Source: an uncultured Caryophanales bacterium (GTDB lineage Bacteria; Bacillota_I; Bacilli_A; Acholeplasmatales; Anaeroplasmataceae). From it: a stretch of DNA of 64,000 nucleotides. Positions within the stretch are counted from its first letter, which is position 1, and every line of letters starts with the position of its first letter. Location of the stretch: assembly GCA_946405105.1 (NCBI GenBank), contig CAMJFY010000003.1, positions 1 to 64,000 on the forward strand, in the 5' to 3' direction. Below are positions 1-64,000 of the stretch, in pieces. The translations under genes were made by a program, and so were the position numbers. The notes beneath the pieces were generated by a model. That model was given only the letters and a program-made list of their open reading frames with translations. It was not told the DNA's origin and made no database searches.

Positions 1-211
1 ACAAAGACAATGTAATGCCGCTATTAAATATATAGGTGAAGACCTATCAATTAATAATTACAAGGTTAGATCAATTGATGGTAAGGATAGCTCATGGGTT
101 TTAATTGATTGTTTTGACGCAATCGTATCAATATTTGAAAAAGAAGAAAGAGCTCATTTCGATATTGATAAGCTATACATGGATTATCCAAAACAAATTG
201 TAGAAGAATAA
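1..211 (+). CDS. rsfS: Ribosomal silencing factor RsfS, C-terminal part
   Basis: An open frame runs from base 2 to the TAA at 209-211, with its 5' part outside the window. The visible 69 residues carry the typical C-terminal RsfS/Iojap features: a VRSIDG then SSWVLIDCFDAIVSIF strand block, the EER motif of the family and the final LYMDYPKQ. RsfS binds ribosomal protein L14 (uL14) and blocks joining of the 50S and 30S subunits under starvation. It ends directly before a terminator hairpin, so it is the last gene of its transcript. Confidence 0.82.
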   Translation, partial: QRQCNAAIKYIGEDLSINNYKVRSIDGKDSSWVLIDCFDAIVSIFEKEERAHFDIDKLYMDYPKQIVEE

Positions 212-215
212 AAAG

Positions 216-243
216 AAGAAGCTATGAAAAATCATAGCTTCTT
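216..243. terminator. Bidirectional intrinsic terminator
   Basis: AAGAAGCTATG and CATAGCTTCTT form an 11-bp stem with a 6-base loop. It is A-rich before and T-rich after, so it can serve rsfS on the plus strand and the convergent minus-strand gene. Confidence 0.8.
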
Positions 244-951
244 TTCTTTATCTATATTAAATATTACTCTTATTTGTTTATCATTTCTTTCAATTAAATA
301 TGTATTAACAGAATCTATTATTTCTTTTATTTCATTATAGATATAATCTATAAAATCATCTACATTCTTAACATATTTATTAATTGAAGGTATTTCAATA
401 TTTATTTCATCTATTATATTTATTTTTTTAGATTCTTTTTTGAAATGCTTTTTGCATTTCTTATATCCTCTAGAAAAATAATTATTAGATAAGAATAAAT
501 CAAATATTCTAATTAATGGATTATGTACCATATCATCCATCTTTTCAGTATAATTAAATATCTTTTTAGAATTATCTTTAAAATAATTAATATCAAATAA
601 TATTTCATATTTTTTAGATATATAATTATCAATTAGATTCTTATCTATTTCATATTTAGATAATATCTTAGAAGAAGAATATGATATTATTAAACCATAT
701 AAGAATAATAAATTATCAAAATCATTTTCTTTTGATAAATTAATAGCACATTCAATAATGAAATCTTTGAATTTATCTGTATTAAAATTTTCTACTAGCT
801 TATATTTATCTTTTTTAGAATAGCAAGATGGAACATTTTTAAAATAGATATATGATAATATATCAGTGTTTTCATATTCAAATTTAGATTTAATATAGCC
901 ATCTAAATTATCTACTATTTGATTAAAAAGATAATAATTTAAATACTCCAT
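232..951 (-). CDS. Hypothetical protein, 239 aa
   Basis: I do not recognise a family. The protein is lysine- and asparagine-rich, with no signal peptide or convincing membrane span, and is predicted mostly helical. Its C-terminal third contains long charged helices with KKCKKHFKK and KEIIDSVNTYLIERN. The ATG at 949-951 is the only good start. Its stop lies inside the terminator shared with rsfS. It is divergent from the next gene with 104 bp between them, so both promoters must lie there. Codon use matches the neighbours, which suggests a real gene. Confidence 0.6.
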   Translation of the reverse strand: MEYLNYYLFNQIVDNLDGYIKSKFEYENTDILSYIYFKNVPSCYSKKDKYKLVENFNTDKFKDFIIECAINLSKENDFDNLLFLYGLIISYSSSKILSKYEIDKNLIDNYISKKYEILFDINYFKDNSKKIFNYTEKMDDMVHNPLIRIFDLFLSNNYFSRGYKKCKKHFKKESKKINIIDEINIEIPSINKYVKNVDDFIDYIYNEIKEIIDSVNTYLIERNDKQIRVIFNIDKEKKL

Positions 952-1055
952 AATTCATACCTCAAATTGATTATATTTCATTTTGAATAATTTTTATAGT
1001 ATTTATCTTTATTTTTTGGTTTATTTATTATAAAATAAATAACGAGGTATTTTTT

Positions 1056-1985
1056 ATGAATTTATTGACTAAAGAAATGCAAGATGATATGGCAAGACAA
1101 ATGACCTTTAAGGCAAGAGACATTGATATGGCATTATATAATGCCTTAGATGGAACAATGTCAAAGGATTTTGTTTTAGATTCATTAATGCTATATAGAA
1201 CTAAAGATGGTGGATTTGCCGGTGGTTTATATATTGATAATTACAATACAAACACAAGTGTTTATCAAATATATGAAGCATTTAGATTATTAGATATGGT
1301 TGGATTTGATTCTAAATGTGATAATGAATTATATTTAGATATTATTAATAAAGCATGTAATTATTTATACAATAGATGTGAAATGATTAATAACAAATGG
1401 AATCCAAATGTTAAATCAAATGATGATTTTGCGCATTCAAAGGAATTCTCTTATACAAAGGAGAACCAAGAATTATTTGGTTATCATCCAACTGCCGCAA
1501 TTTTAGGATACACTTTAAAATTTCATAAGAATACAAAAGCATATTATAAGAAAGCATATCAAGCATCATTAAAAATGATTGATGATTTCTTAAAGATGGA
1601 TAATATAACTAAATATGAATTCATTTCATTTAATAGCTTTTTAAATTCAATTAGAGATCTTGATTTATTTGATGACAAGATTGAAGCATTTGAAAAGAAG
1701 CTAGTAGAGCTTGCTGAAAAGAATGTAACATCAGATTTTTCTAATCCTGATGCTATATTACCACTTGATTGTGCATTATATATTTCATCTAGCAAATTAG
1801 ATGAATTAAAGAATCAGCAATTAGATTATATTATTTCTTCAATAGCATCATTTGGCTTATGGGATCATAAGAAGCCTTGGGGCTATGATAAATATGCAGA
1901 AGAGGATAGCGCAATGATTAAGTGGGTTGGCGCTGAAACAGTAAATAATTATTTTATTCTAAAAAAATATGGAAGAATAGAATAA
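1056..1985 (+). CDS. Prenyltransferase/terpenoid-cyclase-like alpha-toroid protein (hypothetical)
   Basis: 309 aa, soluble, no signal peptide. Residues around 40-70 (LYRTKDGGFAGG, then a TSVYQIYEAFRLL helix) and the C-terminal FGLWDHKKPWGYD block resemble the DGGF-type repeats of alpha/alpha-toroid proteins (prenyltransferase and squalene-hopene cyclase folds). No catalytic DxDD or zinc-binding set is visible, so enzymatic activity is doubtful. It starts at ATG with a GAGGT-like ribosome site and lies 35 bp before gpmI, possibly co-transcribed. The fold assignment is inference from repeat-like patterns. Confidence 0.5.
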   Translation: MNLLTKEMQDDMARQMTFKARDIDMALYNALDGTMSKDFVLDSLMLYRTKDGGFAGGLYIDNYNTNTSVYQIYEAFRLLDMVGFDSKCDNELYLDIINKACNYLYNRCEMINNKWNPNVKSNDDFAHSKEFSYTKENQELFGYHPTAAILGYTLKFHKNTKAYYKKAYQASLKMIDDFLKMDNITKYEFISFNSFLNSIRDLDLFDDKIEAFEKKLVELAEKNVTSDFSNPDAILPLDCALYISSSKLDELKNQQLDYIISSIASFGLWDHKKPWGYDKYAEEDSAMIKWVGAETVNNYFILKKYGRIE

Positions 1986-2020
1986 TTTGAATTATAATAC
2001 ATAAGGTGAGGTAAATAATA

Positions 2021-3550
2021 ATGAAAAAAAGACCTGTATGCTTAATAATAATGGATGGCTATGGATTAGCTGAACCATCTTCAACAAATGCAGTAAGCTT
2101 GGCTAAGAAGCCAAATTTAGATAGAATATTTTCTACTTATGATACACATCAATTAAATGCTTCAGGAGAGGCTGTAGGCTTACCTGATGGTCAAATGGGT
2201 AACTCAGAAGTAGGACATATGAATATTGGTGCTGGACGTATTGTTTGGCAATCACTTTCTAGAATTAATAACGCAATTAAAACTGGAGAATTCAATGAGA
2301 ATCCTGCAATTCTAGCTGCAATAGATAATGCAAAGAAGAATAATAAGAAATTCCATATCTTTGGTTTATGTAGTGATGGTGGTGTACATTCACATACATC
2401 TCATATTATTGCAATAGCAAAGCTTGCTCATTCTAAGGGTATTGAAAATGTATATTATCATGCATTCTTAGATGGTAGAGATACAGACCCAACTGCAGGT
2501 GCTGGTTTCCTTAAGAAGATTATCGACTATGGTAATGTAAAGGTAGCTACTGTAGGGGGTAGATATTATGGTATGGATAGAGATAAGAATTATGATCGTA
2601 TCCAAAAGGCTTATGATGCAATGACAATTGGTGATGGTGAATATTTCGCTGACCCAGTTGAGGGTATTCATACATCATATGCTAGAGGAAAGACTGATGA
2701 ATTCGTTGTTCCATTTGTATCTGATGAAAGAGGATTAATTGAAGAAGGAGATTCAATTGTATTCGCTAACTTTAGACCAGATAGAGCAATTCAAATTTCA
2801 ACTGCATTCTCTAATCCAGAAGGAATTATTTATAATCCAGATAAGCCTTATAGATTAGATTATTCAAAAGGACCTAAATCAACATTCTTTGTATCAATGA
2901 TGAAGTATTCTGATACAGTTAAGGGTGAATTAGCATTTGGTCTACAAAAGCTTGATAACCTTGTTGGTGATATCGTATCACAAAACGGCTTAAAGCAATT
3001 AAGAATTGCTGAAACAGAGAAATATGCCCATGTAACATTCTTCTTTGATGGTGGTGCTGATAGAGATATCCCAGGTGCTGATAGAATTTTAGTAAATTCA
3101 CCAAAGGTTGCAACATATGACCTAAAGCCTGAAATGAGTGCTTATGAGGTATGTGATAAGGTTGTTAACGCAATCAATTCTCAAAAATATGATATGATTA
3201 TCTTAAATTTTGCTAACTGTGATATGGTTGGTCATACAGGTGTTATTCCTTCAGCTGTAAAAGCAGTAGAGGCAGTAGATACTTGTGTTGGTAAAGTAGT
3301 AGATGCCCTAGATTCAGTAGGTGGTGTTGCAATTATTACTGCAGACCATGGTAATGCTGAAAAGCTAGCTGACGAAGAAGGAAGACCATTTACTGCTCAT
3401 ACAACTAACCCAGTACCAGTTGTAGTAACTGATAAGAATATTAAAATTAGAAATGGTATCTTATCTGATCTAGCTCCTACAATTTTAGAATTATTAGAAT
3501 TAGATATACCAGCTGACATGACTTCAAAATCACTTATCGTTAAGAAATAA
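2021..3550 (+). CDS. gpmI: 2,3-bisphosphoglycerate-independent phosphoglycerate mutase
   Basis: Interconverts 3- and 2-phosphoglycerate in glycolysis, using two Mn ions. At 509 aa it has the normal family length. The alkaline-phosphatase-fold metal sites are visible: D12 in IMDGYG, the phospho-serine S62 in QMGNSEVGH, the DGRDTDP loop, RFRPDRA-like NFRPDRAIQ, and the C-terminal NCDMVGHTG and TADHGNAE motifs. The start is supported by GGTGAGG eleven bases upstream. A strong terminator follows. Eno, the next glycolytic enzyme, lies 3.8 kb downstream in a separate unit. Confidence 0.97.
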   Translation: MKKRPVCLIIMDGYGLAEPSSTNAVSLAKKPNLDRIFSTYDTHQLNASGEAVGLPDGQMGNSEVGHMNIGAGRIVWQSLSRINNAIKTGEFNENPAILAAIDNAKKNNKKFHIFGLCSDGGVHSHTSHIIAIAKLAHSKGIENVYYHAFLDGRDTDPTAGAGFLKKIIDYGNVKVATVGGRYYGMDRDKNYDRIQKAYDAMTIGDGEYFADPVEGIHTSYARGKTDEFVVPFVSDERGLIEEGDSIVFANFRPDRAIQISTAFSNPEGIIYNPDKPYRLDYSKGPKSTFFVSMMKYSDTVKGELAFGLQKLDNLVGDIVSQNGLKQLRIAETEKYAHVTFFFDGGADRDIPGADRILVNSPKVATYDLKPEMSAYEVCDKVVNAINSQKYDMIILNFANCDMVGHTGVIPSAVKAVEAVDTCVGKVVDALDSVGGVAIITADHGNAEKLADEEGRPFTAHTTNPVPVVVTDKNIKIRNGILSDLAPTILELLELDIPADMTSKSLIVKK

Positions 3551-3558
3551 AAAAATGA

Positions 3559-3595
3559 AAAGACATACTTGACAAAAAAAGTATGTCTTTTTTTA
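3559..3595 (+). terminator. Intrinsic terminator of gpmI
   Basis: AAAGACATAC and GTATGTCTTT pair around a short A-rich loop and are followed by a run of T. Confidence 0.88.
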
Positions 3596-3653
3596 TCGTT
3601 TTTCAATTTTTTATGCTAAAATATAGATAATTTATGCAAATGCAAAGTGCTGC

Positions 3654-3675
3654 TTGACAAAATAATAATTGTCAA
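3654..3675 (+). promoter_or_regulatory. Inverted repeat in the promoter region of the VIT-like gene
   Basis: TTGACAA, 8 bases, TTGTCAA: a 7-bp perfect inverted repeat about 65 bp before the start codon. Its left arm doubles as a perfect -35 hexamer (TTGACA). No clean -10 is found at 17 bp, so this may be an operator or a structured leader rather than a standard promoter. Confidence 0.35.
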
Positions 3676-3740
3676 TTGGTGGTTATAGTCATAATTTTTA
3701 ATTAAAATAGAAGTGTAAAAAATGAAGGGGGAACAAGTTT

Positions 3741-5405
3741 ATGAAAAAACTTATGACATTTTTTTCAATTTTATTTATTCTATTTGGCATTTTCTCTTTT
3801 GTATCAGTTAATGCCAATTCTGCAGTAAGAAAAATAAAAAAAATAGGTGAGAATGGATATGGAGTTGCCATTGTAGGGGAAAATACTATCAGAGTACAAA
3901 ATGAGAATTTGACATTTGATTTATATGGCGATTCTGCCAACGTAACTGCTGAATATACATTCTATAATTATTCTTCTTCTGATAAGAATGTTGAATTGGT
4001 ATTCCCAATTGGATCAGCTACTAGTAACAATACATATAATCCAAGTGTATATGTTGATTCAACAAAGCTAGATACAAAAATGAGATTATTTTTACATTCA
4101 AAAAATGATATCGTTGATTCTCTTTCTAATTTATATGATGAATATGTTGAATCTACATTAGATGATTATAATATTTATTATTGTGAGATAAATAATCCAG
4201 GATCATTTCGTGTTGCAGAAGTTACTGGCGGTTATATTGTTTCTGATTTAGATAATTTTTTTGTTGATGTTATTATCGATGAAGATAGAAATAGTTGTTA
4301 TTTTCGTGATTATTTTTATGTATTAGCGAAAGGTGAATTTAGTGTAAGCGTAGATAATGGTAATACAGAATATACAATGAGAGATTCTACTAAGCAAGAA
4401 TTAGTTAGAGAACATTATTTCAAGCATAATTTATATCGTGATTTATATGATTTATATGAAAAATATCCAGAAAATGAAATGGATATTTATAATATATATA
4501 TTTTATTAGAAGATCAAGGTACTTATGGTTATACAATAGATCCAGAAGATTATAATATTATAGCAGCAATAGATTATAATATTGATATTGAGGGTAAAGG
4601 TACTTGTGTTAATACAGTTAAAACAAACATGATTTATACTGTTAATGATAAATACAAATCAACTGTTTATGAATTAGATTATTATGTAAGCCCTGCATCA
4701 ACTTTTAAAGTATTTGATCACATTAATGTAACAGTAAATACTGATATGTATTTAATTAGTAATAATATTAAATTAAAACAAGTTAAAAAAGGTCAGTATA
4801 AGGTTTCATATGATGAATTAATTAAAGGAGATATCTCATTAGCCTTAAGCTATGATAAAAGCATTAAATCTGTTTATGGCGGAGGTTTTTTGGCAGGGGT
4901 ATTCTTAGGAATAGCAATATTTGCATTTATAATTTATATATTTGGAATTATAGCTGATATAGCATTATTAACTTTAGGTATTATAGCTTTAATTTTTGGA
5001 AAAAAGAAAAAGAAGTTAAAAAATAATATATTCCTTTATGCCCAAACGATGTCGTTATTTTTGATTATAAATATTTCTATACTTATAATAGCGATAGCTG
5101 AATATAATTATAAAATATTTATGCCTATATTATTGGTAGTTCCAATTTCTTTAGGAATTGTACAATTAATATTTGATATTAAAAAATATAAATTACCTGC
5201 AATAATAATTGATTCAGTTATATTAGGAATATTAACTTTATCATTATGTCTTTCAATAATTGATTTTAGGGTAGATTTCATAATTATAATTTTATATTTA
5301 TTTAATCTAGCTTATCTATTCTTTAAATCTAATTTCTTAAAGAATAAAGAAAATATAATAGAATCTAATGAAGAAATACAAAATGATTCTAATGATAATG
5401 AATAA
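3741..5405 (+). CDS. Secreted/membrane protein with VIT-like N-terminal domain and C-terminal membrane helices
   Basis: 554 aa. Residues 1-25 form a signal peptide ending near VNANSA. Residues about 50-95 (ANVTAEYTFYNYSS, VELVFPIGS) look like the beta-sandwich start of VIT/inter-alpha-trypsin-inhibitor-type proteins. A long extracellular part rich in Tyr, Asp and Asn follows. From about residue 380 there are five or six hydrophobic helices with a KKKKK cytoplasmic loop, and the tail is acidic. No enzyme motif is seen, and no von Willebrand A domain is present although VIT domains usually accompany one. It is preceded by GGGGGAAC and stands alone between a terminator and the FMN riboswitch. 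Confidence 0.5.
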   Translation: MKKLMTFFSILFILFGIFSFVSVNANSAVRKIKKIGENGYGVAIVGENTIRVQNENLTFDLYGDSANVTAEYTFYNYSSSDKNVELVFPIGSATSNNTYNPSVYVDSTKLDTKMRLFLHSKNDIVDSLSNLYDEYVESTLDDYNIYYCEINNPGSFRVAEVTGGYIVSDLDNFFVDVIIDEDRNSCYFRDYFYVLAKGEFSVSVDNGNTEYTMRDSTKQELVREHYFKHNLYRDLYDLYEKYPENEMDIYNIYILLEDQGTYGYTIDPEDYNIIAAIDYNIDIEGKGTCVNTVKTNMIYTVNDKYKSTVYELDYYVSPASTFKVFDHINVTVNTDMYLISNNIKLKQVKKGQYKVSYDELIKGDISLALSYDKSIKSVYGGGFLAGVFLGIAIFAFIIYIFGIIADIALLTLGIIALIFGKKKKKLKNNIFLYAQTMSLFLIINISILIIAIAEYNYKIFMPILLVVPISLGIVQLIFDIKKYKLPAIIIDSVILGILTLSLCLSIIDFRVDFIIIILYLFNLAYLFFKSNFLKNKENIIESNEEIQNDSNDNE

Positions 5406-5471
5406 TTAATATTTTATATAGACATATATAATATTTAGTATTATAATTATTTCGTAAATAAGTTTTCATAT

Positions 5472-5590
5472 ACTTCGGGGTTTGGTGTAATTCCATACCG
5501 GCGGTAAAGTCCGCGAGCCTAATTAGGCATGAATAGGTGCAATTCCTATACCGACAGTAAAGTCTGGATGAGAGAAGATGTATTAAAATA
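5472..5590 (+). ncRNA. FMN riboswitch (RFN element)
   Basis: The conserved RFN blocks are present in order: CTTCGGGGTTTGGTGTAATT, CCATACCGGCGGTAAAGTCC, GCATGAATAGGTGCAATTCC, CCGACAGTAAAGTCTGGATG and AGAGAAGAT. FMN binding stops expression of flavin uptake or synthesis genes. The element lies upstream of ribU and is followed by an intrinsic terminator, so control is by premature termination. Confidence 0.97.
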
Positions 5591-5603
5591 ATCGATTTTA
5601 AAA

Positions 5604-5632
5604 ACCCCATTTTATAATGGGGGTATTTTTTT
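5604..5632 (+). terminator. FMN-riboswitch expression-platform terminator
   Basis: ACCCC and GGGGGT pair around a 10-base AT loop and are followed by a T-rich tract 46 bp before the ribU start. It is the regulated terminator of the RFN element. Confidence 0.9.
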
Positions 5633-5677
5633 GAAGTACATGGAAATTATATTTAATGATTTTCGAGGAGGACTTTT

Positions 5678-6625
5678 ATGGAAAATTCAGTAAAGTCAGC
5701 CCAGACTTCAAAAAAGGGCACACTATATTTAGTATTATTTATTATAGTGGTATTAATTGGACTTGGTCTAGTTATTACAGGATTTATTATTAATAAATCA
5801 ATGAGAGATTCATTTGTACCACCACTAGATAATCCTAAAGCTAAATATTCACCTGCGCCATATATCTATGTATTAGAAATAGTAGGAGCAGCATTATTCT
5901 TATTATCATTTGGTTATTTATATTCATTCCTACAAATTAAATTTAATTTAAAGAAGATGAATGTAAAGCAAATGGCAGTTATTGGTGTATTTAGTGCTTT
6001 ATCAGTTATTTTATATTATTTCGCTAAATTTAATTTACCAATATTCCCTTCATGGCTAGATATTCAATTCTCTGATGTTCCAGCATTATTTGTAACATTT
6101 ATGTATGGACCTGTATCAGGTGTTCTAACAATCATTGTTAGATTCTTCTGTAAGCTTCCAGGTACATCTACAGTAGGTGTAGGAGAATTAGCAGATGTAT
6201 TAATTGGTGTTACATTATGTATTGTTTCTGGTTTAATTTATAAGAAGCATAGAACAATTAAGGGAGCACTTTGTGCCCTAGCAATTGGTATGGCATCTGC
6301 CACAGTAGTAGCAATGGTTTCTAACTGGTTAATTTTAATTCCAGCATATAAAGAGATTGCAGGATTCCCTCAGGTTGCACTAACAAGCACAATGGATAAG
6401 ATTTTAGGTGGTAAGAAGATTGTTACTGATTCTAATTTCATGTTCTATTATTTATTCGTTGGAGTATTACCATTTAATTTAGTAAGATACGCAATGGTAT
6501 TTACAATAACTATGATTTTATATAAGAGATTAAAGATGTTAATTGTTTATTTCGTTGGTGATTACGGTAGAGAAGAAAACGAAATATCTTTAGAAGAAAC
6601 AAAACAAGAAACTATCCAAGAATAA
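5678..6625 (+). CDS. ribU: Riboflavin transporter RibU (ECF substrate-binding component) with N-terminal extension
   Basis: Integral membrane S-component that binds riboflavin and works with a shared ECF energising module not seen in this window. The core, from about residue 95, begins KQMAVIGVFSALSVILYYF and contains the family features SWLDIQFSDVPALFVTFMYGP, GVGELADVLIGV and the C-terminal VLPFNLVRYAMV helix. At 315 aa it is about 120 residues longer than usual. The first 95 residues carry two extra hydrophobic helices (about 17-40 and 63-87), and the tail is acidic. GAGGAGG precedes the ATG. The FMN riboswitch upstream supports the substrate. Confidence 0.92.
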   Translation: MENSVKSAQTSKKGTLYLVLFIIVVLIGLGLVITGFIINKSMRDSFVPPLDNPKAKYSPAPYIYVLEIVGAALFLLSFGYLYSFLQIKFNLKKMNVKQMAVIGVFSALSVILYYFAKFNLPIFPSWLDIQFSDVPALFVTFMYGPVSGVLTIIVRFFCKLPGTSTVGVGELADVLIGVTLCIVSGLIYKKHRTIKGALCALAIGMASATVVAMVSNWLILIPAYKEIAGFPQVALTSTMDKILGGKKIVTDSNFMFYYLFVGVLPFNLVRYAMVFTITMILYKRLKMLIVYFVGDYGREENEISLEETKQETIQE

Positions 6626-6637
6626 TCTTGTAATAAG

Positions 6638-6674
6638 TCATCAAATATACTAAAATATATTTGGTGATTTTTTT
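6638..6674 (+). terminator. Terminator-like hairpin overlapping the ribosome site of the next gene
   Basis: TCATCAAATATA pairs with TATATTTGGTGA (one G-U pair) around a 6-base loop. Seven T follow, and the next base begins the ATG at 6675. The 3' arm contains GGTGA, the only ribosome site for that gene. Confidence 0.7.
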
Positions 6675-7244
6675 ATGGTTTTAGGAATTATTATTACTAT
6701 AATAATATATTTATTATTACTTAGTTTATATGGATATGTTTTATATAAACAAATTAAAATAAATGAATGGAAAAGAGAAAAATATAAAGGTGATTTAAAA
6801 ACTGTAATAATTTTTGGATTAACAGCTGGAATTTTAGGTGGAATATTAGCCGGATTAATAGATGCTACATTAACTAATGTTTTTGGATTAGGTATTTCAT
6901 TTAGCTTATTATTATGTTCTTTATTTGTAGGCTTTTCAGTTAGAAAAGGATATGAAAACTATCATGTCTTATATCCAACCTTAGCACTAGTATTTTTTAT
7001 AGTCTCATTATTTTTCTCACAATTATCATATTATGTTGGTTTAGTGGGAATCCAACAAATTGGAACTGTTTTATCAGATCCAAATTTCTATATAAATATA
7101 ATAACTGTTCCAACTAAATTCTTATTTATAATTTTAGATGATAAAGTAAAAGTAGAATATGTATTCTATTTAATATTAAATATATTATTCTTTGGTTTAT
7201 CATTTTATGCAGTATTTAGAATTGCAAAGGGAAATAGGAGCTAA
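6675..7244 (+). CDS. Small integral membrane protein, 189 aa, function unknown
   Basis: Five to six hydrophobic helices with short loops, a positively charged KINEWKREKYKGDLK loop after helix 1 and a glycine-rich helix (GLTAGILGGILAGLID). No conserved catalytic or transport motif is recognised. The start at 6675 lies directly behind a hairpin plus T-tract, with its ribosome site GGTGA inside the hairpin, so expression may depend on transcription read-through from ribU and on opening of the stem. Confidence 0.55.
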   Translation: MVLGIIITIIIYLLLLSLYGYVLYKQIKINEWKREKYKGDLKTVIIFGLTAGILGGILAGLIDATLTNVFGLGISFSLLLCSLFVGFSVRKGYENYHVLYPTLALVFFIVSLFFSQLSYYVGLVGIQQIGTVLSDPNFYINIITVPTKFLFIILDDKVKVEYVFYLILNILFFGLSFYAVFRIAKGNRS

Positions 7245-7356
7245 ATATTAAAAACGTTTTCAATTTCTTTTAGTAGAATTATTATAGTACATTTTATTAA
7301 TTATATTGTATAATTAACTCGGTTTTAAAAACATAAATAATAAGGAGATATGAATT

Positions 7357-8667
7357 ATGCCATTTATTACAAGCGTATACGCAAGAGAAGTATTAGACTC
7401 TCGTGGAAACCCAACTGTTGAAGTTGAGGTTACAACTGAATCAGGAGCAATGGGTCGTGCATTAGTTCCATCTGGAGCTTCAACTGGTGTTCATGAAGCA
7501 CTAGAATTACGTGATGGAGATAAAGCACGTTATTTAGGAAAGGGTACAACTAAGGCTGTTAAGAACGTTAACGAAATTATCGCACCAAAGTTAAGAGGCT
7601 TAGATGTTACTCAACAAGTAGCAATCGATCATTTAATGATTGCTTTAGATGGTACTGAAAATAAGAGTAAGCTAGGAGCTAACGCTACATTAGGTGTTTC
7701 TATGGCTTGTGCTAGAGCAGCAGCTGATTTCTATGGAATCCCTCTATATAATTATTTCGGTGGTTTCAATGCAAAGCAAATGCCACTTCCAATGATGAAC
7801 ATCTTAAATGGTGGTGCACATGCTGATTTCTGTATTGACTTCCAAGAAATCATGATTTTACCTGTTGGTGCTCCAACAATTAAAGAAGCAGTACGTATGG
7901 GTGCTGAAGTATTCCATGCTTTAAAGAAGATCTTAAAGGCAAACGGATATGTAACATCTGTAGGTGATGAGGGTGGTTATGCACCTAAGTTAAGCTCTAA
8001 CACTGAAGCTTTCGAGCGTGTTGTTGAAGCTATCAAGGCTGCAGGTTTCGAACCAGGTAAGGATATTTGCTTAGGTATCGATGTTGCTGCATCTGAATTC
8101 TATGATACTGAAAAGAAGATTTATACATTAAAGGCTGATAAGGGTGAATTCACTTCTAAGGAAATGGTAGATAAGTATTATACTAACTTAGTTGAAAAGT
8201 TCCCAATTATCACTATCGAAGATGGTCTTGCAGAAGATGACTGGGAGGGCTGGAAGTATTTAACTGAAAAGTTAGGTAAGAAGGTTCAATTAGTTGGTGA
8301 TGACTTATTCGTTACAAACACTAAGAGATTAGCTAAGGGTATCGAGCAAGGTGTTGCTAACGCAATTCTAATCAAGGTTAACCAAATTGGTACATTAACT
8401 GAAACTTTCGAAGCTATCGAAATGGCTAAGAAGGCTGGTTATACAGCAATCGTTTCTCATAGATCTGGTGAAACAGAAGATACTACAATCGCTGACATCG
8501 TTGTTGGTACAAACGCTGGTCAAATCAAGACTGGTTCATTATCAAGAACTGATAGAGTTGCTAAGTACAACCAATTAATGAGAATTGAAGACGATCTAAA
8601 CTGCCGTGGAGAATTCCCAGGTGTATCAGTATTTGCTGGTAAGAAGTCTATCTATTGTATAAAGTAA
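7357..8667 (+). CDS. eno: Enolase
   Basis: Converts 2-phosphoglycerate to phosphoenolpyruvate with Mg. At 436 aa it is full length. The start [22 protein letters not shown], the catalytic loop [17 protein letters not shown], the metal ligands in [23 protein letters not shown] and [10 protein letters not shown], and the signature [14 protein letters not shown] with SHRSGETED are all present. The gene uses more CGT/GGT-type optimal codons than its neighbours, which indicates high expression. A TATAAT box at 7309-7314 and AAGGAGA before the ATG support an own promoter. Confidence 0.98.
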
Positions 8668-8680
8668 TATAAATTATAAC

Positions 8681-8703
8681 AAAGGGCCTATGGCCCTTTT
8701 TAT
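8681..8703 (+). terminator. Terminator-like hairpin after eno
   Basis: AAAGGGCC and GGCCCTTT with a 3-base loop, followed by TT. The tRNA begins at once after it, leaving no room for a separate promoter. The hairpin is therefore probably leaky, or acts as a processing and attenuation signal between eno and the tRNA. Confidence 0.75.
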
Positions 8704-8778
8704 AGCAGCTTAGCCAAGTGGTAAGGCCCCGGACTCTGACCCCGGTATGCACAGGTTCGAACCCTGTAGCTGCTGCCA
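8704..8778 (+). tRNA. tRNA-Gln (anticodon CUG)
   Basis: The cloverleaf can be drawn by hand: acceptor AGCAGCT/AGCTGCT, D arm GCC..GGC, anticodon stem CCGGA/CCCGG around loop CTCTGAC (anticodon CTG at 8736-8738), T arm ACAGG TTCGAAC CCTGT, discriminator G and encoded CCA. It reads CAG. The last pair of the anticodon stem is an A-C mismatch. It appears to be co-transcribed with eno. Confidence 0.93.
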
Positions 8779-8791
8779 AAAATCATTAATT

Positions 8792-8822
8792 AAGTCGATA
8801 TTTCAAATATCGGCTTTTTTTG
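8792..8822 (+). terminator. Intrinsic terminator after tRNA-Gln
   Basis: AAGTCGATAT pairs with ATATCGGCTT (one G-U pair) around a short loop, followed by seven T. Confidence 0.88.
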
Positions 8823-8899
8823 TATATTAAAATTTTTATTCAAAAATTAATAATTTAATGATAAAATAGTCCTGTATAGTTTTAAAGGATGGAATTATT

Positions 8900-9436
8900 A
8901 TGATTGTTAAAAACACAACAATATTATCTGCAGAAAAGGCAACAGAAATATTAGTAAGAAATACAACTAAAGATTATAAGAAAAGATACATATATTTAGC
9001 TGTAATATTATTAATTGGTATAACTACATTAATTATTGGTATAGGATTTGGAGAAACAAATGCTATTACAATGGGATCTATATTTATGGCTGTAGGTATT
9101 GGATTCTTTTTCTATATTATATTTGAAGTAAATAGAGTAAAAACTAGAGTAATCAAAAACAACCCAGAGGTTACTCAAGTAGGTATTTCATTTAATTATA
9201 CATTTAGAGAAAATAGCGTAGCTATAAGTGCTAAAATTGGAGATAAAACAAAAAATATTAAATATACATATTTAGAATTAAAATCTATTAAAGAAGATTT
9301 TGAAGGATATGAATTAATATTTAATCAAGCTGATTCTATTTATGTATTAAAAGAAGGATTTGAATCTAAAAAGATGGAAGAATTCTTTAGAAAGAATGTT
9401 ACAACAACAAAGAAGAAGATTAAGCTAATAAAATAG
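8900..9436 (+). CDS. YcxB-like membrane protein
   Basis: 178 aa with two hydrophobic helices at about 31-50 and 57-76, followed by a cytoplasmic beta-rich domain (VGISFNYTFRENSVAISAKIG, YTYLELKSIKEDFEGYELIF, YVLKEGF). This layout, two membrane spans and a PH-like C-terminal domain in which a yellow-box YxxLKSI/EDFEGYxLIF pattern ends with a conserved LPK-like turn, is that of the YcxB family of Firmicutes. The function of that family is unknown. Monocistronic, with a terminator at its 3' end. Confidence 0.6.
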   Translation: MIVKNTTILSAEKATEILVRNTTKDYKKRYIYLAVILLIGITTLIIGIGFGETNAITMGSIFMAVGIGFFFYIIFEVNRVKTRVIKNNPEVTQVGISFNYTFRENSVAISAKIGDKTKNIKYTYLELKSIKEDFEGYELIFNQADSIYVLKEGFESKKMEEFFRKNVTTTKKKIKLIK

Positions 9437-9450
9437 CAATCTTCTTTTTT
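9413..9450 (+). terminator. Intrinsic terminator overlapping the gene end
   Basis: AAGAAGATT inside the last codons pairs with AATCTTCTT after the stop, followed by T6. Confidence 0.65.
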
Positions 9451-9487
9451 ATTTTTTATAAAAAATATGTTTAATAATGTGAAGTAC

Positions 9488-9515
9488 TTGACAATAAAAA
9501 TAAAATGATTATAAT
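9488..9515 (+). promoter_or_regulatory. Sigma-A promoter of the marR-ABC exporter operon
   Basis: TTGACA and TATAAT with a 16-bp spacer, 33 bp before the MarR start codon. Confidence 0.8.
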
Positions 9516-9547
9516 GTTTGATATAAAACAATTTTTAGGAGGTAGAA

Positions 9548-9991
9548 ATGAGAAGAAAAATAGGAAAAAATATTAGATGTGTTTCTACTAAAATTAAAAG
9601 AGTTGTTGAAAATCTTGATTCAATAAAAAAATTAGACAATATATCTGGAACTAATGGATTTATTATTGTCTATATTTTTAAGAATAATGATAAAGAAGTA
9701 TATCAAAAAGATATTGAAAAAGAATTTGGAATTACAAGATCTACAGCCTCAAATATTATATCTTTAATGGAAAAGAAGAATTTAATAATTAGAGAGAAAG
9801 TAGATAATGATGCAAGACTTAAAAAATTAATACTTACTGATATTGCTAAAGAATATGCTAAAAATGTATTAGATGATTTGAATGAATTTGAAAAGATATT
9901 ACAAAAGGATATTTCTGAAGAAGAATTAGATATATTCAATAAGGTATTAATGAAATTTGAAAATAATATAGATAAGGAGTTGATAAAATGA
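9548..9991 (+). CDS. MarR-family transcriptional regulator
   Basis: 147 aa winged-helix protein. The recognition region QKDIEKEFGITRSTASNIISLMEKKNLIIREKVDNDARLKKLILT shows the MarR helix-turn-helix, the wing with its D-x-R signature (DNDARLKKL) and the amphipathic C-terminal dimer helix. AGGAGG precedes the ATG. It overlaps the following ABC gene by 4 bp, so it most likely represses its own operon and senses a substrate of the exporter. The ligand cannot be read from the sequence. Confidence 0.88.
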   Translation: MRRKIGKNIRCVSTKIKRVVENLDSIKKLDNISGTNGFIIVYIFKNNDKEVYQKDIEKEFGITRSTASNIISLMEKKNLIIREKVDNDARLKKLILTDIAKEYAKNVLDDLNEFEKILQKDISEEELDIFNKVLMKFENNIDKELIK

Positions 9992-11775
9992 TAAGAAAAT
10001 TAATGAGAAGTATAAGAGAATATAAAACACCAAGTATTTTATCAATTATCTTCATTTTCTTTGAAGTAGTAATGGAATGTGTTTTACCTTTCATTACCGC
10101 TATGCTAGTAGACCAAATGAATGACACTAACGGTGAAATGATTGCCATTTTATCTGTTATATTAGTGGTTATGGCAATGGCTTCTCTAGCTTTTGGTAGC
10201 TTAGCTGGATTATTCTGTGCAAAGGCTAGTGCTGGTTTTGCAAAGAATTTGAGAAAAGATATGTATGAGAATATTACTAAATTCTCATTTGCTAATATTG
10301 ATAAATTTCAAGCATCAAGCTTAGTAACAAGAATGACTACAGATGTAACAAATGTTCAAAATGCCTATATGCAAATTATAAGAACTGCAATAAGATCACC
10401 ATTGATGTTAATATTCTCGGCAATCATGTCATTTGTTATTTGTCCTGAATTAGCATGGGTATTTGCTGTAGTTGCACCTATATTAGCATTTGGTTTAATT
10501 CTAATAATGATTTTCGCTATGAAAATATTTAGAAGAATATTTAAGGAATATGATGCCTTAAATGATTCGATTAAGGAAAATATAGATGGTATTAGAGTCG
10601 TTAAATCATTTGTAAGAGAAGAACATGAAATTAAGAAATTCGATAAGGCAGCTGGAAAATTAAGAAATGATTTTAGAAATGCAGAAAAGATTATTGCCCT
10701 TAATGCACCTTTAATGCAGCTTTCAGTTCATTTATTAATGATTTCTTTATTGATTATTGGTTCTATATTAATAATTAATAATTCAGCATATTTAGGATTA
10801 GATGCTGAAGGTAATAAGGTATATCTATTTAATTCAGTAACTATTGGTCAGTTCCAAAGTTTAATAACTTACGGATTCCAATCTTTAATGGCTTTAATGA
10901 TGTTCTCAATGGTTATAGTTATGATTGTTATGGCTTACGAATCATCAAAGAGAATTGTAGAAGTATTAGATGAAAAATCAAGTCTATTAAATCCTGAAAA
11001 TCCAGTTATGGAAATTACTGATGGTAGTATTAAATTTGATAATGTTTCATTTAAATATTCATTACAAGCTGAAATGTATTCTTTAAAGGATATTAATCTA
11101 GATATAAAAAGTGGTATGACTGTTGGTATTTTAGGTTCAACAGGTTCATCTAAAACAACATTAGTTAATCTAATATCTAGACTATATGATGTAACTGAAG
11201 GTGCAGTATATGTTGGTGGTGTAGATGTTAGAAATTATGATTTAGTTAAATTAAGAGATAGTGTTTCTGTAGTATTACAGAAAAACTTATTATTCAAGGG
11301 TACAATAAAAGATAATCTAAGATGGGGTAAGGAAGATGCTACTGATGAAGAAGTCATCCATGCATGTAAGCTTGCATGTGCAGATGAATTCATTGAATCA
11401 TTCCCTAAAAAATATGATACAGAGATCACTCAAGGTGGTACAAATGTATCTGGTGGACAGAAGCAAAGATTATGTATAGCAAGAGCTTTATTAAAGCATC
11501 CAAAGGTATTAATTTTAGATGATTCTACATCTGCAGTTGATACTAAGACAGATTCATTAATTAGAAAAGGATTTAAGGAATATATTCCTGAAACAACTAA
11601 GATTATAATTGCTCAAAGAATAGCATCTATCCAAGATTCTGATTTAATCATTATAATGGATAATGGTAGAGTAGAAGCAACTGGTACTCATGATGAATTA
11701 TTGAAGAATGATAAGATTTATCAAGAAATTTATTATTCTCAAAATAGAGTAAATGGAGGTGAAGCAAATGCCTAG
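9988..11775 (+). CDS. ABC-type multidrug exporter, half-transporter with degenerate ATP site
   Basis: 595 aa: six membrane helices (residues about 15-315), then a nucleotide-binding domain. The Walker A motif is GSTGSSKTT, with Ser in place of the third Gly. The signature is VSGGQKQR (canonical), Walker B is VLILDDS with Asp where the catalytic Glu should be, and the H-loop is AQR (Gln for His). These losses are the known pattern of the degenerate partner in heterodimeric exporters such as BmrC/D and TM287/288. Its partner is the next gene. Confidence 0.92.
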   Translation: MIRKLMRSIREYKTPSILSIIFIFFEVVMECVLPFITAMLVDQMNDTNGEMIAILSVILVVMAMASLAFGSLAGLFCAKASAGFAKNLRKDMYENITKFSFANIDKFQASSLVTRMTTDVTNVQNAYMQIIRTAIRSPLMLIFSAIMSFVICPELAWVFAVVAPILAFGLILIMIFAMKIFRRIFKEYDALNDSIKENIDGIRVVKSFVREEHEIKKFDKAAGKLRNDFRNAEKIIALNAPLMQLSVHLLMISLLIIGSILIINNSAYLGLDAEGNKVYLFNSVTIGQFQSLITYGFQSLMALMMFSMVIVMIVMAYESSKRIVEVLDEKSSLLNPENPVMEITDGSIKFDNVSFKYSLQAEMYSLKDINLDIKSGMTVGILGSTGSSKTTLVNLISRLYDVTEGAVYVGGVDVRNYDLVKLRDSVSVVLQKNLLFKGTIKDNLRWGKEDATDEEVIHACKLACADEFIESFPKKYDTEITQGGTNVSGGQKQRLCIARALLKHPKVLILDDSTSAVDTKTDSLIRKGFKEYIPETTKIIIAQRIASIQDSDLIIIMDNGRVEATGTHDELLKNDKIYQEIYYSQNRVNGGEANA

Positions 11776-13813
11776 AATTAATGTTAAGCCTTCAAAAAGA
11801 AATTTTGATAAGAAGAAAACCTTAAAAAGATTATTAGGTTATGTTTTTAAAACATATCCTGTAAGATTTACAATTATTTGTATTTGTATTGTATTTGCTG
11901 CTATAGGTGCAATATCTGCATCTATATTCATGCCTCAATTCATTAATTTAATGTATGAAGGTATTGAAAATAATAAGGTAGTGGCAGGAGCTATTCCAGA
12001 AGGAGTATCTCATATTAATAATTTTGCTGATGTGGTTACAACATCTGGATTTGATTCTATTAAGGATAAATTAATTGTATTATCCATTGCCTTAGGATCT
12101 GTATATTTAACTTCATTAATTGCTACAACGCTATATAATCAATTACTTTGTACAGTTACTCAAGGATTCTTATATAAGATGAGAATAGATATGTTTAATA
12201 ATATGGAAAAGCTTCCTATTTCATATTTTGATAGAAATCCTCATGGAGAAATAATGTCTACATATACAAATGATGTTGATGCAATTAGACAATTAATATC
12301 TCAAAGTATTCCTCAATTTGTTCAAACAATGATTACTGTTACATTATTATTCTGTGTAATGATGTATTATAGCTTATGGTTGTCAGCAGCTGTAGTTGTT
12401 GCAGTTGTATTTATCTTCTTTGTTACAAAGAAGGTTGGTGGTGGAAGTGCTAAATATTTCATCAAGCAACAAAAATCAATTGCTCAATGTGAAGGATTCA
12501 TAGAGGAAATGATGAATGGTCAAAAGGTTGTTAAGGTATTTAATCATGAAGAAAAATCTAAAGAGGATTTTGATGTATTAAACAACCAATTAAATGATGA
12601 TGCATATAAGGCTAATGGATATGCTAATATGCTAGGACCTATCATTCATAATATTGGTAATGTATTATATGTTATAGTAGCTATTATTGGTGTAGTATTA
12701 GTAGTTAATAATGTATATAATTTCTCATTAAGAGGATTTGGTAATGATGATAAGACATTCTTTACATTACTACCTGCATCTCCTGAAATGGGTGTTAGTT
12801 TAACAATTGGTATAGCTGTTGCATATTTAGGTATGTCTAGACAATTTGCTAATTCATTCAACCAAGTTTCAATGCAATTAAATGCCGTTGTTATGGGTCT
12901 TGCTGGCGCTGATAGAATATTTGAATTATTGGATCAAAAGCCAGAAGAGGATAATGGCTATGTTACATTAGTTAATGCAACAATTGATGAAAATGGAAAT
13001 ATCGCTGAAGCAGATGAAAAGACAGGCAAATGGGCTTGGAAGCATCCACATTCAGATGGTACAATTACTTATACTGAATTAAAGGGTGATATAAGACTTC
13101 ACGATGTTGATTTTGGATATTTCCCTGAAAAGATAGTCTTACATAATGTAAATATTTATGCTAAGCCAGGTCAAAAGATTGCCTTTGTTGGTGCGACTGG
13201 TGCTGGAAAAACAACTATCACAAATCTAATTAATCGTTTCTACGATATCGCAGATGGAAAGATTAGATATGATGGAATTAATATTAATAAGATTAAGAAG
13301 GCTGATTTAAGAAGAAGTATCGGTATTGTTTTACAAGATACTAACCTATTTACTGGTACAGTAATGGAAAATATTAGATATGGTAGATTAGATGCTACTG
13401 ACGAAGAAGTTATGGAGGCAGCTAAGACAGCTAATGCTTATGATTTCATTACAAGATTACCTGAAGGATTTGATACTAAATTAACTGGTAATGGTTCTCA
13501 ATTATCTCAAGGCCAAAGACAATTATTATCTATCGCAAGAGCTGAATTAGCTGATACTCCTGTAATGATTCTAGATGAAGCAACATCTTCAATCGATACA
13601 AGAACTGAAGCTATAGTGGGTAAAGGTATGGATTCTTTAATGAAAGGAAGAACTGTATTTGTTATTGCCCATAGATTATCAACTGTAAGAGATAGTAATG
13701 CTATTATGGTATTAGATCATGGTTCAATTGTTGAACGTGGAGATCATGATGATTTGATTAATCAAAAGGGTGTTTATTATCAATTATATACAGGAGCATT
13801 TGAACTTGAATAA
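11768..13813 (+). CDS. ABC-type multidrug exporter, catalytic half-transporter
   Basis: 681 aa: membrane domain with six helices and an unusually long loop before the NBD (LDQKPEEDNGY to TYTELKGDI, roughly residues 390-450). Walker A GATGAGKTT, Walker B VMILDEATSS with catalytic Glu, and the H-loop IAHR are intact, while the signature LSQGQRQ departs slightly from LSGGQ. I chose the ATG at 11768 because GGAGGTG stands 6 bases before it; an in-frame ATG 15 bp upstream lacks such a site. It pairs with the preceding degenerate half-transporter. Confidence 0.92.
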   Translation: MPRINVKPSKRNFDKKKTLKRLLGYVFKTYPVRFTIICICIVFAAIGAISASIFMPQFINLMYEGIENNKVVAGAIPEGVSHINNFADVVTTSGFDSIKDKLIVLSIALGSVYLTSLIATTLYNQLLCTVTQGFLYKMRIDMFNNMEKLPISYFDRNPHGEIMSTYTNDVDAIRQLISQSIPQFVQTMITVTLLFCVMMYYSLWLSAAVVVAVVFIFFVTKKVGGGSAKYFIKQQKSIAQCEGFIEEMMNGQKVVKVFNHEEKSKEDFDVLNNQLNDDAYKANGYANMLGPIIHNIGNVLYVIVAIIGVVLVVNNVYNFSLRGFGNDDKTFFTLLPASPEMGVSLTIGIAVAYLGMSRQFANSFNQVSMQLNAVVMGLAGADRIFELLDQKPEEDNGYVTLVNATIDENGNIAEADEKTGKWAWKHPHSDGTITYTELKGDIRLHDVDFGYFPEKIVLHNVNIYAKPGQKIAFVGATGAGKTTITNLINRFYDIADGKIRYDGININKIKKADLRRSIGIVLQDTNLFTGTVMENIRYGRLDATDEEVMEAAKTANAYDFITRLPEGFDTKLTGNGSQLSQGQRQLLSIARAELADTPVMILDEATSSIDTRTEAIVGKGMDSLMKGRTVFVIAHRLSTVRDSNAIMVLDHGSIVERGDHDDLINQKGVYYQLYTGAFELE

Positions 13814-14441
13814 TCTAGAATATTTAAAGAATTATAAGCTATTCATAGTCGACTACGATGGCACATTATTAGATTCAATGGGTATGTGGTCTCATTTATT
13901 ATCAAATTTCTTAAAAGAATCAAATATTAAATTTGATGTTGATATAGATGAGATAGCCAAAGAACAAACAAATGTTGAAGCAGTAAGATATATTTATAAG
14001 AATTATTATAATAATATCTCTTATGCTGAGCTTGAAAATAAAATGTATAACTTTGTTAGAAAGCAATATGTTATGCAAAAACTAAAACCAGGAGCTAAAG
14101 AGCTTTTAGAAGAGCTTAAAAGAAATGGAAGAGTCGTATTATTTTCAGCTACCGCAAATGAATTATTAGATGATTCATTTAAGACAAATGATATTAACAA
14201 GTATTTTGATTATATCTATTCGGCTAGTAATATGGGCATTACTAAAAGTGGTGGTACAGGCTTCAATAAAGTATTAGAGCTTGAAGGCTTTAATAAAAAA
14301 GAAGCACTTGTTGTTGAAGATGTATATCATGCTATATCAGGAGCTAAAGAACAAGGCTTTGATACATTAGCTATTTTTGATAATCAAAATCATTGGGAAG
14401 ATATTAAAAAATTATCAAACTATAATTTAAATTTAGAATAA
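13806..14441 (+). CDS. HAD-superfamily phosphatase (beta-phosphoglucomutase/phosphoglycolate-phosphatase-like)
   Basis: 211 aa. Motif I is VDYDGTLLDS, motif II FSATAN and motif IV VVEDVYHAISGAKEQG, with a small helical cap after motif I. The frame is open further upstream, but I prefer the TTG at 13806. AGGAG lies 9 bases before it, and it overlaps the exporter stop codon by 8 bp, as expected for translational coupling. Substrate unknown. The link with the exporter operon may be chance. Confidence 0.8.
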   Translation: MNNLEYLKNYKLFIVDYDGTLLDSMGMWSHLLSNFLKESNIKFDVDIDEIAKEQTNVEAVRYIYKNYYNNISYAELENKMYNFVRKQYVMQKLKPGAKELLEELKRNGRVVLFSATANELLDDSFKTNDINKYFDYIYSASNMGITKSGGTGFNKVLELEGFNKKEALVVEDVYHAISGAKEQGFDTLAIFDNQNHWEDIKKLSNYNLNLE

Positions 14442-14451
14442 TATAAAAAAT

Positions 14452-14484
14452 ATCCTAGTATTTAAAAACTACTAGGATTTTTTA
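14452..14484 (+). terminator. Intrinsic terminator of the exporter operon
   Basis: ATCCTAGTA and TACTAGGAT pair around a 9-base loop, followed by T6. Confidence 0.9.
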
Positions 14485-14513
14485 TTGTATGCATACAATA
14501 ATTGTATTATAAT
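14483..14513 (+). promoter_or_regulatory. Promoter with 18-bp palindromic operator before the lipoprotein gene
   Basis: TATTGTATGCATACAATA at 14483-14500 is a perfect 18-bp palindrome. Its TTGTAT (14485-14490) serves as -35 for TATAAT at 14508-14513 with a 17-bp spacer. A dimeric repressor bound here would block polymerase. The motif resembles GntR-type TTGTATNNATACAA operators, but the regulator is not identified. Confidence 0.7.
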
Positions 14514-14558
14514 GATAATGTATTTTGTAATATATAATTTAATATAGGGAGGACAAAA

Positions 14559-17500
14559 ATGAAGAAGAAAAAGCTTTTATTGGGATTATTAGTTGCTACA
14601 GCTTTTATTGGTTTAGCATCATGTAGTGGTAAGTCAAAAAAAGATGATTCTAACAACAATAATAATAATAATAATCAACAACAAACAGACGAAACAAAAT
14701 ATACTGTAACATTTAGTGCAAATGGTGGTAGTGATGTTTCATCAATTGAAGTAGTAAAGGATGGAAAGGCAACTGCTCCAACTGCTCCTACAAAGGATGC
14801 TGATGCACAATATTCATATTCATTTGCAGGCTGGTATAAGGATGCTGGATTTACTCAAGCATTTGATTTTACTACTGAAACAATAACAGGTAATATTACA
14901 TTATATGCAAAATGGAATACTACAGTTAATCAATATGCAGTTACATTTAATTACAATAATGGTTCAACAGCAACAACAGAAAATTATAATTATGGACAAA
15001 CTGTAGTAAGACCTACAGATCCTACAACAGCAAATGAGGGAGAAACAGAATTTACTTTTGCAGGTTGGTATACTACATCAACATTCACTGAAGGTACAGA
15101 ATATAATTTCACTACAACTATTACAGGTACACTTAATTTATATGCAAAATGGAATGCAGTTAATAAAGTATCTGTAACATTTAATACAAATGGTGGTTCT
15201 AATGTATCATCACAAACTATTGTTGCTGGCGGTACGGCAGCAAGACCTGCAAATGATCCTAGAAAGGAAGCAGATCAACAATATACATATACATTTGATG
15301 GTTGGTATGGCGATGCAGCATGTACACAAGAATTTGATTTTAGTTCTCCAATCACATCATCAACAACAATCTATGCAAAATGGGATACAACAACAAATGA
15401 GTACACTGTAACATTTAATACAAATGGTGGAACTACAGTGAATCCACAAACAATTGCATATGGTTCTAAGGTTTCAGAGCCTACAGAACCTACAAGGGAT
15501 GCTGATAGCAGTAATACTTATGATTTTGCAGGTTGGTATAGAGATGCTGCATTAAATTATGAATTTGATTTTAATTCATCAATTACAGGAGCAACAACAA
15601 TTTATGCAAAATGGGATGCAACACCTATTATCCATTCGGCAACAGTAGATTATACTGCCCATGTTATTAGTGGAACATATGCAACATCTTTAACTGGTGA
15701 TGCAAATAATAATATCTATTTGCCATTTGTTATATATAGCGATGTAGAAGTAGGATATAGATTCCTTGGATATTCAACTAATCCAAATGCTACAACAGCT
15801 GATTATGCTGGTGGAACAGTAAAATTGACAGATGATACTACATTCTATGCTATATTTAAAAAAGTACCAATAATAACATATGATTTTAATGGCTCAGGTC
15901 AAACAGCTGAAACAGTTTCTGCAGGAGAAAATGGTTATTCAACAATTAGACCTGAAGCTCCAACAAGAACAGGAGCATATAAATTCCTAGGTTGGTCAAC
16001 AAATAAAGATGCAACAACAGGTGATTATCAACCAAGTAATTATGTACAATTCACAGAAGATACTACATTATATGCTATTTGGAGTAACAATATAGCAGTA
16101 ATACTTGATTTAAATGGTGGTGTTTCTTCTCAATTACCTGCTTCAATAGAGGTTGTTAATGGCTCTGCAACACTTCCAACTTATGCACCTGGTAAAGCTA
16201 ATGCCAGATTCTTAGGATGGAGTGCAAGAAAGACTGCAACAGATGGTACTTGGCAACCTGGAGATACAATTACTAGAGTTACTGGAGATTTAACAATATA
16301 TGCAATTTGGCAACAAACTGTAACTGTTTATGTTAGACCTAACAATTATAATCATATTGGTACAAAATATGTAAAAGATGTTGGTGATTCTTTAACCTTA
16401 AGATATGATTATGAAAAGCAACATTATACATTTGCTGGATGGCAAATAACAGCATATGATAATACTGGTGCTCTAATATCAGGATTTGAAAATAAGGTTG
16501 ATTATGGTTATGAGCTTGAATTCACAGAAGATATGACAACTGTTTATGTTGATGGATTATGGACTGGAAAAAAAGTTACTGTTCAATTTGATAGGAATAT
16601 TAGCGCAAATGTAGTTACTGGTTGGGTATCAAATATTAATACAAGATTTGGTGAAACATTTACTATTCCTGATGGTTCACAATTCATATCAGATGATTAT
16701 GAATTTATCGGATGGCATTGGGGTGAATTTGATCAAAATTATAACGATATGCCAACAGATATTTCTATAGATTTCGCAATTGGCGATGAAGTCTTTGTAG
16801 ATGATTATCATGTATTTGAATATCCTGAAGGAAATTATATGTTTATTTATGCAGTATTTAGAGAGAAGGGACATACATATGAAACTTCTACAATTGCACC
16901 TACATTAGAATTTAATGGTAAGACTACATATACTTGTACAGATGATCCAAAATATAGTTATGAAACACCTATTACAAACGATAATATATTTGCAGGTTAT
17001 ATATCAAATGTTGAATATACTGTTGGTAGAGGAGTTACACTATATACTACAATAATGCAAGGTACAGTTAGCGTTGGAGATGAAGTTTCAGTTGTTTTAA
17101 GGGATCATAGTGTTGTTGATGTTGTAATAACAGGTGTTAAGAAAAATAATTCGATTGTTGAAACAGCATCTAAGGGTGAAACTGTTGGTCTAATTCTTAG
17201 ATCAAATGTTATAACAGAAAAAACTATTAATATCGTTGGTGCCGGTGGTGTAGTTTGTGCCAAAGGTGAAGCTATCACTGATGTTAATACAATTTATGTA
17301 AAAGCTAGATTATTAAGTAGTGATGAAGGTGGAAGACATGTCGGATTCTCTACTAACTATCAACCTATGATTAAAGTTGAAACATTCTATGGAAGAACTA
17401 CTATTGCCGCAGTATATAATGCATCTTCATATGAAAAATTAGCAGATAACACATTCATTCAACTAGGAAAAGAATATATATTTAAGCTTGAATCAAGCAC

Positions 17501-17876
17501 TGCATTAAACGCTTGGATTGGTGAAGATATTCAATTAACTGAAAATGGTTTAGTTATTGGTGAAGGCAAAATTATTGCAAGAACTGATGCTCAAGCAGCA
17601 GATTATTTTGAAAATAATATCATTGTTACTATATATGAAGAAAATGGTAACTCATCTCCTTTATATGTTGCAGTTAAGAAAGGAACTAGATGGGTTGATA
17701 TCGAATGTCCATTTACTAAAGAAGGATATAGATTTATCGGATGGCTTAACCAATACTCTTCAGAAATTATTGATGATCCTGAATTAATTGACTTAGTTGA
17801 ATTCGAAAATCTTTATGAAGGTACAATAACAAGAGCAACTGTATTTGCACCAGGCTGGGTTTTAGATACAGAATAA
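14559..17876 (+). CDS. Surface lipoprotein with InlB-type repeats and an EF-Tu domain 2/3-like module
   Basis: 1105 aa. A lipoprotein signal with lipobox LASC (Cys22) is followed by a low-complexity Asn/Gln linker (31-42) and then about nine Listeria-Bacteroides (InlB B) repeats, each with the (A/L/I)GW core and a YAKW/YAIW end, to about residue 790. Residues about 815-905 align with EF-Tu domain 2: VGRG, QGTVSVGDEV, TGV and GETVGLILR. Residues about 910-1010 align with EF-Tu domain 3: ARLLSSDEGGRH with a following YQP, and an IGEGKI end. The GTPase domain is absent. A last repeat (IGWLNQ) ends the protein. AGGGAGG precedes the ATG. Likely anchored outside the membrane, perhaps as an adhesin (inference). 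Confidence 0.85.
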   Translation: MKKKKLLLGLLVATAFIGLASCSGKSKKDDSNNNNNNNNQQQTDETKYTVTFSANGGSDVSSIEVVKDGKATAPTAPTKDADAQYSYSFAGWYKDAGFTQAFDFTTETITGNITLYAKWNTTVNQYAVTFNYNNGSTATTENYNYGQTVVRPTDPTTANEGETEFTFAGWYTTSTFTEGTEYNFTTTITGTLNLYAKWNAVNKVSVTFNTNGGSNVSSQTIVAGGTAARPANDPRKEADQQYTYTFDGWYGDAACTQEFDFSSPITSSTTIYAKWDTTTNEYTVTFNTNGGTTVNPQTIAYGSKVSEPTEPTRDADSSNTYDFAGWYRDAALNYEFDFNSSITGATTIYAKWDATPIIHSATVDYTAHVISGTYATSLTGDANNNIYLPFVIYSDVEVGYRFLGYSTNPNATTADYAGGTVKLTDDTTFYAIFKKVPIITYDFNGSGQTAETVSAGENGYSTIRPEAPTRTGAYKFLGWSTNKDATTGDYQPSNYVQFTEDTTLYAIWSNNIAVILDLNGGVSSQLPASIEVVNGSATLPTYAPGKANARFLGWSARKTATDGTWQPGDTITRVTGDLTIYAIWQQTVTVYVRPNNYNHIGTKYVKDVGDSLTLRYDYEKQHYTFAGWQITAYDNTGALISGFENKVDYGYELEFTEDMTTVYVDGLWTGKKVTVQFDRNISANVVTGWVSNINTRFGETFTIPDGSQFISDDYEFIGWHWGEFDQNYNDMPTDISIDFAIGDEVFVDDYHVFEYPEGNYMFIYAVFREKGHTYETSTIAPTLEFNGKTTYTCTDDPKYSYETPITNDNIFAGYISNVEYTVGRGVTLYTTIMQGTVSVGDEVSVVLRDHSVVDVVITGVKKNNSIVETASKGETVGLILRSNVITEKTINIVGAGGVVCAKGEAITDVNTIYVKARLLSSDEGGRHVGFSTNYQPMIKVETFYGRTTIAAVYNASSYEKLADNTFIQLGKEYIFKLESSTALNAWIGEDIQLTENGLVIGEGKIIARTDAQAADYFENNIIVTIYEENGNSSPLYVAVKKGTRWVDIECPFTKEGYRFIGWLNQYSSEIIDDPELIDLVEFENLYEGTITRATVFAPGWVLDTE

Positions 17877-17883
17877 TTCTAAT

Positions 17884-17915
17884 AATACGAGGTTTGAAAA
17901 AGCCTCGTATTTTTT
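17884..17915 (+). terminator. Intrinsic terminator of the lipoprotein gene
   Basis: AATACGAGG and CCTCGTATT around a 10-base loop, followed by T-rich sequence. Confidence 0.9.
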
Positions 17916-17951
17916 CTTAATAATTATAAATTATTATTTATATTGTTTTTC

Positions 17952-17980
17952 TTTACAACAAATAAAAATAATAGTATAAT
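17952..17980 (+). promoter_or_regulatory. Promoter of the T-box-ileS unit
   Basis: TTTACA and TATAAT with a 17-bp spacer, about 10 bp before the T-box leader. Confidence 0.75.
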
Positions 17981-17989
17981 CTTAATGTA

Positions 17990-18228
17990 TTTTTAGTGTT
18001 GATACCAGCATGAATAAAAATTCATGGTTTAGAGAGCTACAGTATTGGTGAAATGTAGACAATTGATTTTATTCGGATCACTGGAGGAGCTTGATTGAGG
18101 AAACTAAGTATTCAATCACGTATTGCTGCGTTAAAGCATAATTAAGTGCTGTATATTTATTTATACAGAATTAAGGTGGTACCGCGATAATTCGTCCTTA
18201 AGATATTATTCTTAAGGATTTTTTTATT
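17990..18228 (+). ncRNA. T-box leader, isoleucine-specific
   Basis: Contains the T-box sequence AAGGTGGTACCGCG (18173-18186), which binds the acceptor end of uncharged tRNA, an AG-bulge/GAG-type stem I with AGAGAGCTACAG..GGTGAAATGTAG, and a specifier loop with ATC (18077-18079) in CGGATCACTGG. The terminator hairpin TCCTTAAG/CTTAAGGA with T7 lies at 18195-18225. Uncharged tRNA-Ile permits read-through into ileS. Confidence 0.95.
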
Positions 18229-18243
18229 TAAGGAGGAAGCAAG

Positions 18244-20943
18244 ATGAAAGATTATAAGGATACCCTATATATGGGTAAAACATCTTTTGAAATGAGAGGA
18301 AATTTAAATAACAAGGAACCTCAAATTCAAAAGAAATGGAAAGATATTGACTTATACAATAAAGTTATAAGAAAGAACGAAGGAAAGAGAGAATATACAT
18401 TACATGATGGACCTCCATACGCAAATGGTGATATCCATCTAGGACATGCATTAAACAAGATTTTAAAGGACTTCGTTGTTAGATATTACAATATGAATGG
18501 CTACAAGTCTGTTTATATTCCTGGTTGGGACACACACGGTCTTCCAATTGAGAATGCACTTCAAAAATCAGGCATCTCAAGAAAGGATAAGCCTTTAGCT
18601 GAATTTAGAAAGCTTTGTGAAGAATATGCATATAAGCAAGTTGAAAGACAAAAGGCTGGTTTTGAAAGACTTGGAGTACTTGGTGATTTTGATCATCCAT
18701 ATATCACATTACAACATGATTTTGAACGCGACCAAATTTTAGTATTTGCTAAAATGGCTGAAAAGGGTCTTATTTATAAGGGCTTAAAGCCAGTTTATTG
18801 GTCACCATCATCTGAATCAGCTCTTGCTGAAGCTGAAATTGAATATAAAGATATTAAATCTAATTCAATTTATTTCAAGTGGAATATCGTTGATGGAAAA
18901 GATATTTATAAAGATGCTTCATTAATGATTTGGACAACAACACCTTGGACATTACCTTGTAACCTAGCTGTTGCTGCAGGACCATTAATTGATTATGTTG
19001 TATTTGAAACATCTAATTTTGGTAAATTAATTTGTGCATCTGATCTTTTAAGTGCATTATCAGCTAAATTAAAATTAGAAAATGTTAAAGAGATTGCTCA
19101 TGTAAGAGGATCTGATTTATTAGGCTTAAAGTATAAGCATTCATTATATGATAGAGTATCTCCAGTAATTAATGCTGATTATGTTACAACAACTGATGGT
19201 ACAGGATTTGTTCATATCGCACCAGGTTATGGTGAGGAGGACTACATTGCAGGTAAGCAATATGGTCTAGATATTATGGTTGCAGTTGATTCTAAGGGAT
19301 ATCAAATGGAAAATGCTGGTAAATATGCTGGTATGTTCTATGCTGATTCTGAAGATGCAATTATGGCTGATATGAAAGAAAATGGATCATTAATGCTATA
19401 TGACCCAATTGTCCACAGCTATCCACATGACTGGAGAACTAAAAAGCCAGTTATTTTCCGTGCTACACCACAATGGTTTGCATCTATCGACCCAATTAAG
19501 GATGAAATCCTAAACGCAATTAAGAACGTTAATTGGAATCCATCTTGGGGTGATATTAGAATTTCTAATATGATTAAGGATAGACATGATTGGTGTATTT
19601 CACGTCAAAGAGCTTGGGGTGTACCTATTCCAGTATTCTATGCTGAAAATGGTGACGCTATTTTAGACCAAAAGGTATTAGCACATGTAGCTAAGCTATT
19701 TGAACAATTTGGTTCAAATGTTTGGTTTGAGCGTGAAGCTAAAGATTTATTACCTGAAGGATTTACTCATCCAGGAAGCCCTAATGGTAAATTCACAAAA
19801 GAAAATGATATCATGGATGTATGGTTCGATTCAGGATCTTCATACATGTTATTAGAAAGAAGAGGATTAAAATTCCCTGCTGACCTATATTTAGAGGGCT
19901 CTGACCAATATAGAGGATGGTTTAATTCATCTATCATCACATCAGTAGCTACTAAGGGTTGTGCTCCTTATAAGACTGTTGTTTCACATGGATTTACACT
20001 TGATGGTCAAGGAAGAAAGATGTCTAAGTCTTTAGGCAATACTGTAGACCCAATTAAGGTATGTAATCAATCAGGTGCTGATATCCTAAGATTATGGGTA
20101 GCATCTGTTGAATATAGAGCAGATATGCCATTATCTCAAGATATCTTAAAACAAGTATCTGAAGCATATAGAAAAATCAGAAATACATTAAGATTCTTAA
20201 TGTCTAATACATCTGATTTCAATCCAGCTAATTCATTAGCTTATGATAAACTAAAAACAATTGATAAATATGAATATATTAAGCTTCAAAGATTTATTGC
20301 TGATGTAAAAGGCAATTATGAGAAATTTAATTTCGGTGAAGTATATAGAGAGGTTAATGCATATATCACTCAATTATCTTCATTCTATCTAGATTTCACT
20401 AAGGATATCTTATATATTGAAGATCCTAAATCAGATGAGAGATTATCAGTTCAAACTGTATTCTATCAAATCTTAGATGCATTAATTAAGTTATTATCTC
20501 CAATCCTTCCTCATACAATGAGTGAAGCATATGATATTTTACCATATCATACTGAAGAGGATGTATATTTAACAGATATGCCAAATGCTAACCTAGACCT
20601 AGATCCTAAGCTAGAGGAAAGCATTGATGAATTCATGAAGTATCGTGATATCGTTAATAAGGCATTAGAGGAAGCAAGAAGCCAAAATGTTATTGGTAAG
20701 AGCTTCAATGCTAAATTAACATTAACGCTTGATAAGAAGGCAAATGAGGTATTTGCTCTTGTTAAGGAGAATGCAAAGCAATTATTAATTGTTTCTCAAC
20801 TTGAATATGTTGATGGCAATGAATTCAAGGTTCAAGTAGAGCCTGCAGTTGGACAAGTTTGTGCTAGATGCTGGATGATTGTTCCTTCAATTGATGAAGA
20901 AGAATTATGTCCAAGATGTAGAAAAATTTTAAACAATAGATAA
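18244..20943 (+). CDS. ileS: Isoleucyl-tRNA synthetase
   Basis: Charges tRNA-Ile. 899 aa, slightly shorter than the Bacillus enzyme. HIGH motif at residues 65-68 (HLGH within PPYANGDIHLGHAL), editing-domain TTTPWTLP and GTGFVHIAPGYGEEDY, KMSKS in GRKMSKSLGN, and a C-terminal zinc finger CARCWM..CPRC. AAGGAGG precedes the ATG. The isoleucine T-box upstream confirms the specificity. Monocistronic. Confidence 0.98.
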   Translation: MKDYKDTLYMGKTSFEMRGNLNNKEPQIQKKWKDIDLYNKVIRKNEGKREYTLHDGPPYANGDIHLGHALNKILKDFVVRYYNMNGYKSVYIPGWDTHGLPIENALQKSGISRKDKPLAEFRKLCEEYAYKQVERQKAGFERLGVLGDFDHPYITLQHDFERDQILVFAKMAEKGLIYKGLKPVYWSPSSESALAEAEIEYKDIKSNSIYFKWNIVDGKDIYKDASLMIWTTTPWTLPCNLAVAAGPLIDYVVFETSNFGKLICASDLLSALSAKLKLENVKEIAHVRGSDLLGLKYKHSLYDRVSPVINADYVTTTDGTGFVHIAPGYGEEDYIAGKQYGLDIMVAVDSKGYQMENAGKYAGMFYADSEDAIMADMKENGSLMLYDPIVHSYPHDWRTKKPVIFRATPQWFASIDPIKDEILNAIKNVNWNPSWGDIRISNMIKDRHDWCISRQRAWGVPIPVFYAENGDAILDQKVLAHVAKLFEQFGSNVWFEREAKDLLPEGFTHPGSPNGKFTKENDIMDVWFDSGSSYMLLERRGLKFPADLYLEGSDQYRGWFNSSIITSVATKGCAPYKTVVSHGFTLDGQGRKMSKSLGNTVDPIKVCNQSGADILRLWVASVEYRADMPLSQDILKQVSEAYRKIRNTLRFLMSNTSDFNPANSLAYDKLKTIDKYEYIKLQRFIADVKGNYEKFNFGEVYREVNAYITQLSSFYLDFTKDILYIEDPKSDERLSVQTVFYQILDALIKLLSPILPHTMSEAYDILPYHTEEDVYLTDMPNANLDLDPKLEESIDEFMKYRDIVNKALEEARSQNVIGKSFNAKLTLTLDKKANEVFALVKENAKQLLIVSQLEYVDGNEFKVQVEPAVGQVCARCWMIVPSIDEEELCPRCRKILNNR

Positions 20944-20954
20944 TGTATTGATTT

Positions 20955-20983
20955 TTGACATTAACATAATTTAATGTTAAAAT
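20955..20983 (+). promoter_or_regulatory. Promoter with inverted-repeat operator of the deoC-deoD operon
   Basis: TTGACA (20955-20960) and TAAAAT (20978-20983) with a 17-bp spacer. The spacer holds TTAACAT, 6 bases, ATGTTAA, a 7-bp inverted repeat well placed for a repressor. A deoxynucleoside-responsive regulator is a guess from the genes it controls. Confidence 0.6.
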
Positions 20984-21026
20984 AAATAAAGAGTATTAAT
21001 TTTTAAAAAAGAAATGGGGTGATGAT

Positions 21027-21890
21027 ATGGAATTTAGGTTTTATTTTCTAAAAGAAGGCACTAGAATTTATGAAAAAACTGATTTGATAACTTATCTAGT
21101 TGCTAACCCAAATATAACACCATCTGAGCGTAATGGCGCATCAGGACCATTAATTTATACATATCATCACCATATATTAAACTTTGAAGCTAAATTCGTT
21201 ATGTCAGATAAGGCTGTTATTCCTCATATTGAGAAGCTAAGCCCTAAATATTTCGATGTAAATTTCTATGTAGAATTTGATGTATTATTATCAGATTATG
21301 CATGCGAAATATTACTAGATATTATTGAAGAAATCTGCAAGAGATTTAGATTTTTAGTTTTCAATCAGGCACTAGAGGATGTTATTTCCTTTAGAAGACC
21401 TTATTTAATTAAGACATTTAGCTCTTGGAAGAGAGCTTATGCTGATAGATATCCAGAAGCAGTATCTAAATTTAATAATTTAGATCCACAAGCTTTATCT
21501 ATGGTTTATAGCTACCTACAAAAGAGAAAGAGATTAGAGCTTACAATGGATAATGAAAAGATTGTAATCACTAATTACATTTTCTTACACACTGATAAAT
21601 CAAGAAGTGCCTATGTAGGTATTAAATGGGATGGAGATCATGGCTTTATTTTACCACCAGCAGTAGATATTTTACTTTTAGATGATGGTAAGGTATTAAG
21701 ATATATCCCAATGGCTGAAATTATGTCTAAGGCTGAAAAGCTATTCCAGCCTATTGATGGATATGGTGATATCCAATTATTAGAACCAAAATACGCAAAG
21801 AAGCTACATAAGATTTTATGTAAAGAGAAATTTGCTCCACTTGCTGCAAAACTTGATTTATTATCTATAGATAATATCTTAGATATTTAG
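21027..21890 (+). CDS. Conserved-looking hypothetical protein, 287 aa, first gene of the deo operon
   Basis: I do not recognise a family. It is soluble, mixed alpha/beta, without signal peptide, and contains THHH-like YTYHHHILNFEAKFV near residue 50, a SFRRPYLIKTFSSWKRAYADRYPEA segment and a C-terminal helix-rich part with GYGDIQLLEPKYAKKLHKIL. Length, codon use and GGGGTGATG before the start argue for a real gene. It lies 9 bp before deoC and shares its promoter, so a role near nucleoside metabolism is possible but unproven. Confidence 0.6.
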   Translation: MEFRFYFLKEGTRIYEKTDLITYLVANPNITPSERNGASGPLIYTYHHHILNFEAKFVMSDKAVIPHIEKLSPKYFDVNFYVEFDVLLSDYACEILLDIIEEICKRFRFLVFNQALEDVISFRRPYLIKTFSSWKRAYADRYPEAVSKFNNLDPQALSMVYSYLQKRKRLELTMDNEKIVITNYIFLHTDKSRSAYVGIKWDGDHGFILPPAVDILLLDDGKVLRYIPMAEIMSKAEKLFQPIDGYGDIQLLEPKYAKKLHKILCKEKFAPLAAKLDLLSIDNILDI

Positions 21891-21899
21891 GAGATTTAA

Positions 21900-22553
21900 A
21901 TGGAAAAATCAAAATATATTGATCATACATTATTAAAAGCCTATGCTACAAAGGCAGAAATATTAAATTTATGTGCTGAAGCTAATAAATACAATTTTAA
22001 ATCAGTTTGTGTTAATCCATGCTATGTTGAATATGCTCATGAACTATTAAAAGGAACTGATGTAAAAATTTGTACTGTAATTGGTTTCCCACTTGGCGCT
22101 AATGTATCAGAGGTAAAAGCCTTTGAAACAACTAAAGCAATTGCTGATGGTGCTGATGAAATTGATATGGTAATCAATGTAGGTATGGCTAAGGACCATG
22201 ATTATGATGCTTTATATGATGATATAAAGGCAGTAGTTGATGCTGCAAATGGCGTATTAGTTAAAGTAATTATTGAGACTTGCTACCTAACTGATGAAGA
22301 AAAGGTAGAAGTATGTAAAATAGCTGTTAAAGCTGGTGCTAGTTTCGTTAAAACATCTACAGGCTTTGGCACTTCAGGTGCAACTGTAGCTGATGTTAAG
22401 CTAATGAAGGAAACAGTTGGTGATTCAATCGGTGTTAAGGCATCTGGTGGAATCAAAACTAAAAAGGACTTCTTAGATATGATTGAAGCTGGTGCTGATA
22501 GAATTGGCTGCTCATCAGGGGCCAAGATTATGGAGGAATTAGAAAATGAGTAA
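21900..22553 (+). CDS. deoC: Deoxyribose-phosphate aldolase
   Basis: Splits deoxyribose 5-phosphate to glyceraldehyde 3-phosphate and acetaldehyde through a lysine Schiff base. 217 aa. Family motifs: [10 protein letters not shown] start, [20 protein letters not shown]-like [34 protein letters not shown], the Schiff-base lysine in SFVKTSTGF and the phosphate loop VKASGGIKT. Overlaps deoD by 8 bp. DeoB, which supplies its substrate together with DeoD, lies in another operon at 48.0 kb. Confidence 0.97.
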
Positions 22554-23265
22554 TATTCCTACACCACATAATCAATGTATTGATAAAAATCAAATAGCTA
22601 AAGTTGTATTAATGCCAGGAGATCCACTTCGTGCAAAATATATCGCAGATAATTTCTTAACAGATGTTATCTGTTTTAATTCTGTAAGAGGAATATTAGG
22701 ATATACAGGCTATTATAACAAGAAAAGAATATCAGTTATGGCCTCAGGAATGGGTATGCCATCAATTGGTATTTATTCATATGAGCTATATTCATTTTAT
22801 GATGTAGATACAATTATTAGAATTGGTTCTGCAGGATCTTATTCTGAAAGATTAAATGTATATGATACAATTCTAGTTACAAAAGCTTTTTCAGAATCAA
22901 GCTATGCTAAAGTAGCTTTTGGATATACATCTAAATTCCAAAAGCCATCTAAATTAATTAATAATAAATTGATTAAATCAGCAAAGAAATTAAATATCGA
23001 TTTAAAAGAAACTGTTATTCATTCATCTGATGTTTTCTATTCATCAGATAATAATCATTGGCTTGAATTAAAAGAAAAATATAATGCTGAAGCAGTAGAA
23101 ATGGAAAGCTTTGCCTTATTTGCAAATGCTAAGCATTTAAATAAGAATGCTGCATGTCTTTTAACAATATCTGATTCATTTGTAACACATGAAGAAATAT
23201 CTTCAGAAAAAAGACAAAATAATTTAATTAACATGATAAAAATTGCCCTAGAATTGGCAGAATAA
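22546..23265 (+). CDS. deoD: Purine-nucleoside phosphorylase, DeoD type
   Basis: Cleaves purine (deoxy)nucleosides with phosphate. 239 aa hexameric-type PNP. Visible: [13 protein letters not shown] phosphate loop, [15 protein letters not shown], the IRIGSAGSY active-site loop, and the sugar/base site [10 protein letters not shown] with the ISDS segment near the C-terminus. Its start lies inside the end of deoC, so the two are translationally coupled. A terminator follows. Confidence 0.95.
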
Positions 23266-23269
23266 ATAA

Positions 23270-23315
23270 AAATTGGAAATCACTCATTATTTTGATGAAT
23301 TTTCCAATTTTTTTA
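23270..23315 (+). terminator. Intrinsic terminator of the deo operon
   Basis: AAATTGGAAA and TTTCCAATTT around a 21-base loop, followed by T-rich sequence. Confidence 0.82.
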
Positions 23316-23459
23316 GTTTTATATCGTTTTATTTTAAAGATAATAACAAATAAATATTATTTTTTCCTCAATTTAAAAATCACTTAAAATTTATTCCATT
23401 TTAGAAATTTTATTTTGAAATTATTAAATGCTATAAAGGAAACAAAGGAGGAAAAAAAT

Positions 23460-23837
23460 ATGTACAATTACCTAATGCTAATTGGTACCGTTACAAAGGA
23501 TATTGAGCTTAGGGAAACAACCGAAGGAAAGATTGTAACAAACCTAGATTTAGCAGTAACTAGAGAATTTAAAAACGTAGAGGGAGGATACGATTGTGAT
23601 TTCATTCGTGTCCAACTATGGGGATTTCTAGCTGAAATGGCAAATGAAAGTCTTTCTAAGGGAAGCAGGGTAGGAATAAAGGGAAGAATCTATCCGCATA
23701 TGGAGCAATTAGCTTCTGGCGCTTTTGTTCCAATAAATGAACTCATTGCAGAAAGATTATTGTATTTCGATAAGGCAACTAATACTGAAAAAGAAATTAG
23801 TGCTGAAGAAGAAATAAATACTGAAAACAATAATTAA
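23460..23837 (+). CDS. Single-strand DNA-binding protein-like (OB fold), short form
   Basis: 125 aa from the ATG at 23460, which has AAAGGAGG directly upstream; the frame is open 45 bp further but without a ribosome site. The OB-fold pattern is clear: [33 protein letters not shown], then [31 protein letters not shown]. The tail ends EEINTENNN and lacks the acidic DDDIPF-type tip that lets SSB recruit partner enzymes. It may be an accessory SSB. Flanked by terminators on both sides. Confidence 0.82.
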
Positions 23838-23850
23838 ACCTTTATTCTAT

Positions 23851-23880
23851 AAAGAGGCAAGCGATTGCCTCTTTATCTTT
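23851..23880 (+). terminator. Intrinsic terminator of the ssb-like gene
   Basis: AAAGAGGCAA and TTGCCTCTTT with a 4-base loop, then T-rich. Confidence 0.9.
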
Positions 23881-23941
23881 CTTTATATTATTCCTTTTAT
23901 TTTGGAGTTTTTTATTATATAATAAAAAAGGTGATTATGTT

Positions 23942-24808
23942 ATGAAACAATACTTAGATTTATGTAAAACAATTTTAAATGAAGGTACAAAGAAGGAAGA
24001 TAGAACTGGAACAGGAACAATTTCTTATTTCGGTTATCAAATGAGATATGATTTATCTAAAGGATTCCCTCTTGTAACAACTAAAAAAGTTCATTTAAAA
24101 AGTATAATTCATGAATTATTATGGTTCATTTCGGGCTCTACAAATATTAAATATTTAGTAGATAACGATGTTAAAATCTGGAATGATTGGCCATATGATA
24201 TTTATAAAAAATCAGATGCCTTCCAGGGTGAAACAATTGAAGAATTTGCCCAAAAGATTAAAGACTCTGATGAATTTGCTAAAAAATGGGGTAATCTAGG
24301 TCCTGTTTATGGTAAGCAATGGAGAAATTTTGGTGGAGTAGATCAATTAGCTGATTTAATTAACCAAATTAAAACAAATCCTACAAGCAGAAGATTAATC
24401 ATCTCTGCATGGAATGTACCAGAAATAAAGGATATGGCCTTACCTCCATGTCATTGTTTTATGCAATTTTATGTAAATGATGGTAAGCTATCTTGTCAAT
24501 TATATCAAAGATCAGCAGATGTATTTTTAGGAGTACCTTTTAATATTGCATCATATGCATTATTCACTATGATGATTGCACAGGTAACAGGTTTAAAGCC
24601 AGGTGTATTTGTTCATACTCTAGGAGATGCTCATATTTATTTAAATCACGTTGAGCAAATCAATCTACAATTATCTAGAGAGCCTAGAGAATTACCAACA
24701 ATGAAAATTAATCCAAATGTTAAATCAATCTTTGATTTTAAATATGAGGATTTTGAATTAGAAAATTACAATCCACATGGACGTATTAAAGGTAAGGTGG
24801 CAGTATAA
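23942..24808 (+). CDS. thyA: Thymidylate synthase
   Basis: Methylates dUMP to dTMP with methylene-tetrahydrofolate. 288 aa. Motifs: [13 protein letters not shown] start, [21 protein letters not shown], the catalytic cysteine in [32 protein letters not shown] and [12 protein letters not shown]. Overlaps dfrA by one base, coupling the enzyme with the one that recycles its dihydrofolate product. AAAGGTGA ribosome site. Confidence 0.98.
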
Positions 24809-25293
24809 TGATTAGCTTAATTTGGGCTATGGATGAAAATCAGCTTGTTGGTAAGGGCGATAGAATTCCTTGGCATATAAAAGAAGATTTAATATATTAT
24901 AAATCTAAAACTAAGGGACAAATTGTCCTAATGGGTGATACTACATATTTTTCATTAAGAGGCTATTATAAGGATAAGCCATTACCTTATGGAAAAATCT
25001 ATGTAGCAACAATTGATAAAAATCTAAAAATAGAAACTGATTTAAATGAAGTTATTATGGTATATGATTTAATACCATTTTTAGAGAAAAATAAAGAGGA
25101 TTTATGGGTTGTTGGTGGGGCAACAATCTATAAGCTATCATTACCTTATGCAGATAGATTATATATCTCATTTGTAAAAGGAACTCATGATGGTGATAGA
25201 TATTTCCCTCCAATTGATTTTTCTAAATATAAATTAACATGGGAGAATAATACTGATTTAGTCAGATACACAGTTTTTGAGAAGGTGAGATAA
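24808..25293 (+). CDS. dfrA: Dihydrofolate reductase
   Basis: Reduces dihydrofolate to tetrahydrofolate with NADPH. 161 aa. Motifs: LIWAMDENQLVGKGDRIPWHIKEDL with the Asp/Glu of the folate site, IVLMGDTTYFSL, and WVVGGATIYKLSLPYADRLYISFV. Sits between thyA (1-bp overlap) and plsC (1-bp overlap) in one operon. Usual family name is folA/dfrA. Confidence 0.96.
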   Translation: MISLIWAMDENQLVGKGDRIPWHIKEDLIYYKSKTKGQIVLMGDTTYFSLRGYYKDKPLPYGKIYVATIDKNLKIETDLNEVIMVYDLIPFLEKNKEDLWVVGGATIYKLSLPYADRLYISFVKGTHDGDRYFPPIDFSKYKLTWENNTDLVRYTVFEKVR

Positions 25294-26087
25294 TGTTTTT
25301 TATTTTAATATTTATCTTACTTACAGTTGGCTTTTCATTTTTATATTATTTTGTTATTCCAACACCATCTCCATGGTTTATCATTCTTTGGGTATTTTTA
25401 GCTTTATTAACAACAATATTAATCGTTGTAATATGGTTTTTATTGTTTATTAAGCTTTGTCCTAGAAATAAGCCTGATGGAAAGATTAGACATTTCGTTT
25501 TAAGAGATTTAGTATCCTTATTCGTTAGATTCTATCATGTAAAATATGAGGTAGTAGGAAAAGAAAATATTCCAAGTGAAACATTTGTTGTTTATGCTAA
25601 CCATAAATCAAATATGGATCCATTAATTTTATATTTAGCATTAAAAACAAGATTGACAGCAGTAGGAAAGAGTACTTTATTCAAGCACCCTGTAATGAAT
25701 AACATAAAAGATACATTTGGTGCAATATCTATTGATAGAGATAACGATAGAGAAGCATTAAAACAAATCATTTTTGCCATAAAAGAAATCAAAGATGGCC
25801 TATCTATGATAATCTTCCCAGAGGGAGGAATCAAGGATAGAAATGATGAAGAAATGGCATCATTAAGGGCAGGAGCCTATAAGCTTGTTACAAAAACAAA
25901 CGCTACAATACTTCCTGTAAGTATTATTGGCTCATCTGAAATATCTAAGAAGAAAAGATATAAAAGAAAAAATGTTAAAATTATAATTCATAATCCAATC
26001 AAGAATGAAGAGATTAAAGGTAAAAATACTAATGAGATTGGTCTATTAGTAGAACAAATCATTAATGATGGTGTTAAGAATGGCTAA
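25293..26087 (+). CDS. plsC: 1-acyl-sn-glycerol-3-phosphate acyltransferase
   Basis: Adds the second acyl chain to make phosphatidic acid. 264 aa: two N-terminal membrane helices (residues about 1-20 and 28-52), then the acyltransferase domain with NHKSNMDP (the H-x4-D motif), the AVGKSTLFKHP block, SIDRDNDREA and FPEGG. It overlaps dfrA by one base. PlsY, the enzyme of the preceding step, is at 62.8 kb. Confidence 0.94.
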   Translation: MFFILIFILLTVGFSFLYYFVIPTPSPWFIILWVFLALLTTILIVVIWFLLFIKLCPRNKPDGKIRHFVLRDLVSLFVRFYHVKYEVVGKENIPSETFVVYANHKSNMDPLILYLALKTRLTAVGKSTLFKHPVMNNIKDTFGAISIDRDNDREALKQIIFAIKEIKDGLSMIIFPEGGIKDRNDEEMASLRAGAYKLVTKTNATILPVSIIGSSEISKKKRYKRKNVKIIIHNPIKNEEIKGKNTNEIGLLVEQIINDGVKNG

Positions 26088-26283
26088 GGCTAAGCTAATA
26101 CTTGAAGTTTGTATCATATTTGGATTCTTACTAATAATGGTAGGAACATTAATGCTTTTAATAGGTGCATTTAGAAATAATGATACAGTACTTTTAATAT
26201 CATTTATTCCACTTGGATTAGGTATTTTAGATTATTTAACATTAATTATCATTGTATTAATCAAAATTAAGAAAAGAAATTAG
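26080..26283 (+). CDS. Small membrane protein, 67 aa
   Basis: Two hydrophobic helices with a short RNNDTV loop between them and a charged C-terminus (KIKKRN). No known family. It overlaps the end of plsC by 8 bp. The ATG at 26080 has GGTG seven bases upstream; another in-frame ATG at 26065 is possible. The operon position suggests co-expression with the lipid and folate genes. Confidence 0.5.
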   Translation: MAKAKLILEVCIIFGFLLIMVGTLMLLIGAFRNNDTVLLISFIPLGLGILDYLTLIIIVLIKIKKRN

Positions 26284-26291
26284 GTGATTTT

Positions 26292-26960
26292 ATGCAGCAA
26301 TGGTTATCAAATTCAATATTAGTAGCATTAATAGCGCCACATATTATTATTTTTATTGCCGCAGCTGCAGTCCTATTATTAATTGTTTTAATTGTTAGTG
26401 CGTCATTAATTATTAGTGGTCTAAATAGAAAAAGAATTAGAACAATGTTTTCTAATGTTGAAAAGGTATTAACTGATATAGTTAATGTAGATAAAGAAAA
26501 TAGTGAATTAAAGAAAATAGAATATGAATCAAAGAAGGCACCAAAAATGCCATATGATTATATTTTAAAAACAAATGATTATTTATATTACATTAAAGTA
26601 GTAGATAATAATGGTGGTCATGAAATTTGTGTTAATAATTCTGTTAAGTGGCAAATAAGAAAATCATTTAATGATGAATCCATGCATTTTGTTCCTGAAA
26701 TAGAAGAATTAATGAGAATGGAATTACCTAGAGAAGATGAAAATAGAATCCCTAAAAAGATTTATATAATATATCCAAATGCTAGATCATTATTAAGATA
26801 TATTAATGAATGTGAAATGGAATTCGTTCATCCTAATACAGATGTTTATGGAACAAATATTATTACTTATAATGATTTAAAAGAAAATATTGATTTTATT
26901 CCTAGAACACATGAAAAGAAAAATAAAGAAAAGAATACACAATTAAGCTTAAAAATATAG
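26292..26960 (+). CDS. Membrane-anchored hypothetical protein, 222 aa
   Basis: One strong membrane helix (about residues 15-42) followed by a soluble domain. The domain begins with a coiled helix and continues YDYILKTNDYLYYIKVV and a later KKIYIIYPNARSLLRYIN strand-helix unit. The D-x-K-like arrangement (NDYLYYIK) faintly recalls PD-(D/E)xK nuclease-fold proteins such as NERD domains, but I cannot support that assignment. Ends in a terminator overlapping its stop codon, before mutS2. Confidence 0.5.
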   Translation: MQQWLSNSILVALIAPHIIIFIAAAAVLLLIVLIVSASLIISGLNRKRIRTMFSNVEKVLTDIVNVDKENSELKKIEYESKKAPKMPYDYILKTNDYLYYIKVVDNNGGHEICVNNSVKWQIRKSFNDESMHFVPEIEELMRMELPREDENRIPKKIYIIYPNARSLLRYINECEMEFVHPNTDVYGTNIITYNDLKENIDFIPRTHEKKNKEKNTQLSLKI

Positions 26961-26979
26961 GATTTTCTCCTATATTTTA
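26954..26979 (+). terminator. Intrinsic terminator before mutS2
   Basis: AATATAGGA and TCCTATATT with a 5-base loop, overlapping the stop codon of the preceding gene. The T-tract is weak, so some read-through into mutS2 is likely. Confidence 0.6.
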
Positions 26980-26999
26980 TTGCTTTATGGAGGTGTAGT

Positions 27000-29318
27000 A
27001 TGTACGATATAAAAACATTAGAATTTGATAAGGTTTTAGATATATTATCAAATTATGCAAAAACAAATTATGCTAAAAAATTAATATTAGAAACTGAATT
27101 ATCAAATTCTTATGATAAGATAATTAAATTAAAGAATTATACTAAAGAAGCTTTTGATTCAATTATTAAATTATCTGATTTACCAATTGATAATTTATCT
27201 GATGTAATTGATTCATTAAAGAGATCAAAACTTCAAGGTGTATTAAATGAGCGTGAGCTATTAAATATTGTTAATTTAATTAATAATTCTGATAATGTTA
27301 TTAAATATTTTAAGCAATTAAATGATATTAAGGTTGATGTACCTACATTAAAAGAAATAATTACTAATTTAGAATTATTTAAAACATTAAAAACTAATAT
27401 TACATTAGCTATTAATGAAGAAGGTATAGTAGTTGATAATGCATCTAAAGAATTATTTGTTGTTAGAAGAAGCTTAAAGTCTTTAGAAAATAGATTAAGA
27501 GCTAAATTAAATGAATTATTACAAACTAAGGCATCAATGCTAACAGAGCCATTAATTGTTCAAAGAGATGGAAGAATGTGTCTTCCTGTTAAGATTGAAT
27601 ATAAAAATAGCTTTAAGGGTGTTGTTCATGACTTATCTTCATCTAATACAACAGCTTATATTGAGCCTGAGGCTACACTTGAAACTGCAAATCAAATTGA
27701 TTCATATTTAGCTGAAGAAAAGAAGCAGGTTCAAATTATATTAAAGAATTTATCTTTATTAGTTGGAGCTGAAGCTGATGGATTAATTAATAATTTAGAA
27801 ATATTAACACAGCTAGATATTATATTTGCTAAAGCATTAATGGCTAAAGATTTAGGATATAATGATGTTAATTTAGATGATAAAGAAGCTTTTGATATTA
27901 AAAAGGCTAAGCATCCATTAATTGATAGAGATAAATGTGTACCTATTGATTGTGAAATAGGTAAAAAATATTCAGTTATTATAATTACAGGTCCAAATAC
28001 TGGTGGTAAAACAGTTGCGATAAAGACAATTGGATTATTACATTTAATGGTTTATAACGGAATGATGGTTCCTGCAGCATCTGATTCTAGATTTGGATTC
28101 TTTGATGATATTTTAGCTGATATTGGTGATGAACAATCAATTGAACAATCATTATCTACATTCTCTAGTCATATGACTAATATTGTAAATATTATTAATA
28201 ATATTTCATTTAAATCATTAGTATTATTAGATGAATTAGGTAGTGGAACAGACCCTAAGGAAGGCTCTGGTCTTGCGATATCAATTATTGATTATTTAAA
28301 GAAGGCAGGATCAAGAGTTATTGCTACAACACATTATAGTGAATTAAAGAATTATGCATATAATAATGAAGGCATTATTAATGCTTCAGTAGAATTTAAT
28401 ACTGATACATTAATGCCTACATATAGATTATTACTTGGTGTTCCTGGTAAATCTAATGCTATTGAAATAGCTAAGAGATTAGGATTAAATGAAGAAATTA
28501 TTTCAATGGCAAGAAATGAATTAAATAATATATCTACTGAATCATCAAATCTAATTGGTAATTTAGAGGAGGAAATGACTAAATTACGTAAACAACAAGA
28601 AGAACTTGATAAAGAGAAAAAGATGTATGCTAACCTTGTTTATGAAGTAAATAAGGAAAAGGTTGATTTAGTTAAGAGAACAGATAAGATTATTAATGAT
28701 GCTAAAAATAAAGCAAATGATATTTTAAAGGATGCTAAGGAAGAAGCATCTGGCTTAATTAATGAAATTAAGAATATGAGTGAAGAAAACTTTAAGGAGC
28801 ATCAATTAGCTGAATTAACTAGAAAGGCTAGAAGCCTTGAAATAAAGGAACAAGAAGAAGCATTATTTAATGAACAGCTAAATGTTGGAGATTATGTTTA
28901 TATTAAGACATATCAAAAATATGGAACAATTAATAAAATTAAAGGTGAAAAATATTTTGTAAATATTGGTCAATTCCAAATGGATTTCAAGAGATCAGAA
29001 TTACAGCTTTCTGCAAAGCCTGTAGAAAAGCCTAAAAAGGAAACAAAGCTTTCAGGCTATAATCCTGCATCACATGCTTCATTATCTCTTGATTTACGTG
29101 GTAAGAGATATGAAGAGGTTAAGACATTAATGGATGATTATATTGATCAAGCTATTTATGGTAATTTACAGCAGGTATCAATTATCCATGGATTTGGTAC
29201 TGGTGCTATAAGAAAAGCTGTACAGGAATATCTAAAAACATGCCCATATGTTAAAAGCTATAGATATGGTGGCGAGGGCGAAGGATTAAATGGTGTTACT
29301 ATTGTTTATTTAAAATAG
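27000..29318 (+). CDS. mutS2: Endonuclease MutS2
   Basis: 772 aa. DNA-structure-specific ATPase/nuclease, implicated in suppressing recombination and in ribosome-collision rescue (as RqcU in Bacillus). Domains in order: core and lever region (1-280), ATPase with Walker A GPNTGGKTVAIKTIGL, DELGSGTDP as Walker B and a TTHY switch, a coiled coil (about 515-620), and a C-terminal Smr domain with LDLRGKRYEEV and HGFGTGAIRKAV. GGAGGTG precedes the ATG. Confidence 0.96.
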   Translation: MYDIKTLEFDKVLDILSNYAKTNYAKKLILETELSNSYDKIIKLKNYTKEAFDSIIKLSDLPIDNLSDVIDSLKRSKLQGVLNERELLNIVNLINNSDNVIKYFKQLNDIKVDVPTLKEIITNLELFKTLKTNITLAINEEGIVVDNASKELFVVRRSLKSLENRLRAKLNELLQTKASMLTEPLIVQRDGRMCLPVKIEYKNSFKGVVHDLSSSNTTAYIEPEATLETANQIDSYLAEEKKQVQIILKNLSLLVGAEADGLINNLEILTQLDIIFAKALMAKDLGYNDVNLDDKEAFDIKKAKHPLIDRDKCVPIDCEIGKKYSVIIITGPNTGGKTVAIKTIGLLHLMVYNGMMVPAASDSRFGFFDDILADIGDEQSIEQSLSTFSSHMTNIVNIINNISFKSLVLLDELGSGTDPKEGSGLAISIIDYLKKAGSRVIATTHYSELKNYAYNNEGIINASVEFNTDTLMPTYRLLLGVPGKSNAIEIAKRLGLNEEIISMARNELNNISTESSNLIGNLEEEMTKLRKQQEELDKEKKMYANLVYEVNKEKVDLVKRTDKIINDAKNKANDILKDAKEEASGLINEIKNMSEENFKEHQLAELTRKARSLEIKEQEEALFNEQLNVGDYVYIKTYQKYGTINKIKGEKYFVNIGQFQMDFKRSELQLSAKPVEKPKKETKLSGYNPASHASLSLDLRGKRYEEVKTLMDDYIDQAIYGNLQQVSIIHGFGTGAIRKAVQEYLKTCPYVKSYRYGGEGEGLNGVTIVYLK

Positions 29319-29331
29319 GAGATTAATTATT

Positions 29332-29946
29332 ATGAGAGCCGTAATAATTTTAAAAAATATTAACAATATTGATAAAAAATTAATAGATAATTCCTTTATT
29401 GTAGGTGCTGATAGAGGTGCCCTAAATGCGATTTTGCATGGCATTTTACTTGATGTTAGCATTGGTGATTTTGATTCTGTAAATAAAGAAGAATTTGAAA
29501 TTATTAAGGGGCATTCTAAAAAGATAATACAGCTAAATCCAATTAAGGATAAAACTGATACATTAGAAGCATTAGAACTAGTAAAGGATTATGATGAAAT
29601 TATCATATTAGGTGGTATTAAGGGTAATAGAATAGAACATTTTTATGCTAATTTATTATTATTTAATCAATATCCTAATTTAAAGATTATTGATGATAAT
29701 TCATTAATTTATGTTGAAAATAAACCTTTTATTCCAAATCAAGATTATAAATTCATTTCCTTTTTCTCATTAGATGATAATACATCTTTAACACTAGAAG
29801 GCTTTAAATATAATTTGAAAAATTATAATTTAAAAATTAGTGATCCATTATGTATATCAAATGAAATAATATCTAATCCAAAAATAATAATAAATAATGG
29901 CAAGGTATTAATAATTCATTCTAGGGATGATTATAAAAATGAATGA
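29332..29946 (+). CDS. thiN: Thiamine pyrophosphokinase
   Basis: Makes thiamine pyrophosphate from thiamine and ATP. 204 aa. The signatures GADRGALNAILHG, SIGDFDSV, the KDKTDTLEALELV metal/ATP segment and ILGGIKGNRIEHFYANLLLF are clear. The C-terminal beta-domain is present. It lies 13 bp after mutS2 and overlaps truB, in a run of co-directional housekeeping genes. Confidence 0.92.
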   Translation: MRAVIILKNINNIDKKLIDNSFIVGADRGALNAILHGILLDVSIGDFDSVNKEEFEIIKGHSKKIIQLNPIKDKTDTLEALELVKDYDEIIILGGIKGNRIEHFYANLLLFNQYPNLKIIDDNSLIYVENKPFIPNQDYKFISFFSLDDNTSLTLEGFKYNLKNYNLKISDPLCISNEIISNPKIIINNGKVLIIHSRDDYKNE

Positions 29947-30787
29947 TGGATTTATATTTGTAGATAAGGAAAAGGAAATTACAAGCTTTCAAGTTTGTAA
30001 TAAAATAAAATGGAAATTAAAGCTTGATAAAACAGGTCATAACGGCACTCTAGATCCAAACGCGACAGGTATGATGATTGTTGCCACTAATAAGGCAACA
30101 AAGCTAATGAAATACATTAATGAGCATAATAAAGAATATGTAGCTACAATCGCATTTGGAAAAATAAGCGATACATTAGATTTTGATTCTAATGTATTAG
30201 ATGGTAAATTAAATAAATTTAATGTAGAAGAGCTTAAATCTGCAATAGCTTCCTTAAAGGAAGAAAGATATCAAATACCTCCAATGACATCAGCCATTAA
30301 AATAAATGGTAAAAAGCTTTATGAATATCAAAGAGATGGTATTGAAATAGAATTAGAAAAAAGAGAAATTAAGATTAATGATATTGAATTAATTGATTTT
30401 AATGATGATTTATATGAATGTATTATTAGATTAAATGTATCTAAAGGATTTTATGTAAGATCATTCGCAAGAGATTTAGGTAAATTATTAAATTCAGATG
30501 CAATCATAAAAGAATTAAGAAGAACTAAGATAGAAGAATATGATGTATCTAATGCTAAAAAATTAGAAGATATTACATTAGATGACATTATAAAAATAGA
30601 AGATTTCTTCAATTTTCCTAAGGTAGAAGTTAATGATTATATAGCTAAATTAGTTAAAAATGGAGTTACATTAGATAATAGACAAACTTCAATTAACGGT
30701 ATCTTTTTTGTTGTTAATAATTGTGATATAATAGCAATATATGAAGAAATTGAGAAAAATATATATAAACCAGTTTTAATTTTTTAG
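29939..30787 (+). CDS. truB: tRNA pseudouridine-55 synthase
   Basis: Converts U55 of the tRNA T-loop to pseudouridine. 282 aa from the ATG at 29939, which I prefer over an in-frame ATG at 29927 because the conserved start DGFIFVDKEKEITSFQV follows at once. The catalytic Asp is in GHNGTLDPNATG. Further motifs are YVATIAFGKISDTLDFD, Q-I-P-P-M-T-SAIKINGKKLYEY and FYVRSFARDLG. Overlaps thiN by 8 bp and precedes ribF, a common pairing in Bacillota. Confidence 0.95.
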   Translation: MNDGFIFVDKEKEITSFQVCNKIKWKLKLDKTGHNGTLDPNATGMMIVATNKATKLMKYINEHNKEYVATIAFGKISDTLDFDSNVLDGKLNKFNVEELKSAIASLKEERYQIPPMTSAIKINGKKLYEYQRDGIEIELEKREIKINDIELIDFNDDLYECIIRLNVSKGFYVRSFARDLGKLLNSDAIIKELRRTKIEEYDVSNAKKLEDITLDDIIKIEDFFNFPKVEVNDYIAKLVKNGVTLDNRQTSINGIFFVVNNCDIIAIYEEIEKNIYKPVLIF

Positions 30788-30799
30788 AGGTGATTATTT

Positions 30800-31711
30800 A
30801 TGAAAAGCATATTCATAAAAGATCAAAATTTTACACCATTACCAGAGCCTGTTTGTGCAGCTATTGGTAACTTTGATGGCGTGCATTTAGGCCACCAAAA
30901 GCTAATTTATGAATGCAAGAGACATGGGTATAAATCTGCAGTTTTAACGTTTTATCCCCATCCATCAGTATTTTTAAAGAAGATTCCTAATTATCCTTTG
31001 ATAACACCACTAGAAATAAAAACTGATATTATAGCTAGATTTGGTGTTGATTATTTAATCGTAGTTGAATTTGACGAAAAGCTTGCTGAAATGCCTAAGG
31101 AAGAATTCTTAGCTAAACTTAAATTCATGAATATAAAATCAGTTGTTTGTGGATATGATTTTACATTTGGTAGAAGAGCTGAAGGTAATATTTTAGATTT
31201 AGCTAAAGAATTTGAATTTTATGAAGTAAAAAAATTCGTATTTGATAATGTTAGAGTATCATCTACATATATTAGAGAATTAATATCATCTGGTAATGTT
31301 AGAGATGCTAATAGATTATTAGGTAGAACATTCTCTATTAGAGGTAAAGTAAAATATGGTAATCAAATCGGAAGATTAATTGGTTTCCCTACAGCTAATA
31401 TTGATTATAAAAATTATTTCTTACCAGCTACAGGAGTATATTTCGCAAATGTATTAGTAGATGGAGTACCGCATTTAGGTATGGCAAATATCGGTCATAA
31501 TCCTACATTTAATTTCAAAGATAACCTAGAGCTTGAGGTTCATATTTTTAATTTTGATGAAGATATTTATGATGATACAATTGAAGTATTCTTCATAACT
31601 AAAATAAGAGATGAAAAGAAATATGGCTCAAAAGAAGAATTGATTAAACAATTAAGTAAAGATAAAAATACATGTATCAAGCTTGCTGGAGATTTGTATT
31701 TAACAAAATAA
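30800..31711 (+). CDS. ribF: Bifunctional riboflavin kinase/FAD synthetase
   Basis: Makes FMN and FAD from riboflavin. 303 aa. N-terminal nucleotidyltransferase part with GNFDGVHLGHQKLI, VLTFYPHP, CGYDFTFGRRAEGN and SSTYIRELI. C-terminal kinase part with GRLIGFPTANI, GVYFANV and NIGHNPTF. It uses the riboflavin imported by RibU. No FMN riboswitch is present here. A terminator follows directly. Confidence 0.97.
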   Translation: MKSIFIKDQNFTPLPEPVCAAIGNFDGVHLGHQKLIYECKRHGYKSAVLTFYPHPSVFLKKIPNYPLITPLEIKTDIIARFGVDYLIVVEFDEKLAEMPKEEFLAKLKFMNIKSVVCGYDFTFGRRAEGNILDLAKEFEFYEVKKFVFDNVRVSSTYIRELISSGNVRDANRLLGRTFSIRGKVKYGNQIGRLIGFPTANIDYKNYFLPATGVYFANVLVDGVPHLGMANIGHNPTFNFKDNLELEVHIFNFDEDIYDDTIEVFFITKIRDEKKYGSKEELIKQLSKDKNTCIKLAGDLYLTK

Positions 31712-31735
31712 TGGTTCGCATGAACCATTTTTTTA
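31711..31735 (+). terminator. Intrinsic terminator after ribF
   Basis: ATGGTTCG-CATGAACCAT: a compact stem with T7 behind it. Confidence 0.88.
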
Positions 31736-31752
31736 TTTTTATATAAAAATTA

Positions 31753-31781
31753 TTTACATAAATATATTATATTGATAGAAT
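31753..31781 (+). promoter_or_regulatory. Promoter of the 53-aa membrane peptide gene
   Basis: TTTACA and TAGAAT with a 17-bp spacer, 51 bp before the start codon. Confidence 0.65.
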
Positions 31782-31832
31782 AAAATTAGAAGTATGGTTT
31801 TTTAAAATTTAATAATGAAGGAGGACTTTTTT

Positions 31833-31994
31833 ATGGTGGTCGAAGGGAAGACTTTTAAAAAGGTAAAAAATGCATATTGGTATAAGCATTTTAAATTTAT
31901 TTATTTGTCGTTGATTTTAAGTTATATAGTTATTTTTATAGTTGGAATTTCAATAACTGGACCGAAAAATTATAATGAAAATATTGACTGGTGA
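31833..31994 (+). CDS. Small single-span membrane protein, 53 aa
   Basis: A frame from ATG 31833 to TGA 31992-31994. It starts MVVEGKTFKKVKNAYWYKH (basic), continues with about 22 hydrophobic residues (FIYLSLILSYIVIFIVGISI) and ends with a short acidic tail NENIDW. GAAGGAGG stands 7 bases before the ATG and a good promoter precedes it, which argues strongly for a real gene between ribF and rpsO. Positive-inside charges place the N-terminus in the cytoplasm. Function unknown. Confidence 0.7.
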   Translation: MVVEGKTFKKVKNAYWYKHFKFIYLSLILSYIVIFIVGISITGPKNYNENIDW

Positions 31995-32027
31995 CCATTA
32001 CATTAATATTTAAATTAAAAATAATTG

Positions 32028-32056
32028 TTGCATATATTATAGATTTATAATATAAT
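32028..32056 (+). promoter_or_regulatory. Promoter of rpsO
   Basis: TTGCAT and TATAAT with a 17-bp spacer, 91 bp before the start codon. Confidence 0.75.
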
Positions 32057-32147
32057 AACTTTGGTACGTTTTTCTAGGGTGCTAAATACTCCATTTACAT
32101 ACTTGGATTAACGCAAATAATAATAATATTTAGAGGAGGAACATAAC
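32057..32147 (+). promoter_or_regulatory. Leader of rpsO, possible S15 autoregulatory RNA
   Basis: A roughly 85-nt untranslated leader with GC-bearing islands (TTTGGTACG, CTAGGGTGCTAAATACTCC) in otherwise AT-rich DNA. S15 commonly represses its own mRNA through a folded leader. I can see short complementary segments but no confident fold. Ends with GAGGAGG. Confidence 0.35.
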
Positions 32148-32417
32148 ATGGCATTAACTGCTGAAGTAAAAGCTAAATTAGTTAAAGAATATGGTAAGAA
32201 TGACAAAGATACTGGTTCTGTAGAAGTTCAAGTAGCTATTTTAACATATGAAATTAATGAATTAAATGAACATTTCAACTATCATATTCATGACTTTGCT
32301 TCAAAGCGTGGTCTAATGATCAAGATTGGTCATAGAAAGTCTTTATTAAATTATCTTAAGAAGCAAGATCTTAAGAGATATGAAGCATTAGTTCAAAAAC
32401 TAGGTTTACGTAAGTAA
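32148..32417 (+). CDS. rpsO: 30S ribosomal protein S15
   Basis: 89 aa, full length. Binds the central domain of 16S rRNA early in 30S assembly. Family sequence is clear: KAKLVKEYGKNDKDTGSVEVQVAILTYEI, the conserved HDFASKRGLM and KIGHRKSLLNYLKK. The rpsO-pnp order is the widespread bacterial arrangement, but here each has its own promoter region and a terminator stands between them. Confidence 0.98.
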   Translation: MALTAEVKAKLVKEYGKNDKDTGSVEVQVAILTYEINELNEHFNYHIHDFASKRGLMIKIGHRKSLLNYLKKQDLKRYEALVQKLGLRK

Positions 32418-32421
32418 TTAT

Positions 32422-32452
32422 AATGGCATTCTCATTTGAGGATGCCATTTTA
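32422..32452 (+). terminator. Intrinsic terminator of rpsO
   Basis: AATGGCAT and ATGCCATT around a loop, followed by a moderate T-tract. Confidence 0.8.
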
Positions 32453-32538
32453 ATTTATTTAAATAAATTAATGTATTTTTGTTTTCTTTGTGTTATAATA
32501 CAAAAGGACTATATAAAAATTAAGGAGAAAAATAGAAG

Positions 32539-34731
32539 ATGAGTGATATTAAACGCTTCGAATACAATTGGGCAGGACGTCCACTTGTTATTGAAATCGG
32601 AGAAGTAGCTAAGCAAGCATCTGGTGCATGTTTAGTAAGATATGGAGAAAGTGTGGTATTATCAGCAGCTGTTTCTAATAATGTAGCATCTACCCAAGAC
32701 TTTTTCCCATTAATGGTTTTATACCAAGAAAAACAATATGCAGCTGGTAAAATCCCTGGAGGATTTTTAAAGCGTGAAGGAAAGGCAACTACTCATGAAA
32801 CATTAGTTTCAAGATTAATTGACCGTCCTATTCGTCCTTTATTCGCTGAAGGATTTAATAATGAAGTACAAGTAATTAATACAGTTTTATCAAATGATCC
32901 TGATTGTTCAACTGCAATGGCAGCTATGTTAGGTTCATCAATTGCATTAATGATTTCTGATATTCCATTTGAGGGACCTATCGCTGGCGTAGTTGTTGGT
33001 AAGGTTGACGGTAAGCTAATCATTAACCCAACTCCAGAACAATTAGAGGTTTCTGATATTAATTTAACTGTTGCTGGTACACAAGCAGCAATTAACATGG
33101 TTGAAGCTGGTGCTAGATTTGTTACAGAAGATGACATGTGGGAAGCATTAAAGTTCGGTCATGCTGAAATTCAAAAGTTATGTGATTTCCAAAAAGAAAT
33201 CGTTAAAGAATGCGGAAAAGAAAAATATGTTCCAACTTTATTCGAAGTTGATAAGGACGTAGAAAAGGCTGTTAAGGCATTCGCTGAAGAAAAATTAATC
33301 AAGGCTATCAGAGTTGAAGATAAATTAGAGCGTTATGCTGCAATCGACGCTGTTAACGAAGAAACTTTAGAAGAATTCGGTAAGAAGGTATTCGTTAAGG
33401 ATTTAGGCGATATCAAGGTTGAAGACATTGAAGCTAAGAATTTATATTTAAAGAGTGTTCAATACACATTAGATGAAATTTTACATGGCGAAGTTAGAAG
33501 AATGATCGCTGTTGATAAGATTAGACCAGATGGAAGAAAGGTTGATGAAATCAGACCTTTATCATCAAGAGTTGATGTATTACCAAGAACTCATGGTTCA
33601 GCATTATTTACAAGAGGTCAAACTCAAAGCTTAGGTACTGTAACTCTAGGACCTCTATCTGATGCTCAAATTTTAGATGGTTTATCTGATGAGCCAGATA
33701 AGAGATTTATGTTACATTATAACTTCCCTCAATTCTCTGTTGGTGAAACAGGAAGATATGGTGCTCCAGGTAGAAGAGAAATCGGACATGGTGCCCTAGG
33801 TGAAAGAGCATTATCATATATTATTCCATCTGAGGATGAATTCCCATATACAATCAGAGTTGTATCTGAAATTTTAGAATCTAACGGTTCTTCAAGCCAA
33901 GCTACAATTTGTTCTGGTACATTAGCATTAATGGCTGCCGGTGTTCCTATTAAGGCTCCAGTTGCTGGTATTGCAATGGGATTAATCATGACTGATGAAA
34001 AGCATTATACAATCTTAACTGATATCCAAGGTATGGAAGATCATTTAGGAGATATGGACTTCAAGGTTGCAGGTACTAAAGAAGGTATTACAGCCCTACA
34101 AATGGATATTAAGATTAAGGGTATTACTTACCAAATCTTAAAGGAAGCTTTAGCACAAGCTAAGAAGGGTAGATTAGAAATCCTAGATCATATGGCTCAA
34201 ACTATTCCAGCTGTAAGACCTGAATTATCTAAATATGCTCCAAAGGTTGTTACTGCAAAGATCAACCCTGATAAGATTAAGGATGTAATTGGTTCTGGTG
34301 GAAAGAACATCAACGCTACAATTGAAAAATTCGATAACGTTAAGATTGATATCGAACAAGATGGTAGAGTTTATGTAATGCATTCAAATATGGATACTGC
34401 TAAGGCATGTCTAGATTATATTGTTAATTCAGTTAAGGAAGCTGAAGTAGGCAAGATTTATACTGGACGTGTTACTAGAGTTGAAAAATATGGTGTATTC
34501 GTTGAATTATGGCCAGGAACTGAAGGTATGTGCCACATTTCTAAGCTAGCTCTTGAAAGAGTTGAAAAGGCTGAAGATGTTGTATCATTAAATGATGAAA
34601 TCATCGTTAAGTGCATTGGTGTTAATGAAAAGGGTCAAATTGACTTATCTAGAAAAGATGCATTAAGAGATGCACAAAAGAAGTTCGAAAAGAAAGACGA
34701 AGCTAAAGAAGAAGCTCCAGTTCAAGAATAA
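32539..34731 (+). CDS. pnp: Polyribonucleotide nucleotidyltransferase (PNPase)
   Basis: 3'-5' phosphorolytic exoribonuclease. 730 aa: two RNase PH domains (about 1-140 and 310-540, with [22 protein letters not shown] and [13 protein letters not shown]) separated by a helical linker, a KH domain ([19 protein letters not shown]) and an S1 domain ([31 protein letters not shown]). TATAAT at 32494-32499 suggests an own promoter. The tail is acidic and lysine-rich. Preferred codons indicate high expression. Confidence 0.98.
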
Positions 34732-34737
34732 AAAAAT

Positions 34738-34765
34738 AGAAGCAGAAATTAATCTGCTTCTTTTC
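34738..34765 (+). terminator. Intrinsic terminator of pnp
   Basis: AGAAGCAG and CTGCTTCT with an 8-base loop, followed by T-rich sequence. Confidence 0.9.
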
Positions 34766-34772
34766 TTTTTTA

Positions 34773-34800
34773 TTGATTTTTTATTATAATTTGATAAAAT
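34773..34800 (+). promoter_or_regulatory. Promoter of rnpB
   Basis: TTGATT and TAAAAT with a 16-bp spacer; the mature RNA would begin a few bases downstream. Confidence 0.6.
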
Positions 34801-34805
34801 TATAT

Positions 34806-35130
34806 CGGTAGCCTGGTAATCGAGCAGAAATGTTAGGAAAGTCCATGCTGACACAGCCTGTGATGGCTGTAGTGTTTGTGCTGATCCAATAAATAAGGTC
34901 AGGTACTATAATGGTAACGGCGGGTATCACCTAAATCTTATGACATGGTGTATCCCATAAAGTGCCACAGGAACGAATGCTTAGGGAAACCTAAGAGTGA
35001 AACGTTGGTAAACCCCGCAAGTCAGAAACCCAAATTTTGGTAGGGGAGCTGTCAAAATCGAACCGAAGATGATGACAGACATAAGTGTAGATAAATGATT
35101 ACCTAATACAAAACATGGCTTATAAGCTAC
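34806..35130 (+). ncRNA. rnpB: RNase P RNA
   Basis: Catalytic RNA that matures tRNA 5' ends. The universal core is visible: GTTAGGAAAGTCCATGCT near the 5' end, GTAACGGCGGGTAT, AGTGCCACAGGAACGAATGC-type J11/12 sequence, GAGTGAAACG, and GGTAAACCCCGCAAG with the closing ACATGGCTTATAAGC. The ends pair through GGTAGC and GCTAC (P1). A terminator follows immediately. Exact ends are uncertain by a few bases. Confidence 0.96.
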
Positions 35131-35132
35131 TA

Positions 35133-35156
35133 GAGGACCCTCGGGTCCTCTTTTAT
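35133..35156 (+). terminator. Intrinsic terminator of rnpB
   Basis: GAGGACCC-TC-GGGTCCTC with T4: a strong stem that, being between convergent units, may also act for the MATE gene. Confidence 0.88.
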
Positions 35157-35157
35157 T

Positions 35158-36495
35158 TTAATAATGATATTTTTTCCTTTGTGCTAATAAAAAGATAATA
35201 CAAAGTCCAAATGATACAGCCTCAGCTCCAACATTAGACCACCAAATACCAATGCTTCCAACTATTAATGGAATAATAAATACGAATGCTACCTGGAATA
35301 CTAATGTTCTTAGCATTGAAATAGCGGCAGAAATAGTACCATTATTTAATGCTGTAAAGAATGAAGATGTAAATATTGATATTCCAGAGAATAAGAAACA
35401 TAATGAACATATTCTCATTGCGGTTGTTGATAAATCCTTTAAATCAGCATTTCCATTTGAGAAGAATCCGGCAAACGCAGGTGCGGTAATAAGGCTTAAG
35501 GTCATCATTATAATTCCAGTAATGAATATAATAAGAAGACTCTTTTTTAATATATTTTTAAGCTCTTTATTGTTTTCAGCTCCAAAATTATATCCAACAA
35601 ATGGGGCAACTCCAATTGAGAAACCAATAAATATAGCTATAAATACAAATGATACATACATAATAATTCCATATGCTGAAACACCATTTTCACCATATAA
35701 TCTTAATAATTGAATATTATATACAATTGATACAACAGACATTGATATATTTGAAATAAATTCACTTAATCCATTATAAGCACTTCTAAGGATTGGCTTC
35801 ATCTTAAATGTTGCCTTACCTAGAACTATAACACCATTTCTTTTAATAACGAAATATAAAACAGAAATAGTAGAAGTTATTATATATCCAATAGATGTTG
35901 CGACAGCAGCTCCAACAACACCCCATTTAAAAACGCCTATAAATAGGGCATCTAAGATAATGTTAGTAATTCCACCAGCAAGTATTACAAAAAAGCCTAA
36001 TTTAGGCTTTCCAGCCACTAAAAAGAAGGATTGGAATAGATGCTGAAGCATAAAGAAGACTAAAAAACAAATAATTATCCTTCCATATGTAATTGCTTCA
36101 GATACCATTTCAGGACTTGTTTCATTATTTATTGATCCTAATGCTTTAATTATTGGAACAATAAAGAAGAATCCAAGAATAGATATTACAAGACCTATGA
36201 CAATAGTTGCATAAACTATTAATGAAAAAGAATTATTAGCTTTTTCTTGATCTCTTTGTCCTAAATATCTTGATACAAGTGCTGTACCACCAGCACCCAT
36301 CATGAAGCCAATAGAACCAATAATCATAATAAATGGCATTACTAGATTTACGGCAGCGAATGATGATTCATTAGCGAAGTTAGATATAAATAGGCCATCA
36401 ACAATTGAATATAATGATGTAAATATCATCATAATAATTGGAAATATTGTAGCTTTAAATATTTTTTTAAATGTTAAATGCTCAGATAGATTCAT
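35158..36495 (-). CDS. MATE-family multidrug efflux transporter
   Basis: 445 aa with twelve predicted membrane helices. It is built as two related halves with the MATE landmarks YSIVDGLFISNF in helix 1, MGAGGTALVSRYLGQRDQEKA and, in the second half, APFVGYNFGAENNKELK. It couples export of cationic compounds to Na or H entry in the plasma membrane. GAAAGGAG precedes the ATG. A structured leader with a terminator lies between promoter and gene, so a small molecule probably controls it, and that ligand is likely the substrate or a precursor of it. Confidence 0.93.
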   Translation of the reverse strand: MNLSEHLTFKKIFKATIFPIIMMIFTSLYSIVDGLFISNFANESSFAAVNLVMPFIMIIGSIGFMMGAGGTALVSRYLGQRDQEKANNSFSLIVYATIVIGLVISILGFFFIVPIIKALGSINNETSPEMVSEAITYGRIIICFLVFFMLQHLFQSFFLVAGKPKLGFFVILAGGITNIILDALFIGVFKWGVVGAAVATSIGYIITSTISVLYFVIKRNGVIVLGKATFKMKPILRSAYNGLSEFISNISMSVVSIVYNIQLLRLYGENGVSAYGIIMYVSFVFIAIFIGFSIGVAPFVGYNFGAENNKELKNILKKSLLIIFITGIIMMTLSLITAPAFAGFFSNGNADLKDLSTTAMRICSLCFLFSGISIFTSSFFTALNNGTISAAISMLRTLVFQVAFVFIIPLIVGSIGIWWSNVGAEAVSFGLCIIFLLAQRKKYHY

Positions 36496-36603
36496 TATAT
36501 ATATACTCCTTTCTAATAAAAAATGGATAAAATAACTGATATTTCAATCAGTCATCTTATCCAGCTTGTTATTTCTTAAGAATAACTCACCCTCCGATGA
36601 ACA
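36496..36603 (-). promoter_or_regulatory. Structured leader with intrinsic terminator upstream of MATE; candidate guanidine-IV (mepA-type) riboswitch
   Basis: Read on the minus strand, the roughly 105-nt leader has a short 5' part with CATCGGAGGGTGAG, a hairpin GTTATT/AATAAC, then a terminator stem GGATAAGATGACTGAT/ATCAGTTATTTTATCC ending in T6. AAATAAC of the first hairpin can instead pair with GTTATTT of the terminator 3' arm, which gives a classical on/off switch. The size and the mepA-like MATE gene fit the guanidine-IV class. That identity is inference. Confidence 0.55.
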
Positions 36604-36608
36604 AAGTT

Positions 36609-36636
36609 ATTATATCATAATATAATAATGTTTCAA
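36609..36636 (-). promoter_or_regulatory. Promoter of the MATE leader
   Basis: On the minus strand TTGAAA and TATAAT with a 16-bp spacer. The -35 box overlaps the last codons of the upstream C-GCAxxG-C-C gene. Confidence 0.7.
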
Positions 36637-37016
36637 GATATAACATCGAAGAAAGCGATAACTGCGTTATAGCAGCACATATCACATTCAGTAAGAACTA
36701 TACCTGTATCTCTTCCTTTAATAACCTTACAAATAGTATCCTTAGATAATTCTTTAAATTTTTCATGAAGCTTTTTAGAATATTTAACTGTACCATTTTT
36801 AATTATTAATCCCAATATAATATTGGCACCAATTAAAGCACCACAAGTAGCTTCCATATTTCCCATACCTACTGCGAAGCCAGAAGTAATGTTCATTAAA
36901 TCATCTAGCTTTTGGTCAGTTAGATCATATAGGGTAGTAATAACTGCCTGTGCGCAATTGCATCTACCTGATGCTTTTAATTGTCTTGCTAATTCAGCTC
37001 TTTCAAGTTTATCCAT
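36633..37016 (-). CDS. C_GCAxxG_C_C family (putative redox-active) protein
   Basis: 127 aa soluble protein with the family cysteines: GRCNCAQAV near residue 18, ATCGALIGANIILGL (the CGALxGA core) near residue 60, and the C-terminal ECDMCCYNAV cluster. Homologs are small proteins of unknown function with a conserved cysteine set suited for metal binding or redox chemistry. AAGGAG precedes the ATG. Divergent from feoA, with about 200 bp between them. Confidence 0.8.
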   Translation of the reverse strand: MDKLERAELARQLKASGRCNCAQAVITTLYDLTDQKLDDLMNITSGFAVGMGNMEATCGALIGANIILGLIIKNGTVKYSKKLHEKFKELSKDTICKVIKGRDTGIVLTECDMCCYNAVIAFFDVIS

Positions 37017-37101
37017 AATAAAAACTCCTTAATTATATTAATTATAATATAGATTCATTATTATTATAAAACATAATTATCGAAAAATTATGAAAAAGTA
37101 T

Positions 37102-37155
37102 TTGCAAATTAAAAGTTAGTGTGATATAACTATTACGTAGTTAGTCAAAACTAAC
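37102..37155 (+). promoter_or_regulatory. feo promoter and inverted-repeat operator
   Basis: TTGCAA (37102-37107) and TATAAC (37125-37130) with a 17-bp spacer. GTTAGT-CAAA-ACTAAC at 37140-37155 is a perfect 6-bp inverted repeat at the expected transcription start, and a further GTTAGT half-site lies in the spacer (37115-37120). The position fits an iron-responsive repressor of DtxR or Fur type; the regulator is not in the window. Confidence 0.65.
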
Positions 37156-37219
37156 AAAATAAGGGGTTATCTTAAACTGTATTTAACAAAATTGTTGTTA
37201 AATTCTGGAAAGGAAAATT

Positions 37220-37462
37220 ATGGAGAAGAGATTAAGTGAATTTAAAATTGGAGAAGTCGGTGTCATCAAGAAGGTTGATGGCGAAGGAAGAGTAAGAAGA
37301 AGATTATTTGATATGGGAATAACTCCTGGAGCTACTGTTATCTTAAGAAAAAAGGCACCACTTGGTGATCCGCTTGAGGTAACCTTAAGAGGATATGAAC
37401 TTACATTAAGAAAATGTGAAGCTAATTTGGCTGTATGTTCTGTTGAGGAGGATAAAAGATGA
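37220..37462 (+). CDS. feoA: Ferrous iron transport protein A
   Basis: 80 aa SH3-like protein: LSEFKIGEVGVIKKVDGEGRVRRRLFDMGITPGATVILRKKAPLGDPLEVTLRGYELTLR shows the usual FeoA pattern (RRRLFDMGITPG, GDPLEV). It assists FeoB in Fe(II) uptake. Its TGA overlaps the feoB ATG by 4 bp, and it is first in an iron-regulated operon. Confidence 0.95.
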   Translation: MEKRLSEFKIGEVGVIKKVDGEGRVRRRLFDMGITPGATVILRKKAPLGDPLEVTLRGYELTLRKCEANLAVCSVEEDKR

Positions 37463-40038
37463 AACATTTTGCGTTAGCAGGTAATCCCAACTGTGGTAAA
37501 ACAACATTATATAATGCTTTAACTGGTTCAAATGCTCATGTCGGTAACTGGCCTGGTGTAACTGTTGAAAAAAGAGAAGGAGATTATAAAAAATTAGATG
37601 AATTAGTATCAATTGTAGATTTACCTGGTATTTATTCATTATCACCTTATACTCCTGAAGAGGTTATATCTAGAAGATTTATTGTAGATGACAAGCCAGA
37701 TTGTGTTATTAACATTGTCGATGCTACAAACTTGGAAAGAAATTTATATTTAACAACTCAAATATTAGAAATGGACGTTCCTGTTGTTATCGCCCTTAAT
37801 ATGATGGATGTTGTTGAAAAAAATGGAGATAAAATTGATTTAGAGGCTTTAGAAAAGGAAATTGGTGTTCCAGTTATTCCTATTTCAGCTCAAAAGAAAT
37901 TTAATCTTGATAAATTAATGGAAGTTGCATATGAAACTTCTAATAAGCCTAGAAAAGGCGTAAGTGTATTACTTGAATCTAAAATCAAAGATTTTATTTT
38001 AGAAGTAACAAAATATATGGAGGAAGAGGATGTTCCTTCTCCTTTATATCATGCTATTAAATTCATTGAAGGTGATTTTATTGAAAAATCACATTCAGAA
38101 AGAATTAGTAAAATAGTAGAAGATTATAAAAAAGAATTCAATGATGAAACATTCGGTTCAGATTTTGAAGCATTAGTCGCAGATGCAAGATATAATTATA
38201 TTGTTAAACATTATTCTTGTCATAGGACTAAAGCTGTAACTGATGTGACAGCAGAAAATAAATCATATAAAATTGATAAAGTATTAACTCATAAGATTTT
38301 TGGTATTCCAATTTTCTTAGCAATATTATTCTTAGTGTTCCACTTTACATTTTCTGAAAATTTATTTTATTTAGGTGGATTATTTAAAAATGTTGCTCCT
38401 TCATTTGAAGGTTCTATATTTGAAGGATTATTCTGGACAGATGCTGGAATAAATTCTCCAGGTGTAATACTACAAAATTTAGTTGTTTGTACAACTGATT
38501 GGCTGTCAGGTCTCGCAGCAGAAGGACTTGCTTCGGCGAAGCCATGGTTAAGTGGTCTTTTAGTTGATGGTGTCCTTGCTGGTGTATTCTCAGTATTATC
38601 ATTTGTTCCTCAAATATTGTTATTATTCTTATTCTTCTCAATATTAGAAGATACAGGATATATGGCACGTATTGCATTTATACTAGATAGAATATTTAGA
38701 AAATTTGGTTTATCTGGTAGAGCATTCCTTCCAATGATTATGGGATTTGGATGTTCAGTTCCTGCAATGATTAATACAAGAACATTAGCAGATGAAGAAG
38801 AAAGAATTGCAACAATTAGAGTAATACCATTCTTCTCATGTGGTGCTAAGCTTCCAATTTTAATTGCAATATCTGGTTGTATCGTTGAATTATTTGGATT
38901 CCCTAATGTTGATTTAATTACTTATTCAATGTATTTAATAGGTATTGTAACTGCTATAGTATCTGTAATTATAATGAAAAAGACAGTAATGAGAGGAAAA
39001 ACTCCTCCATTCATTATGGAATTACCACAATATCATATGCCTGAACCTAAATCTTTAATGATTCATTTATGGGATAAATTAAAGGGATATGTAAAGAAGG
39101 CATTTACAATAATTTTAGCTTCTACAATAATTATTTGGTTCTTACAAAGCTTTACATTTGATTGGAAATTCATTGAACAACAAAATCCTAATGATATTGC
39201 CACTGCAATATATGAAGGTGACGAAGAATTTGTAGGATATGTAAGCGAAGATTATATAGGTTATAAAAATATTGAAGAAAATATTGAAAAGATTAAAAAT
39301 CTAGATGAAACATATGTAGAAGATGGCGAAGTAGTTGTCAGCCTAGATGATTTAGTTAATGAATATACTGAAAATGAATCAGAAGAATATAAGGCTGTAT
39401 TAGATGAAATATTCGTTGATTCTATGAAGGCATATAAAACAATAGTTGAAGATCCTGAATATAAAGATTCTAGTGATTCAATCTTAGCAGGATTTGGTAA
39501 GCTAATTAAACCTTTATTCACACCAATTGGATTTGGTAATCAATTAAATAAAAATGGTTGGGTATATGGTGTATCAGCTGTAACAGGATTAATTGCTAAA
39601 GAAAATGTTATCGCAACATTTAGTGTATTAGCTCAATCAGTTTCAAGAGATGTTTCTAATCCTGATGAATATTTAGAATTATATGCAATGGGTCTTGATG
39701 AAGAAGGTGTATCTGCCGCAGTAATTACAGCAAATGCTACAGGTGTTTCAGGAAATGGATTTAAAGGTTGGCCAGTATTAATTGCATTTATTGTATTTAA
39801 TATGACAACTATTCCATGCTTCGCTGCAGTAGCTACAGCTAAGGGTGAGCTAGGAAAGAAGAAATTCTGGACTACAATTTTATTCTGGATATGTACATCA
39901 TATATAGCTTCAGCAGTGGTTTATTTAGTATTATCTAAATGGTGGATATCATTTATCATTGCTGCTTTAATAGCTTTATTAATAACTGGATTATGTTTAT
40001 TTAGTAAACATATGGATAAGAAAAAAATGATGGTTTGA
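37459..40038 (+). CDS. feoB: Ferrous iron transporter B
   Basis: 859 aa. N-terminal G domain with G1 GNPNCGKTT (8-16), GVTVEK, DLPGIYSL and NMMD, then a GDI region and the membrane core with the two gate motifs (GFGCSVPA and, in the first half, the LSFVPQ segment). Between the helix ending near residue 563 and SILAGFGKLIKPLF (from 673) lies an acidic insert of about 100 residues, where FeoB usually has a short loop. It takes up Fe(II) under anoxic conditions. Confidence 0.96.
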   Translation: MKHFALAGNPNCGKTTLYNALTGSNAHVGNWPGVTVEKREGDYKKLDELVSIVDLPGIYSLSPYTPEEVISRRFIVDDKPDCVINIVDATNLERNLYLTTQILEMDVPVVIALNMMDVVEKNGDKIDLEALEKEIGVPVIPISAQKKFNLDKLMEVAYETSNKPRKGVSVLLESKIKDFILEVTKYMEEEDVPSPLYHAIKFIEGDFIEKSHSERISKIVEDYKKEFNDETFGSDFEALVADARYNYIVKHYSCHRTKAVTDVTAENKSYKIDKVLTHKIFGIPIFLAILFLVFHFTFSENLFYLGGLFKNVAPSFEGSIFEGLFWTDAGINSPGVILQNLVVCTTDWLSGLAAEGLASAKPWLSGLLVDGVLAGVFSVLSFVPQILLLFLFFSILEDTGYMARIAFILDRIFRKFGLSGRAFLPMIMGFGCSVPAMINTRTLADEEERIATIRVIPFFSCGAKLPILIAISGCIVELFGFPNVDLITYSMYLIGIVTAIVSVIIMKKTVMRGKTPPFIMELPQYHMPEPKSLMIHLWDKLKGYVKKAFTIILASTIIIWFLQSFTFDWKFIEQQNPNDIATAIYEGDEEFVGYVSEDYIGYKNIEENIEKIKNLDETYVEDGEVVVSLDDLVNEYTENESEEYKAVLDEIFVDSMKAYKTIVEDPEYKDSSDSILAGFGKLIKPLFTPIGFGNQLNKNGWVYGVSAVTGLIAKENVIATFSVLAQSVSRDVSNPDEYLELYAMGLDEEGVSAAVITANATGVSGNGFKGWPVLIAFIVFNMTTIPCFAAVATAKGELGKKKFWTTILFWICTSYIASAVVYLVLSKWWISFIIAALIALLITGLCLFSKHMDKKKMMV

Positions 40039-40042
40039 TAAT

Positions 40043-40246
40043 ATGCTATGGTATGAAGTATTAATTATAATTGGTATAATTTCATTCGTTGTTATAACTT
40101 TTGCAGTATATGGATATAAAAAATTAATACGCAAATCTAATGATTGCTGTGAATGTCATAATCCAAAAAGAATGAAGAAAAAACTGAATAAAATTAGAAA
40201 AGAATTAAATGAAGAATGTACATGTCCTCATTGTAATTCAAAATAA
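40043..40246 (+). CDS. FeoB-associated Cys-rich membrane protein
   Basis: 67 aa: one membrane helix (about 5-26) followed by a basic cytoplasmic tail with two CxxC-like pairs (NDCCECHNPKR and ECTCPHCNSK). Small cysteine-rich single-span proteins are often encoded directly after feoB in Bacillota. This one starts 4 bp after feoB and is followed by the operon terminator. Binding of Fe(II) or a cluster by the tail is inference. Confidence 0.75.
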   Translation: MLWYEVLIIIGIISFVVITFAVYGYKKLIRKSNDCCECHNPKRMKKKLNKIRKELNEECTCPHCNSK

Positions 40247-40254
40247 TATTATTT

Positions 40255-40282
40255 GACCATATCGCTTGATATGGTCTTTTCT
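40255..40282 (+). terminator. Intrinsic terminator of the feo operon
   Basis: GACCATATC and GATATGGTC with a 4-base loop, then T4. Confidence 0.9.
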
Positions 40283-40356
40283 TATAATATTAAATATTAT
40301 AATCATTGATTTAAAGGCGCTTTTTTGGTAAAATTACATAGGAATGGAGTGATAAT

Positions 40357-42183
40357 ATGGATGATTTAGAAAAATTAAAAAATCGACAAGCATTAATTAG
40401 AAATTTCTGTATTATTGCCCACATCGATCATGGTAAAACTACATTATCAGATAGAATACTTGAAATTTGTGATTCGGTTGAAGAAAGAGAGATGCAAGAA
40501 CAACTTCTAGATTCAATGGAATTAGAAAGAGAAAGAGGTATTACAATCAAATTAAATAGTGTTGCCCTAAAATATAAGGCCAACAATGGAATTGAATATG
40601 AATTCCATTTAATTGATACTCCAGGCCATGTAGATTTTACTTATGAAGTATCTAGAAGCTTAGCAGCCTGTGAGGGCGCAATCTTAGTTGTAGATGCAAC
40701 TCAAGGTGTTGAAGCTCAAACATTGGCAAATGTTTATTTAGCCCTAGATAATAATTTAGAAATATTACCATTAATTAATAAAATAGACTTACCTTCAGCT
40801 GATCCTGAAAATGCTAAAAAGGAAATAGAAGATATAATAGGAATTCCAGCCTATGAGGCAGTCCTAGCTTCAGCTAAAACCGGCCTTGGAGTTAGAGATA
40901 TATTAGAACAGGTTGTATCATATATTCCAGCTCCTACAGGCAAAATTGATGCCCCACTTAAGGCATTAATATTTGATTCTGCATTTGATGCATATAGAGG
41001 AGTAATAATCTTAATTTGTGTTAAAGAAGGAATATTAAGAGTTGGAGATAATATCAAATTTATGGCAACTGGTGCCACATATCAGGTAATTGAAGTTGGA
41101 GTAAGAACTCCAAAAGAGGTTAAAAGAGATTATCTAATGGCTGGTGATGTTGGATACATTACCGCATCTATTAAAGATATTAACAACGTTAATGTTGGTG
41201 ATACAATTACTTTAGTTGATAATCCAGCTTCATCACCACTACATGGATATAGAAAATTAAATCCAATGGTATATTGTGGTCTTTATCCAATTGATTCAAA
41301 GAAATATCAAGATTTAAGAGATGCCCTAGATAAAATAAAATTATCAGATGCATCATTAATATTTGAACCAGAAACATCAGAAGCATTAGGCTTTGGATTT
41401 AGAACAGGATTCCTTGGATTATTACATATGGATATAATCAAGGAAAGAATATCAAGAGAATATAATATTGATTTAATAGCTACAGCACCATCAGTAAATT
41501 ATCATGTATATTTAACAAATGGTGAAATGGTTGAGATTGATAACCCATCTCAATTACCTGAGCCACAATCAATTGCTAGAATTGAAGAACCATTTGTAAA
41601 AGCTACAATAATGACTCCATCTGATTATATAGGTTCAATTATGGATCTATGTCAGAAAAAAAGAGGTACATTTATTGATATGCAATATGTAGAAGAAACA
41701 AGAGCTGTTATTCACTACAATATTCCATTATTAGAAATAGTATATGATTTTTTTGATAAGCTAAAATCATATACAAAAGGATATGCATCATTTGATTATG
41801 AGCTAGGTGATTATGAAGAATCTAAGCTTGTAAAGATGGATATTATGCTAAATGGAGATGTAGTAGATGCCTTATCTACAATTGTTCATAAGGATTTTGC
41901 ATATGATAGAGGAAGAATATTAGTTGAAAAGCTAAAACAAATAATTCCAAGACAATTATTTGAGGTTCCTGTACAGGCAGTAATCAATCATAAGGTAATA
42001 GCTAGATCAGATATTAAAGCCTTAAGAAAAGATGTATTAGCTAAGTGTTATGGTGGAGATATCTCTAGAAAGAAAAAGTTATTAGAGAAGCAAAAGGAAG
42101 GAAAGAAGAAAATGAAAGAAATTGGTTCCGTAGAGGTACCACAGGAGGCTTTCCTTGCTATATTAAAATCTGATGAGGAATAA
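40357..42183 (+). CDS. lepA: Elongation factor 4 (back-translocase)
   Basis: 608 aa GTPase acting on stalled or mistranslocated ribosomes. G1 [13 protein letters not shown], switch I RERGIT, G3 DTPGHVDF, G4 NKID. The C-terminal domain carries the LepA-specific signature [38 protein letters not shown] ribosome site. Followed 19 bp later by a HIT-domain gene. Confidence 0.97.
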
Positions 42184-42202
42184 TGAAAGGAGGAATAAAA
42201 AA

Positions 42203-42628
42203 ATGAAAAAGGAAGGATGTCCATATTGCTGTCAAGGTGAGGCTTTAGCTAAATTTGGTGTATTAGCATTTGAAACTGAAAAATCTTTAGTTATTGTTTT
42301 CAAGGATCAATCTCATAAGGGTAGAGCAATCGTAGCATTTAAAGATGACCATGTTGCTGAAATCCAAGATTTATCAGACGCTGATAGAGATGCATTCATG
42401 AAGGATGTATCTGATGTTGCTAAGGCAATCCAAAAGGCTTATAACCCTGATAGAATCAATTATGGTGCATATGGTGATACATTAGGTCATCTTCATTTCC
42501 ACATTTGTCCTAAATATAAGGATGGCTTTGAGTGGGGTGGAACATTCCAAATGAACACTGGAAATTATGCATCTGATGAAGAAATTAATGAAGTAATTAA
42601 GACTTTAAAGGCTAATTTTAGAAAGTAA
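42203..42628 (+). CDS. HIT-family nucleotide-binding protein
   Basis: 141 aa. The histidine triad HLHFHICPKY is near residue 95, with CPYCCQGEALAKFG at the N-terminus and the HKGRAIVAFKDDHVAEIQDLSDAD block in between. HIT proteins hydrolyse AMP conjugates such as AMP-amines or dinucleoside polyphosphates. I use the ATG at 42203, with AAAGGAGG upstream. An in-frame start 30 bp earlier lies within lepA and lacks a ribosome site. Confidence 0.9.
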   Translation: MKKEGCPYCCQGEALAKFGVLAFETEKSLVIVFKDQSHKGRAIVAFKDDHVAEIQDLSDADRDAFMKDVSDVAKAIQKAYNPDRINYGAYGDTLGHLHFHICPKYKDGFEWGGTFQMNTGNYASDEEINEVIKTLKANFRK

Positions 42629-42635
42629 TAAAAAA

Positions 42636-42670
42636 CGGAATTGATTAATTTCAATTCCGCTTTTTTTTTA
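42636..42670. terminator. Bidirectional intrinsic terminator
   Basis: CGGAATTGA and TCAATTCCG with T9 on the plus side and A-rich sequence on the other; shared by the HIT gene and the convergent lipoprotein gene. Confidence 0.88.
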
Positions 42671-43528
42671 TATTTTATTATTTATATAATTTAAGAAATT
42701 CTTATCTCTTGAAATAATATGATAATTATTTCCTTCATATTGACATACAAAATTATTATCTATTTCAATTGTATATAAATTATCATCATTCATTATTTTA
42801 AATTCAAATGTAACAGAATTAGCTATTACATAATCAGTTAAATCAATTTTAACTAGATAAAGGTCATTAATAAAGCTAATCAATGTTCCTTGAATACCTA
42901 GATTAGAAATTGTTATTGTTTGTTCTTGTGTTATTATTTTTAAATATTCTAAATAAGCGCTATCAACATTATTTAGGAATGCGAATGTAGATTTTACTGA
43001 TTTTAATTCATTACCATATCTAACACCGAAATAGTAATATCCATAATGTGTTTTATCAACCTTAAAATTGATTTTATAATATTGGAATACATGAGAATTA
43101 TTGAATTCCTCATAATCAACATTTATTGTCATTACATAGTCGTCAATCTCATATTCCTGCTCTTCTGATTTCTCAGTCTTTTCATAGCTAAAATCATAGA
43201 AGTAGTACTTAGTTACACCAGTGATTTTAACATTTGAATTAGTAGGAAGATTTACCTTTACCTTATATGATTTGTTAAAATCACAATTATATGAATATCT
43301 AAAGATTGTATCATGTACATCAAATGGATCAGTGTTTCCACCCCATACTGATTTTACATAATTACAAATGACTGACTTAGATTCATTATTTTCATCATAT
43401 ATATCTACATAATTGAATTTTTCATCATTCAATTCATTAGCTATGATTTGATATTCCTTTTTAGTACATCCAGCTAATGTTAATATGATGCCAAAGAATG
43501 AAAATATCAGTATAATTACCTTTTTCAT
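42668..43528 (-). CDS. Hypothetical lipoprotein, 286 aa
   Basis: N-terminal signal with lipobox LAGC (Cys21), so it is likely attached to the outer face of the membrane. The rest is rich in Tyr, Asn and Asp and predicted mostly beta, with no recognised domain. The sequence resembles in style the soluble part of the 3.7-kb membrane protein (short charged strands) but shows no clear repeat. GATGTGATG precedes the ATG. Single gene with its own terminator. Confidence 0.65.
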   Translation of the reverse strand: MKKVIILIFSFFGIILTLAGCTKKEYQIIANELNDEKFNYVDIYDENNESKSVICNYVKSVWGGNTDPFDVHDTIFRYSYNCDFNKSYKVKVNLPTNSNVKITGVTKYYFYDFSYEKTEKSEEQEYEIDDYVMTINVDYEEFNNSHVFQYYKINFKVDKTHYGYYYFGVRYGNELKSVKSTFAFLNNVDSAYLEYLKIITQEQTITISNLGIQGTLISFINDLYLVKIDLTDYVIANSVTFEFKIMNDDNLYTIEIDNNFVCQYEGNNYHIISRDKNFLNYINNKI

Positions 43529-43612
43529 TTTTCATCACATCCAAAATAATTTTACAATAAATTATTGTAATAAGAAAGATTAATATCAAAATTCACATAT
43601 TTTACTAAAATT

Positions 43613-43634
43613 AAAGAGCCTCAAACGAGACTCT
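43613..43634 (-). terminator. Probable terminator of metY-metA
   Basis: On the minus strand AGAGTCTC and GAGGCTCT (one G-U pair) with a 4-base loop, followed by TTAATTTT. Confidence 0.65.
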
Positions 43635-43636
43635 TA

Positions 43637-44566
43637 TTACTCATTTTCGTATTTTATAATTGGGTTTTTAAAATCATATGGTGTTAATTGATATACATAA
43701 TAATTTAGCCAATTATAATACAAAATATTTGCGGTAGATCTCCATAAGACATCTACATCAGATTTGTCTTCATTAAAATAATTACAAGGCTCTTTAATAT
43801 CTAAGCCCTTTTTAATATCTCTTTCATATTCACTCTTAAGAGTGTATTTATCATATTCTAGATGACCTAATACGAATACTCTCTTATTATCCTTTGATTT
43901 TAGGATAGTAGTACCACATTCTTTAGAATAGCATAGAGGGATTAAATCTTCACATGCTAGAAGATCCTCTTCCTTGTTGTATGTATATCTTGATTGTGGA
44001 ACATAGAATACATCGTCAATTCCATTTAATAAAGCTTCAAATATAACTGATTTTTTATGTTTAAAAATACCAAATAGCTTTTCTTTTCTTTCTGTTTTTT
44101 CAATGTTGTAGAAGTATTTTAATGCTGCTTGAGCGCCCCAGCAAATAAACATTGTAGAGGTAACATTAGTTTTTGTAAATTCAAATATTTCCTCTAATTC
44201 AGTCCAATAATCAACCTCTTCAAATTCTAGCTTTTCAACAGGCGCACCAGTAATGATACAGCCGTCAAATTTACGATCCTTGATTTTATCAAATGTCGTG
44301 TAGAATTTGTCTAAATGACTTTTTGCAGTATTTTTAGATTCATGAGATTTAGGTACGATAAATGTTAAATTTACCTGTAATGATGAATTAGCTAATAATC
44401 TGCATAATTGAGTTTCAGTCTCAATCTTAGTAGGCATTAGATTTAATATTAAAATATTAATTGGACGAATATCTTGTGTATTCGCTCTATTCGTAGACAT
44501 AACAAATATGTTTTCATTTTTTAATGTTTCATATGCAGGTATGTCCTTTGGAATAATAATAGGCAT
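43637..44566 (-). CDS. metA: Homoserine O-acetyltransferase, MetA type
   Basis: Acylates homoserine in methionine synthesis. 309 aa. Nucleophile Cys142 in FICWGAQAALK, catalytic His and Glu in VLGHLEYDKYTL. Residue 111 is Glu (TGAPV-E-KLEFEEVDYW). In this family Glu111 marks use of acetyl-CoA, whereas Gly111, as in E. coli, marks succinyl-CoA. That fits the O-acetylhomoserine sulfhydrylase encoded immediately upstream, one base away in the same operon. Confidence 0.95.
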   Translation of the reverse strand: MPIIIPKDIPAYETLKNENIFVMSTNRANTQDIRPINILILNLMPTKIETETQLCRLLANSSLQVNLTFIVPKSHESKNTAKSHLDKFYTTFDKIKDRKFDGCIITGAPVEKLEFEEVDYWTELEEIFEFTKTNVTSTMFICWGAQAALKYFYNIEKTERKEKLFGIFKHKKSVIFEALLNGIDDVFYVPQSRYTYNKEEDLLACEDLIPLCYSKECGTTILKSKDNKRVFVLGHLEYDKYTLKSEYERDIKKGLDIKEPCNYFNEDKSDVDVLWRSTANILYYNWLNYYVYQLTPYDFKNPIIKYENE

Positions 44567-44567
44567 A

Positions 44568-45842
44568 TTATAACCTCTCTAGTGCTTGTTTAATGTCTTC
44601 AATTAAATCTTCTTTATTTTCTAGACCACATGAAACTCTAATTAGACCTGCAGGAATACCAGCATCCTCTAATTGCTTGTCTGTTAATTGTCTATGTGTA
44701 GAAGTGGCAGGGTTTAGACAGCATGATCTAGCATCTGCAACGTGTGTTTCAATAGCGATTAGCTGTAAAGACTTCATGAACTTTTCAGCTTCAGCTCTAC
44801 CGCCCTTTAAACAGAATGAAACTACACCACATCCACCATTAGGTAGATATTTTTGAGCTATTTTATAGTATTTATCTCCAGGTAGTCCTGAGTATGTAAC
44901 AGAGGCAACCTTTGGATTCTTAGATAAGAATTCTGCAACTGCTTGAGCATTCTCAACATGCTTTGGCATTCTTACATGAAGTGATTCTAATCCTAGGTTT
45001 AGGATGAATGCATTTTGAGGGGATTGGATAGAACCAAAATCTCTCATTAGCTGTGCAGTACATTTAGTGATGAACGCACCAGCATTACCAAATTTAGTTG
45101 CATAAGTAATACCATGATATGATTCATCTGGTGTACAAAGACCAGGGAATTTGTCAGCATGTGCCATCCAATCAAATTTACCTGAATCTACAATACATCC
45201 ACCTACGGCAGCACCATGACCATCCATGTATTTAGTAGTAGAATGAGTAACAATATCTGCACCCCATTCAATTGGTCTACAATTAACTGGTGTTGGGAAT
45301 GTATTATCAATAATTAGTGGAACACCATGCTTATGAGCAACCTTAGCGAACTTTTCAATATCTAATACTGTAAGTGCTGGGTTAGCAATTGTTTCACCAA
45401 ATACAGCTCTTGTATTTTCTTTAAATGCTTTATCTAATTCCTCTTCAGAAGCATCAGGTGATACGAATGTAGTAGTAATACCCATCTTTGCCATTGTTAC
45501 TGCAATTAAATTGAATGTACCACCATAAATAGATGATGAACAAACAATGTGAGATCCGCATTCGCAAATATTAAATAAAGCGAAGAAGTTAGCAGCTTGT
45601 CCTGAAGATGTTAGCATAGCGGCAGTACCACCCTCTAGGGCAGCAATCTTAGCGGCAACATAATCATTTGTAGGATTTTGTAATCTTGTATAGAAATAGC
45701 CAGATGCCTCTAAATCAAATAGCTTACCCATATCTTCACTTGTATCATATTTCCAAGTTGTAGATTGATAAACTGGAATTTGTCTAGGCTCACCATTCTT
45801 TGGTCTATATCCAGCTTGTACGCATTGTGTATCTTTTTTCAT
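44568..45842 (-). CDS. metY: O-acetylhomoserine sulfhydrylase (PLP-dependent)
   Basis: Forms homocysteine from O-acetylhomoserine and sulfide. 424 aa. Cys/Met-metabolism PLP fold: YQSTTWKYDTSEDMGKLFDLEASGYFYTRLQNPTND, AAMLTSSGQAANF, VDNTFPTPV-like IIDNTFPTPVNCRPIEWGADIV, the PLP lysine in THSTTKYMDGHG, and the C-terminal HRQLTDKQLEDAGIPAGLIRVSCGLE. I use the ATG at 45842 with GGGAG 9 bases upstream; a TTG further up is less likely. No SAM riboswitch is seen upstream. Confidence 0.95.
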   Translation of the reverse strand: MKKDTQCVQAGYRPKNGEPRQIPVYQSTTWKYDTSEDMGKLFDLEASGYFYTRLQNPTNDYVAAKIAALEGGTAAMLTSSGQAANFFALFNICECGSHIVCSSSIYGGTFNLIAVTMAKMGITTTFVSPDASEEELDKAFKENTRAVFGETIANPALTVLDIEKFAKVAHKHGVPLIIDNTFPTPVNCRPIEWGADIVTHSTTKYMDGHGAAVGGCIVDSGKFDWMAHADKFPGLCTPDESYHGITYATKFGNAGAFITKCTAQLMRDFGSIQSPQNAFILNLGLESLHVRMPKHVENAQAVAEFLSKNPKVASVTYSGLPGDKYYKIAQKYLPNGGCGVVSFCLKGGRAEAEKFMKSLQLIAIETHVADARSCCLNPATSTHRQLTDKQLEDAGIPAGLIRVSCGLENKEDLIEDIKQALERL

Positions 45843-46015
45843 GAATATCAACTCCCATTAACAAAAAATTTAAAGTAATTATAGCATAATTATTTTATTA
45901 ATTAAATACGAATTCAAAAATTTCTTAATTTTAAGTCCCTTATTCACTCTTTTTGGTTTACATAATATTGTAAATACCATAATTATTTTATATAATTATC
46001 TTATGAGGATTTACT

Positions 46016-47116
46016 ATGAAGGGACTATATATTCATATTCCATTTTGTGATAGAATTTGCAATTATTGTGATTTCACTAAAATGGTATCAAATGACAATG
46101 TAAAAACTAAATACCTAAAGCGTCTTAAAGAAGAACTTAAATATAGAGAAAAAGATTTATGCGATATTGATACTGTATTTATTGGCGGAGGTACTCCAAA
46201 TTCCCTTTCTATTGAATTATTAGATGATTTACTTAAAACTATAGGGGACTTTATTAAAAAATCAAAGGAAGCCACAATAGAGCTTAATCCAGAACTAATT
46301 ACTATAGAACAAATAGAGCTATTTAAAAAATATGGAATCAATAGAATATCTTTAGGTGTTGAATCTTTTAATAATGAATTACTAAAGCTACTTGGTAGAG
46401 GACATACTAAAGAGATTGTATATGATAGAATTAAGCTACTTCGAGATAATGGATTTAAAAACATTAATATAGATTTAATTTTTGGTATACCTGGAGAAAC
46501 AATTGATGATGTTAAATATGATTTAGAATGCTTTAAAGAATTAAATTTAGAACATCTATCATATTATAGCCTTATCTTAGAAGATAAAACTGTATTCTCA
46601 TATATGCTAAATAATAAAAAGCTTGAATTATTAGATGATGATATAGTTGCTGATATGTATGATTATATAAATGATTATTTAAAAAATAATGGCTATAAGC
46701 ATTATGAAATATCTAATTATGCAAAGAATGGTTATGAATCTATTCATAATAAGCTATATTGGACAGAAAGCCATTATGTAGGTATAGGCCTTGGGGCATC
46801 AGGATATATTGATAATTATAGATATACAAATCAAAAAATAATGAAGGATTATTTATTAGAATTTGAGGATATAAGAGATATTATATCTCTTGATGAAGAA
46901 AAATCTGAATATTTAATATTTGGATTAAGAAAGATAGATGGTATATCTATTTCTGATTACAAAGAAAGATATAATAGTGATCTATTCACTGATTTTAAAA
47001 TAGATGAATTAATTGAAAATAAATTATTAATTGTTGATGGAGATTATTTAAAAATAGCTCCTGATAAATTATTTATTTCCAATTTAGTATTTGAGGAGCT
47101 TTTAAATGAAGGATAA
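46016..47116 (+). CDS. hemW: HemW-like radical SAM protein (annotated as oxygen-independent coproporphyrinogen III oxidase)
   Basis: 366 aa. The radical SAM cluster motif CDRICNYC has C11, C15 and C18. Further motifs are VFIGGGTPN, ELNPELI, GINRISLGVESF and FGIPGETIDD. HemW-type proteins bind heme and deliver it, whereas true HemN has an extra N-terminal region with a fourth conserved cysteine, which is absent here. Overlaps the Xer gene by 11 bp. Confidence 0.88.
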   Translation: MKGLYIHIPFCDRICNYCDFTKMVSNDNVKTKYLKRLKEELKYREKDLCDIDTVFIGGGTPNSLSIELLDDLLKTIGDFIKKSKEATIELNPELITIEQIELFKKYGINRISLGVESFNNELLKLLGRGHTKEIVYDRIKLLRDNGFKNINIDLIFGIPGETIDDVKYDLECFKELNLEHLSYYSLILEDKTVFSYMLNNKKLELLDDDIVADMYDYINDYLKNNGYKHYEISNYAKNGYESIHNKLYWTESHYVGIGLGASGYIDNYRYTNQKIMKDYLLEFEDIRDIISLDEEKSEYLIFGLRKIDGISISDYKERYNSDLFTDFKIDELIENKLLIVDGDYLKIAPDKLFISNLVFEELLNEG

Positions 47117-48032
47117 AGAAAAAAAGGAAATAGTATTTTATGAAATATCAGAATTTAAATACTATTTAGAAGACAATTTAAGATTAAGTGAAAATACTAT
47201 TAATGCTTATGTTACTGATTTATATCAATATCAAGATTTCTTAAATAAATTTGAAAAGATAAATGATGTATCTGAAATAACTAGAGAAGATATTGTAAAA
47301 TATATAGCTTCCTTAAAAAGGAAGGAATTATCTAAAAAGACAATAGCAAGAAAGGTTACATGCATTAAAGATTTTCATAAATATTTATTTAAAGAAGGCT
47401 ATACAAAAGAAAATGTATCACTTCATATTGAAAATCCAAAGACTGATAAAAGTCTTCCAGTGGTATTAACTATTGAAGAAATTAATAGAATGATTTCATC
47501 AATAGATGGTAATGAACCATTAGATATTAGAAATAGAGCAATGATGGAAACATTATATGCTACAGGTATGAGAATATCTGAGCTATTAGATGTTGAATTA
47601 AAGGATCTTCATTTAAATGAAAAATATATTATGGTCATTGGAAAGGGTAATAAGGAAAGACAGGTGCCACTTGGTGAAATGGCTGTAATAGCTATAAGAA
47701 AATATATTGAAAGAGCAAGATTAAAGATTGCTAGTAAGCCATCTAATTTATTGTTTTTTAATTATAAGGGTGAAAAGATGTCTAGACAGGGCTTTTTTAA
47801 ATATATTAAAAAGCTAGCTCAGGAATGTGGTATTGAAAAAGAAATATCACCACATACTATTAGACATAGCTTTGCTACACATTTATTGGAAGGAGGAACA
47901 GATTTGAGGGTTGTACAAGAGCTTTTAGGGCATGAAGATATATCTACGACACAAATATATACTCATATAGATAAAACTAAATTGAGAGATATTTATGATC
48001 ATAGTCATCCTCTATCTAAAAATGACGATTAA
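47106..48032 (+). CDS. xerD: Tyrosine recombinase XerC/XerD-like
   Basis: 308 aa. N-terminal SAM-like core-binding domain (about 12-105) and catalytic domain with Arg156 (ATGMRISELL), a beta-hairpin lysine near 180-183 (GKGNKERQ), His250 and Arg253 (HTIRHSFATHLL), His276 (LLGHED) and nucleophile Tyr285 (IYTHID). Such enzymes resolve chromosome dimers at dif, and a dif-like site lies 3.6 kb downstream. The length is typical of chromosomal Xer proteins rather than phage integrases. C versus D cannot be decided here. Confidence 0.9.
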   Translation: MKDKEKKEIVFYEISEFKYYLEDNLRLSENTINAYVTDLYQYQDFLNKFEKINDVSEITREDIVKYIASLKRKELSKKTIARKVTCIKDFHKYLFKEGYTKENVSLHIENPKTDKSLPVVLTIEEINRMISSIDGNEPLDIRNRAMMETLYATGMRISELLDVELKDLHLNEKYIMVIGKGNKERQVPLGEMAVIAIRKYIERARLKIASKPSNLLFFNYKGEKMSRQGFFKYIKKLAQECGIEKEISPHTIRHSFATHLLEGGTDLRVVQELLGHEDISTTQIYTHIDKTKLRDIYDHSHPLSKNDD

Positions 48033-49210
48033 TGAGATTTAAAAGAATATTTGTTATTGTATGTGACTCTGTAGGTTGTGGATATACTCCTTTAAGTCAT
48101 TTATATGGTGATGAGGGAGCAAATACTATCGCACATATTGCAGAGCATGAAAGTGGAATAAATTTACCTACACTTGAGTCTCTTGGGTATGGTAATTTGA
48201 CTGATATTAAAGGAGTCAAAAAGGTTGATTCTAAAATTGGATATTATGGTAAGATGGATGAATTGTCTAACGGCAAGGATACATTAACAGGACATTTAGA
48301 GTTAATGGGCATAAAGACTGTTGAGCCATTTGTTACATTTACTGATACAGGATTTCCTAAAGAGCTTATTGATGAGCTTGAAAAGAGATGGGGATATAAA
48401 ATTATTGGTAATTGTGCAGCATCAGGAACTGAGATTATAAAGGAGCTTGGTGAACAGCATATCAAGAATAAAGAATTGATTGTTTATACATCATCTGATT
48501 CAGTATTACAGATTGCAGCTCATGAAAAATATTTTGGTCTTGATGAGTTATATAGATGCTCAAAGATAGCTAGAGAAGTTTGTCTTGATCCTAGATGGAA
48601 GGTTGGAAGAATTATTGCAAGACCATTTGTTGGAGAAACTAAAGATGATTTTGTAAGAACTCCTAATAGACATGATTATGCCCTAAATCCACCAGATAAG
48701 ACAGTTTTAGATTCTTTAAAGGAAAGTGGATATGATGTTATATCAGTTGGAAAGATAAATGATATTTTTAATGGCTGTGGAATTACTAAAGCATATAAGT
48801 CAAAATCTAATGAGGATGGTATGAATATAGTTCTTGATTTATGTAAAGAAGAATTTCAAGGATTATGTTTTGTAAATCTCGTAGACTTTGATTCATTATA
48901 TGGACATAGAAGAAACCCTAGTGGATATAAGGTAGCTTTCGAGTGCTTTGATAGTTTACTAAACGAGATGTTAAAATTAACAAGAAAAGATGACCTAATA
49001 ATAATAACTGCTGACCACGGAAATGATCCAACCTGGACAGGCACAGATCACACTAGAGAATATGTACCTTTAGTCGTACATTCAAAGACCACCATAGGTG
49101 GTCCTTTGGGAACAAGAAAAAGCTTTGCAGATGTGGGTGCTGCAATAGCCCAAAATTTTAATGTTGAATCACCTAAAATTGGTGAATCATTTTTGGAGGA
49201 AATCAAATGA
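48032..49210 (+). CDS. deoB: Phosphopentomutase
   Basis: Moves phosphate between C1 and C5 of (deoxy)ribose, linking nucleoside phosphorolysis to DeoC. 392 aa, alkaline-phosphatase superfamily. Motifs: FVIVCDSVGCGYTPLSHLYGDEGANT start, GYYGKMDELSNGKDTLTGHLELMG with the phospho-Thr segment, DFDSLYGHRRNP and ITADHGNDPTWTGTDHTREYVPL. Overlaps xer by one base and the next gene by 4 bp. Confidence 0.97.
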   Translation: MRFKRIFVIVCDSVGCGYTPLSHLYGDEGANTIAHIAEHESGINLPTLESLGYGNLTDIKGVKKVDSKIGYYGKMDELSNGKDTLTGHLELMGIKTVEPFVTFTDTGFPKELIDELEKRWGYKIIGNCAASGTEIIKELGEQHIKNKELIVYTSSDSVLQIAAHEKYFGLDELYRCSKIAREVCLDPRWKVGRIIARPFVGETKDDFVRTPNRHDYALNPPDKTVLDSLKESGYDVISVGKINDIFNGCGITKAYKSKSNEDGMNIVLDLCKEEFQGLCFVNLVDFDSLYGHRRNPSGYKVAFECFDSLLNEMLKLTRKDDLIIITADHGNDPTWTGTDHTREYVPLVVHSKTTIGGPLGTRKSFADVGAAIAQNFNVESPKIGESFLEEIK

Positions 49211-50382
49211 AAAATTTTATGTATTACACTCCAACCAAAGTTTACTTTGGTAAGGGAGAAGAATTGAAGGTAGGAAAAATCATTAAGGAGTATGGCTTTA
49301 AAAAGATTTTGCTACACTATGGAAAATCATCAATCAAAAAAAGTGGCTTATATGACAAAGTTGTTAAGTGCTTGAAGGATGAAGGAATTGAATTTGTTGA
49401 GCTAGGAGGAGTTGAAGCTAATCCTAAGCTAAGCTTAGTATTAAAGGGTGTCGAGCTAGCTAAAAAAGAAAAGGTAGAAATGATTTTAGCAGTAGGCGGT
49501 GGATCAGTTCTAGATTCATCTAAGTCAATTTCTGCAGGTGCAAAGGTGGACTTTAGTCCATGGAAATTTTCTTTAGGCGAAGAGGTTGTTAAGGATAGAC
49601 TACCTGTTGGATCAATCTTAACAATTTCAGCTGCAGGAAGTGATATGTCAAATTCTTGTGTTATTACAAACGATGAGACAAAAGAAAAGAGAGGCTTTAG
49701 TAGTGACTTCAATAGACCACTATTCTCGATTTTAAATCCAGAGCTAACATACACAGTAAATGCATGGCAAACTGCATGTGGTGTAGTTGACATTATGATG
49801 CACACATTAGAAAGATATTTTTCTAATGGCGATGAGAATGAAGAATTGACTGATAATATCGCACTTGGGTTATTGAAGGCAGTTTATGATGCAGGTAAGG
49901 TTGTCATGAAGGATCCGACAAATTACGATGCTAGAGCAACTCTAATGTGGGCTAACAGTCTTTCACATAACGGATTAACTGGTTGCGGTAAAGTGTATTT
50001 TATGGCCGTACATCAGATTGAGCATGAGGTAAGCGGTATGTATGACAGTGTATCTCATGGTGCAGGTCTTGCAGCATTGTGGCCTCAATGGGCTATGAAT
50101 TCATACAAAGCAGCCCCAAAAAGGTTCTTAAGACTTGCTTACGAGGTTTTAGGCGTAGATTATACACAAAACGAGGAAAAAGCGATTATAGAGGGAATTT
50201 CAAGGCTTAAAGCTTATTTCAAGAGTCTAGGAATGCCAGTAACTTTACGAGAGCTTGGAGTTGATAGAAATAGTCTTCCAGATATAGCTTGGAATGCTAT
50301 GTTCAAGGGCAAGAGAGTGTTACCTGACATAGTCACTGTAGATCGTGATTTAGCACTTAAAATTCTAGAAGAATCTTACTAG
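49207..50382 (+). CDS. Iron-containing alcohol dehydrogenase (butanol dehydrogenase/YqhD-like)
   Basis: 391 aa. NAD(P)H-dependent reduction of aldehydes such as butyraldehyde. Nucleotide-binding GGGSVLDSSKSI, TISAAGSDMSNSCVI, metal ligands within ACGVVDIMMHTLERYF and HQIEHEVSGMYDSVSHGAGLA. Compared with its neighbours it uses more G- and C-ending codons, so recent acquisition is possible. Could remove acetaldehyde made by DeoC, but that is inference from the operon with deoB. Confidence 0.93.
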   Translation: MKNFMYYTPTKVYFGKGEELKVGKIIKEYGFKKILLHYGKSSIKKSGLYDKVVKCLKDEGIEFVELGGVEANPKLSLVLKGVELAKKEKVEMILAVGGGSVLDSSKSISAGAKVDFSPWKFSLGEEVVKDRLPVGSILTISAAGSDMSNSCVITNDETKEKRGFSSDFNRPLFSILNPELTYTVNAWQTACGVVDIMMHTLERYFSNGDENEELTDNIALGLLKAVYDAGKVVMKDPTNYDARATLMWANSLSHNGLTGCGKVYFMAVHQIEHEVSGMYDSVSHGAGLAALWPQWAMNSYKAAPKRFLRLAYEVLGVDYTQNEEKAIIEGISRLKAYFKSLGMPVTLRELGVDRNSLPDIAWNAMFKGKRVLPDIVTVDRDLALKILEESY

Positions 50383-50392
50383 AAAATCGAAG

Positions 50393-50420
50393 GCCTGTCG
50401 CCGTATAGCGACGGGCTTTT
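50393..50420 (+). terminator. Strong terminator of the hemW-xer-deoB-adh operon
   Basis: GCCTGTCGC and GCGACGGGC (one G-U pair) with a 6-base loop and a T-tract. It marks the left edge of the gene-free terminus segment. Confidence 0.9.
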
Positions 50421-50421
50421 T

Positions 50422-50440
50422 ATTATGCGCATACGTACGT
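50422..50440 (+). repeat. Left boundary motif ATTATGCGCA + ACGTACGT
   Basis: ATTATGCGCA (50422-50431) and ACGTACGT (50433-50440) directly after the adh terminator. The same two words recur inverted at 56021-56043, directly after the terminator of the opposite gene. Confidence 0.6.
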
Positions 50441-50451
50441 GAGCGAGGCCT

Positions 50452-50490
50452 AAAAAAATTTCAAATCGTATCTAGTGTGTAAAACTAGAT
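50452..50490 (+). repeat. Terminus hairpin element, copy 1 (pointing right)
   Basis: A-rich tract, TTTC, 7 bases, ATCTAGT (50470-50476), 7-base loop, ACTAGAT (50484-50490): perfect 7-bp stem. Confidence 0.8.
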
Positions 50491-51045
50491 TAAGTATTAA
50501 AACAAGTTAGAAACTAGAATAATTAAAATGATTTCATAGACAATGTAAAACTAGATTATCACTAAAATTGTCAAAAAATGAAAACTAACATTTTGTTGTG
50601 AAAAAACGAGAAAAAATTAAAGGGAGATATACGTCTCGTTTTATGGCCATTTTTAGTCGAAAATTGTTCCTATAATAGCATAGCTATGAAATGACTGATT
50701 CGTAATGCTAAATTGACTTGATTCGATTTGTCGAATGCTCTGACGTCACTCGCACGTGAGAAACAGTCTGTTTTGAAAATCATAGTTAGTGATAAAAAAA
50801 TCTCAGTGAAGAGGAAGAAGAGGTCTTGAAAAATTAGATGGAAATATTCACTCAAATGATTTTGGAAAAAATAGCCAGATGAAGAACTCGAGATTTTTTT
50901 CTTAGAGGATCTAGATTTCGTTAGAGCATGGTTTCTTTGGAGCTGATAGTAAAGAGACAAAGACAATGAATTGGTGTATCTAAAACAAAAACAAATTTGT
51001 CAAAACTTGAATCCGTTAATAAAGCATGCTAAAAGGGAAGGATAA

Positions 51046-51084
51046 GAAAAAATTTCGAAACGCATCTAGTTTTCAATACTAGAT
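51046..51084 (+). repeat. Terminus hairpin element, copy 2 (pointing right)
   Basis: A-tract, TTTC, 7 bases, ATCTAGT (51064-51070), 7-base loop, ACTAGAT (51078-51084): perfect stem. Confidence 0.8.
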
Positions 51085-51178
51085 AGAAAGAGAAAAATCG
51101 AGATAAATTTTTATCTATTTTCATAAGCCCAAATGATCATCAGAAATCAAGTATCAATTATAGGAGGAAGTAGGGACT

Positions 51179-51220
51179 AGAAAAAAATTTCGAATTGTAT
51201 CTAGTTTCAAATACTAGATA
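51179..51220 (+). repeat. Terminus hairpin element, copy 3 (pointing right)
   Basis: A-tract, TTTC, 7 bases, ATCTAGT (51199-51205), 7-base loop, ACTAGAT (51213-51219). The stem extends to 8 bp with flanking T and A. Confidence 0.8.
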
Positions 51221-51665
51221 AGAGAATGTTAATGTTATAAATTGTATATTATTATAATATTATATATTATTATTAAATACATTATATATGTAATAATTGA
51301 AAACTATGAAAATAGAGATATAGGATTAAAAATGTAGTCAGAGTGGTGGAAAGTAGACAGCTAAAAATGGCCTAAAAAATGAAGCGGCGCTACTAAAACA
51401 CACTCTTTTTTTCGTTTTGAATACGTTTAAAGTCGATTTTTGAAAATGAACATGTCCATTTTGAGTATTATAGAGTGATTTGAACGAGTGAAACGACTCT
51501 CCAAAATGATTCCAAATGGGCAATTATGCATCAATCGACTTCTGGATCGCTTTTTAAGTCAAAAATAGGTATTTTCGACCCATTTTTAAGCGATATAAGG
51601 AGATGTGTACAAATCCACTTATTCACAAATGATTAAAAAACCGCATAGTTAAGCCATAATTCATT

Positions 51666-51693
51666 GGTTAACATAATATATATTATGATAACT
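51666..51693. other. dif: dif-like XerC/XerD recombination site
   Basis: Arm GGTTAACATAA (51666-51676), 6-bp centre TATATA, arm TTATGATAACT (51683-51693): exactly the 11-6-11 layout of dif. The arms are imperfect inverted repeats (9 of 11). From memory of the E. coli site (GGTGCGCATAA, TGTATA, TTATGTTAAAT), 22 of 28 positions agree. The inner CATAA and TTATG, the most conserved Xer contacts, are intact. It lies where transcription converges from both sides, 3.6 kb from a xer gene. Confidence 0.82.
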
Positions 51694-52163
51694 TATTAAG
51701 ATTTCAAAAGATGCCTTAAAAAGCTTCTTTTCATCCAAAAAAACGTGTTTGAATATCTAATTTGACGATTTTAAGCCGTTTTTTGACCTCTAATCACGCT
51801 CAGTGAATACCATTTGAATATGTTTAGCAGGAGAGCCTAAAAAAATCGAAAAATCGAGAAAATTGGATTTGGATAATTCTCTACTTCGACCGATTTCCTC
51901 TTCTGGATTTGAAACGAGACTTTTTGATTCATGTCACCAGATTTTAAACGGCGACGGAATCTTGATCAGTTCTTCTACTACTTCTACTCTCCTGGATGCC
52001 TATTTTGAAATTGAATAAGTAAAAAAAAGGCCTTTTCGGCCCTATATTTTTCCTATTTCTTTAAAATCGATAAATTTTACCTCATTTTTAGCTATTTTTT
52101 ATCCATATATTTATCATATTATTTTAGATATATTTATTATATTTTTGAATTATTATTTAATAA

Positions 52164-52209
52164 TGACATTATTTATGTAAGAATAATATTAATGACATAA
52201 ATAGTGTCA
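52164..52209. repeat. Large inverted repeat TGACATTATTTATGT
   Basis: TGACATTATTTATGT (52164-52178) and its reverse complement with one mismatch (52195-52209) enclose 16 bases. An identical third copy is at 52351-52365. Function unknown; could be protein-binding sites. Confidence 0.65.
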
Positions 52210-52263
52210 CATAATTCAAAAGCGATATTTTTTGTGTATTTTCGCCATTGTTCTGTGAAATTT

Positions 52264-52383
52264 AAAGCGTTTTCATAGTTTTTCATATTTTCACATAATT
52301 TTCATAATTTTCTATAATTTCATTTTCATTCACACATTTCTTTAATATAATGACATTATTTATGTATAAAATGAAAACGCTTT
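52264..52383. repeat. 13-bp inverted repeat AAAGCGTTTTCAT/ATGAAAACGCTTT, cre-like
   Basis: AAAGCGTTTTCAT at 52264-52276 and its exact reverse complement at 52371-52383. Each resembles a catabolite-response element (TGAAAACGCTTT core). Between them are several TTTTCAT repeats and one TGACATTATTTATGT. No gene starts nearby in an orientation that would make a normal cre useful. Confidence 0.55.
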
Positions 52384-52442
52384 GATTTTTTCATATTTTC
52401 GATTATTTTTAAAATTTCTTTATTTTGTTCGTGATTTAAAAA

Positions 52443-52476
52443 CAAAAAAATAGGCAACTTTTTATAGCTGCCTATT
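52443..52476 (-). terminator. Terminator of the Fic-like gene
   Basis: AATAGGCA and TGCCTATT pair around a 12-base loop and overlap the stop codon. On the minus strand T7 follows. Confidence 0.85.
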
Positions 52477-53545
52477 CTTCTATCATATCAAAAATATTAA
52501 TTTGTTTATCTCTTCTAGATAGATCGTTATTACCAACTAGCTTAGTCCATGTAGCTGATCTACCAGTTCCATTTGAGATAATTTTGCCACTTTCTTTTAA
52601 GTCATTTAATGCTCTATTAATAGTCGAATCTGACATATATGGGCATAAAGTTTTGATATCTTCTTTTGTAAAATTTTGTCCTAAAGATAGTATTGCAGAT
52701 GCGGCTGCATCGACTTTACTGATCTTAATATCCTTGTTGTATCTTGAATCTTGAGTCATATTTTCAACGCTTTGATAGCCTTCAATCATCAAATTAATGA
52801 TCTCGTTGTTTAATAATGAAGTGTCTGAAAAGCCTTCTTTATAGCCGAAATTTGCCTTTGCAATAGCCATATTAAATTCTTCCATTTTGTTTGTATATAA
52901 TTCGAAGTAACTTACGTATTTGAATACGTTAAAACGCTGACTTACTAACAAACAGTAGGTAATTAATATCGCCATAAACCTGTTGTGTTCAGTAAAATAT
53001 TGTTGATTTATTAGGTCTGTAAAGAACTTTGTAATGACCTGAGTTGACTCGATTTTACGCTTAAATGCTCTTGCCATAAGTCTAATTAATTCATTAAAAT
53101 CGTCTCTTCTAGAGACTCTTTTATCCTCACTTAGGAAGCCGTGGTTCTCTTTTACAATGTATGATGTAAAACCGAATTTTTTATCCTCAAAAATCTTATT
53201 TCCAAGCTGTAAAAATTCATTCGCATCTAGGATTAAATCTGTGCCCATTTCTTGGATTAGCTTAAACACAATTTTTAGATTTAAGACTATTTTTTCATCC
53301 TTTGTTTTTGGATTTGAATCCTTCCTAATCAGTAACTTTAGTCTTGCATCTGTAACATGTAATTCAAGCATTTTTGATGCAAAGATTACATCTCTTTCTA
53401 CTGTATCAGATACAATCCCTTTCATGAAGTTCTTTAAAATTTCTTCGTAATAAAAATCTTTTCCCTTGTATGTGTAAAGCTTGGTAAGGTTACTTACAAG
53501 CTCATTTGTGTATAAAGTATTGTCTACAGTTTTGATACATTCCAT
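52472..53545 (-). CDS. Degenerate Fic-like protein with C-terminal winged helix
   Basis: 357 aa. The middle region, helix RRDDFNELIRLMARAFKRK then INQQYFTEHNRFMAILITYCLLVSQRFNVFKYVSYFELY, has the layout of a Fic core. Where the catalytic HPFxxGNGR should stand it reads YFTEHNRFM, so AMP-transfer is unlikely. Residues about 280-340 (AAASAILSLGQNFTKEDIKTLCPYMSDSTINRALNDLKESGKIISNGTGRSATW) are a convincing winged helix-turn-helix. GGTGGTGAT precedes the ATG. A DNA-binding regulator or terminus protein is inference from its position. The Fic link is tentative. Confidence 0.55.
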   Translation of the reverse strand: MECIKTVDNTLYTNELVSNLTKLYTYKGKDFYYEEILKNFMKGIVSDTVERDVIFASKMLELHVTDARLKLLIRKDSNPKTKDEKIVLNLKIVFKLIQEMGTDLILDANEFLQLGNKIFEDKKFGFTSYIVKENHGFLSEDKRVSRRDDFNELIRLMARAFKRKIESTQVITKFFTDLINQQYFTEHNRFMAILITYCLLVSQRFNVFKYVSYFELYTNKMEEFNMAIAKANFGYKEGFSDTSLLNNEIINLMIEGYQSVENMTQDSRYNKDIKISKVDAAASAILSLGQNFTKEDIKTLCPYMSDSTINRALNDLKESGKIISNGTGRSATWTKLVGNNDLSRRDKQINIFDMIEE

Positions 53546-53573
53546 TAAAATATCACCACCAAAATCACCTAGA

Positions 53574-53619
53574 ATTATAACAAAAAAACATAGTCATTTC
53601 AAACGTTTTGACTATGTTT
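53574..53619 (-). promoter_or_regulatory. Promoter overlapped by a long inverted repeat before the Fic-like gene
   Basis: Minus strand: TTGAAA and TATAAT with a 17-bp spacer. AAACATAGTCA and TGACTATGTTT (53586-53596, 53609-53619) form an 11-bp inverted repeat covering the -35 and spacer, with AAACGTTT in the centre. It could be an autoregulatory operator. As it has T-tracts on both sides, it might instead be a terminator. Confidence 0.55.
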
Positions 53620-53695
53620 TTTGAAAAATCTCTCTAATATGCTTTTATTCTTGTCTTGCTATAGAAGGCGGTTTATTTACTGATATTTCTCCAAA

Positions 53696-53728
53696 AATGA
53701 AAAATACAGGCAATTTCGGCCTGTATTT
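53696..53728 (-). terminator. Terminator of the TGS-uridine kinase gene
   Basis: AAATACAGGC and GCCTGTATTT around a 7-base loop; on the minus strand a T-rich tract follows. Confidence 0.88.
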
Positions 53729-55376
53729 AGCGTTTATCTTCAGTATAGAAAATCGAACCTCCGATGAATTCTCTTAATATCGAATTACATGGAATCCATT
53801 TATCTGAAATACTTTCATAGTATTCAAGCAATAATAATAGTCTTCTAGCAGTTATATAATACTGTGAATCTGGCTTGATTTCCTTTAGAGCTGGGATAGC
53901 ATGTTTAGCTAATACTAAAGGCTCATAAGCAAGCTCTGAATTGAATACTACATCAGCATTATTTTGGTATCTATAGATCCATTTAAATTCTCCTGCTCTA
54001 ACTGATTGCCATGATGCAATTGTCTGCTCAGGAGGTGTATTTCTATTTTCTCTATCTCTTACCATTCTTCTTACTAGTCTCATATCAGACAATGAAATTG
54101 GTGTATGGTCATCAACTCTATATTGTCCTAATGGGGCTATAAATATTTTATATTTATTCTCAAGTGGGATTGATGGACATATAGCATCATCTAATCCGTG
54201 GATACCTTCAATTAAAATTGGCTGTCTTGAATCAATCTTAATTGGTTTACCAAATGTTCTTTTCTTAGTTTTAAAATTGAATTTTGGAAGAGCAACCTCT
54301 TCTCCATGTATAAGTCTGAATATTACATCATCAAATAGTTCTAGATCTAGAGCGTTTAGATGCTCGTAATCATATCTTCCTTTTTCGTCTAAAGGATATT
54401 TAGATGGATCGTCAAAATAGAAATCATCCATTGATATCATCAATGGAACTATACCTCTGGCATATAATTCTATTCTGATTCTATTAGTAAATGTTGTCTT
54501 ACCACTAGATGATGGTCCGGCAACACAAATTAATCTTAATCTTTCTACTTCTTTGAATATTTTTCGTCCAATTTCAGCTATCTGATCGTTATGTCTTGTT
54601 TCACAAATGTTTATTAGTTCTAATGCTCTACCATTTCTAACCATTCCATTTATCTGATTAATTGTGTTAATTTTGATGATATTACTCCAGTAATTTGCTT
54701 CACGTAATACATCTCTAAATACCTTTTCTTCATTGAAATCAGGGATTTCTCCCTTAGATTCTGATCTAGGATAGAAAATTAAGAATCCAGGTGAATAAAG
54801 TCTTAACTTAAATTTAGTGATAAATCCAGTTGAAGGTAATGAATAATCATATAAGAAATCATAATAACCATCACATTCTGTGATAGGTATTTTCTCTATA
54901 GGAACATTTTTAATCATTTCTAGCTTATCATAGAAGCTTTGCTTCTTATAAATTTTCATTGCTTCTTCCTTCGATACAAGAGTATCGTGTATAGGAAGAT
55001 CATCTTTGATTATTTTGATTACTTCATTTTCTAGTCTTTTTAGATTTTCAGGTCCAAATGAATGTCCAAAATGAGATATTGAACAGAATATTGATCTAGA
55101 AATACTGTAATTGAATAACGCTCTAGCTGCTGGCCATAATCTTTTTATAGCCATCGCAATGACATATCTTAGAGTCGAAACATACATTTTTACTGCTCGA
55201 ACGTCACTTAAATCGAGTAATTCTACTATCGAATTGTCTTCTGGAATGTAGTTTAAATCCTTAATTTGGTTATTAACTTTTGCACAAATATAACGTCTAT
55301 TTTTGTTCTCAATAATGTCCGAAATTCGTTGTGGTTGAGCCATTTCTAGCACTTTTCCACCTATTGTAATTTTCAT
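53727..55376 (-). CDS. TGS-domain uridine kinase-family protein
   Basis: 549 aa. An N-terminal TGS domain (1-60: MKITIGGKVLEMAQPQRISDI) is followed by a segment like the second domain of ThrRS/AlaRS, but without its HxxxH zinc motif. From about residue 265 there is a uridine kinase with P-loop GPSSSGKTT, DDFYFDDPSKYP, EHLNALD, ILIEGIHGLDD and MRLVRRMVRDRENRN. The frame extends 72 bp upstream, but GGTGGTG stands before the ATG at 55376, and the longer version would run into a terminus repeat. Likely phosphorylates a nucleoside; the role of the TGS part is unknown. Confidence 0.88.
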   Translation of the reverse strand: MKITIGGKVLEMAQPQRISDIIENKNRRYICAKVNNQIKDLNYIPEDNSIVELLDLSDVRAVKMYVSTLRYVIAMAIKRLWPAARALFNYSISRSIFCSISHFGHSFGPENLKRLENEVIKIIKDDLPIHDTLVSKEEAMKIYKKQSFYDKLEMIKNVPIEKIPITECDGYYDFLYDYSLPSTGFITKFKLRLYSPGFLIFYPRSESKGEIPDFNEEKVFRDVLREANYWSNIIKINTINQINGMVRNGRALELINICETRHNDQIAEIGRKIFKEVERLRLICVAGPSSSGKTTFTNRIRIELYARGIVPLMISMDDFYFDDPSKYPLDEKGRYDYEHLNALDLELFDDVIFRLIHGEEVALPKFNFKTKKRTFGKPIKIDSRQPILIEGIHGLDDAICPSIPLENKYKIFIAPLGQYRVDDHTPISLSDMRLVRRMVRDRENRNTPPEQTIASWQSVRAGEFKWIYRYQNNADVVFNSELAYEPLVLAKHAIPALKEIKPDSQYYITARRLLLLLEYYESISDKWIPCNSILREFIGGSIFYTEDKR

Positions 55377-55454
55377 AGTTTTCACCACCAAAAATTTATT
55401 TTTCAAATTAAATCTAGTTTTAAAAATAAAATATGCGAATATAAACACAATAAA

Positions 55455-55498
55455 ATCTTGTTTAAAAAACTAGATAGGTTTTGAAATTTATTTTTTTA
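55455..55498 (-). repeat. Terminus hairpin element, copy 4 (pointing left)
   Basis: On the minus strand: A-rich tract, TTTC, 7 bases, ATCTAGT, 7-base loop, ACAAGAT. One mismatch in the second arm. Confidence 0.65.
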
Positions 55499-55645
55499 CC
55501 CTTTTTATACCCTTGTTTTATTGTATCTATTTATATAATTATACCATGAAAATGAAATATTTTCAATTTTTCAAGAGTCTCATAAATTATAAAGACTAGA
55601 AACTATAATATATTAAATTAAATGTGAATATAAATATATTATTAG

Positions 55646-55688
55646 ATATGGTATTTAAAACTAGATAGACTCCGAAATATTTTTTTTG
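55646..55688 (-). repeat. Terminus hairpin element, copy 5 (pointing left)
   Basis: On the minus strand: A-tract, TTTC, 7 bases, ATCTAGT (55660-55666), 7-base loop, then ACCATAT with two mismatches to the consensus arm. Confidence 0.6.
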
Positions 55689-55904
55689 ATCCTCTATAAA
55701 GTGCCTAGCTATGCCACTTTTTTACATATTATTCTGGATGAAATCACCTTTTTATCTGAATATAAATTGTTCTGTATAAGTAAATTATTTACTATTTAAA
55801 TATTATTGATAATATTTATTCTTCTATTTTTTATTTTTATAGATCATATTCAAATTTTGCTATCTATTTTTAAAAATTACAAAGTATAATGTAATTATAT
55901 TAAT

Positions 55905-55945
55905 ATCTAGTAAATCAAACTAGATACCTACTCGAAATGTTTTAA
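55905..55945 (-). repeat. Terminus hairpin element, copy 6 (pointing left)
   Basis: On the minus strand: TTTC (55934-55937), 8 bases, ATCTAGT, 7-base loop, ACTAGAT. Perfect stem, 8 bp with flanking bases. Confidence 0.75.
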
Positions 55946-56020
55946 TTTCAGCTCGAAATTTGGTCTTTTTTTAATATATATTTATATATTCTAAGCTATT
56001 TCTCGTATTATTTTTCATGT

Positions 56021-56043
56021 ACGTACGTTCATGTGCGCATAAT
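56021..56043 (-). repeat. Right boundary motif, inverted copy
   Basis: ACGTACGT at 56021-56028 and TGCGCATAAT at 56034-56043, the inverse of the words at 50422-50440. GCGCATAATGCGC (56035-56047) is itself a 13-base palindrome. Confidence 0.6.
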
Positions 56044-56060
56044 GCGCGTAATGAAAAGGC

Positions 56061-56086
56061 AAAAATAAAAAGCCGTTTTCACGGCT
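56061..56086 (-). terminator. Terminator of the S26-like gene
   Basis: AGCCGT-TTTC-ACGGCT; on the minus strand a T-rich tract follows. It marks the right edge of the terminus segment. Confidence 0.85.
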
Positions 56087-56093
56087 TAATATT

Positions 56094-56990
56094 TTAATTT
56101 TCTTCAGAATCTCCAGCATCATAAGTTGCTTTATATGATTCTTCTTCCTTTTTCTTTTCATCATCAAATTCTTCAATTGATGCATCATCATCAAGTAATT
56201 GTTCATCTTGAGCTTCCTCAGCTTCTTCAGCAGGCTCTTCATAATCAACTACCTCATCCTCATCTGTGATTTCATTTGGATCAATTGGGTTACCAAATTC
56301 ATCAACATATTGGATTTCCTCTTCCTGAGGCTGTAATGTTTCAGAATTTTCTAACTGTCTTACAAGCTCATCTGGATCTAGGAATGATGATAATTCAGAA
56401 TCAAGGTCGAAGTCATACTTATATTGCTGAGCATCTTGTTGTTGTTGCTCAGTAATATTTTGCATAGCATTCTCTAATGCTTGGTTGTTAATATCATCTT
56501 CGTAATCTAGTACTCTGTCTTTTAATCTAAAGTAAGCTAGATTTACCTTTCTAAATACATAAATTTTCTTTGTAGGATTTAATGAGAAGCTTAAGAATCT
56601 TTTCTTTCTTTGTCTTCCGATTACTTTACCAATAATATCTTCCTTATGTATAATGTGATATTCCTTTTCATGATCACCAGCTACATAGATATTCATATCT
56701 TTAAATTTTATAATACGTCTGATGAAATATTCATCATGAGTTTTATATAAAACTAAATCCTTTTTCTCTAATCTTTGAGGTGTTCTAATATGAGCATAAT
56801 CTCCAACCCTCAAAAGTGGCTTATTCATGTCATCTTCAATTTTTAAGGTTCCGATTAGACCATGTGTTACTCTATCTAGAACAATATCGAGTCCGTTGAC
56901 GTCAAGTTTTTCTTCGACTTCCTCAACCTCTTCTTTTTCTTCAACTTGTTCTAGTAACTCAGGGCCTTCAACTCTTTGAAATTTTCTCAT
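56094..56990 (-). CDS. S24/S26 (signal peptidase/LexA-like) domain protein with acidic tail, probably inactive
   Basis: 298 aa. Residues about 50-130 follow the S26 beta-fold: PLLRVGDYAHIRTPQRLEKKDLVLYKTHDEYFIRRIIKFKDMNIYVAGDHEKEYHIIHKEDIIGKVIG. The usual nucleophile motif S-M-x-P is missing (THGLIGTL there), and the general base Lys or His of the KR/HR pair is replaced by Arg (FIRRII). No membrane anchor is seen. A Gln-rich stretch and a roughly 110-residue acidic tail (Glu/Asp) follow. GGGGAC precedes the ATG. Function unknown. Confidence 0.6.
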   Translation of the reverse strand: MRKFQRVEGPELLEQVEEKEEVEEVEEKLDVNGLDIVLDRVTHGLIGTLKIEDDMNKPLLRVGDYAHIRTPQRLEKKDLVLYKTHDEYFIRRIIKFKDMNIYVAGDHEKEYHIIHKEDIIGKVIGRQRKKRFLSFSLNPTKKIYVFRKVNLAYFRLKDRVLDYEDDINNQALENAMQNITEQQQQDAQQYKYDFDLDSELSSFLDPDELVRQLENSETLQPQEEEIQYVDEFGNPIDPNEITDEDEVVDYEEPAEEAEEAQDEQLLDDDASIEEFDDEKKKEEESYKATYDAGDSEEN

Positions 56991-57176
56991 AGTGTCCCCT
57001 CTAATAATTCGATATTTATATTATATAGAAATATCCTAAAAATTTCAAGTGTGCTCTATACATTTAGATGTAGCCTTTATTTTAATCTATATTATCTTTT
57101 TCAATTATCTATTAGCAAATACTGGTTGAAATGATAAAAACTAAAAAAATGGGCAATTTTAAGGCTTAAAAAGAAA

Positions 57177-57199
57177 AATAGGCGTTATTTTCGCCTATT
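57177..57199 (-). terminator. Terminator of parE-parC
   Basis: AATAGGCG and CGCCTATT with a 7-base loop, overlapping the parC TAG codon; on the minus strand T5 follows. Confidence 0.88.
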
Positions 57200-59906
57200 C
57201 CTCATCAAATAAAGATATTTTCTTATATTTTATCTCTTTTTTTTCTTCATTTTCTGATTCATCAATTGAATCATCAATTTTTTTGCCTGTCTCTTTAGCT
57301 AGGATTGCATCTAACTCATCAAATATGCCTTGTGATGAAGCTTTCTTAGCTGTAACGATAGGAGTTTCCTCCTCGATACCAAAGTCATCTGTAAATAGGT
57401 CATGCTTAACTTCAACTAGATATTCAGGTGATACTACATCATCTGGCTTAGATGGCTCTGGTAATACCATGCCAACTAATTCCTTTAATGTATTATCAGC
57501 TGGAGTTAATTGCTTACCAGCATCTGAAACATTATATTTTAGGTTGAATGCATCAATTGAATCAGATCCATTCTTATACATTAATGAAATCTTTACATTC
57601 TCTTTGTATTGGTTTGGAGTCATCTTTTTAGCATCAATTAATAGATATGGATTTGATTTTAATTTCTTAATAACTGGGTTTCCTGATCTTGAACGCTTAG
57701 TTAATAAGACATCAGTAACCTTCATTCTCTTAATTGTTTGTCTGTTAGTTAATAATAAGAAGTCATCATTCTTATTACAATATACTACAGATACAACCTC
57801 ATCACCATTCTTTAAATTGATAGATTTAACTCCACCAGCATTAGTTCCATATAATGAAATATCAGTTGCTCTAAAGCGTAGAGCTTCAGCATTTTTTGTA
57901 AATACCATTATTTCAAGTGGGTCCTTAATCATATCTACAGATACAAGCTCATCGTCATTACATTTCATTGCTCTAACTGGCTTAATATATCTTTGTAGCT
58001 GGAAGCCACTTAATAATGTTTGCTTCATTATACCCTTCTTAGTAGCTAATACTAATGAATATGGCTCATTGAAATTAGATATTGAGAATACAGCAACAAA
58101 TTTTTCATTTGCTGATGTAGATACTAATGTTGATATGAATGTACCAACCTCTTTGAATTTAGCCTCTGGAATCTTAAATACTGGAAGGTAAATGAAGTTT
58201 CCTAGGTTAGTAAAGATTAATAATGTATCTAGAGTAGAAACCTCTTTTAGGAATAATACTGAATCATTTTCCTTTAAGCCATTTGATTTGGCAGCATTAT
58301 ATGCTTTAAGGTTTGCTCGCTTTAGGTATCCTTCCTTAGATACAGATACCATTGTTTGTTCTTTAGAGATTAAATCTGTTTCATCAATCTTGATAGATTG
58401 AACCTCATCAACAATTTCTGTTCTTCTTGGAACAACTAAATTCTTATTTACCTCAGCTAACTCATGCTTAATGACTTTTAATAATTCCTTTTCAGAAGAT
58501 AAAATCTTGTTGTATTCTAAAATGTTATTATTTAGAGTTACATTTTCTTCTTGAAGTGCCATTATATCTTGATGAGATAATGAGTATAAACGCATCATAA
58601 CGATAGCCTCAGCCTGTTCAGGTGAGAATTCGAATTCTTTTACTAAGTTATCGATAGAGTCTTGCTTATTCTTACTATGTCTGATGATTGCGATAACTTC
58701 ATCAGTTACATCTAGCATTTTGATTAAGCCTTCTACGATGTGTAATCTCTTTTTAGCTTTCTTTAAATCGAAATTAGTTCTATTTGTAACTACATCCTTT
58801 TGATGCTCAATATAAGCATCTAATATTGGTAATACACCAAGTCTCATTGGACGCTTATTACAAATAGCTACCATATTATAATTACAGTTTGTTTGTAATT
58901 CAGTGTTCTTAAAGAAGAAATTAATGATTGCGTCTACATTGGCATCCTTCTTTAAATCAATTGCGATTCTTAGACCATCTCTACCTGATTCATCTCTTAC
59001 CTCGATTACATCAGGTACCTTACCATCCATTCTTAGCTGTTCCATCTTTTTAACTGTTTGTGATTTAAAGATATCATAAGGAATTTCTGTGATGACAATT
59101 CTCTTTTGTCCATCCTTATTCATATCTTCGATTTCATATTTACTTCTTATACAAACACTTCCAGATCCTGTTAGGAATGCTTCTCTAATGGCATCTCTAC
59201 CCATTACGATACCACCAGTAGGGAAGTCTGGACCAGGCATAATTTCAAGTAGGTCATCTACGGTCATATTAGGGTTATTAATTCTTTCAATTGTAGCATT
59301 AATAACTTCGTTAATATTATGTGTTGGAATATATGTTGCATAACCTGAAGAAATACCCATACTACCATTAACTAATAGATTTGGGAATCTTGCAGGTAAA
59401 ACTGTAGGCTCTACCTCTTCGTCATCGAAGTTTGGAACGAATGGTACAGTTTGTTTTTCAATATCCTCTAATAGATATTCTGAATTCTTAGATAATCTAA
59501 TTTCAGTATAACGCATTGCGGCTGGACCATCACCATCGATTGAACCGTTATTACCGTGCATATCGATAAGTGGAACACCCATTTTCCACTTTTGTGACAT
59601 ACGAACTAATGCTTCATAAATAGATGAGTCACCATGAGGGTGGTATTTACCCATAACCTCACCGACGATTCTTGCTGATTTTTTATATGGAGCATTTGCT
59701 GTAACCTTTAATGCATTCATACCATAAAGGATACGTCTTTGAACTGGCTTTAAACCATCTCTAATATCTGGGATAGCACGCTCTTGGATGATATATTTAG
59801 AATATCTACCAAATCTATCACCTAGTGCTTCCTCTAATTTTAATTCTTCAAATTTTTCAGCTAGGAAAATATCAAGCTTCTTCTTTAATGTTTCTTGCTT
59901 CGCCAT
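57195..59906 (-). CDS. parC: DNA topoisomerase IV subunit A
   Basis: 903 aa. Cleaves and rejoins DNA to unlink sister chromosomes. The winged-helix/tower part has [18 protein letters not shown] and the catalytic Tyr133 in [11 protein letters not shown]. The quinolone-region residues Ser94 and Glu98 are wild type. The C-terminal beta-pinwheel (about 500-820) lacks the gyrase GyrA box and an acidic/lysine-rich tail follows. It begins 2 bp after parE in the same operon. Confidence 0.97.
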
Positions 59907-59908
59907 GA

Positions 59909-61834
59909 TTATTCTCCTTCCTCAAGAGTGAATTGAACGTGATTTTCTAGCCACTCTCTTCTTCGATTTGCATCGCTACCCATTAGTACTTCAATTTGAT
60001 TTTCAGCTTCTGCCTCATCATCAATGCTTACCTTTACTAATGTTCTTGTCTCTGGGTTCATAGTTGTTTCCCATAATTGCTCTGCATTCATTTCACCAAG
60101 ACCTTTGTATCTTTGTAAAATTGTAGGACAATTACATGAAGCTAAAATCTTATCCTTTTCTTCATTAGTCCATGCATAAACGATTTCTTCTTTCTTACCT
60201 CTCTTTGTAATCTTAAATAGTGGTGGAAGGGCTAAATATATTCTTCCATCCTCTACTAGAGGCTTCATATATCTAAAGAAGAATGTTAATAATAATACCT
60301 GAATATGGGCACCATCATCATCGGCATCGGTCATGATTATAATCTTTTTATAATTACATTTCTTTAAATCAAAATTTGTTCCATAATCAGCACCGATTGT
60401 ATAAATCATTGTTGCGATTTCTTCATTCTTTAATGCTGATTCAGCAGTTGCCTTTTCAGTATTTAATACTTTACCTCTTAGAGGTAGGATTGCTTGGAAT
60501 CTTCTATCTCTACCTTGCTTAGCTGATCCACCGGCAGAATCACCCTCTACAAGATATAATTCATTTATTTCCTTGTTCTTTTCACTTGTTGGAGCTAGCT
60601 TATCAGAAATATTCTTTTCGCCTTTATCCTTTTTATCCATACGAGCTTGCTCACGAGCTTTTCTAGCTGCGGCACGTGATTCAGCTTCCTTTAATGCTTT
60701 CTTAACAAGCTGTTCAGATAAATCCTTATTTTCAACTAAGAAATAGCCTAGCTTCTCTGAAATTACAGCATCTACTGCAGTCTTGGCAGCTGGAGTACCT
60801 AGTTTTCCTTTTGTTTGGCCTTCAAATTCTAGTAATTTTTCACCAATTCTAACAGATACTACTGCAGTCATACCAGCTCTAATATCAGTTCCTTCTAGCT
60901 GTACATTATCTTTAATTAATCTCATCTTATGAGCATAATCATTAAATGCCTTAGTTAAAGCTGCTTTAAAGCCTGTTTCATGGCTACCACCATCGTTTGT
61001 CTTAACGTTGTTAACGAATGAAACGATAGTTTCAGAATATGAATCGATAAATTGAAGAGCTACCTCAACCTCGATTTCATCTTTTGAATCAGGTAGCTTA
61101 TATGTTCCATCAAAATATGCAACATTATGAAGAGGCTTTTTACCTGTTGTCATAAATGCTACATATTCAGAGATACCATTCTCATATAAGAATTCATCTT
61201 TTTTATTATTTCTTCTATCCTTTAAGACAATCTTTAAATTTTTAATTAAAAAAGCAGATTCTCTTAATCTAGTTTTAATTGTTTCATATTGATAAACTGT
61301 TGTTGTAAAGATTTGAGGATCTGGTTTGAATGTTACTGTTGTACCAGTTCTTCTTGTATCACCTAAAATTTCTACCTTAGAAACCTTAGTTCCACCATCC
61401 TCAAATTTAATTTGATGGATTTTACCCTCTCTATAAGATGTAACCATCATGTAAGTTGATAATGCGTTTACTACTGATGCACCTACACCATGTAGACCAC
61501 CAGATGTCTTATAGCTTGAACCACCGAACTTACCACCAGCATTAAGCTTAGTGTAAATAATTTCCATTGTGTTCTTACCAGTTTGGTGCATACCACAAGG
61601 TACACCACGTCCATTATCCTCAACAGTGATGGAATTATCTTCATTAATTGTAACAATAATCTCTCTACCAAATCCTGCAAGAGCCTCATCGATTGCGTTA
61701 TCAACAATCTCCCATACAAGGTGATGTAAACCACGTTCATCAGTTGAACCGATATACATACCAGGACGCTTTCTAACGTGCTCAAGACCTTCAAGGACTG
61801 TTATGGAGTCATCATTATATGTATTTGCTGCCAA
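59909..61834 (-). CDS. parE: DNA topoisomerase IV subunit B
   Basis: 641 aa ATPase subunit. GHKL motifs [24 protein letters not shown] and [14 protein letters not shown]. The toprim domain has [35 protein letters not shown], the [15 protein letters not shown] wording being that of ParE rather than GyrB, and [12 protein letters not shown]. The start is a TTG at 61834, seven bases after AGGAGG; no ATG is available nearby. First gene of parE-parC. Confidence 0.97.
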
Positions 61835-61915
61835 TTTAATCCCTCCTAATAAATCATCTTATTTATGATACCATAAATATTGGTTTTTTTTCAATAAATG
61901 AAAGCTGATTTCATT

Positions 61916-62692
61916 CTATTTTTCATCAATTTCATCGATATATTTTGATATTGTATATTTTTCTTTTGTTTCAGTAATGCCTCTATATTCAATCGCATTC
62001 TTCGGACAATTAGAAATACATGCCATACAGTGAGCACAATTTGTTATCCATTTAGGCTTTCCATTTTCCAGTATTATATTATTTATAGGACAAATATTTA
62101 CACATTTAGAACAACCTATACAAGAATCTTTAGTATAAAATTTTTTTGTTTTATTTTTAATCTTTGTCCATACTGGAACAAAAGGAATAGTTATTATTGA
62201 TTCAAATAACCAAATATGTCTTCCCTTTAAAACTTCATGATTTGAAATTTGTTTAGATGTTTCATGAATCTGTTTTGTAGCTTCATTTAATCTTCTTAAT
62301 ATTTCTTCCTTTGGAAGCATTGGATACATATTACTTGCTACATAATTTCTTGGCATAGTTAATTCTTTTCTACCCATATATTTCATTTTCTTTTTACGAG
62401 CTATTCTCTTACATATATTATTAGCAATTCCTGCATAGCCTCCACTAGAAAAAATAAAATATATTTCTTTGTTTCCTTCAAGCTCTACATTTCTTAAGAA
62501 CTTATTTACAAATTTAGGAGTTTCACATGTATAGATAGGAACACAAACAATAAAAGGCTTATCTGAATGAATTTTAGAATAATCATTTTCTTTTAATTTT
62601 TTTAAAAGGTTAATAGTTTCATCATCTAAATCTTTTGCTAATTTATTAGCAATATATTTTGTATTTCCAGTCGCTGAAAAGTATAAAATCAT
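61916..62692 (-). CDS. EFR1-type flavodoxin-ferredoxin protein
   Basis: 258 aa. N-terminal flavodoxin fold with the FMN phosphate loop FSATGNTKYIA and VPIYTCETP. The C-terminal di-cluster ferredoxin reads CIGCSKCVNICP and CAHCMACISNCP, two 4Fe-4S sites. This two-domain architecture is common in anaerobic Bacillota and probably moves electrons between carriers; the partner is unknown. GGTGATAT precedes the ATG. Divergent from plsY. Confidence 0.88.
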   Translation of the reverse strand: MILYFSATGNTKYIANKLAKDLDDETINLLKKLKENDYSKIHSDKPFIVCVPIYTCETPKFVNKFLRNVELEGNKEIYFIFSSGGYAGIANNICKRIARKKKMKYMGRKELTMPRNYVASNMYPMLPKEEILRRLNEATKQIHETSKQISNHEVLKGRHIWLFESIITIPFVPVWTKIKNKTKKFYTKDSCIGCSKCVNICPINNIILENGKPKWITNCAHCMACISNCPKNAIEYRGITETKEKYTISKYIDEIDEK

Positions 62693-62802
62693 TTATATAT
62701 CACCAGAATAATTATAGCAAGAAAAGTAAAATATTAAAATAATATTTTTGACATAGAAGGGTATTAATTGTATAATATTTTTGTTTGAAGGAATGAGATA
62801 TT

Positions 62803-63498
62803 ATGTTTTTATTAAGTGATATAAATACTGAGGCTTTAAATGCTATTATCGCAATAGGCTTAATGGTCCTTTCATATATTATAGGATCAATACCATTTGG
62901 ACTAGTTGTAGGTAAGGCTTTAGCTCATAAGGATATTAGACAATATGGTAGTGGAAACGTTGGTTCTACTAATGCGATTAGAGTACTTGGAAAAAAGCTT
63001 GGATTCTTTGTTTTCTTCCTAGATGTGTTTAAAGGAATGGCTATTATTATTCTTGTTAAGATTTTACATCAAAATGGAATTTGGAATTCTCCAGTTGAGG
63101 AATTATGGTATGGTGCATTTGCAATAATCGGTCATACATTCTCAATCTTCTTAGGATTTAAGGGTGGAAAAGCAGTTGCTACATCACTTGGAGTTGTATT
63201 AATTACTTCTCCTTTAACTGCAATAGCTTGTTTAATTGTATTTGGTATTATCGTTTTAGCAACTGGTTATGTTTCACTTGGATCTACATTTGCTGCATTA
63301 ACAGTTGTTACAGTTGGATGGTTATTACATTTTGTAGGAATTGAGCCACTTAATTTCTTAGAATATTTTATTGGTAAAACAACTGTTTCACTTTGTGTAT
63401 TATTTACATGTGCTACTATCTTAATTTTATTAAGACATATAAAAAATTATAAACGACTTTTAAATGGTACAGAAAATTCATTTAAAAAGAAAAAATAA
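62803..63498 (+). CDS. plsY: Glycerol-3-phosphate acyltransferase PlsY
   Basis: Transfers an acyl group from acyl-phosphate to glycerol-3-phosphate in the membrane. 231 aa, with five or more membrane helices. The three PlsY motifs are visible: GSIPFGLVVGKA with IRQYGSGNVGSTNAIRVLGKK, then GHTFSIFLGFKGGKAVATSLGV, and the later glycine-rich GYVSLGSTF. Works before PlsC (25.3 kb). The C-terminal tail is basic. Terminator follows. Confidence 0.96.
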   Translation: MFLLSDINTEALNAIIAIGLMVLSYIIGSIPFGLVVGKALAHKDIRQYGSGNVGSTNAIRVLGKKLGFFVFFLDVFKGMAIIILVKILHQNGIWNSPVEELWYGAFAIIGHTFSIFLGFKGGKAVATSLGVVLITSPLTAIACLIVFGIIVLATGYVSLGSTFAALTVVTVGWLLHFVGIEPLNFLEYFIGKTTVSLCVLFTCATILILLRHIKNYKRLLNGTENSFKKKK

Positions 63499-63538
63499 AG
63501 AGTAGGTATACCTTACTAAGGTTATCTACTCTTTTTTA
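63498..63538 (+). terminator. Intrinsic terminator of plsY
   Basis: AAGAGTAG and CTACTCTT around a 20-base loop, followed by T6. Confidence 0.82.
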
Positions 63539-63590
63539 TTGATATAAAAAAACATATATTGTATAATTTTTAAATAGGGAGAGTGATAAA

Positions 63591-64000
63591 ATGTACAATT
63601 CAAAATTTGTAAGCATTGAAAAGAAATTTGTAAATAGAATATTTGCAGCTTTATTTTTATTTGGCATAACTTTAATGTTTTTATTAATGATTTTTGTGCC
63701 TGTTACGACAGTTTCTACTATAGATATGAGTAGTCCTCTTGGGGTTATTTTATCTTTGGTTGAAAATGGAAATACTGATAATAGAATATTTTCTGTTGGT
63801 ATAATGTTTATTATTTTATTTTCGTTATTTGTTCTTATTCCATACTCAGTAATAAGTACGATTGCATTTATTAAATTTATAATTGCATTGATTAAAGGTA
63901 ATGATACAGGAATAATTTCCCAATTTATAAGTGCTCTTGTACTATATATTATGGGTGCCGTAATTACATATAACTTCTTACAAAATCCAGGTGGTGTATT
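63591..64000 (+). CDS. Membrane protein, N-terminal part (cut by window end)
   Basis: An open frame begins at ATG 63591 after GGGAGAGTG and runs to the window end without stop (136 residues). Three hydrophobic helices (about 20-42, 70-97, 112-132) are separated by short polar loops (TVSTIDMSSPLG, KGNDTGIISQ). No family is recognised from this part. Confidence 0.65.
   Translation, partial: MYNSKFVSIEKKFVNRIFAALFLFGITLMFLLMIFVPVTTVSTIDMSSPLGVILSLVENGNTDNRIFSVGIMFIILFSLFVLIPYSVISTIAFIKFIIALIKGNDTGIISQFISALVLYIMGAVITYNFLQNPGGV

Follow-up and report, generated by a model that had tools for sequence, protein, structure and literature searches.

A polar array of palindromic elements centred on dif in an uncultured Anaeroplasmataceae bacterium and its relatives, possibly a replication fork trap

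Introduction

Does a gut bacterium of the Anaeroplasmataceae mark the terminus of its chromosome with directional DNA sites around dif, the place at which replication finishes and the sister chromosomes separate? This question is raised by 64,000 nucleotides of an uncultured Caryophanales bacterium (contig CAMJFY010000003.1), the whole of which is referred to below as the window. A sequence-only reading had noticed six copies of a polar hairpin element, which flank dif and point toward it from both sides, and had interpreted them as sites for a terminus-specific protein, namely a polar fork trap, a MatP-like organiser or translocase guidance. In Galli 2019 (PMC6549158), tus and rtp are reported from four clades only, and therefore the existence of unrelated fork traps elsewhere is a live question.

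Results

The dif Locus

The surroundings of dif in the window contain xerD, deoB, the topoisomerase IV genes, and a gene that we call pseudo-Fic:

47106-48032, plus strand: xerD recombinase gene (TIGR02225 above cut-off)
51665-51694, plus strand: dif, TGGTTAACATAATATATATTATGATAACTT, common to relatives near the same gene, single copy in the own genome
52472-53545, minus strand: pseudo-Fic gene, candidate element binder (357 aa, without HPFxxGNGR, winged-helix-like C-terminal domain, tail QINIF)
57195-59906, minus strand: parC, topoisomerase IV subunit A (TIGR01061 above cut-off)
59909-61834, minus strand: parE, topoisomerase IV subunit B (TIGR01058 above cut-off)

A comparable gene order near dif was seen in other families, judged by eye from ORF starts and lengths. 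The cumulative GC skew of the window and the next 20 kb has its maximum at 51490, 175 bp from dif. When loci with less than 5 kb on either side were left out, 21 of the 28 array-bearing loci had a skew peak less than 1 kb from dif, and so did 11 of the 17 loci without the array. Because loci with and without the array are not separated, the peak is uninformative with respect to a fork trap, and it was dropped as support for one.

Polar Elements in the Window

A scan of the window recovered all six elements at the positions and in the orientations that had been claimed. For further searches a site profile was used, whose training set comprised 127 sequence windows taken at 17 dif loci of genus g1, the genus of the window, some of these training windows being mirror readings of the same palindrome. 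The earlier claim that no copy exists elsewhere in the window was correct for strong copies, but the profile revealed a seventh, weaker one at 55412; beyond these seven there was no match above 12 bits in the 64 kb.

50452-50490, plus strand: left polar element 1 (A-tract, TTTC, palindrome 50470-50490), 41.9 bits in the profile
51046-51084, plus strand: left polar element 2 (palindrome 51064-51084), 43.4 bits
51179-51219, plus strand: left polar element 3, the innermost left one (palindrome 51199-51219), 44.1 bits
55388-55432, plus strand: weak partner element, opposite-facing (palindrome 55412-55432), 27.8 bits
55455-55499, minus strand: right polar element 1 (palindrome 55455-55475, one arm mismatch), 41.5 bits
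55646-55690, minus strand: right polar element 2 (palindrome 55646-55666, two arm mismatches), 39.4 bits
55905-55945, minus strand: right polar element 3 (palindrome 55905-55925 exact, poor A-tract), 25.6 bits

The palindrome ATCTAGT-N7-ACTAGAT is exact at 50470, 51064, 51199 and 55905. The flank of TTTC and A-tract lies leftward in the three left elements and rightward in right elements 1-3; its poor A-tract sets the 55905 copy (25.6 bits) apart from the other five (39-44 bits). The weak plus-strand element at 55412 faces the opposite way to its neighbour at 55455, from which it is 43 bp distant, a spacing class that recurs in relatives. Across the 34 contigs of the own genome, which is 91% complete, exact palindromes are confined to the dif locus. 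Allowing up to three mismatches, the bare palindrome does not exceed chance in the window (10 observed versus 6.8 expected, and 10 reached in 13 of 100 shuffles), and therefore the case for the elements rests on the copies without mismatches, on the polarity given by the flank and on the related genomes. A transcription-terminator hairpin was rejected on the sequence alone, the stems being A+T-rich and not followed by a T-run.

Conservation and Polarity in Related Genomes

Because the profile had been trained on g1 loci, only the six other genera, g12-g17, represent an independent test. Sites were counted at 20 bits or more, with overlapping readings merged to the better one. The 20 dif loci of these genera contain 99 sites, of which 91 face dif as predicted (45 left-plus and 46 right-minus, versus 7 left-minus and 1 right-plus), related genomes in such counts not being independent events. 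With the training genus included, 181 of 209 sites at 38 loci were in the predicted orientation, all at most 5 kb from dif, within scanned stretches of mostly 7-10 kb each way. Many of the 28 wrong-facing sites are partners in the phased pairs described below, and all sites but one (208/209) are located outside ORFs of at least 120 aa. The profile had no match in 16 control loci (289 kb, mostly of other families), and none in block-shuffled sequence five times as long as the 38-locus set. Polarity about dif was seen in seven genera, in g17 by a single site.

Searches with the fixed polar pattern led to the same picture. Allowing up to three mismatches, it matched in 23 of 27 genomes of the genus, with 106 matches versus 16 for the reversed control (totals of forward and reverse matches, summed by us); with at most one mismatch, 33 of the 55 family genomes had a match, and no genome matched the reversed control. 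Of the 56 matches that share a contig with dif in these 55 whole genomes, 53 have the predicted orientation and 54 lie within 5 kb of dif; of the three that deviate in orientation, one is a mirror reading of a correct site. Two correct-facing matches are 15 and 18 kb away. Nine of 65 close matches are on contigs without a found dif and were unscored for orientation, and the matches off the dif contigs include an exact copy on a 247-kb contig of genome G011. Exact palindromes that lack the flank also occur singly at a distance from dif, namely in G015 and five genomes of families f3 and f5.

The flip of orientation across dif that the sequence-only reading had claimed was thus borne out in other genera as well as by the fixed pattern. 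Copies scattered without orientation bias, named beforehand as an outcome that would speak against it, were not what the whole-genome scan returned, as nearly all close matches lie at dif, with few exceptions; the comparison with the dif loci of relatives revealed that the polar array is kept across genera. Taking the elements as putative protein-binding sites that are specific for the terminus and turn their orientation at dif is well supported by these sequence comparisons.

Phased Pairs and the Turn of Polarity

Among matches of at least 14 bits within 120 bp of each other, the convergent pairs are spaced 42-46 bp (19 pairs), 64-66 bp (16 pairs) or 114 bp (one pair), so that 35 of 36 fall into two classes, with steps of about two helical turns. 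Five other pairs are divergent and 10 are tandem. In 28 of the 35 the stronger member is the one away from dif. Phased spacing would be the trace expected from proteins that cooperate on one face of the helix.

The innermost left site is located 176-916 bp from dif at the 34 loci that show one; four loci are without a left site, two of which have less than 130 bp left of dif. The innermost right site is found 328-1199 bp from dif at 16 of 38 loci, at 15 of these between dif and the pseudo-Fic gene, and 3.3-4.7 kb from dif, beyond that gene, at 21 loci including the window, while one locus has no right site. At the 16 loci the turn can be placed no farther than 1.2 kb from dif; in the window the interval is wider (51219-55455). 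Because right sites lie between dif and the gene at 15 loci, the turn is at dif and not at the pseudo-Fic gene wherever it can be resolved. In G023 the pseudo-Fic gene is on another contig, and the sites are still polar around dif.

The Pseudo-Fic Protein

A Fic fold was assigned to the pseudo-Fic product by a Foldseek ranking, which is a single fold comparison, but the catalytic motif of Fic/DOC family proteins (8uqu) is missing. The Pfam Fic profile matched 3 of 34 members weakly (best E 0.0017); NCBIfam and Pfam yielded weak matches at most, the window protein had no Pfam Tus match, and PADLOC gave no match. A scan of genome contigs with the single pseudo-Fic sequence resulted in 42 candidate stretches and no relatives. 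The motif HxFx(D/E)GNGR is present in none of the 34 members and none of the 32 class relatives examined, and in all nine fetched Fic relatives, which were chosen by hand among more weak matches. The C-terminal tails of the 34 members comprise strict QLxLF in 8, any QxxxF in 27, QxxI(D/E) in 4 and neither in 3 (all of f2), as raw counts without a chance control. A Q-tail of either type occurs in 17 of the 32 class relatives and is absent in 15 (f9, f12, f19, f23), again as raw counts. The QINIF tail of the window protein is a loose motif of the clamp-binding type, for which C-terminal QLxLF and QLxLxL are the reference forms.

The pseudo-Fic gene ends at most 2.3 kb from dif in 41 of 43 family genomes; a weak match in G020 was left out of the 43, and no distance could be given for G023, for the reason mentioned, and G059, in which dif was not found. 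Family f3 is different: when gene and dif share a contig there, 18-285 kb separate them. Pseudo-Fic was found in 104 of 296 class genomes, 32 of which were examined closely, and its spread is wider than that of the array. In families f2, f5, f7 and f9 the gene is linked to dif and no such array was found, and therefore pseudo-Fic can have a role at dif without the elements. Generic hairpin and repeat searches in f2 and f5 yielded no repeated polar hairpin (f2 has other repeats), and in f7, f9, f12 and f19 the profile found no site of at least 14 bits within 8 kb of dif at 12 loci, dif being unmatched in one of the 13 loci scanned. A few other repeated pairs were seen near dif in the latter four families. 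Family f4 has two diverged copies of the element, on one side only. Scans of eight different window proteins around dif brought up no further DNA-binding protein that might occupy the sites, and pseudo-Fic is the leading, as yet unproven, candidate.

Discussion

A Model for the Array

The best explanation, to which we assign a probability of roughly 0.4, is a dif-centred polar array that most likely acts as a compact fork trap, with pseudo-Fic as its putative binder. The elements would be bound by a dimeric protein with the palindrome as the core, and the flank of A-tract and TTTC would set the direction of each site. The array spans a few kb with dif at its centre, the flanks lying outward and the palindromes toward dif. 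Forks coming from the origin would enter from the flank side and pass, while a fork that has moved past dif would run into the palindrome side of the next array and be stopped, so that forks would fuse at or near dif. The step from the array to a bound protein has good support in the comparative data. We further infer that pseudo-Fic, which has lost the catalytic motif and has a winged-helix-like domain, would bind the elements and take part in stopping forks, and that its tail may hook the sliding clamp. The proposal of terminus-specific protein sites has thus gained support across genera, and among fork trap, organiser and translocase guidance the first is the likeliest candidate.

Alternatively, the array might act in late segregation, positioning or restraining XerCD, a DNA translocase, SMC or topoisomerase IV at dif in the manner of polar translocase stops or dif accessory sites. 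The turn of polarity close to dif at 16 of 38 loci, the neighbouring xerD, parC and parE genes, and the sites of G023, which remain with dif while the pseudo-Fic gene does not, would all suit such a role. However, the sites extend over several kb, in contrast to plasmid accessory sites, they do not resemble KOPS, and they are not spread genome-wide, so that this alternative appears doubtful, albeit worth considering. It is unlikely that the binder of a fork trap or terminus organiser is encoded elsewhere and that pseudo-Fic, though located next to dif, has another function. The linkage of pseudo-Fic to dif in array-less families, and an array that does not follow the gene in G023, point in that direction, but none of the eight proteins scanned around dif offers itself as that binder.

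Transcription operators for the dif-side genes, i.e., the kinase and pseudo-Fic genes, are quite improbable. The right-hand sites of the window are upstream of a uridine-kinase-like gene and three right-hand sites of G054 are upstream of the pseudo-Fic gene, but in the window two genes converge on the stretch that holds the left-hand sites, with dif as the only other feature in it, the right-hand sites of G045 are not at the kinase, and the orientation tracks dif. The least probable view, with a very small chance of being right, is that the elements are relics of a REP/BIME- or MITE-like mobile repeat, an origin that had also been named beforehand as contradicting the proposal. REP/BIME repeats occur in many dispersed copies, and a polar hairpin that keeps its TTTC and forms inverted pairs with set distances is reminiscent of them. 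The near confinement of the elements to dif, with polarity in seven genera, argues against this origin, as does the dif-only occurrence of the exact palindrome in the own genome. A Y1 transposase profile had no match in the own genome and in 25 of 55 family genomes, but it did match in the other 30; a mobile origin is disfavoured by the distribution and by the lack of a Y1 match in the own genome.

Comparison with Known Systems

The literature accessible to our searches, which left most subscription journals outside, contained nothing that brings together a Fic protein, the chromosome and the dif site and no paper on replication termination in Acholeplasma; for the dif site in Acholeplasma it offered a single paper, which by its title deals with periodic motifs, and for Anaeroplasma replication nothing was relevant by title among the matches listed. 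It is possible, and we suggest it only tentatively, that an independently evolved termination system is present, in which a dead Fic protein, as a clamp-tethered DNA binder, and the polar array fix fork fusion and hand the terminus to XerCD and topoisomerase IV. The array may represent a so far unknown way to end chromosome replication, and for the Fic family a recruitment into chromosome biology would, if true, be an unusual fate. With a lineage without an RTP match, a conserved polar dif array and a named candidate protein, the fork-trap question is directly testable.

MatP/matS and KOPS/FtsK also involve terminus-related DNA motifs. However, matS sites are non-polar and spread over a wide terminus region, and KOPS are genome-wide and not palindromic, whereas the array described here is polar, palindromic and local. 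A matS-like spread is at variance with the 54 of 56 matches near dif, and sites restricted to about 5 kb on each side are more in keeping with a fork trap or a dif accessory system than with matS or KOPS.

RTP itself belongs to the winged-helix proteins. Its profile PF02334 matched in none of the 55 family genomes, while the Bacillus subtilis control was matched. As in the RTP/Ter system, polar sites of opposite orientation flank the terminus, and PMC10331603 describes RTP sites as dimer-bound and one ter site as part of the promoter of RTP's own gene, for which G054, with its sites upstream of pseudo-Fic, offers the only counterpart here. In contrast to RTP/Ter, the candidate has a Fic fold, the sites are mostly within 5 kb of dif, strong and weak partners form distinct sites at distances of 42-46 or 64-66 bp, and the element sequence is unlike Ter. 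Tus/ter likewise has polar sites to the left and right of the terminus, but Tus binds as a monomer (PMC10331603), in contrast to the palindromic core found here, and tus is reported from gammaproteobacteria only (PMC6549158). Judged by these analogies, the nearest known kind of system would be a fork trap.

A second dyad, TGACATTATTTATGT, is located between dif and the pseudo-Fic gene in the window, in three copies:

52164-52178, plus strand, copy 1
52351-52365, plus strand, copy 2
52195-52209, minus strand, copy 3

When up to two mismatches were allowed, it was found at +346 to +1600 from dif in most loci of the genus, predominantly on the plus strand. In two g12 and four g15 loci (two other genera) its position relative to dif is -267 to -342, and it occupies the opposite strand.

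Two single polar elements lie outside the compact array, both with the expected polarity, one 18 kb (G060:C14:4922; genome, contig, position) and one 15 kb (G065:C22:8993) from dif. In addition, three genomes of another family, f5, each contain one exact ATCTAGT-N7-ACTAGAT palindrome distant from dif:

G037:C1:1555087, locus L092
G030:C8:3843, locus L093
G035:C6:3179, locus L095

The TTTC flank is absent at all three, and their surroundings are alike, with TATCA(C/T)GTTA or a similar sequence after the palindrome. No ATCTAGT array was found in family f2; in its genome G024 (locus L082), repeats containing AGCAATCGA are close to dif.

One protein gene is flanked by the kinase gene on one side and parC on the other:

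56094-56990, weak peptidase S24-like match

The match is below the Pfam cut-off, an NCBIfam search gave no match, and the protein has an acidic C-terminus.
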